From an uncultured Synechococcaceae cyanobacterium (lineage in GTDB: Bacteria > Cyanobacteriota > Cyanobacteriia > PCC-6307 > Cyanobiaceae): a stretch of DNA of 64,000 nt. Made by a program: the position numbers and the translations under genes. Position 1 is the stretch's first letter, and each line of letters opens with the position of its first letter. Shown one piece after another: positions 1-64,000 of the stretch. A model generated the notes under the pieces. That model made no database searches. It was not told the DNA's origin and saw only the letters and a list, made by a program, of their open reading frames with translations. The stretch is from contig CACGFX010000004.1 of assembly GCA_902572395.1 (NCBI GenBank), forward strand, positions 1 to 64,000. The letters are read 5' to 3'.

Positions 1-206
1 TTTCTCGTTACTAAATATACGAATATATAAATTTTTAAATAGGTAAAAAATATCTCTACAATAAGTTTTTCTTATAACGTATTAATAAGTACTTAGTTCA
101 AAAACGCAAATAAATGTCTAAACTTTTTAAAAAAAGCAATTAATAATCTTATTTCAAATAAATAGATCCTCTATAAGTAAGCTTTATCAACTTTTCTTCG
201 TGTTTT

Positions 207-344
207 CTACAATATACGAATGACTTTCCATTGAAATACATGTTTACCATGATGCAGCTCCTGAACTTGCTCAAGTCCCCGTCCTATGGCTTGAGTCGTA
301 CTGCGGTCTATCAGATGGTAGATCGGACGATTTTGTAGTATTGA
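207..344 (-). pseudogene. GC-richer coding-like fragment (..NRPIYHLIDRSTTQAIGRGLEQVQELHHGKHVFQWKVIRIL*), no ATG start
   Basis: Manual translation; open frame between stops, GC-rich codons unlike the neighbourhood; no canonical start codon. Confidence 0.3.
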
Positions 345-532
345 CTACATTCCATTTATAAAGTATTTATACTTAGATGTCAACAATTAATAGAAACTAA
401 ATTTTAATTTAAAATTAGATTCAGCTCTCACAAACTCCCTAAAAAGAATATAGGACATACAACTACGAGTAATTCCCATTAAAACTGAAACAAATGCTAG
501 AACTATACAAATAGGGCAATGTGGGAATCCCA

Positions 533-730
533 TTATTTATTTTCCAATATAAATCTCAATTCAGACTCTGCATTATGAATATCGATTCTTCTCTTAAGTA
601 ATTTAAAAAATTTAACTATTTTTTTCAAAATTAACCCTTCTATAGGCATCAACAATAATATTATTCTAAGAATGAATATATCAATGAGCAAAAATACTGA
701 ATCCGTTGATATAACTAATGTTTGTAACAT
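533..730 (-). CDS. small hydrophobic hypothetical protein
   Basis: 65 aa ORF with an N-terminal hydrophobic stretch; no recognised family. Confidence 0.35.
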   Translation of the reverse strand: MLQTLVISTDSVFLLIDIFILRIILLLMPIEGLILKKIVKFFKLLKRRIDIHNAESELRFILENK

Positions 731-857
731 ATTTATACAATAACCAACACCGACATTTGCTCAGATACTCTTGATCAATTAACCAATAAAGGCTTATTCA
801 GAATTAAATATAATAATTTGAGATCTAGTTACCTTGCAGTGCTATTTTTCTTTTGCT

Positions 858-908
858 AAAAAAAATAGAGCGGGCTAAAGTCCAATACTCCACGAGGATT
901 TGTCCGCT
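858..908 (-). terminator. terminator-like hairpin (minus strand) with U-tract
   Basis: AGCGG(869-873)/CCGCT(904-908) plus AAAgTCC/GGATTT inner stem, followed on the minus strand by eight T (A858-865). Confidence 0.4.
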
Positions 909-1052
909 GCCTAAAGCCTGAGAGTGCAAACTTTTCTTAATTAATATGCAACTATGCTTTATAAGGTAAATATCTTGATTGCGAAATAAATTTATTTTGT
1001 ATATTACTATTACAAAAATGATGAGTTTATTTAAATTAGTTTCTAAATCCTC

Positions 1053-1172
1053 GTGGAGAAAGCTTTAGTAAATTTCTTTTACTGGTTACTGATAAGATCA
1101 GCCGAATCTCATTATGGAGAATCATTTGTATCTGTAGAAGCCCCATCTAATTCAATCAAAAGTTTTTCTTGA
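1053..1172 (+). CDS. 39 aa microprotein VEKALVNFFYWLLIRSAESHYGESF.. (GTG start), paralog of 22644..22763
   Basis: Manual translation; shares the (V/M)EK..xNFxYWxLxxSAESxYGxS core with a second ORF in the window. Confidence 0.6.
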   Translation: MEKALVNFFYWLLIRSAESHYGESFVSVEAPSNSIKSFS

Positions 1173-1316
1173 TTTTAAAAAGTTTTTAATACTTAAATTC
1201 ATAGCTTTCTGAACATTCAATAACTAATTTGAATTAAGTTGGTTAATTATCTCTATTGCAAATAAAGATAAGGTTGTTAATCTTGCACTTAAAGAAGAAA
1301 CTAATTTCTTAAACTG

Positions 1317-1526
1317 ATGCAATTTGATCATTTAAATTTCAACGAAGATGATGGCCTCATGTCAATAGAAGATTTAAGAGCTTTACGTCTTCAAAAAAAG
1401 AAAATTGAAAGTGATAAGAAAGCTAGGAAGTATATCCTGGATATAAATCAAAGATATAGAAAAATGAGTACCCGCAAAAGTAATAACTTTTTAAGGAATA
1501 TGAATCCTTTTAAAAAGGCCGCGTAA
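1317..1526 (+). CDS. hypothetical protein, basic C-terminus
   Basis: 69 aa ORF; composition plausible. Confidence 0.55.
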   Translation: MQFDHLNFNEDDGLMSIEDLRALRLQKKKIESDKKARKYILDINQRYRKMSTRKSNNFLRNMNPFKKAA

Positions 1527-1612
1527 ATTGTTAATCTTAATTTTGTTAATTTGTTTAACTTTGCAACTTTCAGAGTAAGATTTTAATGGTGTTTCTTTGG
1601 AAGAGTTTCACC

Positions 1613-1642
1613 AAGAGGGGTCAATTTTTGGCCCCTTCTTTG
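1613..1642 (+). terminator. hairpin AGGGGTC..GGCCCCT followed by TTCTTT
   Basis: Inverted repeat downstream of ORF 1317-1526. Confidence 0.45.
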
Positions 1643-1874
1643 CGGAGATATTTTTTAATTGAAACTCGTTATAAAATAAAAGTAATACTTTCCTAGAAGG
1701 CTAAAGTGATGTAAATTTTTTGTTAAAAGTTTTTTTTATTACCACTTAATGAAAATTCTATATCTTCTACTAAATCCTCTTATAAAAAAACAAAAGTTTT
1801 AGCTTATGGACCATATACCCAAATTCATTGAATTTTTTTCAACAATTATAAATTTTTTCATTTGCGATTTTTAA

Positions 1875-2078
1875 ATGGCTTCACCTACAAGTTGGCAATT
1901 CTACAAAGAAGTTGAAACTAAGATTATATGGGTCAATATTTGTAAACAAAATTTAGAAGGAGTAGCTATTACGATCAATAAATGGTGGAAGACAAGATAT
2001 CCAGCATACAAAATCAGAATAGTTTCTAAAAAAGAATTTGAACTTGTAAAAATGCAAGCTGAGAAAAAGGAGCAATAA
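1875..2078 (+). CDS. hypothetical protein
   Basis: 67 aa ORF. Confidence 0.6.
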   Translation: MASPTSWQFYKEVETKIIWVNICKQNLEGVAITINKWWKTRYPAYKIRIVSKKEFELVKMQAEKKEQ

Positions 2079-2154
2079 AATTATTCTTTGGTAAATATTG
2101 ATGCTGAATATTTAATTTTTGCAGCTATTATAGAATCATTAATTTAAGAATCTA

Positions 2155-2310
2155 ATGAACTCTGCATTTGCAAAAGTATCAAATTTGAAAGTTAACAGGA
2201 CTTCTAAAATAGCTATTACTCTCGCATCATCAACTTTCTTTTTGTATGGCTTGGGTCAAGCACCAATTTTTAAAAATATTCTTGCCGGTGCCTTCTCTTG
2301 CTCTGGCTAA
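2155..2310 (+). CDS. 51 aa hypothetical protein (MNSAFAKVSNLKVNRTSKIAITLASS..)
   Basis: Manual translation; basic N-terminus followed by a hydrophobic segment. Confidence 0.45.
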   Translation: MNSAFAKVSNLKVNRTSKIAITLASSTFFLYGLGQAPIFKNILAGAFSCSG

Positions 2311-2422
2311 ATAAAATGCTGTTTATTAAGAGAAACTAAAAAGCTAAAATTAACAGTGATTTACAGTCGATCTAAACTTAGGGGGATAAGTCCTTCTTTT
2401 TTTAATGTTTAATAGATTTATT

Positions 2423-2461
2423 GCTGAAAAGATAATGAATCTTCTTTTTTCTCTTTTCAGC
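2423..2461 (+). promoter_or_regulatory. perfect 10-bp inverted repeat GCTGAAAAGA..TCTTTTCAGC ending 2 nt before a start codon
   Basis: Direct inspection. Confidence 0.5.
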
Positions 2462-2463
2462 TG

Positions 2464-2580
2464 ATGAATATTTCTCCGCACCTATTAATTGATGCTGTGA
2501 TATTAAGCTCTGCCCTTACGATAACTTTGGTATTAAGAGCACAAGGTAATGCTGTCAGAAAAGAAAAAGAAAATAAATGA
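2464..2580 (+). CDS. 38 aa single-TM microprotein (MNISPHLLIDAVILSSALTITLVLRAQGNAVRKEKENK)
   Basis: Manual translation; stop overlaps the next start (ATGA). Confidence 0.55.
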   Translation: MNISPHLLIDAVILSSALTITLVLRAQGNAVRKEKENK

Positions 2581-2717
2581 TTACTAAAGAAGAAGAAAAA
2601 GAATTTAAAAAACCTAAATTATATAGATTTTGGAATTTTCTTATTTATGGAAGTTCTATTGCTATTGGAGTTTTCTTAGTTTATTTATATTCTGCTTATA
2701 TCTTTATAAATAAATGA
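2577..2717 (+). CDS. 46 aa membrane microprotein (MITKEEEKEFKKPKLYRFWNF..)
   Basis: Manual translation; ATGA overlaps at both ends. Confidence 0.6.
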   Translation: MITKEEEKEFKKPKLYRFWNFLIYGSSIAIGVFLVYLYSAYIFINK

Positions 2718-2809
2718 CATACATGTACGGCATAGCGATTACTTATGGGGTTGTGAGTCTTTTATTGCTTGGTGGGTTTGCATACTTTACTTTTAAAATG
2801 AAACGCTAA
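2714..2809 (+). CDS. 31 aa single-TM microprotein (MTYMYGIAITYGVVSLLLLGGFAYFTFKMKR)
   Basis: Manual translation; ATGA overlap with the upstream ORF. Confidence 0.55.
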   Translation: MTYMYGIAITYGVVSLLLLGGFAYFTFKMKR

Positions 2810-2814
2810 TTTTT

Positions 2815-2940
2815 ATGTCATCTTCAATGAAAGATTTCTTAGATAAATTTTTTGATTTATGTAGAGAATATCAACAAGAAATTCCACCTCAGAAGATGGC
2901 TGAGATTTTAAGAGAATATGCAGATAGATTAGATGAATGA
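2815..2940 (+). CDS. 41 aa soluble microprotein (MSSSMKDFLDKFFDLCREYQQEIPPQKMAEILREYADRLDE)
   Basis: Manual translation; 5 nt after the upstream stop. Confidence 0.55.
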   Translation: MSSSMKDFLDKFFDLCREYQQEIPPQKMAEILREYADRLDE

Positions 2941-3178
2941 TATCTACTGTAAGAAGTAAGAAGGTATTAAGAGAATATAATTTCTAAGCAAAATTTATAC
3001 AAATTTTTTTAAATTTGGAATAAATTTTTTGAAGATATTTTCCTTGTAATTATTTATATTTTGAGATTTTTTTTTGATCCTTAATCCGTACAATTTTGTT
3101 CATCTAACCGCACACAAAAAACTTGAAATTTACTATTTAAATGAATTAGAACATAGATGTTGTCAAGGAGTAAGTCTT

Positions 3179-3331
3179 ATGGCACTAAAGGACACATTTA
3201 CTATCCAAGAAATTAATTTGGATAAAAAAGACCTTTCATATAATAATAAGCTCAAAGAAATTGAAGCTTATTGGAATAACGAATGTGCAGAACATCCGAG
3301 TAACAACCATTGCAAGATTTTTTGTAATTAA
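3179..3331 (+). CDS. 50 aa CP12-tail-like peptide (..NNECAEHPSNNHCKIFCN)
   Basis: Internal ATG of ORF 3074-3331 preceded by AAGGAG; C-terminal C-x8-C motif resembling the CP12 C-terminus. Confidence 0.5.
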   Translation: MALKDTFTIQEINLDKKDLSYNNKLKEIEAYWNNECAEHPSNNHCKIFCN

Positions 3332-3416
3332 ATCTTTAACTTTTAGGTATTCTTACGCTTGATTTTTACTTAATACCCGTACTAAAGAATAATCAGATAG
3401 AAAGGAGGCCAAGCAA

Positions 3417-3518
3417 ATGACTAATTTAGGTATAGAAATTTTATTTTGGGCAATTTTAATTTCTTATCTGGGATTAAGGTTTTCTCAAACTTGGAATGGA
3501 TTCAAAAAACAGTATTAA
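3417..3518 (+). CDS. 33 aa single-TM microprotein (MTNLGIEILFWAILISYLGLRFSQTWNGFKKQY)
   Basis: Strong AGGAGG upstream; manual translation. Confidence 0.6.
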   Translation: MTNLGIEILFWAILISYLGLRFSQTWNGFKKQY

Positions 3519-3533
3519 ATAGGAGAAAAGAAA

Positions 3534-3680
3534 ATGAAACTACAAACTCAGTTCACAGTTCCAAACAAAGAAATAAAAGATTTTGATTATGTTAAGAAAG
3601 TAGATTTATTAGAAGAAACTTTAAATAAGGAATGTATAGATTATCCAAATCAAGAAGATTGCTTGGATTGTTGCAATTAA
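3534..3680 (+). CDS. 48 aa CP12-tail-like peptide (..NKECIDYPNQEDCLDCCN)
   Basis: AGGAG upstream; C-terminal C-x8-C motif shared with ORF 3179-3331. Confidence 0.55.
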   Translation: MKLQTQFTVPNKEIKDFDYVKKVDLLEETLNKECIDYPNQEDCLDCCN

Positions 3681-3757
3681 AAATCAAAAAATAGCTGTTT
3701 TTAAAGTCAATAAATTTTTTAGTATTTTGTAAATTTTCAAGAAAGGGAGTAAGCACT

Positions 3758-4276
3758 ATGGAATTAAGATTTTTCCCAATAAATGTTTTTAGAGAGACTC
3801 CAAAAGTCATATTTTTCGATGCAGGCATAGATACTTCTAATGGTTCTGATGTTGTGATCCATTCTGGGGAAGCTATATCTCCACCAGATGATTTAAAAGA
3901 TGAGCAATATTACGTTCACAATCATCAAATTGACCACAATTTAGTTATTACCGGGCAAAGGACATTTGTTTTAATAAATCCTTCCTGGGATGAACCTCAT
4001 CATGTGATTTATTTAAATAGATCTATGGGAGCATTGGAAATTCCTATAGGAACTTATCACAGATCAATCTCAGGGAAAGAGGGTAGTATTGTTTTAAATC
4101 AACCCAAAAGAGATAAATTTTTTGATCCTGCTAAAGAATTTATTCCTCAAAAGTTAGACAAAATTAATTTAATTAAGGCAAGAAAAAGTCCGCCTGTCTA
4201 TTGGATTTACGAAAATAACAAAATCAAAAGATTCTTTTTAAATCCTTTAGAAAGAAAAGTTAAAACTCTTGTTTAA
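3758..4276 (+). CDS. conserved hypothetical, cupin-like beta-rich protein
   Basis: 172 aa ORF; GxHHVIYxN/..GTYHRSISG pattern; RBS-like AAAGGGAG upstream. Confidence 0.7.
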   Translation: MELRFFPINVFRETPKVIFFDAGIDTSNGSDVVIHSGEAISPPDDLKDEQYYVHNHQIDHNLVITGQRTFVLINPSWDEPHHVIYLNRSMGALEIPIGTYHRSISGKEGSIVLNQPKRDKFFDPAKEFIPQKLDKINLIKARKSPPVYWIYENNKIKRFFLNPLERKVKTLV

Positions 4277-4277
4277 A

Positions 4278-5132
4278 ATGAAAAAACATTTATCCCCTAA
4301 AGATAATTTAAAAAACTTGAATTTAATTATTAATTCTGATAGTTATAAATTGGCTCACGAAGATGTTGGTCTACTTAGCCGAAATGAAATGCGTGGAGTC
4401 AGAATGCTTCTTGAAATTACTAAACCAGATTTAATCCTTGAAGAAAATAAAATTCTTTCAACCATAATTATTTTTGGAGGTGCAAGCATTACAGAAGAAT
4501 CAAATACACAAAAGAGAATTGAAAATATAAAAGAGTTAATTAAAAAAAATCCTAAATCGATACTTCTAAAACGAAATTTAAATAGATTAGAAAATTTGCT
4601 TCTAATGAGTCATTACTATCAATCTGCAAGGGAGTTTTCTAAACTTGCTTCAATTAATAATCAAAATAAAAACCGTAATTCTCACGTGGTTGTGACAGGA
4701 GGTGGGCCTGGAATTATGGAAGCTGCTAATAGAGGTGCATTTGAAGCAAATTGTAAATCTATAGGGTTAAATATCAGTCTCCCTAATGAACAAATCCCTA
4801 ATTCTTTTATAACACCAGGTCTTTGCTTTAAGTTTAATTATTTTGCATTAAGAAAGATCCATTTTGTCATGCGATCAGTCGCTGCTGTATTTTTCCCTGG
4901 AGGTTTTGGAACGCTAGATGAATTATTTGAACTATTGACACTTTGTCAAACAGGAATGAAAACTAAAATCCCAATCATACTTTTTGGTAGAGAGTACTGG
5001 AATAAGATAATTAACTTTGAATATTTAGCTAATCTTGGATTAATTGAAGATGAACATTTAAATCTTTTCCAATATGCAGACACTGCATCAGAAGCATGGG
5101 AAATAATCAAATCATCAAAAATCTCGGTTTAA
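4278..5132 (+). CDS. LOG/TIGR00730-family Rossmann-fold protein (lysine decarboxylase-like)
   Basis: GGGPGIMEAANRGA and PGGFGTLDELFE motifs; ATG at 4278 preferred over the TTG at 4269. Confidence 0.85.
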   Translation: MKKHLSPKDNLKNLNLIINSDSYKLAHEDVGLLSRNEMRGVRMLLEITKPDLILEENKILSTIIIFGGASITEESNTQKRIENIKELIKKNPKSILLKRNLNRLENLLLMSHYYQSAREFSKLASINNQNKNRNSHVVVTGGGPGIMEAANRGAFEANCKSIGLNISLPNEQIPNSFITPGLCFKFNYFALRKIHFVMRSVAAVFFPGGFGTLDELFELLTLCQTGMKTKIPIILFGREYWNKIINFEYLANLGLIEDEHLNLFQYADTASEAWEIIKSSKISV

Positions 5133-5160
5133 AAGTAAGCTAATTATTTTTAAATAACTT

Positions 5161-5484
5161 TTAATTACTTAATTTATAGTTTGTTTTAACAGTTTTTATT
5201 ATTGAATCTTGTGGTTCTTCACTTGGGAAACAATTAATAATTCTATATTTGCCTCCTTTTTTATCAGTCTCAACAACTGTAAATTCAACGTATTTACCAA
5301 TTCCATCTCTTAAATCCTTAACTTCAGTATTTATTATTTCTTCTTTATCATTTTCAATGATACGAGATTTACCTCCGCAACTTAATAAAGCGTTTCCCTC
5401 AGTGAGAAAAAAATCTTTGTCATTACTGCAAGAAGATAGGAAAGATAAAGAGACTATTGTTAGTATAAAATTTTTCATAATCAA
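5161..5484 (-). CDS. putative lipoprotein
   Basis: Signal sequence with lipobox-like LSSCS. Confidence 0.65.
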   Translation of the reverse strand: MIMKNFILTIVSLSFLSSCSNDKDFFLTEGNALLSCGGKSRIIENDKEEIINTEVKDLRDGIGKYVEFTVVETDKKGGKYRIINCFPSEEPQDSIIKTVKTNYKLSN

Positions 5485-5592
5485 CTATTTGTACTTAACT
5501 ACATTATCAATAAAGCATATTAAATATAAAGTTAAATCCCTACCAAATTAAAAATTTAATTAATAATATCAGTGCACTTAATAGAAGTTGTG

Positions 5593-6615
5593 TTAAAAAG
5601 AAATGCCCGATGCATTTAGAAAATCTTTATAAATATTTTGCCAGTGTAGAATCCTTTGTTCAAGTCTATTAGGTGGACCAAGTTTAAAATTTTCCAGATA
5701 AGACTTATGAACTGATTCAACAATAACTTTATCTTCCCCAATAAATTCTAATATACTTTTTTTCCAATTTTCTAAATCATTTTCACATAAAGAATCAGAG
5801 GCGAATTTAATTTCAATAATACACTGCTCAATATTTTTAGGAAGATAACTTATTAAAACAATCCCTTTACCAGGCCAGATTATTAGATGGGTCCATGGGA
5901 GTAGTCCAAAGGTATATAGATTTCCTGCACTACTAAGAGGGGTAACAAGTACATTACAAAATTCACTGAAGAAATACCTGTAGTTTTTAATTGGACCTTG
6001 TTCTTTATGTAGGGTATCTTTATGAGCTATTGCTACATGATAATCATCCAGTGTATTATCATGGGCAATTTTCCAATTGCAATTTAAGGTATCAGAAAAT
6101 TCAGAAAAAATGCTGTAATTCATATCCCATTCATCATTACATTTTCTTCCAACAAGCTCAATTTGATCTTCTATAGATATTGGTTTTTTACTAAAATTAA
6201 TCCAAATTAAAGGCCCATTTATTAAAGAGTTAACTTTTTCTAAAAAATAATCCTCTGTTTCTATTTTTATCTCAAAATCGTACTTTAATGGCAAGGTTTT
6301 AAGTTTGCCAAAACTATCAAAAGTCCAGCCATGGTAAGGACAAAAAATATTTTTAGAAGAATTTAATTTTGTTTTTGGCAAACACAATTTTGACCCACGA
6401 TGAGGGCATCTATTTTTAAAAACAGTTATTAAATTATTTTCTGAACGCGAGATTAATAATGATTGATTAAAGAATTTTTTTTCCAATATTTCGCCAGGTT
6501 TGATTTCTCCAATGAAAATCAATGGGTGCCAATAATTTTTTGAATAGTTATCTAATTCAAGTTCAAAAATTTTTTGCTCGTTATAAAGCCAAGTAGGCAA
6601 AAAGCTAGTTGACAT
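5593..6615 (-). CDS. Rieske [2Fe-2S] non-heme iron oxygenase
   Basis: CPHRG..CPYHGW Rieske motif; NTLDDYHVAIAH catalytic iron-site motif; 3 bp from the ABC ATPase gene. Confidence 0.9.
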   Translation of the reverse strand: MSTSFLPTWLYNEQKIFELELDNYSKNYWHPLIFIGEIKPGEILEKKFFNQSLLISRSENNLITVFKNRCPHRGSKLCLPKTKLNSSKNIFCPYHGWTFDSFGKLKTLPLKYDFEIKIETEDYFLEKVNSLINGPLIWINFSKKPISIEDQIELVGRKCNDEWDMNYSIFSEFSDTLNCNWKIAHDNTLDDYHVAIAHKDTLHKEQGPIKNYRYFFSEFCNVLVTPLSSAGNLYTFGLLPWTHLIIWPGKGIVLISYLPKNIEQCIIEIKFASDSLCENDLENWKKSILEFIGEDKVIVESVHKSYLENFKLGPPNRLEQRILHWQNIYKDFLNASGISF

Positions 6616-6618
6616 TAT

Positions 6619-7380
6619 TTATTTTTTTTGGAGGCCTCTTAAAAAATCAGATAATTCATATCTTAATTTTGCAAAATCTGAATCAAGTTTCAATTTATCT
6701 AAATCTCCTTTTTGCAGATCTACCCTTACTTCTTTTATGATTCTTCCAGGATTAGGTGCCAAAATACATATTTTCTGAGAGAGAGCTAATGCTTCTTCAA
6801 TATCATGGGTTATAAGTAAAACTGTCAATGAAGTTTTTTTCCATAATTCATAGAGAAATTTCTGCATAGATTCTCTTATCTGTAAGTCCAATGCTCCAAA
6901 AGGTTCATCTAAAAGTAGAATTTTAGGGTTAGTCGCTAGAGCTCTTGCAATTGCAATCCTTTGTTGCATTCCTCCAGATAATTCTTTTGGATACTTGTTC
7001 CCAGAATCCTGAAGACCTACTACTTCTAATAAATAAGATGTCCTATATTTTATTTCTTTCAACTTGTAAGAATTTAAATTCATTCCAAATGCGATATTCT
7101 CAGATGCAGTGAGCCAAGGGAAAAGACTATATTTCTGAAAAACCATCCCTCTATCCAATCCCGGTCCACTAACTATTTTCCCATCTACTTTTACGTTCCC
7201 TTTAGATGGACTCTCAAGCCCAGCAATAATCCTCAATATAGTACTTTTACCTGATCCAGAGCTCCCAACAAGAGTTTTAAACTCCCCAGAACTTATTGAA
7301 AAGCTTATTCCCTCAATTGCCTTTTTTCTATTTGAACCTTCCCCAAAATATTTTGAAATATTATTAACATCTAATTTCAT
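6619..7380 (-). CDS. ABC transporter ATP-binding protein, nitrate/sulfonate/taurine (NitT/TauT) type
   Basis: Walker A GSSGSGKST, signature LSGGMQQR, Walker B LLLDEPFGALD. Confidence 0.93.
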   Translation of the reverse strand: MKLDVNNISKYFGEGSNRKKAIEGISFSISSGEFKTLVGSSGSGKSTILRIIAGLESPSKGNVKVDGKIVSGPGLDRGMVFQKYSLFPWLTASENIAFGMNLNSYKLKEIKYRTSYLLEVVGLQDSGNKYPKELSGGMQQRIAIARALATNPKILLLDEPFGALDLQIRESMQKFLYELWKKTSLTVLLITHDIEEALALSQKICILAPNPGRIIKEVRVDLQKGDLDKLKLDSDFAKLRYELSDFLRGLQKK

Positions 7381-8199
7381 TTAAACAGCCCATTTACATG
7401 TACGTCTAAGTAGCAATCTAAAACTCATATCCAAAGCAAATCCTATTAATCCAAGAACTATTAATTCTGCAAATATTTGATCTGTACGAAAAAATCTTTG
7501 AGCCAATTGAATCCTTTTACCTAAACCAACTTCTGCTGCAATTAACTCTGCAACTATTACTAAATTCCATGAAGTTGCAATATTAATTCTTAAAGTATCA
7601 ATAATACTTGGCAATGAATATCTGGCTATTACTCTTATCAATAAATCTTTTGTATTACCTCCTAAAGTAAGTGTTGTTTCAATGAGTTCTTTGGGTACAA
7701 ATTTTACTGAATCCATAACCATCAAAACATTAAAGTAAACAGTACCAATGAAAATTAAAGCGATTTTTGGAGCCTCTTCAATTCCTAAATAAATAATAAG
7801 CAAAGGAGAAAAAGCAGCGGCAGGCATATACCTAAGCATTGCAATTAATGGTTCACATAACGCACAAAAAGAAGGGAATGAACCCATTAAAATTCCTAAA
7901 GGAATTGAAAAAATTGTTGCAATTATAAAACCAGCAAATACCCTACCAGTACTTGCAAAAATATCTTCAAATAATATTCCACTTTCAGCCATATCCAAAA
8001 GAGAATAAAAGACCGCTAACGGTGATGGTAAAAACATTTCACTTACAAGTTTTAATTGACAAACTAATGTCCAAATTAAAAGGGGAAGCAAAAGTGAGGT
8101 TATTTGAAGAAATATTTTATTTAATTTTTTCGGTTCACTACCAAATGAAAAGAGGGATAAAAAATATTTATCCCTCTTGATTAATTTCGAACTAACCAT
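7381..8199 (-). CDS. ABC transporter permease, NitT/TauT type
   Basis: Multi-TM with BPD_transp EAA-like region (ELIETTLTLGGNTKDLLIRVIARYSLPSI). Confidence 0.9.
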   Translation of the reverse strand: MVSSKLIKRDKYFLSLFSFGSEPKKLNKIFLQITSLLLPLLIWTLVCQLKLVSEMFLPSPLAVFYSLLDMAESGILFEDIFASTGRVFAGFIIATIFSIPLGILMGSFPSFCALCEPLIAMLRYMPAAAFSPLLIIYLGIEEAPKIALIFIGTVYFNVLMVMDSVKFVPKELIETTLTLGGNTKDLLIRVIARYSLPSIIDTLRINIATSWNLVIVAELIAAEVGLGKRIQLAQRFFRTDQIFAELIVLGLIGFALDMSFRLLLRRTCKWAV

Positions 8200-8214
8200 T
8201 TTATTTTGTATTAA

Positions 8215-9213
8215 TTAACTGATGTTTTTAACGAACGAAGAGTCAAATAATTTGCTCATATCTGGTTTTTCAGGAATAAATCCTACCTTGACCATAAAGT
8301 CTGCCATCTGTTTCGCTGCATAAGGCATATGTTTCATACCGAACCCATCACTAAAAGCTTCTAAATTTTCTTCCAAAGAAAAGAACCTAGTTCCACCTTT
8401 ATATTGTTTGTATTCGCGTGTAGGGATCCCAGCTCGCTTTGCCATGATCTTTTCAGATTTTCTTGGATTTTTTTCCATGAATTCTCTTACATCCCACCAT
8501 GTTTTAACAATTTTTTGAACATCATCTGGTCTTTCAGAAATCAAATCTCCGCTAACAGCTAATAAATCTGGGATTGCACCGGGATAATCTTTTGAACTAG
8601 CAATAACTCTTGCTCCAGGCCTCTTCATTGCAGTTCCTGTAAATGGAGGGAATGCACCAACTGCATCAACTTTTCCTGCTGCGAATGCAGTTGCAGCCTG
8701 ATCAGTTGGGAGACCTTTAATAATGACATCATCTCGAGTTAATCCAACATCGTTCAGAGCTAAAACAAGTAAAAAATCATCCACAACTCCTTCTTCTACT
8801 GCTACTGTTTTACCTTTTAAATCAGCAACACTTTTAATTGATTTATCTGCAATTATTTGGTCATTCCCTGCAGAATTATCATTAACTAAAACAACTACTT
8901 CCCCTCCATTCTCTCCTGGCAAGAACGAAATAGTATCATTAAGAGTCTGCGAATTTCCATCAATTTTACCAGCAGCAAAAGTCTCCATTGATTGAACATA
9001 TCCATCAAACCATTTCATCTGAACATTAACTCCATTTTTTTCAAACATTTTTTGATCAACAGCTATCGCCCAGGGCCACCATCCTGCCCAGTTACTGTAT
9101 CCCAAAGTGATTGGTTCACCTTTTGGAGCTGCAGGACTTGATAGTGTACTTAATGAAATCGCTAATATTAGAGCCAACAAGGAGGCAACAAAAACTCTCA
9201 ATTTTTTAAACAT
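8215..9213 (-). CDS. ABC transporter substrate-binding protein, NitT/TauT family (candidate guanidine/guanidino-compound binder)
   Basis: Signal peptide; LGYSNWAGWWPWAIA..; operon context. Confidence 0.88.
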   Translation of the reverse strand: MFKKLRVFVASLLALILAISLSTLSSPAAPKGEPITLGYSNWAGWWPWAIAVDQKMFEKNGVNVQMKWFDGYVQSMETFAAGKIDGNSQTLNDTISFLPGENGGEVVVLVNDNSAGNDQIIADKSIKSVADLKGKTVAVEEGVVDDFLLVLALNDVGLTRDDVIIKGLPTDQAATAFAAGKVDAVGAFPPFTGTAMKRPGARVIASSKDYPGAIPDLLAVSGDLISERPDDVQKIVKTWWDVREFMEKNPRKSEKIMAKRAGIPTREYKQYKGGTRFFSLEENLEAFSDGFGMKHMPYAAKQMADFMVKVGFIPEKPDMSKLFDSSFVKNIS

Positions 9214-9313
9214 TTTTGAAAAAAAATATTACGTACTATCAATACTTAAGAAAAAGCAAATCTAAAGTTGTAATGACTGATACTTTTAAGAGATTACTCT
9301 TACTTAATCAATA

Positions 9314-9997
9314 TTAATTATTTTTAAATTTCAGAATCTTTTTACTAATCCAATCTTGCCATAAATCGAATCCAGACTTGGTTACCGAAGAAATTTCTAT
9401 CACATCTGCCTTAGGGTTAGTTGAAGTTATGTTCGATTTTAATTCGTTAATATCAAAATTCAAATGGGGTAACAAATCAACTTTAGTTATCAAAATTAAA
9501 TCTGCTTCTCTAAACATTATTGGATATTTTAAAGGTTTATCCTCACCTTCGGTAATACTTAAAAGTGCAACTTTAAAATGTTCTCCAATCTCAAATTCTG
9601 CAGGACAAACTAAATTTCCAACATTTTCCACTAACAAAATATCTAGTAAATCAGGATTTATTTTTTTTTCTAGTAATTTCAAACCTCCACTAACCATATT
9701 TGCATCGAGATGGCATGCTCTTCCAGTTGTAATTGGTACTACTGGAATATTTAATTTTTCTAATCTTGCGGCATCAAGATTAGTGGTCATATCACCCTCT
9801 AAAACAGCACTGTGAAATTTTTTTGAAAGATCTTCTAGAGTTATTTCAAGTAATCTCGTTTTTCCTGCACCAGGACTACTCATTATGTTCAAGCAAAGCA
9901 AATTATAATTATTAAACTTAACTTTATTTTTCTCAGCTTGATGACTATTTTGATGAAGAATATTTAATTCAATTTTGTCTGAAATTGGTAAATGCAT
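9314..9997 (-). CDS. hypB: HypB-type Ni metallochaperone GTPase
   Basis: MSSPGAGKT P-loop; ENVGNLVCPAEFEIGE motif; TKVDLLP. Confidence 0.92.
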   Translation of the reverse strand: MHLPISDKIELNILHQNSHQAEKNKVKFNNYNLLCLNIMSSPGAGKTRLLEITLEDLSKKFHSAVLEGDMTTNLDAARLEKLNIPVVPITTGRACHLDANMVSGGLKLLEKKINPDLLDILLVENVGNLVCPAEFEIGEHFKVALLSITEGEDKPLKYPIMFREADLILITKVDLLPHLNFDINELKSNITSTNPKADVIEISSVTKSGFDLWQDWISKKILKFKNN

Positions 9998-10037
9998 TTA
10001 TATTTGAAAATACGTTTTTATTCTAGATACTAAATTT

Positions 10038-10394
10038 CTACTTTTCTTTAAAATCAATAGATGCGATTTTTAATTCCCTCCCACTAATAATTTCCTCTAA
10101 ATTAAAATTACAACATGGAGATTTATATCCATTCTCTTTCTTTGGAAAATATAATCTATTGCATTTAGAGCATTTCCCTTCAAAAGGTATTGTCTCAATT
10201 GTAATCTCAGAGGAATCTAACCAAGAACCCAATACTGCAGCATTAAAAGTATTAATTAATGATATTGGTTCTACGCAAGTAAATTCGCCAATCTTAAGAT
10301 TAATCTTTTCAACAACTATCTTTTTTTTATTTTTTTTCTCTGCCCACTCTTCCATGGAAAGAATAAGGCATTTTGTCATATCTACTTCATGCAC
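10038..10394 (-). CDS. hypA: HypA-type Ni metallochaperone
   Basis: MHEVDMTKC N-terminus; EGKCSKC..SPCCN..EIISGRELKIASI. Confidence 0.9.
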   Translation of the reverse strand: MHEVDMTKCLILSMEEWAEKKNKKKIVVEKINLKIGEFTCVEPISLINTFNAAVLGSWLDSSEITIETIPFEGKCSKCNRLYFPKKENGYKSPCCNFNLEEIISGRELKIASIDFKEK

Positions 10395-10400
10395 GAAAAT

Positions 10401-11591
10401 CTATCTCCATTTCTGATCAACTGACATATTGCATTTATCTGAAATCCATTCTGGTTTAGATTTTCTTGGGAGCTGACCACTGACTACAAGATGTGCAATT
10501 GAATCACAAATAACTCTTGTAGCTAATAAGGCTGTCATATCGCTTACATCATATGGAGGCGAAACCTCAACAAGCTCAATGCCACATACATTTACTTTTC
10601 TAATAATGTACTCCAAAAGTTTTAATGCCTCTCGGGGTAATAAACCCCCAGGTTCAGGCCAACCAGTTCCAGGGACAAATCCAGCATCAATACAATCAAT
10701 ATCAAAAGAAATGTATACACAGTCAGTTCCATGAGTAGCTTTTTCAATCGCAAAATCAGCGGCCTCCTTCAACCCCATTTCACAAATATCAGTAACTGTT
10801 AAAACATTTGTACTCCGTTCCCTGCAAATTTTTACTCCTTCTCTTGGTACTTGCCAACCTCCAATTCCTAATTGAACAAGATTCTTTGCAGGTGCATTTT
10901 TCATATTAGTGGCATGAAACCATGGACAGGTATGCATTCTTTCATCTAGATCTGTTTCTTGAGTATCTACATGTCTATCAAAATGAATGATTCCTACTTT
11001 TTTATTTCCTAAGTGGCGACAAACTCCTCTAACTGTAGGGAAACCTATTGAATGATCTCCACCTAAAATAATTGGGAATGCACCACTAGCAAAAATATGA
11101 GCCACCCCTTTCGAGATTTGATCAAAGCTTTTTTCATTATTTGCTGGAATTGTAAAAATATCTCCTACATCACATATTGAAATCTGCTCTCTCAAATCCA
11201 CTCCCATTTCGTAATTGTACGGAGTATAAAGAGCAGAAATTTTTCTTATACCTTGAGGTCCGAATCTTGTCCCTGGTCTATAAGTAGTTCCAGAATCATG
11301 AGGAACACCAACGATCGCAACATCATAATTTCCCACTTCATTTACATTTTCAACATAAGGAGCTTTCATGAAAGTATTGATACCTGCAAAATGGGGTAAT
11401 TCTCCTCTTGAAAATGTAGATATATTTCTATCGACAATACTTTTTGCTCCTTCTAATCCATATTCCTTTGCTCGGGCAACCTCATTTTCCCATCCTTTAA
11501 GAGGTAATTTTGATTCTTTTTCTAAAGCATCCATTCCTTCGCTGGGATGCTTTCTTTTAAAATCTTGATCTTGAGATGATTCAGAAGTCAC
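10401..11591 (-). CDS. gdmH: arginase/agmatinase-family ureohydrolase, likely Ni-dependent guanidine hydrolase (GdmH/Sll1077 type)
   Basis: GGDHSIG, HFDRHVD, SFDIDCIDAGFVPGTGWPEPGG; adjacent hypA/hypB; GTG start. Confidence 0.8.
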   Translation of the reverse strand: MTSESSQDQDFKRKHPSEGMDALEKESKLPLKGWENEVARAKEYGLEGAKSIVDRNISTFSRGELPHFAGINTFMKAPYVENVNEVGNYDVAIVGVPHDSGTTYRPGTRFGPQGIRKISALYTPYNYEMGVDLREQISICDVGDIFTIPANNEKSFDQISKGVAHIFASGAFPIILGGDHSIGFPTVRGVCRHLGNKKVGIIHFDRHVDTQETDLDERMHTCPWFHATNMKNAPAKNLVQLGIGGWQVPREGVKICRERSTNVLTVTDICEMGLKEAADFAIEKATHGTDCVYISFDIDCIDAGFVPGTGWPEPGGLLPREALKLLEYIIRKVNVCGIELVEVSPPYDVSDMTALLATRVICDSIAHLVVSGQLPRKSKPEWISDKCNMSVDQKWR

Positions 11592-11728
11592 AAATTTAAA
11601 ATTCTTTTATTTACTTATTTCAATATTGTCAATAAAAATAAAAATGAACCATAAACTTGTTTAAAAGGAACCTTATTGGAACATTGTTAAATAAAATTTT
11701 TTGCAAAAATCATATAATTAACTCCATT

Positions 11729-11761
11729 AAAAAAGCCAGCCTGTAAATTTACAAACTGACT
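11729..11761 (-). terminator. Rho-independent terminator of hli genes (minus strand)
   Basis: AGTCAGTTTGTAAATTTACAGGCTGGCT followed by TTTTT on the minus strand. Confidence 0.65.
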
Positions 11762-11785
11762 AAATGATAAACCTATGTAAAAGAA

Positions 11786-11929
11786 TTAAATAATTCCAGG
11801 TACAATTTGTCCAGTTGTTACATACGCTCCAACTAAAGCAATTAGACCAACAAGAGCAAACCTACCATTTAATTTCTCTGCTTTTGTCTTTTGCGGATCA
11901 ATGTTTCTTTGTTGATTTTGATTTTTCAT
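11786..11929 (-). CDS. hli: high light-inducible protein (HLIP)
   Basis: ..KAEKLNGRFALVGLIALVGAYVTTGQIVPGII; manual translation. Confidence 0.88.
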   Translation of the reverse strand: MKNQNQQRNIDPQKTKAEKLNGRFALVGLIALVGAYVTTGQIVPGII

Positions 11930-12045
11930 TAAAAAATACCTGGGATAAGTTGACCAGTTGTTACGTACGTTCCCACTAAGAGCATGAAAGCCATCATTGC
12001 TGGTCTTCCTATGGCTCTATCGAGAATATCTTTATTTGAGTCCAT
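11929..12045 (-). CDS. hli: short high light-inducible protein (HLIP)
   Basis: MDSNKDILDRAIGRPAMMAFMLLVGTYVTTGQLIPGIF; stop overlaps the start of the next hli (TAATG). Confidence 0.88.
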   Translation of the reverse strand: MDSNKDILDRAIGRPAMMAFMLLVGTYVTTGQLIPGIF

Positions 12046-12205
12046 TAAGATTAAGAAATATTACTAAAATATTACTAATCGTAAACAAAGTCTGAGAGAT
12101 GTATGTATAAAATGATTCATTGTCACAGTAATGTAGCAATTTCTAAGTTTTAAAACGTATTACTTAAAAATCAAAGTTGCATTTCTGAAATTTTCAAAAG
12201 CAAAT

Positions 12206-12343
12206 CTACTGTTTTTTAAACATTGCATTTTGATTAGTCAACCAAAATGACAGAAAAATAAAGAAAGATAATAATGCTCCAGAGAGAATCGAAATAAAGA
12301 AGAATTGCGTCGTTAACTCAGAATCAAAGAAATATGAATACAT
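12206..12343 (-). CDS. 45 aa membrane microprotein (MYSYFFDSELTTQFFFISILSGALLSFFIFLSFWLTNQNAMFKKQ)
   Basis: Manual translation; same strand as the PsbN-like gene and hli genes. Confidence 0.55.
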   Translation of the reverse strand: MYSYFFDSELTTQFFFISILSGALLSFFIFLSFWLTNQNAMFKKQ

Positions 12344-12352
12344 TTATAGATC

Positions 12353-12568
12353 TTAATGAATATGTTCTACTTCATTATGATTGTGACCATTGTGGCCATG
12401 AGCAATGCCTAATTCATGCATTCTTGCATGCTCTTGGATTGTGTCCCTTAATTTATGAGAAGAGGGTCCAACTGTTGTATAAATTCCATAACCTATTGAG
12501 CCAAAAAGTAAAAGTCCAACACTGCCAAAAAGTAAAAACAAAGTTGGGTCTTTGATTGTTCCTAACAT
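12353..12568 (-). CDS. PsbN-like protein with His-rich C-terminal extension
   Basis: GYGIYTTVGPSSHKLRDTIQEHA resembles the PsbN C-terminal motif (GY.LYT..G..S..LRD..EEH); tail HGHNGHNHNEVEHIH. Confidence 0.65.
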   Translation of the reverse strand: MLGTIKDPTLFLLFGSVGLLLFGSIGYGIYTTVGPSSHKLRDTIQEHARMHELGIAHGHNGHNHNEVEHIH

Positions 12569-12920
12569 TTTCTACAAATTAAATTACTCAAGTAAACATA
12601 AAGATATTTAAGGGTTTATTCAAGTTCAAAGTTTATATATCTATGAGGTAAAAAGCATCCCTAAATATAAATAATTAATGATCAATGTGTAATAAAAAAA
12701 TGAATATTAAAACTAATAATTACAACTATTATATTTTAAAAATATTTTTCAAAGTAAGAAATATAACACTTTAAGGTTCTTAAATATTTAAATTCATTGA
12801 TAATAAAGAATTTTATATTTTATTTTTGATTTAACTAAATTTACTATGATTTGTATTATTTGATGTTGATTAAAATTAGTTCTCTAAATTAGTTTGTATT
12901 TAATTAAATCGGATAAGTAA

Positions 12921-13136
12921 ATGGAAGTTTTGCTTTTTGCACTTTTTTTTATCAGCGCACTAATTTTCTTTATTGCAGGTAAAGATGATTTTGGGAGAAC
13001 TGAGAGTAAAATAATAATAAAGGAAGAAAAAAATATCAAAGAAGAAGATAAAGTTATAGCGAAAGAGGAAAAAGAGGATAAGGTTGCAGAAGAGGGAAAA
13101 ATTAAACCCAAAGAGGAACTCAAAAAAGAATCATAA
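12921..13136 (+). CDS. single-TM protein with highly charged KE-rich tail
   Basis: 71 aa ORF. Confidence 0.55.
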   Translation: MEVLLFALFFISALIFFIAGKDDFGRTESKIIIKEEKNIKEEDKVIAKEEKEDKVAEEGKIKPKEELKKES

Positions 13137-13162
13137 TTAAAAGTAAATTATTTAGAGTTTTT

Positions 13163-13315
13163 ATGATTTATGGTTTTGCTTACTTAGGAATGGTTCTAGC
13201 AATAAGTGCGGGATGGGTTTTACTTGCAGTTTTAAAAAAACCTGATTTTATTGAAAAGCCACTTAACGAACTGAAAAATAAAATAAGGCCATTTTTAAAT
13301 CCAAAAGATGATTAA
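13163..13315 (+). CDS. 50 aa single-TM protein (MIYGFAYLGMVLAISAGWVLLAVLKKPDF..)
   Basis: Manual translation; TAATG overlap with the next ORF. Confidence 0.6.
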   Translation: MIYGFAYLGMVLAISAGWVLLAVLKKPDFIEKPLNELKNKIRPFLNPKDD

Positions 13316-13743
13316 TGAAATTAGTTCTTATTTCATTGTTTTTACTTGGATTACTATTGGCAATCAACACAACAAATGGTCTGCCTGTATCAGGAGAAAT
13401 ATATAAAGAAAAAAAAATAGCCAATAATCAATTGGCCATTAAATATTGTGATTCTCTAAAGAAAAATCTCTTTAAAGGGCTCGATAAGGAAGAAACCTTG
13501 AAATATGAATATTTCTTCTCATCTCTTCCTTACGATTCCATAAAAGATGAAAATAAATTTTTAACAATTTTCAAATCTGATGTTAAATCAATCTGTTCAT
13601 ATGATTTTTCTGAATCTAGTGAAAAAGAATTAAAATCTTTTTTAAAAATTTATTTCAAGACTAGAAGTAGTACTCCAAAAACTAAAGTTGAGGCAACAAA
13701 GCCAACCCCAATTAATACTGCAATTATGCCAGTATTAAGATAA
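13315..13743 (+). CDS. hypothetical secreted protein
   Basis: Signal-peptide-like N-terminus; 142 aa. Confidence 0.6.
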   Translation: MKLVLISLFLLGLLLAINTTNGLPVSGEIYKEKKIANNQLAIKYCDSLKKNLFKGLDKEETLKYEYFFSSLPYDSIKDENKFLTIFKSDVKSICSYDFSESSEKELKSFLKIYFKTRSSTPKTKVEATKPTPINTAIMPVLR

Positions 13744-13784
13744 ACCTTCACCGTAGCTAATTCTTTTCCTTCTTTTTTAGCCAT
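13650..13784 (-). CDS. 44 aa membrane microprotein (MAKKEGKELATVKVYLNTGIIAVLIGVGFVASTLVFGVLLLVLK), antisense to the 3' end of 13315-13743
   Basis: Manual translation; clean amphipathic N-terminus plus TM helix. Confidence 0.5.
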   Translation of the reverse strand: MAKKEGKELATVKVYLNTGIIAVLIGVGFVASTLVFGVLLLVLK

Positions 13785-13790
13785 AATTTT

Positions 13791-13946
13791 TTATCTAAAT
13801 AAGCACATCCAAGCTACCAATGAGAACATTAATAAGGCAAGGCTAAAAATACTTTTACTATTAGCTTTACCTTGTTTTTCTGTTGATTTAAAAGGGATTA
13901 GTGCCATAACAATTAATAAAAATAAAATTATTTCATATTTTTTCAT
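13791..13946 (-). CDS. 51 aa two-TM protein (MKKYEIILFLLIVMALIPFKSTEKQGKANSKSIFSLALLMFSLVAWMCLFR)
   Basis: Manual translation; 6 nt upstream of ORF 13784-13650. Confidence 0.55.
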   Translation of the reverse strand: MKKYEIILFLLIVMALIPFKSTEKQGKANSKSIFSLALLMFSLVAWMCLFR

Positions 13947-14077
13947 TTTTTAGATTGGTTCGTAACATCAGCGACTTCATGTTTATTTCTTTACTACATC
14001 CCATGAACTCCTGATATACAATCGGGTTGATTGATAATCTTTTTGAGTTAAGAGGAAAGTAACAATTCTCTTTTTAT

Positions 14078-14329
14078 ATGGATAGATATTTAAAAAGTGC
14101 AGAGGCATCAAAGTTTCTAGGAATCTCATCATCATCACTTTGGGAATTAAAGAGCACAAAAGTACTGGAAGCTGGTAAGCATTGGATATACGTTACAGGT
14201 AAATCAAGAAGCAATGTTTTATTTAATATCGATAAAATAAGGCAATGGCAGATAGATATGACTAAATATATTGAAAGTCCTGAAAGAGATATAAAGGCAG
14301 AAACAGAGATATCAAATTTTGAAGATTGA
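14078..14329 (+). CDS. AlpA/excisionase-like small HTH DNA-binding protein
   Basis: YLKSAEASKFLGISSSSLWEL..GKHWIYVTGKSRSNVLFNIDKIRQWQ pattern typical of HTH_17/Xis. Confidence 0.6.
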   Translation: MDRYLKSAEASKFLGISSSSLWELKSTKVLEAGKHWIYVTGKSRSNVLFNIDKIRQWQIDMTKYIESPERDIKAETEISNFED

Positions 14330-14369
14330 CAAAACATCTAAAATAGAAGGCAATCAAATCATCTCTTTT

Positions 14370-14528
14370 ATGAAACTTGAATCGATTTCAGTTGCTGGCA
14401 AAGATGCTAATCAATCAGGAGTGGGGAAAAAGTTTTTAATAATCTCTATTTCTCTTACAGTGCTCTTAAATCTTTCAATTGTAATTTGGTTTTTTATGCA
14501 TGATATGGGTAGATTTTTAGTCAAATGA
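14370..14528 (+). CDS. 52 aa single-TM protein
   Basis: Internal ATG of ORF 14319-14528; stop overlaps the next ATG. Confidence 0.45.
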   Translation: MKLESISVAGKDANQSGVGKKFLIISISLTVLLNLSIVIWFFMHDMGRFLVK

Positions 14529-14608
14529 AATCCTTATTTATTCCAGTAATAGTTTTTATAGGAATTATTTATGGCTGCGGATTATTTTGGTTGGTTTGGC
14601 ATTACTAA
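14525..14608 (+). CDS. 27 aa single-TM microprotein (MKSLFIPVIVFIGIIYGCGLFWLVWHY)
   Basis: Manual translation; ATGA overlap. Confidence 0.45.
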   Translation: MKSLFIPVIVFIGIIYGCGLFWLVWHY

Positions 14609-14710
14609 ATAAATACAAGTCGACTTACTCCAAGTCAAAACTTTTAAAAACTGGACTCTTTTGTTTTTGAAAATTGTTTTAAAATAAAATCCTATAATTT
14701 CATCATAATT

Positions 14711-15133
14711 TTGTATCCCTATTTAGCTGAGATAAGCCACCCTATACAATGCTTTTTAATTTCAGAAGAAGTCCCAAGTATTTCAATAATTTTAAAAGAA
14801 CGAAGATCAAATTCATTAAAAGGATCAATCTCTTCGAATAGCAATCTTAAGGGTAATTTTTATACTCATAGACCAATTAAAGATCAACCTACAAGCTGGA
14901 GCTTTGAAAACGGAGTAACCAAATTAAATGGTGAAGCGATACTTTTTAAAGATGGGGAAATATGGCACCCATATCAAACAAAAATTAAATCACATGAAGT
15001 GAACATGGTTTTATTTTCAGGTTTATCCTCAAAATTATCAGGAATTACTAATAACGCAGATTTACTGAAGGCTGTCTCTGGTTTTTTCAGAATTGGGAGT
15101 GGGTGTTATGGAGGAAGGATAAATAAAGTTTAG
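14711..15133 (+). CDS. conserved hypothetical protein
   Basis: 140 aa ORF, TTG start in the track. Confidence 0.6.
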   Translation: MYPYLAEISHPIQCFLISEEVPSISIILKERRSNSLKGSISSNSNLKGNFYTHRPIKDQPTSWSFENGVTKLNGEAILFKDGEIWHPYQTKIKSHEVNMVLFSGLSSKLSGITNNADLLKAVSGFFRIGSGCYGGRINKV

Positions 15134-15338
15134 TTTTCTCAACTTTTGAAATATTTTATTGAAAAAAATTCATTGATTACTTTGAAGGATATAAAATTTA
15201 TCTTTTAGAAGTTCATATTTTATTCCTATCTTGAAAATAAATCTTATTAGTTATTTTAAATTTTTAGATAAAAAATGTTTGAAGCTCTTGTTTACCTGTT
15301 GATTGGAAAAAAACAGAATTATTAAAGAAAATTTTAAA

Positions 15339-15440
15339 ATGGAATCATCTGACGAGATTATTTTTATTACTTTAGGAATGCTTATTGTAATCTTTGCAGG
15401 AACCTTAGCATTAAGACTTGGGATAAGCTTAAGAGAATAA
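15339..15440 (+). CDS. 33 aa single-TM microprotein (MESSDEIIFITLGMLIVIFAGTLALRLGISLRE)
   Basis: Manual translation. Confidence 0.5.
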   Translation: MESSDEIIFITLGMLIVIFAGTLALRLGISLRE

Positions 15441-15443
15441 ATT

Positions 15444-15815
15444 TTGATAAATTTCAAATCATTATTTCCGCTAGTTATAGGATTTTCATTTTGGATATAT
15501 GGAAACATCCTATTAGTAAAGAAACTACAAAATAAAACGCCCGAAATAAACAAATCAAAAAAACGAATTGAGACATTTATGGATCAAAATTTAAAAGATA
15601 AAAATAAAAATGAGAAAAAAGATTTGAGCAAAGTAGTCAAAAATAAGGAGGGTTTTCACTTGAATTCTCTTATCACAAAAAACATCTCACTTTTCACAAA
15701 AAATCCGAACTATAAAATGTTAGCTTGGCTTATTGTCCAGCTAACCATTTTTTCTTTATTTGTCCTTTCAGTAAATATATTTAAAAATAATCTGATACCT
15801 TATTTTAATAATTGA
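15444..15815 (+). CDS. hypothetical membrane protein with two TM segments
   Basis: 123 aa ORF. Confidence 0.6.
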   Translation: MINFKSLFPLVIGFSFWIYGNILLVKKLQNKTPEINKSKKRIETFMDQNLKDKNKNEKKDLSKVVKNKEGFHLNSLITKNISLFTKNPNYKMLAWLIVQLTIFSLFVLSVNIFKNNLIPYFNN

Positions 15816-15839
15816 AATTCAGATGTATTAAATAGAGAA

Positions 15840-16550
15840 ATGAATTTATTTAATTATTTTTTCAGAAATCGGAATAAAAGAGAAGAAGTTATTATTGAAG
15901 ATCCTCTTGAAAATTCCAATGATCTCTGGGCCGATTCTGTAACAACAGGTTGGGAATATACTTGTAATTTATTATTGACTAATCCAAGAATTTGTATAGA
16001 AAAAGATGGTTTTATTACTAAAGATACATCAGTGAAACCAGAGTTAATAGGTGAACCAAATAATCTTGGAAAAGATGGAGATCCCTCTGGAAATTTTGGA
16101 TATTGGATAAGGAGGCATGGACATGAAGAGGAATTTGAAGAATTGGCAAATATTTCTCAAAATATGATTTATGCAAAACCTTCTGATATTGGAAGAATAC
16201 CACCCAAATCAAAATTAGAAGATGATTTTAAAAGCTTTTTAATTGATTTTAGAATAATTGTTGAATCCTATATTTCTATAGAAAAAAAATTGTTTATGAT
16301 AAATGATGAACTTAGTATTAAATCAGAAGCTTATAAAGACATTTATAAAAAGTTAGTTTTAGAGAAAAAATTTTCAGATTCTTTCTTTAGAAATATTTTG
16401 TGTGAGCTAAATGGAGTTTCTAAAAATACTGCTTCAATATTATGGGAATCTGGATACCTTACTAGAGAACAAGTTCTTAATTCACCTTATAGTGAATTAA
16501 TTAAGATTAAGGGACTTGGAAAAAGTTTGATTTCAAAGATTAAAAATTAA
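15840..16550 (+). CDS. hypothetical protein with C-terminal helix-hairpin-helix-like motif
   Basis: C-terminal LNGVSKNTASILWESGYLTREQVLNSPYSELIKIKGLGKSLISKI. Confidence 0.6.
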   Translation: MNLFNYFFRNRNKREEVIIEDPLENSNDLWADSVTTGWEYTCNLLLTNPRICIEKDGFITKDTSVKPELIGEPNNLGKDGDPSGNFGYWIRRHGHEEEFEELANISQNMIYAKPSDIGRIPPKSKLEDDFKSFLIDFRIIVESYISIEKKLFMINDELSIKSEAYKDIYKKLVLEKKFSDSFFRNILCELNGVSKNTASILWESGYLTREQVLNSPYSELIKIKGLGKSLISKIKN

Positions 16551-16554
16551 AATA

Positions 16555-16740
16555 ATGAATACATACAACTCTGCTAATTCAAAATCACTGGGAAAACTTC
16601 TTAAAATATATGACTTAAAAACAAAAAACAAACAAAAAGTAATAATTTCTGCTCTAAGAAAAACAGCAACTTGGTCAGGTCTTCATAGACTTGCAAGAAA
16701 GCTAGAAGTCATACAATCAGCAAAAGATCAGAAAAATTAA
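16555..16740 (+). CDS. hypothetical basic protein
   Basis: 61 aa ORF. Confidence 0.5.
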   Translation: MNTYNSANSKSLGKLLKIYDLKTKNKQKVIISALRKTATWSGLHRLARKLEVIQSAKDQKN

Positions 16741-16744
16741 ATTA

Positions 16745-16999
16745 ATGGAAGAACAAAAAGAAAAGCTAGAAAGGATTTATCAAAAATTAAATGAAGAAGA
16801 AAATACTGTTTTAAAAAAATGGTATGAATCAATAATTCCTAAAATAATATTATTATTTCCTTCAATAGCCTTTGCCTTAACTTTCTTAAAAGTAAATACC
16901 GATAAATCAATTTTAGATTTAATTATTTTTATCGCTGTTGGAGGCTTATTAGTTGCAGGCGGTATTTTTTTAAATTACTTTTTATCCAAGGGTAAATAA
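16745..16999 (+). CDS. hypothetical membrane protein
   Basis: 84 aa; coiled N-terminus plus two TM segments. Confidence 0.6.
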   Translation: MEEQKEKLERIYQKLNEEENTVLKKWYESIIPKIILLFPSIAFALTFLKVNTDKSILDLIIFIAVGGLLVAGGIFLNYFLSKGK

Positions 17000-17037
17000 A
17001 GTTTTTTATGATAGTGAATATTATCTGAGCGCTATGA

Positions 17038-17673
17038 CTAATCAAAATTTCCAGCTTCATTTTTTGATTTAAGATACTTCCTTTTAATTAGATTTCTTAT
17101 AATTCCCAAACCGAATATCAATATCACGCTTACGATAAATACAATTAAATATTCTCGTTGAAGTGATGGGACTTCTCCATCAATAATTTTTCTAATATTG
17201 AAATTCTGATTTTGTAATTCTCTAAAACCATTTCCAGTGGCAACAAATGGTAAATCTGAAAGAAGAGCACTAAAAATTAAAGCCAAAAGAAATTTTCTAA
17301 ATTTTAATTTAGTCAGCCCAATACCATAACTTACAAAATCAAACCAACCCGTCATTAAAAAACCAGTTAAAAGAAATAAGTTTTTCTCAAGATATTTTTT
17401 GGATAGATTTTCAAATTTATCTAAATATTTTTTCGGCATAATTCGTTGAAGTATTCTCCTCCCAAATTTTCTTGATAAAGAAAAACTAATTGAGCATGCC
17501 ACTAAATCTGCAATGAAACTTAGAAGTAATCCATTTACTAATCCAAAAAGATATCCAGCAATTAATAAGCAATAAGTTCCCGTTAAGATAGGAATAACGA
17601 TGCTTGTAAATCTTAAAAGTAAAATTAATAAAATTCCCCAGTTTCCTGATAAAGCTTCAACCACAAAAATCAA
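17038..17673 (-). CDS. VTT-domain (TVP38/TMEM64, DedA-like) membrane protein
   Basis: GYLFGLVNGLLLSFIADLVACSISFSLSRKFGRRIL. Confidence 0.75.
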   Translation of the reverse strand: MIFVVEALSGNWGILLILLLRFTSIVIPILTGTYCLLIAGYLFGLVNGLLLSFIADLVACSISFSLSRKFGRRILQRIMPKKYLDKFENLSKKYLEKNLFLLTGFLMTGWFDFVSYGIGLTKLKFRKFLLALIFSALLSDLPFVATGNGFRELQNQNFNIRKIIDGEVPSLQREYLIVFIVSVILIFGLGIIRNLIKRKYLKSKNEAGNFD

Positions 17674-17754
17674 TCTATATTTGAATAAGATATTAGAAAA
17701 AAATGCTTTTAGTTGAAGAAGAAATCAAAAGTTAATACAAAAAGTAAAATAGCT

Positions 17755-18453
17755 CTATTTCCAATTTATTTGTTTCCACCATTCACTTACTTTTGAAGAT
17801 GTACAATACCATTTTTTTCCAAAAATACCTCCATGTACTGTTTCAGGAAGAATTATTTTCTGTGATCCTTCTAAAAGAGATGATGATAAAGGAACTAGTC
17901 CGTCCCCTTTAGCATTTTTATCTCCAGAAATTGATTTATATGATCCTCTCGCAATAATTTTAGTTAACAGAGATACTTGTTTAGATTTAATTTCAACTTC
18001 ACCACCTACAGAAACGTAATTTATATTTTTAAAAAAATTACCTGGGTATTTTTCATCTACAAATTTTCTTAATACAGTCGCGTTTACTGCCTGATGCGGG
18101 CTACCTAATGTAATTAAATTTTTGGTATGAGATTTACCATTAAATATCTCATTATTAAAAGGTTCATCGGATAGATAAAGTCTCAACATTACGCCACCGG
18201 AACTATGACCAATAAAATCTATTTTTCTAGATTTATTTTCTTCCAGTGCAAGATTAACGGTATCTTTAACTTTATTTAAAATATCTACCCAGCCTTTTTC
18301 AGAATTACTTTTAAACCAATCTTTTCTATTAACATCTACCACATAAACTTTTCTTTTGAAAAAATTTTCAATTATGGTTTTAGCTTCATCATAAGCTTCT
18401 TTGGTAATAAGAAAACCACCAAGAATAATTATTGGATTATTAATCTTTTTTAT
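17755..18453 (-). CDS. alpha/beta hydrolase (lipase-like); N-terminus extends upstream of the tracked GTG to an ATA codon
   Basis: GHSSGG nucleophile elbow; in-frame upstream extension KKINNPIIILGGFLITKEAYDEAKTIIENFFKRKVYVVD contains the expected first beta-strand. Confidence 0.7.
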   Translation of the reverse strand: MKKINNPIIILGGFLITKEAYDEAKTIIENFFKRKVYVVDVNRKDWFKSNSEKGWVDILNKVKDTVNLALEENKSRKIDFIGHSSGGVMLRLYLSDEPFNNEIFNGKSHTKNLITLGSPHQAVNATVLRKFVDEKYPGNFFKNINYVSVGGEVEIKSKQVSLLTKIIARGSYKSISGDKNAKGDGLVPLSSSLLEGSQKIILPETVHGGIFGKKWYCTSSKVSEWWKQINWK

Positions 18454-18531
18454 TAGTGTCTATAAAAAATATACTCTCGCTTAAATGATTAGCAGAAAAA
18501 TATTTAGATTAAAACATTTTTAATAAAAAAT

Positions 18532-18729
18532 CTAAATATCCTTTTCCCAAAAAAGATAAAGATTTGAAAATTGATTCTTAGTATCTACAACTGCTGTGCT
18601 GGTTGAAATTAACTTCCAGCCTGATTCATTTCTTATTTTCATTATTGCAGCTATTTCATTTTCTTGTCTTTTAGTATTTGTATTTCCTACTGCGTAATAA
18701 ATATCAATATCATTTTGAGAGTTTGCCAT
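18532..18729 (-). CDS. conserved hypothetical protein
   Basis: 65 aa ORF. Confidence 0.6.
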   Translation of the reverse strand: MANSQNDIDIYYAVGNTNTKRQENEIAAIMKIRNESGWKLISTSTAVVDTKNQFSNLYLFWEKDI

Positions 18730-18824
18730 TTTAGATTTTTTTCAATTTTTTTATAAAGTTAATATTAGGTAATCTTTCTTCAAACCCCAAATTTTTTAGA
18801 TAGGGTGATGTAAATATTTTTGTT

Positions 18825-18929
18825 ATGATTATACCTTCTACTCAAATCGCTATTGGTTTATTGCTTATAAGTATTGGAATTGTAGCTTCTTTTGATATTA
18901 GATTTGATCCATTAAAAACTAAAAAGTAA
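18825..18929 (+). CDS. 34 aa single-TM microprotein (MIIPSTQIAIGLLLISIGIVASFDIRFDPLKTKK)
   Basis: Manual translation. Confidence 0.5.
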   Translation: MIIPSTQIAIGLLLISIGIVASFDIRFDPLKTKK

Positions 18930-18977
18930 ATAATTAAAAATTTGATTTATATTTACTCAGAAATTTGATTTAGAAAT

Positions 18978-20162
18978 ATGTTCTTTTTACTATTGCTTTC
19001 AATTTTTACTTTTATATCAGCTTTAGGTACCTTCATTATTGAGAGATACAGCTTTAGGAATGCTCCTTTTCTTCAAAATATTAATTCTGAAAAACCTATA
19101 GAAACAAGTCTTACAATAATTATCCCTGCTTATAATGAGGAATTAAATATAGCCAAGTGCTTAAAATCATTAAGTGAAATTAAAAGACCCAGTGTCAATT
19201 TTAAAATATTAGTAGTAGATGATTTAAGTACTGACAAAACCTTTTTAAAAGCAAAAAACTTAAAAAAAGCAATATTTAAAAATTCAAAAGAATTAGAAAT
19301 CATTTCATCAGGAAAAAGACCTGAAGATAAAAATTGGGTTGGTAAAAATTGGCCCTGTTATGTAGGTTCTAAGAAGATAAATTCTGAATGGATACTTTTT
19401 ATTGATGCAGATGTAATTTTAGGAAAAAATTGTATTTATAATGCTCTATTTAAAGCACGCGAAGATAATATTGATCTATTATCTCTAGCTCCAAAAGTAA
19501 ATTGCAATTGCTTTGCAGAGTGGATGGTACAACCTATTATGACAAGCTTATTAATGATAGGATTCCCCATTTCTGATACTAACGATAGTAGAACTAATAC
19601 ATCATTTGCAGCTGGCCCTTTTATGCTTTTTAAGAAAGAATCCTATGAATTAATTGGCGGACATGAAGGCACTTTTGATGCAGTTGTTGAAGATATAGCT
19701 CTGGCCAAAAAGATCAAAAATAGAAATTTAAAATTAAATTTTTTAATAGCTATTAAAGATATTTCACTAAATATGTATCAAGATTTCAATTCCCTAATTG
19801 AGGGATGGAGTAAAAACTGGTTTTTAGGTTTAGAGAAAGATCTCCTCAGATCAATTTCTGGATCAATATTTGTATTTTTAAATTTTAGTCTTCCTTGGTT
19901 ATTATTTTTTATCTCTTTAATTATTTTATTTAATAATTATTCTTTAAATATTTTATGCACAACTCTATTCTCTTTTCTGGCCTTATGCACTTATCTTTTT
20001 AAAAGAATTTGGTTAAAAGTGAAATATGAAATCCCATCAAAATATTGGTATTTAAATGGCGTAGGAGGGATAATTGTATTTTATATTAGTCTGCTTTCGA
20101 TTTATAAAACATATACTGGAAATGGTTGGACCTGGAAAGGGAGAAATTTATCTAAAGGTTAA
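18978..20162 (+). CDS. family 2 glycosyltransferase, membrane-associated
   Basis: LTIIIPAYNEELNIAKCLKSL, LVVDDLSTDKT, FIDADV; C-terminal TM segments. Confidence 0.85.
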   Translation: MFFLLLLSIFTFISALGTFIIERYSFRNAPFLQNINSEKPIETSLTIIIPAYNEELNIAKCLKSLSEIKRPSVNFKILVVDDLSTDKTFLKAKNLKKAIFKNSKELEIISSGKRPEDKNWVGKNWPCYVGSKKINSEWILFIDADVILGKNCIYNALFKAREDNIDLLSLAPKVNCNCFAEWMVQPIMTSLLMIGFPISDTNDSRTNTSFAAGPFMLFKKESYELIGGHEGTFDAVVEDIALAKKIKNRNLKLNFLIAIKDISLNMYQDFNSLIEGWSKNWFLGLEKDLLRSISGSIFVFLNFSLPWLLFFISLIILFNNYSLNILCTTLFSFLALCTYLFKRIWLKVKYEIPSKYWYLNGVGGIIVFYISLLSIYKTYTGNGWTWKGRNLSKG

Positions 20163-20221
20163 TTAATTATTTAAATAAATAGCTTTAATGAGATTAAACA
20201 AATTAGAAAAACCGCTCAAAA

Positions 20222-20272
20222 GTCAATATCTAAAAATCACAAGATTTTGATATCTTTGACACCTCTTTTTTA
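20222..20272 (+). terminator. long hairpin with downstream T-tract
   Basis: GTCAATATCTAAAAATC acaa GATTTTGATATCTTTGAC then CTCTTTTTT. Confidence 0.7.
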
Positions 20273-20309
20273 ATTTTTATTTATTAGGTTATTTAAAACT
20301 TATAAGACA

Positions 20310-20513
20310 TTGGAATATACTCTAGTAGGAATTGGTTTATTAATTGGATTACTCCTTAGTTGGATTATGGGACTTTCGGGTGGAGATGTTTTTATATGGA
20401 TTTTCTGTTTATATTTTGGATTACAAGTTGGGCAATTAATTTTTACAGAAGATAGTAACGATGATGATGATTTTGGTGGAGGTATTTTAACTCCAGCTTT
20501 TCAAGCTAAGTAA
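20310..20513 (+). CDS. small membrane protein with acidic/Gly C-terminus
   Basis: 67 aa ORF. Confidence 0.6.
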   Translation: MEYTLVGIGLLIGLLLSWIMGLSGGDVFIWIFCLYFGLQVGQLIFTEDSNDDDDFGGGILTPAFQAK

Positions 20514-20537
20514 TTTAGAACTAATCCACCATCAACT
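20514..20537. repeat. direct repeat copy 1 (24 bp, matches the 3' end of the SDR gene)
   Basis: TTTAGAACTAATCCACCATCAACT. Confidence 0.75.
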
Positions 20538-20708
20538 TACTTTTGTTTATACTTGCTTTTGAAATTTTGATAATAGTTCTTAATCTAAATAATCTATGGA
20601 TAAGAAAAGATTCTTTTTAAAGGAGTAAATTTTTATCGTAATAAGGATATTTTGTTACATCAATAAAGTTTGAATTAATTTAGGATTTTACAAATTTTTC
20701 ATTTATGC

Positions 20709-20903
20709 GTGAATATGAATAAGCATAATAATAATGCATTATCAATCTGTAAATATATACTAGATTCTATGATTTATAGACAAAAGTTACTTGGGGAAGA
20801 AGAAAATTTAAAAAACAAATTAGCATTAATAGAGGAGTATAGAGAATGGATAACTGAGGGGATTTTTGAAAGTAATGCCCTTTATCTAATTGATAAAAAA
20901 TAA
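20709..20903 (+). CDS. hypothetical protein
   Basis: 64 aa ORF. Confidence 0.5.
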   Translation: MNMNKHNNNALSICKYILDSMIYRQKLLGEEENLKNKLALIEEYREWITEGIFESNALYLIDKK

Positions 20904-21029
20904 TGAATATTTAAAAATCAAATCATGAATAATCCTAAATCTCAATTAATTAAAACTTTAGAATTATCAATTATTTATTTTCGAAAAAGAAAAAATAATT
21001 TAGAAAAAAATAACTTTTATTGAATTTAA

Positions 21030-21794
21030 TTAGTTTAGAACTAAACCACCATCAACTACTAAATTTTGACCAGTGACTGCTCTCGACCATGGGGAAGCAA
21101 AAAATAATACAGCATCCGAAAAGTCCTCTGTAGTGGTAACTTTTCTTAAGGGTGTAATGCTGGAAATATATTCAAAAACATTATCTGGAGTACCTTTGCT
21201 AGCATCAGTAACCTTTAATAAGCCTCCTGAAACCATATTTACTGTGATATTAAATTGCCCTAGATCTATCGCTGCAGTTCTTGTAAGTGATAATAATCCG
21301 CCTTTGGCTGCAGTGTAATCATGGTAAGGAATTACTGGATTTTGAAATAAATTAGTTCCAATAGATATCACTCTTCCAAAAGAATTATTTTTCATATTTG
21401 GTGTAAAAATATTCAGCAGATTTAGAAATCCTTTTTGAGTAGTTTCAATCTGGTTTTGGAAATCTTGCCATTCTATAGTGTCTATTTTTTTTCTTTGATC
21501 ACCATTGAAAATAAAATCATTTATGGCGTTGTGGATTATCGTATCCACTCTGATATTTTGACTTGCCAATTCTTCGTGTATTTTAGAGACTTGATCTTTT
21601 TCTCTGATATCTCCTTTTACTAAAATTGCATTCTCTCCTAATGAATCAGATAAATGTTTTGCACTTTCATATGAATTTCTATAGTTGATAATTACTTTTG
21701 CACCCTCTCTATGAAATGATCTTGCGATTTCGGAACCTAATCCTCTGCCTGCACCTGTTACTAAAACAGTCTGTTTTTCTAATGGTAAATTCAT
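21030..21794 (-). CDS. short-chain dehydrogenase/reductase (FabG-like)
   Basis: TGAGRGLG, YTAAKGG, VTGQNLVVDGG. Confidence 0.9.
   Translation of the reverse strand: MNLPLEKQTVLVTGAGRGLGSEIARSFHREGAKVIINYRNSYESAKHLSDSLGENAILVKGDIREKDQVSKIHEELASQNIRVDTIIHNAINDFIFNGDQRKKIDTIEWQDFQNQIETTQKGFLNLLNIFTPNMKNNSFGRVISIGTNLFQNPVIPYHDYTAAKGGLLSLTRTAAIDLGQFNITVNMVSGGLLKVTDASKGTPDNVFEYISSITPLRKVTTTEDFSDAVLFFASPWSRAVTGQNLVVDGGLVLN
21034..21057. repeat. direct repeat copy 2 (inside the SDR 3' end)
   Basis: TTTAGAACTAAACCACCATCAACT, one mismatch to copy 1. Confidence 0.75.
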
Positions 21795-21874
21795 AATTTT
21801 TTGTTTAGTTCTAAATAACTTTTCTCATAATACAAATATAGTTCTTGCGAACAATTATTTCATTTGGCAATGTA

Positions 21875-22105
21875 TTAACTTGATTTTTCTATTATCCAAC
21901 GATATCCGCCACTTCTATCATTTTCCCTATAACAAATGCCAATTAAATCTCCGTTTTTTCTTCGCAAAGAACACTCTATACCATCTTGAGTTTTGTAAAA
22001 ACTTGATGAATTAGGACAAACCTCCTCACCTTCTCTATTCATTTTTTTTACAATCATTGACCATATTTCTTTTAAATCAATTTCATCAAAATTATCGTTT
22101 TGCAT
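21875..22105 (-). CDS. hypothetical protein
   Basis: 76 aa ORF. Confidence 0.5.
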   Translation of the reverse strand: MQNDNFDEIDLKEIWSMIVKKMNREGEEVCPNSSSFYKTQDGIECSLRRKNGDLIGICYRENDRSGGYRWIIEKSS

Positions 22106-22318
22106 TAAAGCTCTTTATCAATAATGGTATATCCGTGAAAAAATTTTTTGAAAATAAATTTTACTAAGCTCTAATACATTACCCACATCAAATAACTACA
22201 CAAGTTACAAATCAAAATTAGATATAAAGATATTTCTAATAAATCCCATTTTGCATGCATCTCAAGATAGCTTAAAGCTAACCAACTGACTCTAATTTCA
22301 TAAAAGAAAAAAGAAGGA

Positions 22319-22435
22319 TTAATAAATATTAGATATTCTATTTTTCGTACTTTCAATCTTATTGATTAATTCATCTAACCATTCTGTATTATTTTGCTCT
22401 TTTCTTTTATGATCCTGACTTTTTTGATTAGTCAT
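22319..22435 (-). CDS. 38 aa microprotein with NNTxWLDxLINxxE motif
   Basis: Manual translation; motif shared with 23230..23343. Confidence 0.5.
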   Translation of the reverse strand: MTNQKSQDHKRKEQNNTEWLDELINKIESTKNRISNIY

Positions 22436-22501
22436 AAATTAATACTATTTATAGAATTCATTTAATGTACCTTTAGTAATTACAGGAAACAATAAGCAAT
22501 A

Positions 22502-22618
22502 ATGCTAAATCTATTCAGAGAACATGCATTAGTAGCATTTCATACGACCAGAGTCATCAACTTAATTAAAAATTCTAAATATTTTCTTTTAAGTATTTTC
22601 TACGATGTTTTTATATAA
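22502..22618 (+). CDS. 38 aa microprotein candidate (MLNLFREHALVAFHTTRVINLIKN..)
   Basis: Manual translation only. Confidence 0.3.
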   Translation: MLNLFREHALVAFHTTRVINLIKNSKYFLLSIFYDVFI

Positions 22619-22643
22619 AATTTTGATTTGAATTATAAGAGAT

Positions 22644-22763
22644 ATGGATGTTTTTATGGAAAAATCATTTCTAAATTTCATTTATTGGATCTTAGTAAAG
22701 TCAGCTGAAAGCTACTACGGTGATTCAATGAAAACGGAAGTCCCATACACTCCTTATTTTTAG
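22644..22763 (+). CDS. 39 aa microprotein (..MEKSFLNFIYWILVKSAESYYGDSM..), paralog of 1053..1172
   Basis: Manual translation; internal ATG at 22656 aligns with the paralog start. Confidence 0.6.
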   Translation: MDVFMEKSFLNFIYWILVKSAESYYGDSMKTEVPYTPYF

Positions 22764-22831
22764 ATTTGGTGGATCTTAACTTTTTAATATTTAAACTTTA
22801 GTTTTAAAGTAATTAGCTTGAAATTAATTTA

Positions 22832-22990
22832 TCAAAAAATACAATATGGGTTACTTATAGATTCTCTACAAAATTGTCTCTTTCGCTGAATTTCTTTTAA
22901 TGATTGTGAATAAATATTAGCTGTAAGGATCGCTACAAAATTAACTAAAAATAGAATTAACAGGAGTAGCTCAATTGCGAAGTTGGTCAT
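22832..22990 (-). CDS. 52 aa single-TM protein (MTNFAIELLLLILFLVNFVAILTANIYSQSLKEIQRKRQFCRESISNPYCIF)
   Basis: Strong GGAGGG upstream; manual translation. Confidence 0.55.
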   Translation of the reverse strand: MTNFAIELLLLILFLVNFVAILTANIYSQSLKEIQRKRQFCRESISNPYCIF

Positions 22991-23068
22991 AAAATTTCCC
23001 TCCAAAAATTTATATCAAAACTCTATAACGTCAAAATAGTTATTGAATACAGTTTAATTTCCTATTTT

Positions 23069-23233
23069 TTAGCCATCGAGATTCTTAGTTAAGGGCCTAA
23101 GTTCACAATTATCGACGCATTCTTCTAAAGACTTTTCAGAATTACTCTTAAGTTCGCAACTATGAAGACAATCATAAAAGGCATACTTGGGATCTAATTC
23201 ATTTTTGAATTGTTTATTTCTAAATGTATTCAT
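23069..23233 (-). CDS. 54 aa twin-CX3C microprotein (..CLHSC..CVDNC..)
   Basis: Manual translation; ATGA overlap with the upstream ORF. Confidence 0.6.
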   Translation of the reverse strand: MNTFRNKQFKNELDPKYAFYDCLHSCELKSNSEKSLEECVDNCELRPLTKNLDG

Positions 23234-23343
23234 GATAAAACTCCCTTTGATTTTTTTTCAAGTTGATTAATTAATTTATCCAACCAAAGAGTGTTGTTGA
23301 TTTTTTTTGTGTTTTTAAAGTATTTCGTTTTGAATGTACTCAT
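23230..23343 (-). CDS. 37 aa microprotein with NNTxWLDxLINxxE motif
   Basis: Manual translation; motif shared with 22319..22435. Confidence 0.5.
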   Translation of the reverse strand: MSTFKTKYFKNTKKINNTLWLDKLINQLEKKSKGVLS

Positions 23344-23531
23344 GAATTTATACCTCAATCAGTGGGTTCAACTTAGAGGTACTGGTTGAAATTTACTAGA
23401 GCAAAAATACTGATTATGAATATAGTGAAATATTTAAAACTGATTAATTTATGATTTATATTTTGGGTATTACAACTCTTGATTCTTTTATATAACTAAT
23501 ACTAAATAACTTCTAAAAAATAAGGTTAATT

Positions 23532-23699
23532 ATGACTTACGAAAATCTAATTAAAAATAAAATTAAACATGTTTTTGATGGTTTGCTTGATTCGTTATCA
23601 ATTGAGAGAAAACTAACTGATGCTCAAATGGAATGTATGCAATTCGGTTTTTGTGATTATGCTCCAAGACAAGTTGAGGAAGTTCCCTTTTTTCATTAG
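23532..23699 (+). CDS. 55 aa hypothetical protein (..MECMQFGFCDYAPRQVEEVPFFH)
   Basis: Manual translation; hairpin immediately downstream. Confidence 0.5.
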   Translation: MTYENLIKNKIKHVFDGLLDSLSIERKLTDAQMECMQFGFCDYAPRQVEEVPFFH

Positions 23700-23729
23700 T
23701 AATTTGAATCTCCTTAAAAAGGAGGGCTA

Positions 23730-24044
23730 TTAGCTCCTCCTCACCCAATCAGGAGATCCACTAAACCAATCAGCAAGATCATCATTTTTAGGATCGAAAT
23801 GATTTTCAGTTTCTAAACCATCAAGGCCAAGATTCTGGATAAGTCCATTTATTCCATCTGATTTTTGCTTGCCATATCTCCTCAAACTATTAGCTTTCTT
23901 AAGCCATGTCCATATAGTCGAATTATGTTTTGCAAACTTTTCTACATAAATTCTTTCTTCCAATGCGACAGGTTCATCTAGTGAAATCCTCTTTACAATA
24001 TCTTTAATTTTTAAACGGGTCTTGTTGGTTAAAAACATATACAT
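23730..24044 (-). CDS. conserved hypothetical protein
   Basis: 104 aa ORF. Confidence 0.65.
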   Translation of the reverse strand: MYMFLTNKTRLKIKDIVKRISLDEPVALEERIYVEKFAKHNSTIWTWLKKANSLRRYGKQKSDGINGLIQNLGLDGLETENHFDPKNDDLADWFSGSPDWVRRS

Positions 24045-24418
24045 AAAAGAATTTAATGATTTATAAAAGTTTTTTTAATGAATGTCTTGTCAATGTTTAT
24101 TTCAAGAAAAAGCATTTTTTAGGAGCTTTTCAAGGACAAATATATTTATTTAACAACAGGTATATTTAATTGGTAAAAAAGACTACTAATTTTGATTTAT
24201 ATAACTTATATAAGAACAACTTCTACATAAGTTTCTCTACATAATTTAAGATTTAATTTATAAAAAAATTAAGAAAAAATTTACATTATTAGTCGTTTTA
24301 AAATAACTGGCGTTAGCTCCTCATAAAAAATTTATGCCAAAACATAAAAAGTTAAATCAAGTACTGACAGATATTTAAAAAATAAATACTATGGGTCTAA
24401 ATAATTTTATTCAAATTC

Positions 24419-24844
24419 ATGATTAAGAATTTATTCATCGCATTAGCTTTCGCATTAATGCTTATCAATCCAAGCATTTCTATGGCTGCAGAATCTCCTG
24501 TTGATGTACAAGAAATCTTCACCTCTTCAGAAAACATTGATGGAGATAATTTTAAGTATCCGAGAGGAAAAGCTGAAATGCGTTTGATTAGAGTAGAAGT
24601 TGAAAATGGAGCAACGATTCCAATGCACTCTCATCCTGTACCTTTACTGGGTCATATTGAAAGTGGTGAATTAACTCTTGCTGAAAAGACAGGTATTAAT
24701 AAAACCTTTAAGGAGGGGGATTCATTTGTTCTCTCAGCAAATACTCCTGCTCATACAATGGCTAATAGTGGTAATTCTTCAGCAGTTATGTGGGTTGCTG
24801 TGGCTTCAGCAGAAGGTATACCTACGTTGAATCCTGAAGAATAA
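24419..24844 (+). CDS. secreted cupin-domain protein
   Basis: Signal peptide; PMHSHPVPLLGHIESGELTL..FKEGDSFVLSANTPAHT cupin motifs. Confidence 0.8.
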   Translation: MIKNLFIALAFALMLINPSISMAAESPVDVQEIFTSSENIDGDNFKYPRGKAEMRLIRVEVENGATIPMHSHPVPLLGHIESGELTLAEKTGINKTFKEGDSFVLSANTPAHTMANSGNSSAVMWVAVASAEGIPTLNPEE

Positions 24845-24864
24845 ATCAATTTGATAAACGATCG

Positions 24865-24894
24865 AAAAAAGGAGCAACTAGCTCCTTTTTTTTT
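24865..24894 (+). terminator. Rho-independent terminator
   Basis: GGAGCAACTAGCTCC followed by an eight-T run. Confidence 0.9.
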
Positions 24895-24974
24895 ACTTAG
24901 CTAAATAAATACTTAGGGAAGATGTAACTTCCTTCACTTTAATAAAGTATTTTGAAATTAACTGAGCTGACTCA

Positions 24975-25046
24975 ATGGAAGAAGAAAGAAAAAAGTTAGA
25001 AAAGTTGTATCAAGAACTAAATGAAGAAGATACTGCTAAAAATTAA
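24975..25046 (+). pseudogene. truncated copy of the N-terminus of ORF 16745-16999
   Basis: MEEERKKLEKLYQELNEEDTAKN* versus MEEQKEKLERIYQKLNEEENTVLKKW.. Confidence 0.6.
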
Positions 25047-25075
25047 CTGACCAGCAGACCTAACTAACTGCTATT

Positions 25076-25160
25076 ACTACCGTATTGAGGCGGGCGGTAG
25101 TTCTTATACAACAAGAGGCGGAGCCTAACTTCGTTAACGCTATATCCTCAGCGAACGAAG
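25076..25160. other. GC-rich hairpin-dense intergenic block (candidate structured RNA or mobile repeat)
   Basis: ACTACCG/CGGTAGT (25076-25101) and CTTCGTTaaCGCT/AGCGAACGAAG (25129-25160). Confidence 0.45.
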
Positions 25161-25301
25161 TGAGCGGGTGAATGGATATCTTGTTAATACTTTCTCTAAC
25201 CTTCTCTCCACTACCTATAACTAAAGGTATAAGTGATATACGTAATATACATATTGTTAGTAGTAGGGAGGAGGAGAAGAGTAAGAGTATATATCCTTTA
25301 A

Positions 25302-25341
25302 ATCAATAGTCATCAATAGTCATCAATAGTCATTAATAGAT
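25302..25341. repeat. 10-bp tandem repeat ATCAATAGTC x3 plus a degenerate unit
   Basis: Direct inspection. Confidence 0.85.
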
Positions 25342-25395
25342 TATTGATTGGATTAGAAATATTCACTATCATGCCTGTTAATTAGTTCCTTTTTA

Positions 25396-25779
25396 ATGTC
25401 AAATACTAAAGCCATAGAAGATTTAATTAATGGTTATGCAACCAGTGAAGATTCTTCTTTTCTAATACCAAATGTAACTGAGGATTTTTTGGCTGTAAGA
25501 CCGAGTGGAAATCCAATCTCTGCAAAAGGATTAGTGGGAATGTTTGATAGTAAAGATTTAGTCGCAGAATCATCAGAACTAATCAAAACCCACAAGATTG
25601 AAATTTACGGTGAGATAGCTTACGCAGTTTTTACTTTAAATGAAATCTTCAGTTATAAAGGGAATCAAAATAAAGATCTTTCAACTTACACCTGCATTTT
25701 TAAAAATGTAAATGGTGCTTGGAAATATTCTTGGATGCAAAGATCACAAGGAACTACTGATATGAAAACTTGGGAATAA
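25396..25779 (+). CDS. NTF2/SnoaL-like protein
   Basis: 127 aa; beta-rich C-terminus ..IAYAVFTLNEIFSYKG.. Confidence 0.65.
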   Translation: MSNTKAIEDLINGYATSEDSSFLIPNVTEDFLAVRPSGNPISAKGLVGMFDSKDLVAESSELIKTHKIEIYGEIAYAVFTLNEIFSYKGNQNKDLSTYTCIFKNVNGAWKYSWMQRSQGTTDMKTWE

Positions 25780-26058
25780 ATGAAACGTTTCCTACTCCCA
25801 CTACTAGCTGCTCTCGCTTTACCTACTGCTGTTAGTGCCAATAAGAAAGTCTCCTCTGAAATTAGTGATATTGAAGCTAATAAAATCTTGCTCGGTCAAG
25901 TTCTAACTGTCTGTTATGCAGTAGATCGAAACCACATTACGATGGAAGATTTGTATTACTTGCAATCACTTTCGTTACAGCACGACAAGTTCTTGTGTCA
26001 CCATCCTTACTTGTCCCTTTCATCAAAAGCTTATTCCTCAAGGAGATCACCTCATTAA
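25780..26058 (+). pseudogene. secreted small protein with MKRFLLPLLAALALPTAVSA leader; possible frameshift near 25960
   Basis: Leader clear; +1 frame stays open as ORF 25995-26192 with hydrophobic coding-like sequence. Confidence 0.5.
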
Positions 26059-26179
26059 GGGATATAGATACTGGAGAGAGAACAGTCGTATATTCGCTCC
26101 AGAAGCAGCTTAAGAGTCAGGCTCGTGGTTCTTATGAGAGAGTACAAAACCTAGTAATAGCCTTAATTTATAACCCCCA

Positions 26180-26390
26180 TGTGAACAGATAATCAATTCT
26201 GTGTGAACAGCAAGATCGAGAATCAAGCTATAACTAGGATTTTATTTAGCTCTAAAAGATAAAGAAAAAAGATCTGTATCCAGCGATCTGTTTCTATGTT
26301 TTTATACGGTAAATTAGATTAAATAAATCGATGATTTGAACGCTTGCAGAAAGGACTCAATACTCACTCTGTTCACACACCGTTCACACA
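26180..26390. repeat. pairs of TGTGAACAG and CTGTTCACA/CGTTCACACA elements in opposite orientation
   Basis: 26180-26188, 26202-26210, 26369-26377, 26381-26390. Confidence 0.6.
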
Positions 26391-26416
26391 TTGCAACTTT
26401 CTCATAACTAACTGAT

Positions 26417-26875
26417 ATGACTGATGTTAATTACTGGCTAATGAAAAGTGAGCCTGATGCTTACAGCATAGATACTTTAAAAAATGACGGTGTAACTTTA
26501 TGGGATGGAATAAGAAATTATCAGGCTCGAAATTTTATGAGAAAAATGAATAAGGGAGATAAAGTTTTTTTCTATCATTCGAATTGTAAACCCCCAGGGA
26601 TTGTAGGACTTATGGAGGTAATAGATCTAAATATTGTTGATCCTACTCAATTTGATCAAGATTCAAAATATTTTGATCCAAAATCTAAACCTGATAATCC
26701 GAGGTGGGATTGTGTAAAAGTAAAATATAAATTTAAATCAGATAAGATTTTAAGTTTACCTGAACTAAAGATTTTATTTAATGAGGATGAGTTATTAGTC
26801 GTAAAAAAAGGAAATAGGTTGTCCATATTACCTGTCAGAAATGATATTGCAAAAATACTACTAGAAAAAATATAA
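26417..26875 (+). CDS. EVE-domain protein
   Basis: YWLMKSEPDAYS..LWDGIRNYQARNFMRKMNKGDKVFFYHSN. Confidence 0.9.
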   Translation: MTDVNYWLMKSEPDAYSIDTLKNDGVTLWDGIRNYQARNFMRKMNKGDKVFFYHSNCKPPGIVGLMEVIDLNIVDPTQFDQDSKYFDPKSKPDNPRWDCVKVKYKFKSDKILSLPELKILFNEDELLVVKKGNRLSILPVRNDIAKILLEKI

Positions 26876-26882
26876 AAAATTT

Positions 26883-27209
26883 TTAATCCTTAAAATTCAT
26901 TGCAAACATATTGCCAATATAAAGTCTCGTTAAATCCCTATTTTGAAATCCTTTTTGCATCAAAAATCCTGCTATGGCGGCTTGTAGTATTCTGTATTGA
27001 TCCCAGTTAGGATGCTCCTCAACGAATTCTTTCATAGCCTTTTGAAGATTTTCTTGTAGTTCACATTTGAAACTTATTACTTCATCATTATGATTTAATA
27101 CTTTTGAATTTTCGTCGTAATTTAACTCTTGCATATTTAAAAAATTTATTGGAAATTTAAACCTACAAGGTGTAGTTTTCTCCAGAATTCCTGAATCGTC
27201 AAGAAGCAT
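26883..27209 (-). CDS. DUF2811-like conserved cyanobacterial protein
   Basis: FVEEHPNWDQYRILQAAIAGFLMQKG. Confidence 0.65.
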   Translation of the reverse strand: MLLDDSGILEKTTPCRFKFPINFLNMQELNYDENSKVLNHNDEVISFKCELQENLQKAMKEFVEEHPNWDQYRILQAAIAGFLMQKGFQNRDLTRLYIGNMFAMNFKD

Positions 27210-27331
27210 TATTAAGAGACAGTCTCAGGTTATAGAATAATGAGAATTCAGTCATAAATAGGGGAGTCATGGAAATTAATTTTGTAAATTTAAATCTTAC
27301 TTAAATATAAAGATTTATATAAAATCAGAAG

Positions 27332-27384
27332 TTTTCCACAAGCTTTAGAACATCAGATATTTTTTTAAAAAATACTGTGGAAAA
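27332..27384. promoter_or_regulatory. pair of inverted DnaA-box-like sites TTTTCCACA / TGTGGAAAA
   Basis: 27332-27340 and 27376-27384. Confidence 0.45.
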
Positions 27385-27447
27385 GTTGTGAAAAATATTT
27401 TTTGGAAAGGGGAAATTTTTTCTAAAATTTCCAATTTTATTTATCTT

Positions 27448-27819
27448 TTAATCCATTGATTCCCACATGTTTTTTATTTCATAAAATAAATTTTGTGCTA
27501 TTGGTATCGGCCAATACATTTCGAAGGATCTAGTTTGGTCTTGACTTTCAAAAACAAACCTTAAACTCCATTCATTTTTTCTCCCCTCTAACTGAATATA
27601 CCAAGGTAATTGTTCTAATTCTAAAGTAATAGATTCTTCATCCATTAGTTCATCTTTGATAACTAATAGTTGTTCATTAATTCTTAAAAGTAGAAGGTAC
27701 AGTGAATTGAATTCACTTTTTTGTAACTCGATAGACCAATTGTCTACACCAATCAAAAAGCAAAATTTGCCTTTTTTTAAATCTTTAAGTAATCTCCACC
27801 TTTTCTGGTCTTTAACCAA
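27448..27819 (-). CDS. DUF1818-like conserved cyanobacterial protein
   Basis: Recognised sequence pattern; adjacent to rpoZ. Confidence 0.65.
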   Translation of the reverse strand: MVKDQKRWRLLKDLKKGKFCFLIGVDNWSIELQKSEFNSLYLLLLRINEQLLVIKDELMDEESITLELEQLPWYIQLEGRKNEWSLRFVFESQDQTRSFEMYWPIPIAQNLFYEIKNMWESMD

Positions 27820-27821
27820 AA

Positions 27822-28058
27822 TTAGCCTGGAAGTAAATCTGGTTGATCTTGCTCATCACTTAGTTCAATAATTGACCTTTGAACGGGTTTAATAGTTGAT
27901 TCTTCTAATAAACCATCAAAATCATCAAAACGTCTTTGTTTAGCTCTGAAAGCAATTTTCACTGTAGTTAAATATCTATTAGTTGATTTTCTTATCAAGC
28001 TCTCCCCTCTCTTTGCAAGATCATTAGAATCGATTCCTGCATTGTTAGATATGTTCAT
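27822..28058 (-). CDS. rpoZ: RNA polymerase omega subunit
   Basis: [17 protein letters not shown]; picocyanobacterial RpoZ pattern. Confidence 0.85.
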
Positions 28059-28155
28059 TAAAAAAAATTTTATACTATAAATGTATTTTACAATTTATTC
28101 GACCAATTCAAATCATAAATTACAAAAAGAACTTAATTGATCTAAATAATTTCAC

Positions 28156-29724
28156 ATGGAAGAAAGTTTATCTGGAACACTTGCTATAGATTTAGGGAAC
28201 ACTAATACTGTTGTTGCTTTTCAAGATCAAAAAGATTTAAATTCCGTTTTAGTTGAAATACCGAATATAACATCATCTCCAGGAGTTATTCCTTCAGCAG
28301 TTTGGTTCGAGGAACCTTCAAAGATTACAAAAATTGGTATTAGTGCTCTAAAGATGAGAGACAACTCAAATTCTGATTTATTTTTTCATTCGAACTTTAA
28401 AAGATTAATTGGAAATTCTATTGAAAAAATTAACCAAAAAAATATTTTAAACCCTAATGAAAGTGGCGAAAAATTTTTTCAAATTTTGTGGGCAAACATT
28501 CCGCGCAAGTATGAGATCAAAAGACTCGTTTTAACTGCTCCTATAGATACATATAAGGGATACAGAGAATGGTTAGTAAACCTTTGCGAGGAAATATCTG
28601 TAGATGAAATAGCCCTTGTTGATGAGCCTACTGCGGCAAGTTTAGGAATAAATCTACCATTTGGCTCAAAAATTATGACATTAGATATTGGAGGAAGTAC
28701 TGTCGATATGAATATCGTCAAAATAGAAGGAGGAGAAGGAAAATCTGGTCCAATAGCTGAACTATTAAAATTTAGAGGTAATGATGTAAGCTCAATTTCA
28801 AAACAAAAAATAAGGTGTGCTGAAATAATTGGAAAAACAGGTTCAAAAATTGGTGGGAAAGATATTGATCAATGGATAGTTGATTATTTTATACCAGGTA
28901 ATAATTATATTAATAATCTTTCAAAGGCAGAAAAAATAAAATGTAAACTCAGCTCATCAGTAATCAAATATGAAAATAAATATCCAATAAAATTATTTAC
29001 TGAAAAAAATAATGAAAGTGAATTTTATCTTAGTAAAGAAATATTTGAGAAAATACTCATTGAAAATAATTTGCTTAATCACCTTAACTCTTTACTAAAA
29101 GATTTATTAAATCAAGCAAGAGGTAAATTTTGCACAGTTGAAGACTTAAATGCAATAGTTTTGGTTGGTGGAGGAAGTCAAATACCATTGATTCAAGAAT
29201 GGATAACAAAAAAAATTCCAAAAATTCAATTAAAGTCGCCACCTCCTATTGAATCAATAGCTTTGGGAGCTTTAGCAATGACCCCGGGGGTAAAAATTAA
29301 AGACATATTAAACAAAGGGTTATCTATAAGACTATTTAATAAAAGAGAGCAAAAACACTTTTGGCATCCTATTTTTTGTAAAGGTCAAACATGGCCAACA
29401 GAAACACCCTTTAAATTGATCCTTCAAGCCAGTAAAAACAATCAGAAAATATTCGAAATAATAATTGGAGAGACACAAAAAGATAGAGCATATGATGTTA
29501 TTTTTGAAAATGGATTACCAAAGTTATCAGAGATCCAAAATGAAGAAGAAATTATAAAATGGGACAAAAAGCCACTCAAAATAGCATTAAAAAATAAATC
29601 TAAGATTGGAGAAGATACTTTAAAACTTTTTTTTAAAATTACGAAAAATGCTGATTTATTGGTTAAGTGTTTTGATGTTAAAGATGAATTTTTTGGAGAA
29701 TATAATTTAGGAAATATCTTCTGA
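28156..29724 (+). CDS. Hsp70-family (DnaK-like) protein with divergent C-terminus
   Basis: AIDLGNTNTVVAF, VDEPTAASLG, LDIGGSTVDM, VGGGSQIPLI. Confidence 0.88.
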   Translation: MEESLSGTLAIDLGNTNTVVAFQDQKDLNSVLVEIPNITSSPGVIPSAVWFEEPSKITKIGISALKMRDNSNSDLFFHSNFKRLIGNSIEKINQKNILNPNESGEKFFQILWANIPRKYEIKRLVLTAPIDTYKGYREWLVNLCEEISVDEIALVDEPTAASLGINLPFGSKIMTLDIGGSTVDMNIVKIEGGEGKSGPIAELLKFRGNDVSSISKQKIRCAEIIGKTGSKIGGKDIDQWIVDYFIPGNNYINNLSKAEKIKCKLSSSVIKYENKYPIKLFTEKNNESEFYLSKEIFEKILIENNLLNHLNSLLKDLLNQARGKFCTVEDLNAIVLVGGGSQIPLIQEWITKKIPKIQLKSPPPIESIALGALAMTPGVKIKDILNKGLSIRLFNKREQKHFWHPIFCKGQTWPTETPFKLILQASKNNQKIFEIIIGETQKDRAYDVIFENGLPKLSEIQNEEEIIKWDKKPLKIALKNKSKIGEDTLKLFFKITKNADLLVKCFDVKDEFFGEYNLGNIF

Positions 29725-30267
29725 AAGATAGCTATTCAAGAAAACTCCTTCTTCATTATCAACATTATTTAAACGTAAACTGATACTTTCAATTTTACTA
29801 GTTGGCACTTTTTTACCACAAAAATCTGGCTGAATAGGTAATTCTCTATGACCTCTATCTATCATTACTAATAACATCACCCTTTGAGGTCTGCCCCATG
29901 AATATAAAGCATCCATTGCAGCTCTAATTGTTCTACCTGTATAAATTACATCATCTATTAAAAGAATTTCTTTTTTCTCAATAGGAGTTGGAATATCAGC
30001 AGCTTGTATTAGGCGAGTGCCAACTCTATTTTGGTCATCTCTATAAAAAGTCGGATCAATTGTTCCTTTTCTAACTCTTAAACCTGTTCTAGAGAATAAT
30101 TCCTTTTCTAGCACTTCGGTCAGAGCAATTCCTCTTGTAGGGACACCAATCAATATGAGATTATCCAGTTTTTTAACTTTTTCGATAATTTCGCAAGTTA
30201 AACGCGAAATAGTTTTTCTAAGTTCAACTTCAGTAAGTATTACGATCTTTTTTATCTTCTTGGACAT
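29707..30267 (-). CDS. pyrR: bifunctional pyr operon regulator/uracil phosphoribosyltransferase
   Basis: ILLIDDVIYTGRTIRAAMDAL PRPP motif. Confidence 0.92.
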   Translation of the reverse strand: MSKKIKKIVILTEVELRKTISRLTCEIIEKVKKLDNLILIGVPTRGIALTEVLEKELFSRTGLRVRKGTIDPTFYRDDQNRVGTRLIQAADIPTPIEKKEILLIDDVIYTGRTIRAAMDALYSWGRPQRVMLLVMIDRGHRELPIQPDFCGKKVPTSKIESISLRLNNVDNEEGVFLNSYLSEDIS

Positions 30268-30405
30268 GATTTAACAAGCAATAAAATTAATCTAATATTT
30301 TCATAAATTAGCAAAAGCTAACTATGTTAAATATAAATTGTTAAAGAGTAACGTTTAAAGCTAAATTTAAGGTTGGATCAGTTAAAAATGAATTTGATCT
30401 AAAGT

Positions 30406-32028
30406 ATGTCAAAGATTAGCAGCAAAAATATAAAAAGTTTAAGTGTTCCTCAGAGCCCTGTAGTTCTTGCAATACTAGATGGATGGGGATATCGAAAAGA
30501 AAAATTAGATAATGCTATAGAAAGTGCCAATACACCAATCATGGACTCTTTGTGGCATGCTTACCCTCACACGCTAATAAGTGCCAGTGGATCTGATGTA
30601 GGCCTACCAGATGGTCAAATGGGCAATTCAGAGGTTGGGCACCTTACCATTGGTTCGGGAAGAATAATACAACAAGAACTCGTAAGGATTTCGAATATTG
30701 TAAAAAATAATCAATTAGGCTTGGTAAATGAGTTAAAAGAGATGGCTGCTTCATTAAAGAAAAATAATTCTACTTTGCATATCACGGGATTATGTTCCGA
30801 TGGAGGAGTTCATAGTCATATCAATCATTTATTAGGTTTAATAAAATGGGCATCTGATAATAAACTTAAAAAAGTTGCAATCCATATTATTACTGATGGG
30901 AGAGACACTCCTGCAAAAAGTGCTTCGAAATATTTAAATCAAATAGAATCATGCATAAAAAAATTTAACGTAGGCGAAATAGCTTCCATATGCGGAAGAT
31001 ACTGGATAATGGATAGAAATCTTTTATGGGATAGAACAGAAAAAGCATATTCTAATTTGACTGATCCAGATATTCAAATAACAAATATTTCTCCCAAGGA
31101 TTACATAGAAAAAAGTTATGCCAAAAACATAACCGATGAATTTATAGAGCCCATACGAATGTCTGAAAACTATCTTAAAGATGGAGATAGTTTGATTTGC
31201 TTCAACTTTCGTCCTGACAGATCAAGACAAATAGTCAAATCCCTTTCACATAATCAATTCTCAGACTTTAAAAGAAAAAATTATCCAAATTTAGATTTTG
31301 TTACTTTTACTCAATATGATCCCAACTTTTCCGTTAAAGTTGCATTCCCTCCTGAATCACTCAATAATTTTATAGGCCAAATAGTTTCAGAAAACGGACT
31401 TAAACAATACAGAACCGCGGAAACTGAAAAATATCCTCACGTAACATACTTTTTCAATGGAGGAGTTGAAATACCCTTACCTGGAGAAGAGAGACATTTG
31501 ATTCCATCTCCAAGAGTCGCAACCTATGATATGAAACCCGAAATGTCTGCTGAGGAATTAACTATTAGTTGCTCTAAAGCAATTAAAAGCGGTAATTATG
31601 CTTTTGTCGTAATCAATTTTGCCAATCCTGATATGGTTGGTCATACAGGCAACATGGATGCAACAATTAAAGCTATAGAAAAAGTAGATAAATGTATAGG
31701 TCAAATAGTTAATGCTACTGGAGAAATGGGCGGAAGCATTGTTATTACAGCCGATCATGGTAACGCAGAGGTAATGAAAGGATCTGAAGGAGAACCATGG
31801 ACAGCACACACAATAAATAAAGTTCCATTAATTTTAATTGAAGGTGAAAAAAGAAAAATACCAAATATGGGAAATGAAATTTATTTAAGAGAAAACGCAG
31901 GCCTAGCAGATATTGCTCCCACTTTATTGCAATTATTAAATTTACCAGTACCAAGAGAAATGACAGGCAAATCGCTTATTCAAGAAATTGAATTAAAGGG
32001 CTATAATAAGGTAGTTCAACACGTTTAA
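30406..32028 (+). CDS. gpmI: 2,3-bisphosphoglycerate-independent phosphoglycerate mutase
   Basis: [26 protein letters not shown]. Confidence 0.96.
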
Positions 32029-32052
32029 AGTATATAAAAGTTTTTTAAAGCA

Positions 32053-32280
32053 ATGATTCAAATTATTAGTTGGATTTGGGTATTTTCTGGAGTTCTTCTC
32101 ATTCTCTTAGTTTTACTTCATAGTCCCAAAGGTGATGGAATGGGAGGAATAGCCGCCAGTGGAAGCTCTATGTTCAACAGTGCAAGCAGTGCAGAAGCCT
32201 CTCTAAACAAAATAACTTGGACTTTTTTAGTGATATTTTTGTCTCTCGCAATTATTCTTAGCGCTGGTTGGATTTCATAA
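32053..32280 (+). CDS. secG: preprotein translocase subunit SecG
   Basis: LLHSPKGDGMGGIAASG. Confidence 0.93.
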   Translation: MIQIISWIWVFSGVLLILLVLLHSPKGDGMGGIAASGSSMFNSASSAEASLNKITWTFLVIFLSLAIILSAGWIS

Positions 32281-32290
32281 AAGTTGACTA

Positions 32291-32320
32291 AAAAAGGGAC
32301 CATTCTGAATGATCCCTTTT
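32291..32320. terminator. bidirectional terminator-like hairpin
   Basis: AAAAAGGGACCATTctgAATGATCCCTTTT between convergent secG and groEL. Confidence 0.75.
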
Positions 32321-32345
32321 AAATTTATTAAAAACCATTGTTTAG

Positions 32346-34010
<1,665 letters not shown>

Positions 34011-34034
34011 TTAATAATTTTTGAAACAAATATT

Positions 34035-34346
34035 TTAGCTTACTACAGCTAAAATATCCTTTTCTGAGAGCAAGACATATTCATCTCCTCCCAATTTAAT
34101 GTCTGTGCCAGCATATTTGCTGTACAAAACTTTATCGCCAATACTCACTTCTGGAGTTTGTCGAGAACCATCGTCATTAAGTTTGCCAGGGCCAACCTGA
34201 GCAACTTCTCCAACCTGTGGTTTTTCTTTAGCTGAATCAGGCAAAAGAATGCCCCCAGCAGTTTTTTCCTCAGATGCGGAAACTTTAATGAATATTCTAT
34301 CTCCCAGTGGTTTTACTGTAGAGACTGTAAGTGAAACAGCTGCCAT
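34035..34346 (-). CDS. groES: co-chaperonin GroES
   Basis: [30 protein letters not shown]. Confidence 0.97.
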
Positions 34347-34454
34347 AGATTAATGGAGGATCATGATTGAGACGCTTTGCGTCATAAAATTGGAAAGAGA
34401 AATTTCCTTCCGTATCATCAACAACATAATCTGCAAAGCGGCAATTAAACCATA

Positions 34455-34509
34455 GTTAAACTGTGCGGGTGGCCGAACCCATTTAACGAATCTACCCATA
34501 AGGTGGTAG
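34455..34509 (+). promoter_or_regulatory. two tandem hairpins in the atpD leader
   Basis: GTTAAA..GGGT/ACCC..TTTAAC (34455-34487) and CTACC/GGTAG (34492-34509). Confidence 0.5.
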
Positions 34510-34560
34510 TATTTTCGGATTATGAGCTGTTTAAATCAGCTATTCATCACCAATCAATAA

Positions 34561-36024
<1,464 letters not shown>

Positions 36025-36064
36025 ATATCTACATATATATTTAACCTTCAATAATTTTAAATTA

Positions 36065-36469
36065 ATGGCAATTTCTCTAAAAGTTTTAGCTCCCAATAAA
36101 AATGTTTACCAAGGCGAAGCTGAAGAAGTAATCCTTCCTAGTACTACCGGTCAACTTGGTATACTTCCAGGACACATTTCTTTAGTTACTGCTATAGATA
36201 TTGGCGTTTTAAGGCTAAGAATGAATTCCCAGTGGAAATCAATAGCTCTTATGGGAGGCTTCGCTGAAATTGAATCAGATGAAGTTATAGTTTTAGTAAA
36301 TAATGCTGAAATTGGTTCTGAAATTAATGTACAAAATGCTGAACAAGATCTTCAAGAAGCAAAATTAACAATTAGCAAATTTTCTGAAAGTGAAAAAAAT
36401 CCAGAGAAAATTAAAGCCTTGAAAGAGGCTTCAAAGGCTGAGGCTAGGATACAAGCAGCAAAGAACTAA
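36065..36469 (+). CDS. atpC: ATP synthase F1 subunit epsilon
   Basis: [14 protein letters not shown]. Confidence 0.97.
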
Positions 36470-36472
36470 TAT

Positions 36473-36949
36473 TTAAGCGGTTCCACAAAAAGTTACTTCT
36501 GGAAACTTTAATTTGGCTTCTTCTAATTTTTTTGTCTTACCTTCTTCTTGCCAGTAGTTTATCACTTCAGTAGCTTTATTCAATATCTCCACTCTTTCGT
36601 TATCTGTAATCCAACCTTTATTCTCAAGTTCACTTTTTAATTTTTCCCAAGCATCATCTCTTGGCCAAAAATAATAGGCAGTAAGAGGGCTTGGGCCTCC
36701 ACCTACTATTTGATCCACTGCTAAAGCCACATTATCAGGTAACCACAATACTTTAATTAAGAACCTTCCTTCATCAGGTTTAGGGGTATAACCAGTGGGT
36801 ACCCCATCTTCATCAATCGTGGCAGCTGCCAATACAGCTGTGGCACCCATCATTCCTAAATTAGGAGAAGAATTTTTAGAGTTTGGTGCATCAATGTTTT
36901 TTTCCTTTTTTTCTGTTGAACTTTGATTTAACTTATCTGATGAAGTCAT
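36473..36949 (-). CDS. PSRP-3/Ycf65-family ribosomal protein
   Basis: [47 protein letters not shown]. Confidence 0.8.
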
Positions 36950-37057
36950 TCACTTAATTTATATTTAATAAATAATTTATCAGTTTATGGTCACATTTTG
37001 ATTGATTTATTCAAAAGTTTCTTGATTTTAGTTATTGATGCAATTTAAACAGGATTT

Positions 37058-37216
37058 TTATCTATCATGAGTTACTTCATAAAAATCATAAATAGTGGCT
37101 TCCAATGAATCCCAAAGATCTTTGGGGATATCGTTTTCTTCTGCGAACATGCCAAGCTGACTAGCCAAGCCTCTTGCTTGAGAAAGTTTCGAATCATATG
37201 AATCGGACTTATTCAT
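37058..37216 (-). CDS. 52 aa hypothetical protein (MNKSDSYDSKLSQARGLASQLGMFAEENDIPKDLWDSLEATIYDFYEVTHDR)
   Basis: Manual translation. Confidence 0.6.
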   Translation of the reverse strand: MNKSDSYDSKLSQARGLASQLGMFAEENDIPKDLWDSLEATIYDFYEVTHDR

Positions 37217-37269
37217 TTTGAACTTTAAACTTAATAAAAAATAAATCTAATAACTTAATAAGTCAAATT

Positions 37270-38595
37270 TCAAAATTCTAAATCAGAAATTTCTTTTAAT
37301 GCCGCAACACTTAAAACTTCAGGGTTTGTATCTTTGACCAAGATATCATCTTCTATTCTTATCCCTATGCCTTTCCATTTCTCATCTATAAGAGGTTGTC
37401 CCTCAGGGACTGGGATTCTATCACTTATGTAAATCCCAGGTTCTACCGTAAGAATCATTCCATTCTGTAATGGCACTTCATAGTCCCCCATTCTGTATGC
37501 TCCAACATCATGTACGTCTAAGCCGAGCCAATGTCCAGTTCTATGCATGTAAAGATGTTTATAAGATTGATTCTCAATTATCTCTTCAGTACTTCCCGAT
37601 AATAAACCAATTTCTTTTAATCCTTCTATAAGAATTGTTAAAGCAACATTATGAACTGCACTAGAATTAGATCCCTTTACAGCACTTTTAATTGCATTTT
37701 TCTGAGCACTCAAAACAATTTCATAGATAACTTTTTGCTCATTAGAAAATTTACCACCTATTGGAATAGTTCTCGTTATGTCTCCATTGTAATAATCAAT
37801 TAGTGAGCATCCAGCATCCACCAATAATAAATCTTCTTTCTTCAATGGTGAGTTATTTGAAGTGTAATGCAAAATACAAGCATTATCCCCTGAAGCAACG
37901 ATAGAATTATATGCAGGTCCTCTGGCCCCTTTTTCCAAAAAGAATCCCTCTAGAAGACCCTGAATTTGCCTTTCATTTTTCTTTGATGAGATAGATTCTC
38001 TTACTAGTTCATGAGCTTCTGCTGAAATTTGTATAGCCTCTCTCATTCTGTTTATTTCAAATTCACTTTTAATTAATCTCATCTCATTTAAATAAATCTC
38101 TGGAGATTTTATAGAGTTTGCACCAATACCTGATCTTGATCGATTTTCAAGTTGTTGTGAAAATATCTCTAATACTATCTTCTCAATTAATGGATACTTA
38201 CCTATTGAAAAAACAAGTTCATCGGAACCATTTATATAACCTGGAAGCAAATCTCTTAGTTCGGTTATTGAGTGAGCCTTGTCAGCCTTAAACTCTTTTT
38301 CTGCGCCTTCTAAACCCCATCTAAAGCCATGCCAGACTTCACTTATAACATCTTTAGGAGCGACAAACATAATAAATCTCTCTCCCTTTGGCTTATGCGA
38401 TAAGAAAAGAGCAATTGCATCAGGCTCATCGAAACCAGTTAAATACCAAAAATTACTATCTTGTCTAAAAGGGTATTCACAATCGGCATGATGTTTTACA
38501 AGATTAGCTCCTGGAATAATGGCAGCTTTTCCATTTAGTTTATTCAAGAAAATTTCTCTTCTTTCTTCAAAAACTTTATGGTCAGGTTCAAACAT
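37270..38595 (-). CDS. pepP: Xaa-Pro aminopeptidase
   Basis: HMRTGHWLGLDVHDVG metallopeptidase M24 pattern; GIRIEDDILV. Confidence 0.92.
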   Translation of the reverse strand: MFEPDHKVFEERREIFLNKLNGKAAIIPGANLVKHHADCEYPFRQDSNFWYLTGFDEPDAIALFLSHKPKGERFIMFVAPKDVISEVWHGFRWGLEGAEKEFKADKAHSITELRDLLPGYINGSDELVFSIGKYPLIEKIVLEIFSQQLENRSRSGIGANSIKSPEIYLNEMRLIKSEFEINRMREAIQISAEAHELVRESISSKKNERQIQGLLEGFFLEKGARGPAYNSIVASGDNACILHYTSNNSPLKKEDLLLVDAGCSLIDYYNGDITRTIPIGGKFSNEQKVIYEIVLSAQKNAIKSAVKGSNSSAVHNVALTILIEGLKEIGLLSGSTEEIIENQSYKHLYMHRTGHWLGLDVHDVGAYRMGDYEVPLQNGMILTVEPGIYISDRIPVPEGQPLIDEKWKGIGIRIEDDILVKDTNPEVLSVAALKEISDLEF

Positions 38596-38669
38596 AAATT
38601 CTGTATTGGCGTGTTTAAAAAAAAAATGGAAGAATGAATTAAAACAGATTTAGTAACTAATCTTGCTTA

Positions 38670-39653
38670 ATGGAACCAAGTGTTTACGGATTATTATTAC
38701 TCATAATAGTTATCTTAATTGGATCAGCATGTTGTTCGGGAGTAGAAGCAGCTTTTTTAGCTGTAAATTCAATTAGAATTTTAGAAATTGCCTCTAGACA
38801 AAAACCAAAAAGTTCTGCAAATCAACTTCTAAAACTTAGAAAACATCTTGGACGGACACTAACTGTAATTACTATTACTAATAATGGATTTAATATAATT
38901 GGCAGTCTTATTTTAGGAGTATACGGAGCATTGGTAATTAATAGCAGTTTTGGTTTAACCCTTTTTTCAGTAGCTTTTTACATACTTGTTGTTTTGGTAG
39001 GAGAAGTACTACCAAAAGCTCTTGGCACAAGATTTTCAGTTCAAATAGCACTATTATCTGTTCCTATCTTGCGAATATTAAATACTTTAATGAGGCCATT
39101 CTTAATATTAATTGAACAGATATTTCCAGTTATTACAGCAGAAAACGAAATTTCAACTGATGAAGAAGAAATTAGACAAATGGCAAAAATTGGAAGTCAG
39201 AAAGGTTTGATAGAGGCTGATGAGGCAGCAATGATATTTAAGGTTTTTCAATTAAATGACTTAAAAGCAAAAGACTTAATGACCCCTAGGGTTTCGGCAC
39301 CGTGTCTTGATGGGTCATCAAATCTTGATAAAATTTCAAAACTCGTTATGTCTGACAGCTCTCCATGGTGGGTTATTTTGGGAGATAAAGTTGACAAAAT
39401 ACAAGGGGTAGTAAAGCGTGAGAAAATCTTGGCAGAGTTAATAAATGGTGAAAATAAAAAATTATTATCAGAAATTTGCGAACCTGTTGACTACATTCCC
39501 GAAATGATTAAAGCAGATCAATTATTAACTAAATTTGACAAGAATCATAAAGGAGTAAAAGTAGTAGTAGATGAATTCGGGGGATTCGTGGGAATTATTG
39601 GTGCAGAAGCTGTGTTATCTGTATTAGCTGGTTGGTGGAAAAATAAATCATGA
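38670..39653 (+). CDS. CNNM/CorC-like DUF21 + CBS protein
   Basis: SACCSGVEAAFLAVNSIRI..VGEVLPKALG..DLMTPRV. Confidence 0.85.
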   Translation: MEPSVYGLLLLIIVILIGSACCSGVEAAFLAVNSIRILEIASRQKPKSSANQLLKLRKHLGRTLTVITITNNGFNIIGSLILGVYGALVINSSFGLTLFSVAFYILVVLVGEVLPKALGTRFSVQIALLSVPILRILNTLMRPFLILIEQIFPVITAENEISTDEEEIRQMAKIGSQKGLIEADEAAMIFKVFQLNDLKAKDLMTPRVSAPCLDGSSNLDKISKLVMSDSSPWWVILGDKVDKIQGVVKREKILAELINGENKKLLSEICEPVDYIPEMIKADQLLTKFDKNHKGVKVVVDEFGGFVGIIGAEAVLSVLAGWWKNKS

Positions 39654-40891
39654 AACATTCTAAAATTAAAGAAAATTATTTACTGTTAAAAAAATGGTGG
39701 GAGACTATTGATCTTACCAATTATGAAAAAAGTTTTCTTAATAGAGAAATAATTTCTTTTAATCAACAACTTATAAGACTCAAAGAAAAAAAATTAAGAA
39801 TTGGCGCATATGGTAAATCAGGTGTTGGAAAATCTTCTGTTTTAAATTCTTTATTAAAACAAGACATATTCAAAACAGATATTATAAATGGGACCACGAA
39901 AGAAATACAATCGGAAACGAGGACTCTTAAAGATCAAACACTCAATAGTTTAGAGCTACTAGATTCTCCAGGATTTGATTTCTGCAATATTAAATTTCCA
40001 GATAAAGTTTACTATTACATAAATCATTCAGATCTTATTCTTTTTATAGTTTCGGGAGATTTAAATAGAAATGAGTTAAAAGAAATAAGCTCTTTTATAA
40101 AAGATGGAAAAAAAATTATTTTAATATTAAACAAAATCGATCTATTTAATAAAAATGAATTAAAAGAGATAATTGAAAATATAAAGTTTAAACTTCCAAA
40201 AGATTTAAATATTCCAATAATTATTAATAATGAAAACAATCTCAAAAATTACATAGCGAAATTAATCAATCAATATGGTGAGATATTATTAACACTAAAT
40301 TCTATTCAATTAGCTGACAAGTTGTTTCTGAAAATAAAAGAACAAAGATTGAAAAGAAGGCAGAAATTAGCTCAATCAACTATTGGTAAATTTTCGACTA
40401 TGAAGGCATCCGCAGTAGCTCTTAATCCTTTTATTTTATTTGATGTTGCTGGTAGTTTTGCACTAGATACTGCATTGATTAACGAATTAAGTAAGATTTA
40501 CGGCTTAAAGTTGAAAGGCGAATCTATAAGAAAAATATTTAAAAATATATCCATTAATAATTTATGTTTGGGAATCACTCAAGTCGGCGTTAATACCTCT
40601 TTCAACCTTATTAAGAAACTAATTCTTTTAACAGCACCCTTTACTAACGGGCTTTCATTATTACCCTATGGACCCATAGCAATTATACAAGCAGCAATCG
40701 CAATAAATTCTACAAAAATTCTAGGAAAATTAGCAGCAAAAGAGATATTTATAAGAAGCAAAACTTCTTTTATAGAACCTGCTATTTTGATCCAAAATAT
40801 TAATTTTAATGACCCAGAGATTTTTAACTACATAAATATTTATTTTTCAAATAGAAATTTAAATAATAATTTTGTTAGTTTTCTACCTTAA
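39650..40891 (+). CDS. Era-like GTPase with C-terminal DUF697-type membrane region
   Basis: GKSGVGKSSVLNSLL, DSPGFD, NKIDL. Confidence 0.85.
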   Translation: MKHSKIKENYLLLKKWWETIDLTNYEKSFLNREIISFNQQLIRLKEKKLRIGAYGKSGVGKSSVLNSLLKQDIFKTDIINGTTKEIQSETRTLKDQTLNSLELLDSPGFDFCNIKFPDKVYYYINHSDLILFIVSGDLNRNELKEISSFIKDGKKIILILNKIDLFNKNELKEIIENIKFKLPKDLNIPIIINNENNLKNYIAKLINQYGEILLTLNSIQLADKLFLKIKEQRLKRRQKLAQSTIGKFSTMKASAVALNPFILFDVAGSFALDTALINELSKIYGLKLKGESIRKIFKNISINNLCLGITQVGVNTSFNLIKKLILLTAPFTNGLSLLPYGPIAIIQAAIAINSTKILGKLAAKEIFIRSKTSFIEPAILIQNINFNDPEIFNYINIYFSNRNLNNNFVSFLP

Positions 40892-40899
40892 AACTTAAA

Positions 40900-41478
40900 A
40901 TGGGAAAAAGCATTGCTTTATTTGGTACGAGTGCTGATCCACCCACAATTGGGCACAAAAAAATTCTTGAAGAATTATCCAAAATTTATTCTTTTACCAT
41001 TACATATGTAAGCAACAACCCCAAAAAAAAGCACATAGAGGATATCTCAATTCGTAGCCATTTATTGAAAACTCTTATTGATGATTTAGATAATCCGAAA
41101 ATTTTATTTAATCAAAAAATAAGTAGCCAATGGGCAGTAGAGTCAATCAAAAAATGTAAAGAAATTTATAACTTTAATAATTTAGATTTTGTTATTGGGA
41201 GTGATTTAATTAAAGATATTTTCTACTGGAAAAATTTCGACAAAATTATTTTAGAGGTAAGTTTTTTTATAATTTTAAGAGAGGGATATCCTGTGGAATC
41301 AAATACTCTTAAAATGTTAGAAACTTATAAAGTGAAATTTAAGATTTCAACCATCAAAACCCCAAACATTTCAAGTTCTAAGTTTAGATTAAATTTTAAT
41401 TGTTCTAACTTACCGTCTTCGTTAATAGATATAGTTAAGAAGAATAATTTATATGAATCCATCAAATTAGTTGAATGA
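40900..41478 (+). CDS. nadD: nicotinate-nucleotide adenylyltransferase
   Basis: ALFGTSADPPTIGHKKI; SSSKFRLN; adjacent nadE. Confidence 0.88.
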   Translation: MGKSIALFGTSADPPTIGHKKILEELSKIYSFTITYVSNNPKKKHIEDISIRSHLLKTLIDDLDNPKILFNQKISSQWAVESIKKCKEIYNFNNLDFVIGSDLIKDIFYWKNFDKIILEVSFFIILREGYPVESNTLKMLETYKVKFKISTIKTPNISSSKFRLNFNCSNLPSSLIDIVKKNNLYESIKLVE

Positions 41479-43172
41479 AATTTTTACTTGCCCAAATAAA
41501 TCCAGTTGTTGGAGATTTAGAAGGCAATGCAAAAAAAATACTTAATATTGCTTCGAAAGCTAGCTCAATAGCCGCTGATTTTGTTCTTACTCCAGAATTG
41601 TCATTATGGGGATATCCTGCAAATGACTTACTTTTTAAAAAAAGTTTAATCAAAAATCAATACCAAATTCTTGATCAATTAGCTTTAGATATTAATAAAA
41701 AATATGGCAACTTAAGCATCTCAATCGGAATAGCTGAGATAATAAATGATTCTTTTTTTCCTAATCTTTATAATTCTATTGCGTTGGTTGAGGGCGGTGA
41801 ATGGAAAATAATTGCTCGGAAAATTATTCTTCCCACGTATGAAGTATTTGATGAGAAAAGATACTTTAGATCAGAAGAAAAAGTTTCCGTATTGATTAAA
41901 CAAATTAAAAACAAAACTTGGCGACTTGGCTTTACTATATGTGAGGATTTATGGGTCAACAAAGATATAGAAGGTAGAGGAATCCATAGAAAAAATCCCA
42001 TTATTGGTTTAAAGAAAAAAAAAGTTGATATTTTAGTAAATTTATCAGCCTCCCCATATACTCTGAAAAAGTTAGAGCTAAGATCCAAGGTTTCCAGTTT
42101 TGCTGCACAATATCTTCAAGTACCTCTTATTTATGTCAACCAGATTGGAGCAAATGATAATTTAATTTTTGATGGAAATAGTTTTATTCTGGATAAGAAT
42201 GGATCTAAAATTAAGCAACTAAAATCTTTTTCGGAAGATCTCTCAAGCTGGGAAATTAAGCAAACAAAACCTGAAAAAAATGAATTTGAAAACTGCGAAA
42301 TGTCATCAATTTTTGATGCATTAGTCCTTGGTGTTAAAGATTATGCAAAAAAATGTGGATTTAAAACAGCTTTAGTTGGATTAAGTGGTGGTATCGATTC
42401 AGCACTTGTCTCAGCAATTGCCACAGCGGCTCTGGGAAGTGATAATGTTTATTGCGTTTCAATGCCCTCTAAATGGAGCTCATCTCATTCGAAGAGTGAT
42501 GCAAAAGATTTAGCAAGAAGATTAAAGATAACTTTCAAGAGCATTCCAATTGAAAACTTGATGACCTCTTTTGAAGAATCATTTATAAAAACCATATCTT
42601 TCGAGATGGCTGAAATAACAAATCAAAATATTCAGTCAAGGATAAGAGGCACACTTCTTATGGCTTTAGCAAATCAAGAAAAGCATTTGTTACTCTCAAC
42701 AGGCAATAAATCAGAACTAGCCGTAGGATATTGCACACTTTATGGTGATATGAATGGGGGATTATCTGTAATTGGGGATTTATATAAAACTAATGTTTTT
42801 AAATTATGCAATTGGCTTGATAGTGAAGATTCAATTAATCGTAGAAAGTTGTATATGTTAGATACTAATGTAGATATAATTGGTGAAAATATACGTACAA
42901 AAGCTCCAAGTGCCGAATTAGGTCCTGATCAATTAGATACTGATTCTCTGCCACCTTATTCTATTTTAGATAATATTCTTAAAGGAATTATTGAAGAGAA
43001 AAAAGATTTACAACAACTAGAAGAAGATGGTTATAAAAAAGATTTAATTTTAAAAATTATCTCACTCATAAAAAAAGCGGAATTTAAAAGAAAGCAAGCT
43101 CCTCCAATCCTAAAACTAAGCAGTCAATCATTAGGAAGTGACTGGAGAGTTCCCATTGCAATATCTTATTAA
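41475..43172 (+). CDS. nadE: NAD+ synthase (glutamine-hydrolysing)
   Basis: N-terminal nitrilase domain and LSGGIDSAL. Confidence 0.95.
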   Translation: MKFLLAQINPVVGDLEGNAKKILNIASKASSIAADFVLTPELSLWGYPANDLLFKKSLIKNQYQILDQLALDINKKYGNLSISIGIAEIINDSFFPNLYNSIALVEGGEWKIIARKIILPTYEVFDEKRYFRSEEKVSVLIKQIKNKTWRLGFTICEDLWVNKDIEGRGIHRKNPIIGLKKKKVDILVNLSASPYTLKKLELRSKVSSFAAQYLQVPLIYVNQIGANDNLIFDGNSFILDKNGSKIKQLKSFSEDLSSWEIKQTKPEKNEFENCEMSSIFDALVLGVKDYAKKCGFKTALVGLSGGIDSALVSAIATAALGSDNVYCVSMPSKWSSSHSKSDAKDLARRLKITFKSIPIENLMTSFEESFIKTISFEMAEITNQNIQSRIRGTLLMALANQEKHLLLSTGNKSELAVGYCTLYGDMNGGLSVIGDLYKTNVFKLCNWLDSEDSINRRKLYMLDTNVDIIGENIRTKAPSAELGPDQLDTDSLPPYSILDNILKGIIEEKKDLQQLEEDGYKKDLILKIISLIKKAEFKRKQAPPILKLSSQSLGSDWRVPIAISY

Positions 43173-44227
43173 TCACTATAAGCACACTGTTGGATTTTTT
43201 TTAAAGGCCGTTTAACTGAATCAAGGTTGATTCCTTTTTTGATAGCAAGAATTATGCCTGCAGCCTCTAAAAAATTATCAACTTCAAAAAGATTGGGATA
43301 ATTATAAAATTCATTTGTCACTTTTAATGTATTTTGATTTTTTACAGAGATAATATTTAAACCTTTTTCAATCCCTGCTAGTACTGCTTCTCCACCTAAT
43401 GCACCATTAGGAACAACAATAGATTCAATCTGATCAGGGTGGAGTGAGATTGATTCATTTTTAGCCGGCAATTCAACAATGTCAGGTGCATTGCTTAACC
43501 CAATCAGTACTGATGGTAAAAAGGTGTATCCTATTTCTTCTGCAGCTGCACGAGGATCTAAATTTTCATTCAATTCAATTGGATTTAAAGCAGGTGCGTG
43601 AGCACAGGGAACTTTTAAAAATTTGCTTATTAAATGACTTATAACTGCTTCGACTCCAGCGATAGGATCAACCCCTTTCCCCTCTCTATAGAAATTAGTT
43701 TCTAAAGAATCTGGATCATCTGGAAATTTTGCCACAATTGCTATTGCCGTAACTCCTTTTTCTATTAAACATTTTCCAGCATTAATTAGAGTATCGGGAT
43801 TTTCAATTATGCCACCACTGATTTTTGAAGAATCAAAGTCAATTACTATGTTTAATGGCTTTTTTGTAATCACATAAGAATGAACATTAATCCCTAAAGT
43901 AGAAACACATGCATCAGCAACTTGTAAATGTCTTACTAATATTTCTTTTTTAATGGCTGAGTCAAAAATTATCCCAATTTTCTGTTGCTTTTCCCTTTTT
44001 AAAGCGATTTCTCCTTTAGCAAGTCGATCTAAACTATAACCCTCAACATAAAAAATATTTTTATCTTTTTCAGAAAGAGTACCGCCATTCATAACATTTG
44101 GATGAGTAATTAAACATCCACTTGCGGATGCTAATAATTTAGCGGTAGGAAGTGCATCCCCAGCAAAACCTCCTACTTCACAACCAATACCAGTTGGAAT
44201 AATGAATATTGTTGGTGAATTTTCCAT
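43169..44227 (-). CDS. DUF3326-family protein
   Basis: FIIPTGIGCEVGGFAGDALPTAKLLAS; recognised conserved cyanobacterial protein. Confidence 0.7.
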   Translation of the reverse strand: MENSPTIFIIPTGIGCEVGGFAGDALPTAKLLASASGCLITHPNVMNGGTLSEKDKNIFYVEGYSLDRLAKGEIALKREKQQKIGIIFDSAIKKEILVRHLQVADACVSTLGINVHSYVITKKPLNIVIDFDSSKISGGIIENPDTLINAGKCLIEKGVTAIAIVAKFPDDPDSLETNFYREGKGVDPIAGVEAVISHLISKFLKVPCAHAPALNPIELNENLDPRAAAEEIGYTFLPSVLIGLSNAPDIVELPAKNESISLHPDQIESIVVPNGALGGEAVLAGIEKGLNIISVKNQNTLKVTNEFYNYPNLFEVDNFLEAAGIILAIKKGINLDSVKRPLKKIQQCAYSD

Positions 44228-44254
44228 TATTAAAAATATTTCAATTTATATTTT

Positions 44255-44446
44255 TTAAATAGCTATGACAGCTTTAATTTTAAGTTTTTTTGTTCCAACA
44301 GAGTCAATAGAATTTTGAATATCAACAATTGACCATCGAATTAAATCTCCTTTTTTTTCTAAATTTGTAATGATGAATTCCCTTAAATTTTTTAATTTGA
44401 TTGAAACTGGCCAATCTAAATAATAATCAACTGAACTTAATTTCAT
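44255..44446 (-). CDS. hypothetical protein, overlapping downstream of ferredoxin
   Basis: 63 aa ORF; start overlaps the ferredoxin stop. Confidence 0.6.
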   Translation of the reverse strand: MKLSSVDYYLDWPVSIKLKNLREFIITNLEKKGDLIRWSIVDIQNSIDSVGTKKLKIKAVIAI

Positions 44447-44769
44447 TTTTGATATTTACCAAATTGATCATTATATAAATCATCTTCGACTTCTTTACCT
44501 ATAACAATATTCAAATCTGACTTAGGGTATGCTACACACAAAAGCGCAAAGCCCTTTTCCCGTAAATCATCATTTAATCCCATAGCATCTTCCTGATTTA
44601 CGGATCCTTCCAATATCATGGATGCACAATCTGTACACACTCCTGAACAACAACTACTTGGTAAATCTATTCCATTCATTTTTGCTGCTGAAATAATATC
44701 TTGATCATCTGAACATAAAAAACTAAAAGTATTTTGCTCAAATTGTACTTTGATATTGTATTCAGACAT
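44443..44769 (-). CDS. 2Fe-2S plant-type ferredoxin
   Basis: CCSGVCTDCASMILEG..LLCVAYPKSD. Confidence 0.92.
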   Translation of the reverse strand: MSEYNIKVQFEQNTFSFLCSDDQDIISAAKMNGIDLPSSCCSGVCTDCASMILEGSVNQEDAMGLNDDLREKGFALLCVAYPKSDLNIVIGKEVEDDLYNDQFGKYQK

Positions 44770-44785
44770 ATCCTAAATCTTATTG

Positions 44786-45736
44786 CTAAACTGCTGAACC
44801 TCCTACAACTTCTAATATTTCTTGTGTAATAGCTGCTTGTCTAGCTTTATTATAGGTTAGATTCAAAGTACTTGCTAATTCTTTAGCATTATCACTCGCA
44901 TTATTCATAGCAGTCATCCTGCAAGCGAGTTCTGAAGCCGCCGACTCTTGAAGAGCTCTTAGTACCTGATTCTGTAAATATAGTGGTAATAAGGAATCTA
45001 ATAGTTGATCAGGACTTTGTTCAAAAACAATATCTGATGACAACTTCTCTGAATCACTTTTTTCAATATTTGATTTTTCAACAAGTAACTTACTATCTTT
45101 TGTAGTCAACCTAAAAATTTCATCGTTTTCCTCAGCGATTCCTTGAGGGTCAAGTGGCAATAGTGTTTGAACGACAGGGGCACAGCTAACTAAAGTGATG
45201 AATTTCGTATAAATAATTTCCACCCTATCAGAATTTTCTGAAAGAAATTCGGCTAAAATCTCATTTGTAACTCCTTCAGAATCCTTGACTGTGGGTACCT
45301 GTTCTAGTTCTTTAAAAGTACTTTTAATTACATATCTATCCTTTCTATTTTGAAAATATCCAATAGCTTTCTTTCCTACCAAAATTAAATTTGGCTGGTA
45401 CCCTTGTTTGACTAATTCTGCGTATCTTATTTCTACCTTTTTTATAATATTGGTATTGTAACCACCGCATAAACCTCTATCCGCAGTTATACAAACCAAG
45501 GAGATACTCTTTACTTCTCTCTTGGATAATAGAGGAGAGTCGACAGCGTCAAATTGTACTCTAGATTGAATATTTTCTAAGACTCGCGCAAGTTTATCTG
45601 CAAAAGGTCTACTCTTAAGAACTTGATCTTGAGCTCTCCTAACTTTTGCAGCTGCAACAAGTCTCATGGCCTCCGTTATTTTTCTTGTATTTTTAACGGA
45701 AACAATTCGATCTCTAATCTCTTTAAGATTTGCCAT
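44786..45736 (-). CDS. atpG: ATP synthase F1 subunit gamma
   Basis: IRDRIVSVKNTRKITEAM; operon context. Confidence 0.97.
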   Translation of the reverse strand: MANLKEIRDRIVSVKNTRKITEAMRLVAAAKVRRAQDQVLKSRPFADKLARVLENIQSRVQFDAVDSPLLSKREVKSISLVCITADRGLCGGYNTNIIKKVEIRYAELVKQGYQPNLILVGKKAIGYFQNRKDRYVIKSTFKELEQVPTVKDSEGVTNEILAEFLSENSDRVEIIYTKFITLVSCAPVVQTLLPLDPQGIAEENDEIFRLTTKDSKLLVEKSNIEKSDSEKLSSDIVFEQSPDQLLDSLLPLYLQNQVLRALQESAASELACRMTAMNNASDNAKELASTLNLTYNKARQAAITQEILEVVGGSAV

Positions 45737-45754
45737 GGTATCTCCTAAATAAAT

Positions 45755-47284
<1,530 letters not shown>

Positions 47285-47302
47285 TTAAGGTTGATTTAAA
47301 AG

Positions 47303-47845
47303 TTACTTGGAAAGAGATAAGCCAAGTTTTCTTATTTGTGAAGCAAGAGAAGCATCAATTACTTTTGATCCTACACTGGCGACGAAACCACCAATAAGAG
47401 ATGGGTCGATTTTAGTTACAAGTTCTAATTTTTCTGTTCCAGCAATATTGATGATCTTTTTGGTAATTAAACCTTTCTGTTCATCAGTAAGCTCGACTGC
47501 AGAAGTAACAGTTGCTAATGCAATATTACTATTTTCTCGGTAAATCTCTAAAAACCTATCAAGAATTGAAGTAAGGATTCCAATTCTTTGCCTATCGGCC
47601 AATAATTTTAAGAAATTCAATAAAGAAGAATTAACCTTATTTGAAAAAATTTCAATAATGATTTTCTTCTTAGCATTTGTCTCTAAAATGGGAGAGGACA
47701 GTGCCTTCTCCAATTCAGGGGAATCATTTATTAATTCCAAGAGTTGTTTAACCTCAGAAACTATCTCTTCAGTTTGCGAATTTTCATTCACAACTTGAAG
47801 TAATGCCTCTGCGTATGGTGTAGTAACTGAATTTAAAAGTGGCAT
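47303..47845 (-). CDS. atpH: ATP synthase F1 subunit delta
   Basis: Operon position; C-terminal GGFVASVGSKVIDASLASQIRKL. Confidence 0.95.
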   Translation of the reverse strand: MPLLNSVTTPYAEALLQVVNENSQTEEIVSEVKQLLELINDSPELEKALSSPILETNAKKKIIIEIFSNKVNSSLLNFLKLLADRQRIGILTSILDRFLEIYRENSNIALATVTSAVELTDEQKGLITKKIINIAGTEKLELVTKIDPSLIGGFVASVGSKVIDASLASQIRKLGLSLSK

Positions 47846-48357
47846 TAGTTATCCTCAATATTGTTAATTGATTGAGTTACCAAATTTTCTTGTGTTGTTT
47901 TATCAAGTCGATTTGGTAGAGAATCTAAAGCTTTCTTAATTGCCAGTTCAACAGCTTCTTTTCGAAGTTGAGAAATTGCTCTGGATGCTTCAGAGCTCTC
48001 ATCAGTGATTGCATTTTGTTTAATTCGTGCCATCTCCTCTATAGCTTTTTTCTCACTTTCCATTCTGATTGATTCAGATCTTTTAAGGGAATCTGCTTTT
48101 ATTTGAGAAGCTTTTTCTTCTGCTGAAGATAAATCTTTCTTCGCTTTTTCTAAAGCATTAGTTGCATTTAGTAGTCGATCTTCAGCATCTTTTAATTCAA
48201 GAAGGATTCCTTCTCTCCTTTTTTGAAGCATTTTACCTAGGAAACCAGGCAAAAATTTATAAAGACCAAAAACTACTACAGCCCAATTAAGTATATTAGT
48301 TTCGAATAAATTGAAATTCAATCCAAAACCTTCTGTAGCTAAAAGAGTTAAATTCAT
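47845..48357 (-). CDS. atpF: ATP synthase F0 subunit b
   Basis: Operon position; N-terminal TM plus coiled coil. Confidence 0.95.
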
Positions 48358-48815
48358 TTTTCTAGAATCAATCTATTAACAATAAGTTCGCTTAGATCAT
48401 CAGCCTGTTTAGAAAGTTGATCACGAGCAGCAGACGTCTGACTTTCAATTTCTAGTCTTGCTTTTTCTTTTGAAGCATTTGCTTCGTTGTTAGCAAGTTC
48501 TAGTGCTTCTTTATAGAGCTTGTCAGACTCATTTTCAGCTTCGCTCACAATTCTTTGGGCTTCTGTACGAGCACTTTGAAGCCGAGTTAATAAATCAGCT
48601 TCTAATTTTTTAACCTCAGAAAGTTTATTTTTGGCCTCAATAATATTATTACTTACAAACTTTTCTCTTTTTTCTACAACATTGCCAACAGGCTTAAAAA
48701 AGAGAGAATTTAATATGTAAGTAAGTGCAACTACTTGTATCGCCATTAGTGGCAAAGTGGCATTTATATCAAATAATCCACCTTCCGTAGCACCAAAAAA
48801 ATTAAAGGCCAACAT
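48354..48815 (-). CDS. atpF': ATP synthase F0 subunit b'
   Basis: Operon position; TM plus coiled coil. Confidence 0.94.
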
Positions 48816-48883
48816 AGGTTTTAGTTGAAGTTAAAAAATTAAATTTAAATATTGCTAATAAGGATTAGAAGCAATATTAACTT

Positions 48884-49147
<264 letters not shown>

Positions 49148-49207
49148 TTAATACTTGTGATAATCTTTGTTGTCATACACGCTTGGACATCCTTTGTTTT
49201 AAGAATG

Positions 49208-49276
49208 GGTCTGATATTTTCAGACCTACGCGATTAGATATTTTGCCAGATTACAGACCTTTTGTAAAAGCGTCTG
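49208..49276 (-). promoter_or_regulatory. two hairpins in the atpB-atpE intercistronic region
   Basis: GGTCTGA/TCAGACC (49208-49226) and CAGACCTTTT/AAAAGcGTCTG (49254-49276). Confidence 0.6.
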
Positions 49277-49293
49277 AATGTATTGGAAGACAG

Positions 49294-50019
49294 CTAATGG
49301 TGTTCTTCAACAGCTTCTCCAATGTAGTAGGCCGCTAGAGTTGCAAAAATCAATGCCTGAATTGCACTAGTAAATAATCCTAGGAACATAACAGGTATTG
49401 GAAGAATTAGCGGAACTAAAAACACTAAAACACCAACAACAAGTTCATCAGCCAAAATATTTCCAAATAGCCTGAAAGAGAGTGATAAAGGTTTCGTAAA
49501 GTCCTCTAAAATTTTGAAAGGAAGCATAATCGGAGTTGGGTGAACATAATATTCGAAGTATCTCCAACCCTTATTGCTTAAACCTGCATAGAAATAAGAA
49601 AGTGAAACCAATAAAGCCAAGGCTATAGTTGTATTAATATCTGCAGTAGGTGCTCCTAATTCTCCACTTGGTAACTTAATCAATCTCCAAGGAATTAAAG
49701 CTCCTCCCCAATTACTAACAAAGACGAATAAAAATAAAGTACCTATAAATGGCATCCAATCTCTATATACTTTTTCACCTATTTGCGTCCTAGCAAGATC
49801 TCTTATGTAATCCCAGAGGAACTCAAGCAGGTTTTGGAGGCCTTTAGGATCATTTTCCATTTTTTTAGTTCCTAAAGAAATAAAAACTAATAACGCTCCT
49901 AATAAAATCCAAGATGTTAAAAATACCTGCCCATGAAGTCTGATATTTCCAATTTGCCAATAAAGATGTTGACCAACTTCTAATGCTGCAAAATTTGTTA
50001 GCAAGGAATTAAAAAACAT
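49294..50019 (-). CDS. atpB: ATP synthase F0 subunit a
   Basis: [22 protein letters not shown]. Confidence 0.97.
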
Positions 50020-50043
50020 TTGTTTTGAATAAAAAAAATTTAC

Positions 50044-50520
50044 TTAAGAACGTGAAAAATAAAGAATGAGTGAAGGCTTATAAATGAAAAAACCTATCAT
50101 CGCAGGAAAAACATCCAAAGATCCTAGCTTGCTGGCAAAAATAAAGAGGCAAACTGGAACTAATAGTTGCAATTTTGATACACCTGATGATTCTTTACCA
50201 AGTTTCCCTATACTTTTGGCAAGCAAACGTAGGTAAAAAATGCCAGCAATTGCACCTATAAAAATACTAAAACCAAAAGTAAAGCCTAGAAAAATTCCAG
50301 TTATTGATGCTAATAAAATAGAAACAATAAGAGTAATTCCAAAAATTGTTAATTGCAATTTTGTGTATTCATCATTTTGGGAAAGCAATTGTTCTATTTG
50401 ATTGGCAATGCCAGATTTACTTTCTTTGATGATCGAATTATTCAGGGAATGAGGAAATTGAACATTCTCATTAGAAGGATGCTCAAGTTTTTTTCTATTT
50501 GAGTCCACTGATGTGAACAT
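50044..50520 (-). CDS. atpI: ATP synthase protein I
   Basis: Position upstream of atpB; membrane protein. Confidence 0.85.
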   Translation of the reverse strand: MFTSVDSNRKKLEHPSNENVQFPHSLNNSIIKESKSGIANQIEQLLSQNDEYTKLQLTIFGITLIVSILLASITGIFLGFTFGFSIFIGAIAGIFYLRLLAKSIGKLGKESSGVSKLQLLVPVCLFIFASKLGSLDVFPAMIGFFIYKPSLILYFSRS

Positions 50521-50786
50521 AGTTTAGAAACCCCTCTGAATGGTTTTAAGTAAGTATATAAACTCACGGAATCTATCACGGAGAGGTGCCTTTTAGCTAG
50601 TTTTTTTTTATAAAAAATTAATTCTTAAGATTTATAGTGAATCTGTAGGCCATTTTTTACTTTGTTCTTCAAAAATAAAATTTATGAAAATTCATCTTTT
50701 TAATTGCGTTAACACTTTAAAACGTTAATAAAAGACTTGGCAAAATCTCAATTAAACGTCTCAATAGTAAATATACATCTAAAAAA

Positions 50787-52022
50787 TTGGGGATAAGTCA
50801 AGAAAAAATAAAATATAAAAGAATTTCTAAACGAAAAAAAACCTTTAGTTCTAATTACAAAAAAAATTTCAGCAATTTAACAGAGTCTATATTTCCCTTA
50901 CCTTGGGCGATATGGCCTTATGAAGCAAAAATCCTCATTGTCTTCATTGGAATTTGGTCAATATTAGGAATATGCATACTAGGATCATCAAGTTGGTGGG
51001 TGGCAAGTAGGGAAATGGGAAATTGGGCTTACTTCTTAAAAAAACAAATCATTTGGACAATTCCAGGAATTGGTTTATTTTATTTCGTACTTAATACAAA
51101 CATTAGAGATCTTTTAAAGTTTTCAAGAATTATTTTTTATATTTTATTCTTTTTGATTTTCCTTACCAATCTTACTGGAATTACAGTTAATGGATCTTCA
51201 AGATGGCTAGTGCTTGGCAATTTACGCCTGCAGCCATCTGAATTAATTAAACCTTTTCTAATTCTAGAAGCTTCTAATCTTTTCGCACATTGGCATCTAG
51301 TAAAGAATGATAAAAAATTAGTTTCAATTATAACCTTTGGTTTATTAATTTTATTAATACTTAAACAGCCTAATTTAAGTACTGCATCATTAACTGGAAT
51401 TCTTCTTTGGGTAATGGGTTTATGTGGAGGAGTAAAACTTAATTCTCTGTGCTCATTTGCTTCAATAGGATTAATTACTGGATGTATCAGCATCCTTAAT
51501 AACGAATATCAAAAACTGAGAGTTACTTCATTTATAAATCCTTGGAAAGATCAACTAGAAAATGGATTTCAATTGGTTCAAAGTTTATTAGCTATAGGTT
51601 CAGGCGGTCTATTTGGCCAAGGTTTTGGACTGTCGATACAAAAATTACAGTATCTGCCGTTCATGTATACAGATTTTATTTTTGCCATTTTTGCGGAAGA
51701 ATTTGGTTTATTGGGGTGTACTTTATTCTTAGGATTTTTAGCAGTTTTCTCTTATATAAGCCTAAGAATTAGTCTTAAGTGCAGGAACAACTATGCAAAA
51801 TTAGTTGCTATCGGATGTGGTGTGTTGTTGACAGGTCAGTCAATAATGCATATTGCTGTAGCAACAGGTTCAATGCCTACTACAGGGTTACCACTACCTT
51901 TCATTAGTTATGGTGGCAATTCATTAATAGCGTCTTTTTTTATTGCAGGGATGTTAGTTAGATGTTCATTAGAGTCAACAGGATTCATTGGCATAATTAG
52001 TACACGAAAGACTCTTAATTAG
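50787..52022 (+). CDS. ftsW: FtsW/RodA/SpoVE-family septal lipid II-associated protein
   Basis: LQPSELIKP..GFGLSIQKLQYLPFMYTDFIFAIFAEEFG..TGLPLPFISYGG. Confidence 0.93.
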   Translation: MGISQEKIKYKRISKRKKTFSSNYKKNFSNLTESIFPLPWAIWPYEAKILIVFIGIWSILGICILGSSSWWVASREMGNWAYFLKKQIIWTIPGIGLFYFVLNTNIRDLLKFSRIIFYILFFLIFLTNLTGITVNGSSRWLVLGNLRLQPSELIKPFLILEASNLFAHWHLVKNDKKLVSIITFGLLILLILKQPNLSTASLTGILLWVMGLCGGVKLNSLCSFASIGLITGCISILNNEYQKLRVTSFINPWKDQLENGFQLVQSLLAIGSGGLFGQGFGLSIQKLQYLPFMYTDFIFAIFAEEFGLLGCTLFLGFLAVFSYISLRISLKCRNNYAKLVAIGCGVLLTGQSIMHIAVATGSMPTTGLPLPFISYGGNSLIASFFIAGMLVRCSLESTGFIGIISTRKTLN

Positions 52023-52104
52023 TTAGAATTCAAAGAATTAAATTCAAGCTATCGAATCATTTAATTTAGTTATTTCAGAATTATCTCAAAAGGGTAATCT
52101 GCTT

Positions 52105-52761
52105 ATGCAGAATGGTCTTAATAGTCCTGGTCCATTTACTATATTTTTGGTTTTTAGCGCAGGACTTTTAACAAGTCTTGGGCCATGTTCATTATCACTA
52201 CTTCCAGTGACAATTGCTTATATAGGAGGAACAGAGAAAAATAAATTTAAACTTATTAGTTTTTCAGGAGGTGTAGTTTTTTCGCTTGTTTCAATGGGGG
52301 CTGCAAGTGGATTCTTAGGTAAAATATATGGGCAAATTCCTTCTTATTACACTTCATTTGTTGCCCTAATAGCAATAATAATGGGTTTAAATTTATTAGG
52401 AATTCTAAAGTTTCAGTTTCCGAATGGACCTGATATAAAAATAATTGAAGATAGAATACCAACATTTATAGCGCCTTTTGCCATAGGGACTACTTTTGGA
52501 CTAGCTTCTTCACCTTGCATTACTCCAGTTTTAGCAACTCTTTTGGCTTGGGTATCGCAAGCTAAAAATCCGATAATATCTATTATTTTTTTATTTTTCT
52601 TTGGAATAGGCCAAGTAACTCCATTAATTATTGCAGGAGCTACTGCAGAAAACTTAAAGCAATTTTTAGCTCTTAGAAAATTTAGTCAAATAATTCCGAC
52701 TTTAAGTGGGATATTTTTAGTTTCCCTAGGGTTATTAAATTTATTTTCAAATTGGATTTAA
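52105..52761 (+). CDS. ccdA: cytochrome c biogenesis protein CcdA
   Basis: SLGPCSLSLLPVTIAYIGG..SSPCITPVLATLLAW. Confidence 0.93.
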   Translation: MQNGLNSPGPFTIFLVFSAGLLTSLGPCSLSLLPVTIAYIGGTEKNKFKLISFSGGVVFSLVSMGAASGFLGKIYGQIPSYYTSFVALIAIIMGLNLLGILKFQFPNGPDIKIIEDRIPTFIAPFAIGTTFGLASSPCITPVLATLLAWVSQAKNPIISIIFLFFFGIGQVTPLIIAGATAENLKQFLALRKFSQIIPTLSGIFLVSLGLLNLFSNWI

Positions 52762-54048
52762 ATGATTATTTTTAAGAATCTAATTTTAAAAATATCAAGT
52801 TTAAGATTCGCTATATCGCTGATAATCTTTATTGCTATTGCCAGTGGAATAGGTACTTTTATACCTCAAGGTAGTAATAATAAATTCTATATTGATAATT
52901 TCGATAGAGCTCCTATTTTTGGATTTTTAGATGGAGAAAAAGTCTTAAAACTTCAATTGGATCATATATATACAAGCTTTTGGTTTTTATTTACATTAAT
53001 TCTTCTTTGCATTTCTCTGGCAGCTTGTAGTTTCAGGAGGCAAATTCCTTCATTAAAAGCTTCATTAAAATGGATTGAATATAAGAGCGAAAAAAAATTT
53101 AGCAAACTGCAACTAACTACAAGTCATCCAATCAATCAAAATGGAGAGCATATATCAAAAGTAGATTTATTACTTAAAAAAAAAGGATGGAGAACACACA
53201 AATTTAATAGCCATATTTCTGCAAGAAAGGGGTTAATTGGAAAAATCGGCCCTTTAGTTGTACATATCGGATTAATAGTCTTACTTATAGGTTCAGCATA
53301 TGGAAGTTTTACAAGTCAATCAAAAGAACAATATTTACTTCCTGGAGAAACTTTAGATCTTGTTAATGAGAGCACAAACTCAAAAGCCAATGTAAAATTA
53401 GTCGATTTTTCTATAGAACGTGAAAGTGATGGTGTTCCCAAACAGTTTATCTCAAAATTAAATTTTTCTTCTGAAGATCTAAATTTAAATGAAATAAAAA
53501 CAACCAAAGTTAATCACCCAATCAGGTTTAAAGGATTAACTATTTATCAAGCAGATTGGGCAATATCAAATGTTGTTTTAGAAATAGATAATATCCTTTA
53601 TCAATTACAATTAAGGGAAATTCCAGAAATCGGTAATCAAATTTGGGGAGTTTTAGTTGAATTAGGATCGGAGACTAAAAAAAATTTCCTTTTAACAATA
53701 GATAACGAGAATGGTCCACTTAAAATTTCGAATATAGAAAATTTTTCCGGGAATAATCTCTATATCAATGACGGTCCTTTAGAAGTTAACTCTTCAAAAG
53801 TATCTCTGAAAAAAATAATCCTCAGCAGTGGATTAATAATTAAAAATGATCCGTCAATACCATTTATTTACTTTTCTTTTATCTTAATTATTTTTGGAAC
53901 AATAATAAGTCTTATACCAACTAACCAATTGTGGATTCTGGTAAATAAAGAATCACAAAAGTTATCTATTGGAGGCCTCAGTAATAAAAATCTAGTTGGT
54001 TTTAAAAAAGAATTTTTTAAATTATCAGACGAAATAAAAAATTTTTAA
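52762..54048 (+). CDS. ccs1: cytochrome c biogenesis protein Ccs1/ResB
   Basis: ResB pattern; adjacent ccdA. Confidence 0.93.
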
Positions 54049-54455
54049 TTTCTTTTCTGCCCACTAAAAATATCTAACTGCATAGAAACATTCCCTCTTG
54101 GGTTAAATGCAGCATTTAAATGTATCCAGTGAGGTGAACCTTCATTCACTAAATCATCCATAATTCTATTCACAACTTCCTCATGTGATATTTTTATATC
54201 CCTAAAATTATTAATATAAAGCTTTAAAGACTTCAACTCATAGACTTTCAAATTAGGTTGATAAATAATATTTAGCTTTGCAAAATCTGGATAACCAGAA
54301 AAGGGGCACTTACATGTAAATTCAGGTAACTGAATAGAAATTTCATAAATTCTTTTCTTATTTGGATTATCGAAACAAATTATTTTTGATTCTTCAATAA
54401 TTCTTTCACCATATAGCGGTCTTTGAGTCGAATCTTCTAATTTAGCTGTACTCAT
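54045..54455 (-). CDS. queF: NADPH-dependent 7-cyano-7-deazaguanine reductase
   Basis: [40 protein letters not shown]. Confidence 0.95.
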
Positions 54456-54644
54456 TTTTAGTAGAACTTCTTTACTAAACCTATATAAAAACTATATATA
54501 AAGATAAAAATTCGCAAAAGTATCAACAAATCTAAGTATTACAATTGACTAAGTCAAAAGATGTTAAATCTAATTTTTGTATCAATAGTGACATTCATAA
54601 CGTCCGCCGAAAGGTTTATATGTGTTTAGTTCAATGAAAAATTA

Positions 54645-54890
54645 ATGGACATTTGTTTGATAACTATCGATAACAACTTAAATAAATCCCTTCAACCAAA
54701 AACTGCAATTGGAATGTTATGGCTTCAAACACACTTTGAGAATGATCAGTGGGAAGCGTTGTCAAATAGTACAGTAATAATTTCTGAAGAAAATTCTCAA
54801 CTATTAATTGAAGACGCCAAGAATGCAGGCCTTAATGTTGAATGTTTGTCTGATATTTCAATGTTGGATGTTTTCCCAAAAAACAATTAA
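54645..54890 (+). CDS. conserved hypothetical protein
   Basis: 81 aa ORF upstream of glnB. Confidence 0.7.
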   Translation: MDICLITIDNNLNKSLQPKTAIGMLWLQTHFENDQWEALSNSTVIISEENSQLLIEDAKNAGLNVECLSDISMLDVFPKNN

Positions 54891-55253
<363 letters not shown>

Positions 55254-55254
55254 T

Positions 55255-56067
55255 TCAAAGAGTTTCTTTTACTAAATTTTGTATATATTCACTATTAATA
55301 CTTTTATTTGATTGACTTCCTAAGGTCATCCAAGCTAAATATTCATGATTCCCAGCAGGGCCTACAAGCGGAGAAGCTATCAAATTCTTTATATTCCATT
55401 GGAAATTCTTAGCAGCATAGATAACAGACTCTATAGCCTCAGTATGAAATTTAGGATTGCGAACAACACCTCCTTTACTGACTTTATCTTTACCTACCTC
55501 AAATTGGGGTTTAATTAAAAATATTCCCTCAATACAATCACCTTCTAATAAATTACCAATAGATTTAAAAACTAACTTTAATGAAATAAAAGACAAATCA
55601 GCAACAACAAAATTTGGTAATTCATTACTTCTTGATAAAAGATCATTAGGTTTTAAATTTCGAATATTAGTTCGTTCAAAAAGTATAACTTTTGGGTTAT
55701 TTCTAATCTTCCATGCAGTTTGTCCATAACCAACATCTATCCCATAAACTAACTTTGCGCCTTGCTGCAATAAGCAATCAGTAAATCCTCCAGTAGAGAT
55801 TCCTGCGTCAATACATATTTTGTCTTTTACTTTAATTTCTAGTTTTTTAAATGCCTCCAATAATTTTTCGCCGCCCCTTGATACAAACATAGGCGCGGAA
55901 TCAATAAAAAACTCTGATCCAATTAATACTTGTTGTCCAGGTTTATCCAATACTTTCCCATTGATATCTCTAACTTTGCCCGCAAGAATTAAACCTTGGG
56001 CTTTTTGACGAGTTTCACATAAACCTTTATTTAGAAGATAAAGATCTAATCTACTTTTTTTAATCAT
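55255..56067 (-). CDS. tlyA: TlyA-family rRNA methyltransferase/hemolysin
   Basis: S4 domain; GGFTDCLLQQGAKLVYGIDVGYGQ. Confidence 0.9.
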   Translation of the reverse strand: MIKKSRLDLYLLNKGLCETRQKAQGLILAGKVRDINGKVLDKPGQQVLIGSEFFIDSAPMFVSRGGEKLLEAFKKLEIKVKDKICIDAGISTGGFTDCLLQQGAKLVYGIDVGYGQTAWKIRNNPKVILFERTNIRNLKPNDLLSRSNELPNFVVADLSFISLKLVFKSIGNLLEGDCIEGIFLIKPQFEVGKDKVSKGGVVRNPKFHTEAIESVIYAAKNFQWNIKNLIASPLVGPAGNHEYLAWMTLGSQSNKSINSEYIQNLVKETL

Positions 56068-56347
56068 ATATTAATCAATAAAAAAGACTGAATAATGCAC
56101 TCCTATAAGATTAAGATCCAAATTCTTTAATACCTTTCAATTTTAAATAAGAACTAAAAAATTACCCATGATTAACGAAGGAATATATGCAAACATTTTT
56201 ATATTTAAGCTTTCTTTATTAGCCAGAAAAATGTTACATAGGAAAATAATAATCAGTCAAATATGTTCAATGGCAAGTACATCTTTAACGGTATAGGGCA
56301 ATAATTCGATTTTGTTATAAAGTTTAAATTGATAATAAATAAAAATT

Positions 56348-57643
56348 GTGATCGAGCGTTACACATTACCCGAAATGGGGAAAATCTGGACTGAAAGCGC
56401 AAAATTCCAGAGTTGGCTTAAGGTTGAAATAGCTGCATGTGAAGCAAATTTTTCCCTCGGGAAAATCCCTGAGAATGCCATGAAAGAGATACGTTCGAAT
56501 GCAAAGTTTGATGAATCTAGAATTACAGAAATTGAGAAAGAAGTTAAACATGATGTCATAGCATTTCTTACAAGCGTTAATGAATTTGTAGGAGATTCAG
56601 GAAGATACATACATGTTGGGATGACCAGTAGTGATGTACTTGATACTGGCTTATCTCTTCAGTTAGTAGATTCTTGCGAATTGTTATTAGAAGAAATTGA
56701 GAACCTAGAAAATGAGGTCAGATTATTAGCAAGGAAGCATAAAAATACATTAATGATTGGCAGATCTCATGCAATTCATGGGGAGCCAATTTCCTTCGGT
56801 TTTAAACTTGCTGGATGGTTAGCAGAAATAATAAGGAACAAAAAAAGATTGTTAACTTTGAAAGATTCTGTAGCAATTGGACAAATAAGTGGTGCAATGG
56901 GAACTTACGCTAATACGAATCCTAAAGTAGAACAAATAACTTGTGATTTACTCGGCTTAAAACCTGATACAGCAAGTACTCAGGTTATATCGAGAGACAG
57001 ACATGCAGAATATGTGCAAACTATTGCATTAGTTGGCGCTTCTTTAGATAGATTCGCAACTGAAATAAGAAATTTACAAAGAACTGATGTTTTAGAAGTT
57101 GAGGAGGGCTTTACAAAAGGGCAAAAAGGAAGTTCTGCCATGCCTCATAAAAGAAATCCTATTAGAAGTGAAAGAGTAAGTGGTTTAGCAAGAATTTTGA
57201 GGAGTTACGTCTTAACAGCACTTGAAAATGTTCCACTTTGGCACGAAAGAGATATAAGCCATAGTTCAAATGAACGTATCATGCTACCTGACGTATCAAT
57301 CTGCTTGCATTTTATGCTCAGGGAAATGCAAGATATAGTAAGCAATTTAGAAGTTTATCCAAAAAATATGCTCAAAAATTTAAATATATATGGTGGTGTA
57401 ATCTTTAGTCAGAAAGTTTTACTTTTGCTTGTAGAGAAGGGCTTGTCTAGAGAAAAGGCTTATAGCTTAGTACAAAAAAATGCGCATCAGGCGTGGAATA
57501 CTCAAAATGGGAATTTCAAACAAAATATAGAGAGAGATAATGAAATTATGGATTTTATTGATCAAAGTGACTTAGAAGAATGTTTTAATCCTTCAATTCA
57601 TCTTAATAATTTAAGTGTAATATGGGAGAAGTTAGGTATCTAG
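56348..57643 (+). CDS. purB: adenylosuccinate lyase
   Basis: HVGMTSSDVLDTGLS; KGSSAMPHKRNPI. Confidence 0.97.
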   Translation: MIERYTLPEMGKIWTESAKFQSWLKVEIAACEANFSLGKIPENAMKEIRSNAKFDESRITEIEKEVKHDVIAFLTSVNEFVGDSGRYIHVGMTSSDVLDTGLSLQLVDSCELLLEEIENLENEVRLLARKHKNTLMIGRSHAIHGEPISFGFKLAGWLAEIIRNKKRLLTLKDSVAIGQISGAMGTYANTNPKVEQITCDLLGLKPDTASTQVISRDRHAEYVQTIALVGASLDRFATEIRNLQRTDVLEVEEGFTKGQKGSSAMPHKRNPIRSERVSGLARILRSYVLTALENVPLWHERDISHSSNERIMLPDVSICLHFMLREMQDIVSNLEVYPKNMLKNLNIYGGVIFSQKVLLLLVEKGLSREKAYSLVQKNAHQAWNTQNGNFKQNIERDNEIMDFIDQSDLEECFNPSIHLNNLSVIWEKLGI

Positions 57644-57691
57644 GATTACTGAAAACCTTTTCTAAGTTAAACCAGTGTTTTCAGAGGAATA

Positions 57692-59077
57692 ATGACCAAA
57701 AACTTTAGGATTGAAAAAGATAGTATGGGAACAATAGAGGTTCCTATGGAAGCTTTGTGGGGTGCTCAAACACAAAGATCGATAATAAATTTTTCTATTG
57801 GAGAAGAATTAATTCCAATTGAGTTAATTTATTCACTGACCCTCATAAAAAAAGCTGCTTCAATTGCGAATTTCAATTTAGGTTTAATAGATAAAAGGAA
57901 AAAAGATTTGATTGTAGAGGCATGTACGGAAATACTTGATGGGCTTCACGATTCACAGTTTCCCTTAAAGGTTTGGCAAACAGGTAGTGGCACGCAAACA
58001 AATATGAATGTTAATGAGGTAATTTCAAATATTGCAGCTCTAAAAACTAATTCAGAGCTTGGTAGTCATCAACCAATTCATCCAAATGATGATGTAAATA
58101 AATCTCAGTCAACTAATGACACTTTCCCTGCTGCTATTCAAATATCTGTTGTTAATGAAATAATCAAAAATTTAGTACCAACGATCAGAGAACTTACTAA
58201 GGTCCTTGATAAAAAAAGTGAAGAATGGAAAGATCTTATAAAGATAGGAAGAACCCATTTTCAAGATGCAGTTCCCCTTACTTTTGGGCAAGAAATATCA
58301 GGATGGTCAGAGCAACTTAAAGATGCTGAGAGTGCAATTATTATGAGTCTGAAAGAATTGTATTTCTTACCTCTGGGAGGAACTGCGGTTGGTACGGGGA
58401 TTAATTGTCCAAAAGGATTTTGTGAAGAGTCTATAAAATCAATTTCCGATGATACTAATCTAATGTTCTATAAATCAAAAAATAATTTTTCTATCATGGC
58501 CTCGCATGATCGTCTTGCTCAAGTAATGAGTCAGATAAAAATATTAGCAGGTGCATTATTTAAAATTTCAAATGATATAAAAATTCTATCTTCTGGTCCA
58601 AGATCAGGAATATATGAACTAATTATTCCTCAAAATGAACCTGGAAGTTCTATTATGCCGGGTAAAGTGAATCCAACTCAATGCGAAGCCTTATCAATGG
58701 TTTGTACTCAGATAATGGGTCTTGAATATGCAGTCTCAATGGCAAATTCTAGCGGCACTTTACAGATGAATGAATATAAGCCTCTTATTGGATTTAATAT
58801 TCTTACAAGTTTAAAATTACTCAAAAATGTTATAGAAAACTTCAGAATAAAATTAGTTGATGGGATGAAACCTAATCAAAAGAGAATGAAGTTAAATTTA
58901 GAAAATTCACTAATGTTGGTTACAGCCATAGTGCCAAAAATTGGTTATGAAAAAGCAGCTGAAATTGCACACCTTGCCTTCAAAGAATCATTAAATTTAA
59001 AAGAGGCAGCAATTAAATTAGGTTATTTAAACAAAGATGAATTTGATGAAGTAATGAATATCAATTCAATGATTTAA
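57692..59077 (+). CDS. fumC: class II fumarate hydratase
   Basis: TGSGTQTNMNVNEV; GSSIMPGKVNPTQ. Confidence 0.97.
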   Translation: MTKNFRIEKDSMGTIEVPMEALWGAQTQRSIINFSIGEELIPIELIYSLTLIKKAASIANFNLGLIDKRKKDLIVEACTEILDGLHDSQFPLKVWQTGSGTQTNMNVNEVISNIAALKTNSELGSHQPIHPNDDVNKSQSTNDTFPAAIQISVVNEIIKNLVPTIRELTKVLDKKSEEWKDLIKIGRTHFQDAVPLTFGQEISGWSEQLKDAESAIIMSLKELYFLPLGGTAVGTGINCPKGFCEESIKSISDDTNLMFYKSKNNFSIMASHDRLAQVMSQIKILAGALFKISNDIKILSSGPRSGIYELIIPQNEPGSSIMPGKVNPTQCEALSMVCTQIMGLEYAVSMANSSGTLQMNEYKPLIGFNILTSLKLLKNVIENFRIKLVDGMKPNQKRMKLNLENSLMLVTAIVPKIGYEKAAEIAHLAFKESLNLKEAAIKLGYLNKDEFDEVMNINSMI

Positions 59078-59086
59078 TTAAAAAAT

Positions 59087-61813
59087 TTAAAAATTATTGT
59101 CAATTCTCTTTGTTGCAGGATTAATATCTTCAGAGACTTTTATAAGATCATTAGATTCAGAAACAGGAAAACGATTAATAGCTTTCAATGCTAGCTTAGC
59201 TTTGCTTTTTAATTTATTACTAACACCAATACAGTATTGCACTTGAGAAAGGACATCAATTGATCTTCTAATAATCCTTACTACATCACCTTCGTCTAAT
59301 GAAGTATTAAAAACCAAATCTTTCCATTTTTTTCCTCTAGCCCATTCAGAAATAATTCCAGTCAACTCTGTTTCTAAATAGATAGGAATTTCAATATTAA
59401 ACTTATTTTGTTGAAAAGAAACTAATTTTCTTAAACCATCTAATTCATTAAAAACATCTATTACCTTTAAAGAAGGCTTGAAATTACACCAAAGATTAGG
59501 CCTCCTTACATCAACACATATAGCTTGAATAATTGCAGCTAACTCAGGAGGATCTAAATCGTCTAAATAACCGCTAACTAAAACAAGACCAATCCATAAT
59601 TCATTTTCACTTCTTATTGCACCAACTGTTTGTCCAACTTCTGTCAATTCCAAATCATTTAAACAACCAAAATGATTCAAAATTTTAATCAAATCAGTAA
59701 AAGTTCTCCAATTATGATTTTCTTTGTCCTCAAGAAGTTTTTTTCTAATATTTATTTCTTTTTCAACATCAATAATTCTTTTTCTATATTTCTTTAATTT
59801 CTTGGAGTCTCCAAATCTGTGTGCAGGATGATCAGTAACCGTTTCTTCTAAATTATTAATTAGTTGCTTTTGTGCCAAAACTTCTGTTGTCAAATCATAT
59901 TGTGGAGTTTGTAAATCATTTTTTTTAGAAACTTCTAAAATTCGATCCGCATAACACTGCGACATATCATCTCCCCTAAATACCTCTCCAGAAAAATACA
60001 TATTTGGCACTTCAAGTCCTAAGACATCAATTGCATCCAAATCATTAAAAATACTTACTATGAATGAGGGTTTAATAAGAATAAATAAATTATCAATTGT
60101 CAAACACAATAAACTCTTAATTTTTTGGGATTCATATATTTTCTTACAAATTAATCCTGGAACAATTTTTCTTTTAATTTGGGGAGCTTTGATTGAAATT
60201 AAGCTTCCATCTTTAATATATGGAAGTGCATTAGTTATCTCTTCTGATAATTTTTCTGCTGATTGTTTTTCTAAAATTTTCAAGAGTCTTCTCTCTTCTT
60301 TAAGACGATTTTTTAACTTTTCGTAGGCATCAAAATCTTTCCATGAAACGTTAGATGTAATTTTTTTTAACTCAATTAAATCCTTATCTAAATTTTCAAG
60401 AATTATATTCTCACCTGATGATTCACCTAAATATAAAAAACTACCAAAACTTCTTTTAATTAATTCTTTAGACTTCTTTAAAGTATAATTTTGTAAAAGA
60501 TTAAGTACCATTCCATAGCTTGGTGTGAATTGACTTTCTAAAGCATTTGGTTTGCTTATAGCCAGTGCACTTGCTTCTTTGGCACCTTCGAATCTTGTTT
60601 GTAATGTAACAACATATCCCTGGGTATCTTTTCCTCTTCTTCCAGCTCTTCCTGACATTTGCAAAAATTCACTGCTAAATAATAATCTATGACCATCTTC
60701 TGTCCTTTTTGATAAAGAAGAAATAACAGTTGTTCTTGCGGGCATATTTATTCCTGCAGCAAGAGTTTCAGTTGCAAAAACAACTTTTATTAAACCTTGC
60801 TGAAATAATTCCTCAACCAAATCTTTCCATGCAGGCAATAATCCAGCATGATGAGATGCAATACCGCGTTTTAATGCCTCGCATTGAGATTTATCTTTAA
60901 TTGCTTCCTGATTATTTTTAAGATAAACATCTAATTTTTGGGATATCATACTTGCTTCTGAATAACTTACTAAAGTTAAATCTTTTATATTCTCAATAGC
61001 CTTGTCACATCCTCTTCTACTAAAAATAAAATAAATAGCTGGCAACATATTTCGTTCAGCTAGTTTCGAAATAACAAAGCCAATTGAAGGAGACTTTGGT
61101 TGCATTATCCTGCCCACTTTCCCTCTTATTTTTTGCCCTTTAGGAGCTCTCCAAATCTTACAGTTTGGATGAATTCCATTACCCTTATTATTTAAAAGTG
61201 GATGGAGGCCTTTAAAACTACAAAAAATAAAATCAAGTGGCACTGGTCTCTTATCACTATTAATTAGTACTGTGGGCCCATGAACTTTTTCTATCCAATT
61301 TTGCAATTGATCTGCATTGGCTATTGTTGCTGATAAAGCTATTATTTGAGTTCTAGTAGGGCAATGGATTATTGTTTCTTCCCAAACTGTACCTCTTTGG
61401 GGGTCATTCATGTAATGACATTCATCAAGAATTACAGATTCTAAATTTTCTAAGGGATCATCAAATTCATCAAATTCGCCATAAAGCATGTTCCTAAAAA
61501 TCTCAGTCGTCATGACTAAGATTGGTGCTTCTCTATTTATGCTTATATCTCCAGTTAAAAGACCAACTTTATTCTCACCATATTGATTAGCAAAATCTCT
61601 AAACTTTTGGTTTGATAGGGCCTTTAAAGGTGTTGTATAAAAAACTCTGCTGTCATGAGATAGGCCTCTATATATAGCAAATTCACCTATCAATGTTTTA
61701 CCCGAACCTGTTGGTGCTGTTAAAACAACAGAATTTCCGCTATTAATAGCCCGTATTGCTTCTAATTGGAAATCATCTAGCGGAAAGGGGAAATATTCCT
61801 CTAAAGTAAGCAA
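59087..61813 (-). CDS. Ski2/Mtr4-like DEAD/DExH-box RNA helicase
   Basis: APTGSGKT, DECHYM, SATIAN, QMSGRAGRRG; arch/DSHCT-like C-terminus. Confidence 0.93.
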   Translation of the reverse strand: MLTLEEYFPFPLDDFQLEAIRAINSGNSVVLTAPTGSGKTLIGEFAIYRGLSHDSRVFYTTPLKALSNQKFRDFANQYGENKVGLLTGDISINREAPILVMTTEIFRNMLYGEFDEFDDPLENLESVILDECHYMNDPQRGTVWEETIIHCPTRTQIIALSATIANADQLQNWIEKVHGPTVLINSDKRPVPLDFIFCSFKGLHPLLNNKGNGIHPNCKIWRAPKGQKIRGKVGRIMQPKSPSIGFVISKLAERNMLPAIYFIFSRRGCDKAIENIKDLTLVSYSEASMISQKLDVYLKNNQEAIKDKSQCEALKRGIASHHAGLLPAWKDLVEELFQQGLIKVVFATETLAAGINMPARTTVISSLSKRTEDGHRLLFSSEFLQMSGRAGRRGKDTQGYVVTLQTRFEGAKEASALAISKPNALESQFTPSYGMVLNLLQNYTLKKSKELIKRSFGSFLYLGESSGENIILENLDKDLIELKKITSNVSWKDFDAYEKLKNRLKEERRLLKILEKQSAEKLSEEITNALPYIKDGSLISIKAPQIKRKIVPGLICKKIYESQKIKSLLCLTIDNLFILIKPSFIVSIFNDLDAIDVLGLEVPNMYFSGEVFRGDDMSQCYADRILEVSKKNDLQTPQYDLTTEVLAQKQLINNLEETVTDHPAHRFGDSKKLKKYRKRIIDVEKEINIRKKLLEDKENHNWRTFTDLIKILNHFGCLNDLELTEVGQTVGAIRSENELWIGLVLVSGYLDDLDPPELAAIIQAICVDVRRPNLWCNFKPSLKVIDVFNELDGLRKLVSFQQNKFNIEIPIYLETELTGIISEWARGKKWKDLVFNTSLDEGDVVRIIRRSIDVLSQVQYCIGVSNKLKSKAKLALKAINRFPVSESNDLIKVSEDINPATKRIDNNF

Positions 61814-61952
61814 TAATTGTGATTGAAGAGAGGATGAGTTAACTTCTTAATATATGATCTATATAGATATTAATAAACAAAAAATACCTTGCAAACTTTA
61901 ATAGTAAATCTAAATCTTTTTAATTAAATCCACTATATTTTATTTTGCCAAA

Positions 61953-63092
61953 ATGAAAAAAGTAAAAATTCCAAAAAATAGAATCCGTAAATTAAACACA
62001 TTTTCTCTAGGTAAAAAATCCTTCGAACTTCTAAGTTTAAATTCGCAAAATAAAAAACTTATAGACTTATGCAGTAATGATTATTTTGGATTAAGCAGGG
62101 ACAAGGATTTAATAAAAGCTGCTTACGAAATAAGCTTGTTAGAAGGCATTGGTTCAGGAAGCTCTAGATTTATTACAGGTTCAAGACCAATACATAAATT
62201 ATTAGAAACAGAACTTGCCAAGTGGCTTGATCAAGAGAAAGTATTACTTTTCCCAAGCGGATTTCAAGCAAATATAGCCGCTATCCAGGCTTTAGCAAAC
62301 AGAAATAGTATTGTAGTAGCAGATAAATTGATCCATAACTCTTTATTGGTTGGAGTCAAAGCTGCTCAAGCAAAACTAGTTCGATTCTCACACAATAATT
62401 TAAAAGATTTAGAAGATAAAATTATTAAATCTAACCCCACAAAAAATTCCATTTTAGTTGTTGTTGAATCTCTTTATAGTATGGAGGGATCAATTGCTCC
62501 GCTCAGAGAAATAACGGAAATTTGCAAAAAAAATAGTGTTCAATTATTAGTTGACGAAGCTCATGCAATTGGGATCTTGGGCCCTGAAGGCAGGGGTTTA
62601 AGTTTTAATTGTCGTTCAGATATAAATATGATTACTGGAACTTTTGGAAAAGCATTTGGAAGCGGTGGAGCTTTCTTAGCTTCCAATTCAGAAATTGGAG
62701 AATATCTTATCCAAACAAGTGGTGCATTTAGGTATACAACCGCACTTGCGCCATCTTTGGCTGCTGGGGCACTAGAAGGTTTAAAAAAAATTTTAGAAAA
62801 TAAAGAATGGGGTAATGATTTGTTATCTTCTGCGAATGTATGGAAAGATGAAATTATTAAAAATTTTAGTTTTCCAGTTCAGGGAGATTCTCACATTTTA
62901 TCAATTATTGTTGGCCAAGAAGAGAAAGCAATTTATCTACAAAAATATCTCGAAGAAAATGGGTTTTTAGCAATTGCGATAAGACCTCCAACTGTTCCAG
63001 TAGGGCAATCAAGAATCAGAATAACAATACGAAGAAACTTAGATTTAAATCTGCTAAATAATTTCATTGCAGTATTAAAAGAGTTTAAATGA
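61953..63092 (+). CDS. bioF: 8-amino-7-oxononanoate synthase
   Basis: CSNDYFGLS..DEAHAIGILGPEGRG..GTFGKAFGSGG. Confidence 0.95.
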   Translation: MKKVKIPKNRIRKLNTFSLGKKSFELLSLNSQNKKLIDLCSNDYFGLSRDKDLIKAAYEISLLEGIGSGSSRFITGSRPIHKLLETELAKWLDQEKVLLFPSGFQANIAAIQALANRNSIVVADKLIHNSLLVGVKAAQAKLVRFSHNNLKDLEDKIIKSNPTKNSILVVVESLYSMEGSIAPLREITEICKKNSVQLLVDEAHAIGILGPEGRGLSFNCRSDINMITGTFGKAFGSGGAFLASNSEIGEYLIQTSGAFRYTTALAPSLAAGALEGLKKILENKEWGNDLLSSANVWKDEIIKNFSFPVQGDSHILSIIVGQEEKAIYLQKYLEENGFLAIAIRPPTVPVGQSRIRITIRRNLDLNLLNNFIAVLKEFK

Positions 63093-63793
63093 AACAAATT
63101 ATTACTCAACATGGGTGGGGACTAAATAAATATTTTTGGGATGATTATAAAGTTGATTTTTTAAATAATAATTGGCATTGGCAAGATAATGAAAGGGGCT
63201 ATTTTTCGACAAATAATTATCAAGCAAAATGGATTAAAAGCGAATCTAAAAAAGAAATCAGGATGACTTTATGCCATTCATTTGGTTTTCATTTAATGCC
63301 AAAAAAAATTTTAAAAGAAGCAACTCATATTGTTCTTATAAATTCTTTTAATAATTTTCTTCCTTTAAATAATAAGAGAAACTTTATTTTGAAATCTCTA
63401 AAAAGAATGGAAACAAAAATCATAAAAGATGAACCTAAGGATATGTTGAAAGAATTTATATATAGATCATTTATGCCAAATCATATGAATAATAGTTTTA
63501 AAAATATCTTTTATAAAAGTCTAGAGAGTTTAAATAAAACTCTTCTTTTAAGTGATTTAAAAGAACTTTACATCAATAGAGATTTTCCAGTATTTTTAAG
63601 AAAAGATTGCAAAATTATTTTTATAAAATCAGAAAATGATTTGATTCTTGACAATGAATCAAATAATAACTTTTTAGATTCCTTAAATAAAACACTTGAA
63701 AGGAAGCCAATTTTAATTAGATTAGCTCAACAAGGCCATTGCTTGAATAATTTAAATTTATACGAGATCTTACGTAATACACTTAAAGATTGA
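63089..63793 (+). CDS. bioK: alpha/beta hydrolase, BioK-type pimeloyl-ACP methyl ester esterase
   Basis: Position between bioF and bioC; HGWG and LCHSFGFHL nucleophile region. Confidence 0.75.
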   Translation: MKQIITQHGWGLNKYFWDDYKVDFLNNNWHWQDNERGYFSTNNYQAKWIKSESKKEIRMTLCHSFGFHLMPKKILKEATHIVLINSFNNFLPLNNKRNFILKSLKRMETKIIKDEPKDMLKEFIYRSFMPNHMNNSFKNIFYKSLESLNKTLLLSDLKELYINRDFPVFLRKDCKIIFIKSENDLILDNESNNNFLDSLNKTLERKPILIRLAQQGHCLNNLNLYEILRNTLKD

Positions 63794-63794
63794 A

Positions 63795-64000
63795 ATGGAT
63801 AGTAAAAAGTGGAATGAAAAAATACAAAATAATTTCAATGATGCTGCATATCGGTATTTAGAGCATTCAAATATTCAGAAATTTTTTGCAAAAAAGATTG
63901 TTCATCTTATTAAAGAATTAAATCCCCAAAAAAAAGGAGAATGGATAGATCTAGGATCAGGACCAGGACTATTAGCAGATGAAATAGAAAAAATTTCTTC
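63795..64000 (+). CDS. bioC: malonyl-ACP O-methyltransferase BioC (truncated by window end)
   Basis: MDSKKWNEKIQNNFNDAAYRYLEHSNIQ..WIDLGSGPGLLADEI. Confidence 0.88.
   Translation, partial: MDSKKWNEKIQNNFNDAAYRYLEHSNIQKFFAKKIVHLIKELNPQKKGEWIDLGSGPGLLADEIEKIS

Follow-up and report, generated by a model that had tools for sequence, protein, structure and literature searches.

The window analysed here is a stretch of 64,000 nucleotides from an uncultured Synechococcaceae cyanobacterium whose genome assembly is 69% complete. It contains a guanidinase operon on the minus strand, with the genes in the order gdmH-hypA-hypB-SBP-permease-ATPase-Rieske. The first gene (10401..11591) encodes an arginase-family guanidine hydrolase of the GdmH/SpeB2 (Sll1077) type, assigned by profile matches and by its identity to other GdmH proteins; it shares 76-97% identity with the GdmH proteins of other cyanobacteria, and most of these are riboswitch-linked. 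The speB2 gene of the published cluster is orthologous to sll1077, according to the cluster description in PMC10119275. Profile matches also identify a hypA-like Ni metallochaperone (10038..10394), a hypB-like Ni-insertion GTPase (9314..9997), an ABC transporter substrate-binding protein (SBP) of the SsuA/NMT1 family (8215..9213), a permease (7381..8199), and an ATPase of the nitrate/taurine/sulfonate type (6619..7380), all on the minus strand. With gdmH, hypA, hypB, and an SsuA-type ABC importer present, the operon is of the GdmH guanidinase type.

The last gene of the operon encodes a Rieske non-heme-iron oxygenase of 340 amino acids with an ATG start (5593..6615, minus strand). The ATPase ORF ends at 6619, leaving a gap of 3 bp before the Rieske start codon, and the ORF coordinates agree with the spacing given in the first-pass annotation. 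That annotation also stated that no dedicated reductase is encoded; this holds for the operon, where neither a reductase nor a ferredoxin gene was found among the ORFs and profile matches.

The product of the gene is an intact Rieske non-heme-iron oxygenase alpha subunit, with the ligands of the Rieske [2Fe-2S] cluster, the 2-His-1-carboxylate site for mononuclear iron, and the family fold all present. Pfam domains PF00355 (Rieske, 8e-16) and PF00848 (catalytic domain, Ring_hydroxyl_A, 3e-8) both match above their cut-offs. The cluster ligands are C70 and H72 in the motif CPHRG and C92 and H95 in CPYHGW. The iron-site motif DDYHVAIAH spans residues 190-198 and contains the ligands H193 and H198, and the third iron ligand is D295 by alignment to the carnitine monooxygenase CntA. 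C70, H72, C92, H193, H198, and D295 are invariant in all 48 aligned orthologs, while H95 is found in 47, the remaining one having a masked residue there. Both motifs had been read as intact from the DNA letters, and the Pfam matches and the retention of the ligands bear this out. The bridging-carboxylate position, which precedes the first His ligand by three residues, is D190 in 41 of the 48 and Cys in the seven orthologs outside Cyanobiaceae; the adjoining D191 is Asp in every one. The AF2 model has a mean pLDDT of 90.6, and its top Foldseek match is 6zgp (E 2.9e-20, TMq 0.74; CntA entries 0.72-0.81). In Prochlorococcus the dN/dS of the Rieske gene is about 0.17, which indicates that the reading frame is a real, constrained gene, and four other operon genes have values of 0.04-0.07. 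The gene is thus under purifying selection, yet it evolves faster than its operon neighbours.

In its treatment of the cluster, PMC10119275 suggests Fe as a cofactor in the guanidinase system and reports that the cluster is absent from low-Fe waters. The Rieske protein could then be an accessory Fe-S protein of that system, as the cofactor remark implies, and both its operon position and the low-Fe pattern would fit. This is very improbable, since an electron-transfer-only protein would not need a mononuclear-iron site, and H193, H198, and D295 are retained in all of the orthologs. The confident AF2 model also matches full Rieske oxygenases.

In 30 of 40 tested genomes (the 40 include two without gdmH), a guanidine-I riboswitch lies immediately upstream of gdmH, and it also precedes gdmH in three genomes outside the family. 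Searches revealed no copy in the window, in a related Prochlorococcus genome (G282), or in two genomes with split operons, their transporter units included. In the window the 100-bp gap between hypB and the SBP gene holds a candidate NtcA box, GTATCAGTCATTAC (GTAN8TAC; 9270..9283, no strand assigned), and a perfect GTAN8TAC box precedes the SBP gene wherever the other Prochlorococcus loci include this gap. At the customary spacing from the box, a clear -10 element was not found. Because the entire gap is conserved in Prochlorococcus, the box is a candidate only, and NtcA control of the transporter-Rieske part of the operon is only a suggestion. A Glutamine-II riboswitch is present at 270-332 of the window (minus strand, 58 bits, above the Rfam gathering score), and a member of the same riboswitch family also occurs close to the separated transporter-Rieske units of L062 and L063.

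Distribution of the Rieske gene with gdmH

The coupling of the Rieske gene to guanidine use is strongly supported by co-occurrence with gdmH, by the guanidine riboswitch, and by best matches to amine-oxidising enzymes. The first-pass annotation proposed co-occurrence across cyanobacteria as a check, with its absence outside this genome counting against the coupling, and the two genes were indeed found together widely. Among 301 genomes of the family, the Rieske gene is present in 71, GdmH in 99, and both in 69. Sixty-four of the 69 have the two genes on the same strand and contig, with Rieske 2.3-5.5 kb downstream of gdmH; in three they are on different contigs, and in two they are far apart on one contig. 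Rieske occurs without GdmH in two family genomes, where the unit is on contigs of 4.0 and 7.6 kb; the completeness of these assemblies is 81% and 89%. In a phylum sample of 386 genomes, Rieske is found in 19 and GdmH in 58, and all 19 Rieske genomes have GdmH. An extra sample of 196 genomes from one order yielded seven Rieske genomes, all with GdmH, five of which were already within the phylum sample. The hypergeometric probabilities (3e-41 for the family and 1e-17 for the phylum sample) overstate the evidence because related genomes are treated as independent; distant genera nonetheless agree.

Rieske genes are common in cyanobacteria, and weak matches occur in most genomes of the family, as would be expected if this gene merely travelled with its neighbours and had an unrelated role, for example in oxidising chlorophyll or pheophorbide. 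Such a role is extremely improbable in view of the co-occurrence with gdmH across the phylum, the constant place after the ATPase, and a score gap within the same genomes: family orthologs were taken at a threshold of at least 140 bits, while the other Rieske proteins of those genomes score at most 59.

The Rieske gene has a fixed place after the transporter ATPase, and this place is retained when the operon splits. A search by DNA patterns, which is biased to close orthologs, gave 80 named loci (genome contigs), and the ATPase gene is directly upstream of Rieske in all of them; gdmH is present in each of the 68 that are not truncated at a contig end. Thirty-three of the 80 are of the Prochlorococcus type, with Rieske proteins 89-97% identical to that of the window; such near-identical named relatives indicate that the window, too, comes from a Prochlorococcus-type cyanobacterium. 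Identity of the window protein to the Rieske proteins of Synechococcus and Cyanobium is only 34-40%. The Rieske and GdmH trees are concordant in their broad groups, and the Prochlorococcus Rieske forms a long branch inside the marine clade. No relatives of the Rieske protein were found in viral contigs. Plasmid relatives are only about 30% identical, and no guanidine genes were found near them in three annotated contexts (four were opened, one of them unannotated). New here are the co-occurrence counts in family and phylum, the presence of the gene in Prochlorococcus, as well as in a few distant cyanobacteria that have it at this operon position, its fixed place beside the importer, its faster evolution under purifying selection, and its nearest solved relative, CntA, whose group V hallmarks it lacks.

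Loci in which the operon is divided suggest that the Rieske gene is tied to the importer more than to the hydrolase. Two Synechococcus-type genomes have the SBP-permease-ATPase-Rieske block 145-165 kb away from gdmH-hypAB. Seven Rieske genomes lie outside the family, and five of these have the gene at the end of the gdmH operon. In another (G462) it is apart from gdmH, with no transporter alongside. The last (G361) has a gdmH operon that includes its transporter and lacks Rieske, and a second unit contains a divergent SBP, a permease, an isochorismatase-family hydrolase, an ATPase, and Rieske. The hydrolase (L111:9282-9875, minus strand, between the permease and the ATPase) has biuret amidohydrolase as its nearest NCBIfam model, far below the cut-off. 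The location of this Rieske gene beside the second, divergent transporter rather than the gdmH-linked one suggests a substrate other than guanidine itself.

These arrangements bear on the possibility that the enzyme oxidises another small cationic nitrogen compound taken up by the same importer, such as an alkylated amine, an amidine, or a quaternary ammonium compound. The product would then not be guanidine, and the link to gdmH would reflect a shared nitrogen-scavenging module. Both the movement of Rieske with the transporter instead of gdmH in split operons and the G361 unit with its divergent SBP and hydrolase favor this possibility, which is nevertheless somewhat unlikely. Rieske genomes have gdmH even when the two genes are non-adjacent, and a shared importer alone would not demand that.

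Relation to amine-oxidising Rieske enzymes

By sequence, profile, and fold, the nearest solved protein is the carnitine monooxygenase CntA, a group V Rieske enzyme (PDB 6y9c, 6zgp) with which metal ligands are held in common. The stachydrine demethylase Stc2 (PDB 4qup, 3vca), an N-demethylating Rieske enzyme, is among the next profile and fold matches. The structure-prediction check suggested by the first-pass annotation gave the same result, with the AF2 model matching full Rieske oxygenases and CntA first. That annotation named a placement among chlorophyll or pheophorbide oxygenases as evidence against its proposal. No PaO/CAO-type models are among the Pfam or NCBIfam matches of the protein, and its best sequence and fold matches are amine-oxidising enzymes, so that by best match only it is not a chlorophyll/pheophorbide oxygenase.

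The relationship to group V is distant, and the iron-site hallmarks of that group are missing. Identity is about 22% to CntA and about 18% to Stc2, and the best NCBIfam model, GbcA, scores 83.7 bits, far below its cut-off of 670. Y203, E205, C206, and C209 of CntA align to T188, D190, D191, and V194. A pi-cation aromatic residue at the Y203 position is the hallmark of group Va (PMC7948474); it is absent here, with T188 in 48 of 48 orthologs. A Cys-X-X-Cys pair adjoining the iron site is a hallmark of some group V members (PMC10952381) and occurs in CntA and Stc2, but it is also absent, with D191 and V194 in all 48. The bridging Glu of CntA is replaced by Asp, or by Cys in the seven orthologs mentioned above, and, in contrast to CntA, no reductase gene adjoins the Rieske gene here. 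By these tests the protein is a relative of the amine-oxidising Rieske enzymes and a non-member of group V. The best matches to quaternary-amine enzymes are what would be expected if another cationic nitrogen compound were the substrate, whereas the missing choline/carnitine hallmarks argue against it.

D191 was considered as a guanidinium-binding residue. The CntA residue aligned with it, C206, is about 4.4 A from the substrate ammonium (PMC10952381). This assignment was dropped, as the neighbouring position 190 is Cys in seven orthologs; for the same reason D191 may serve electron transfer instead.

Proposed function and known systems

The Rieske protein very probably has some oxygenase role in this nitrogen pathway. 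The favoured reading of the specific reaction is oxidative N-dealkylation of an imported guanidino compound, with its nitrogen released via GdmH and urease, and the chance that this is correct is judged to be a little short of even. The ABC importer of the operon would take up a small N-substituted guanidine, or a compound closely related to one, alongside or in place of guanidine. The Rieske enzyme would hydroxylate the carbon bound to a guanidino nitrogen, and breakdown of the hemiaminal would yield guanidine and an aldehyde. Ni-dependent GdmH would convert guanidine to urea and ammonia, and urease would free the remaining nitrogen. The electron donor is probably photosynthetic ferredoxin. 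The substrate class, the N-dealkylation, and the electron donor are all inferred, and no data here single out methylguanidine, the simplest candidate. More tentatively, the protein may represent a novel Rieske family of abundant marine picocyanobacteria that differs from group V in its iron-site hallmarks and uses light-driven electrons from ferredoxin to release guanidine from N-substituted guanidines, which would make these compounds available as a source of nitrogen.

Gene content bears on N-dealkylation in different ways. All eight genomes tested contain urease, which completes the pathway downstream of guanidine. Thirty of the 99 family genomes with gdmH lack Rieske, which counts against the N-dealkylation proposal. 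A search of six Cyanobiaceae genomes for glutathione-dependent formaldehyde dehydrogenase (TIGR02818) found none, and an N-demethylase would therefore need another formaldehyde sink. Urea release by the guanidinase of Nitrospira is flagged as significant for guanidine and agmatine and not for methylguanidine in the substrate results of PMC11410670, which implies that methylguanidine would need a prior step.

A type III glutamine-synthetase-like (GS-III) gene is found inside the guanidine operon at L071:7526-8878 and in many freshwater Cyanobium/Synechococcus loci. The best solved match of the freshwater gene is glutamate-methylamine ligase 9qur, and many of the GS-III loci have a second copy, 42-47% identical, downstream of Rieske. 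This gene was dropped as proof of methylamine release; it is missing from the window operon and is found with and without Rieske. As it stands, the gene is no more than a lead to methylated nitrogen, and its best match would also suit the oxidation of a cationic compound other than a guanidine.

Guanidine use by cyanobacteria is known, and the tie to gdmH and the guanidine riboswitch could mean that the substrate is guanidine itself or a pathway by-product, with N-hydroxylation or the clearing of an inhibitory analogue as examples. This is distinctly unlikely. Many genomes run gdmH without Rieske, and no Rieske enzyme is known to us to act on free guanidine. Guanidine is also degraded by Synechocystis PCC 6803 (PMC8390497, PMC12186494), and PMC10119275 describes the homologous cluster of this strain as lacking Rieske.

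To our knowledge, neither where guanidine comes from nor what becomes of substituted guanidines in the sea has been described. If N-dealkylation is correct, a Rieske enzyme tied to a guanidine importer would mark substituted guanidines as a genuine source of nitrogen. The guanidinase pathway would then also begin with an oxidation that differs from the 2-oxoglutarate route already known, and this could explain why the cluster is reported to be missing from low-iron waters. Given the co-occurrence, the link between Rieske and guanidine is directly testable in cultured Synechococcus or Cyanobium.

The operon and the position of its Rieske gene are identical to those of the clusters named Pro-eCAG_004 and Syn-eCAG_001, as these are presented in PMC10119275. 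There Dore et al. (2023) report that most Synechococcus/Cyanobium with the guanidinase cluster have a Rieske gene (CK_00002251) downstream of it; the passages on the cluster mention it for these genera only and give no enzymatic role. The first-pass annotation knew of no described role for the gene. This stands for its function, as no paper was found in the literature that connects Rieske enzymes with guanidine chemistry or assigns the gene a function, but its presence beside gdmH was already published (PMC10119275). Relative to that cluster account, the present analysis adds Prochlorococcus, some distant cyanobacteria with the gene at the same operon position, and the full oxygenase iron site. 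A precedent for the proposed logic is the MgdH/MgdL system of Vreelandella boliviensis, in which a guanidine-riboswitch operon that encodes an ABC importer has likewise gained an oxygenase, and MgdH converts methylguanidine to guanidine (PMC12508155). No MgdL-like lyase was identified among the assigned genes of the operon studied here. MgdH is a 2-oxoglutarate/Fe(II) dioxygenase that feeds a guanidine carboxylase (PMC12508155), whereas here a Rieske oxygenase stands beside a Ni guanidinase.
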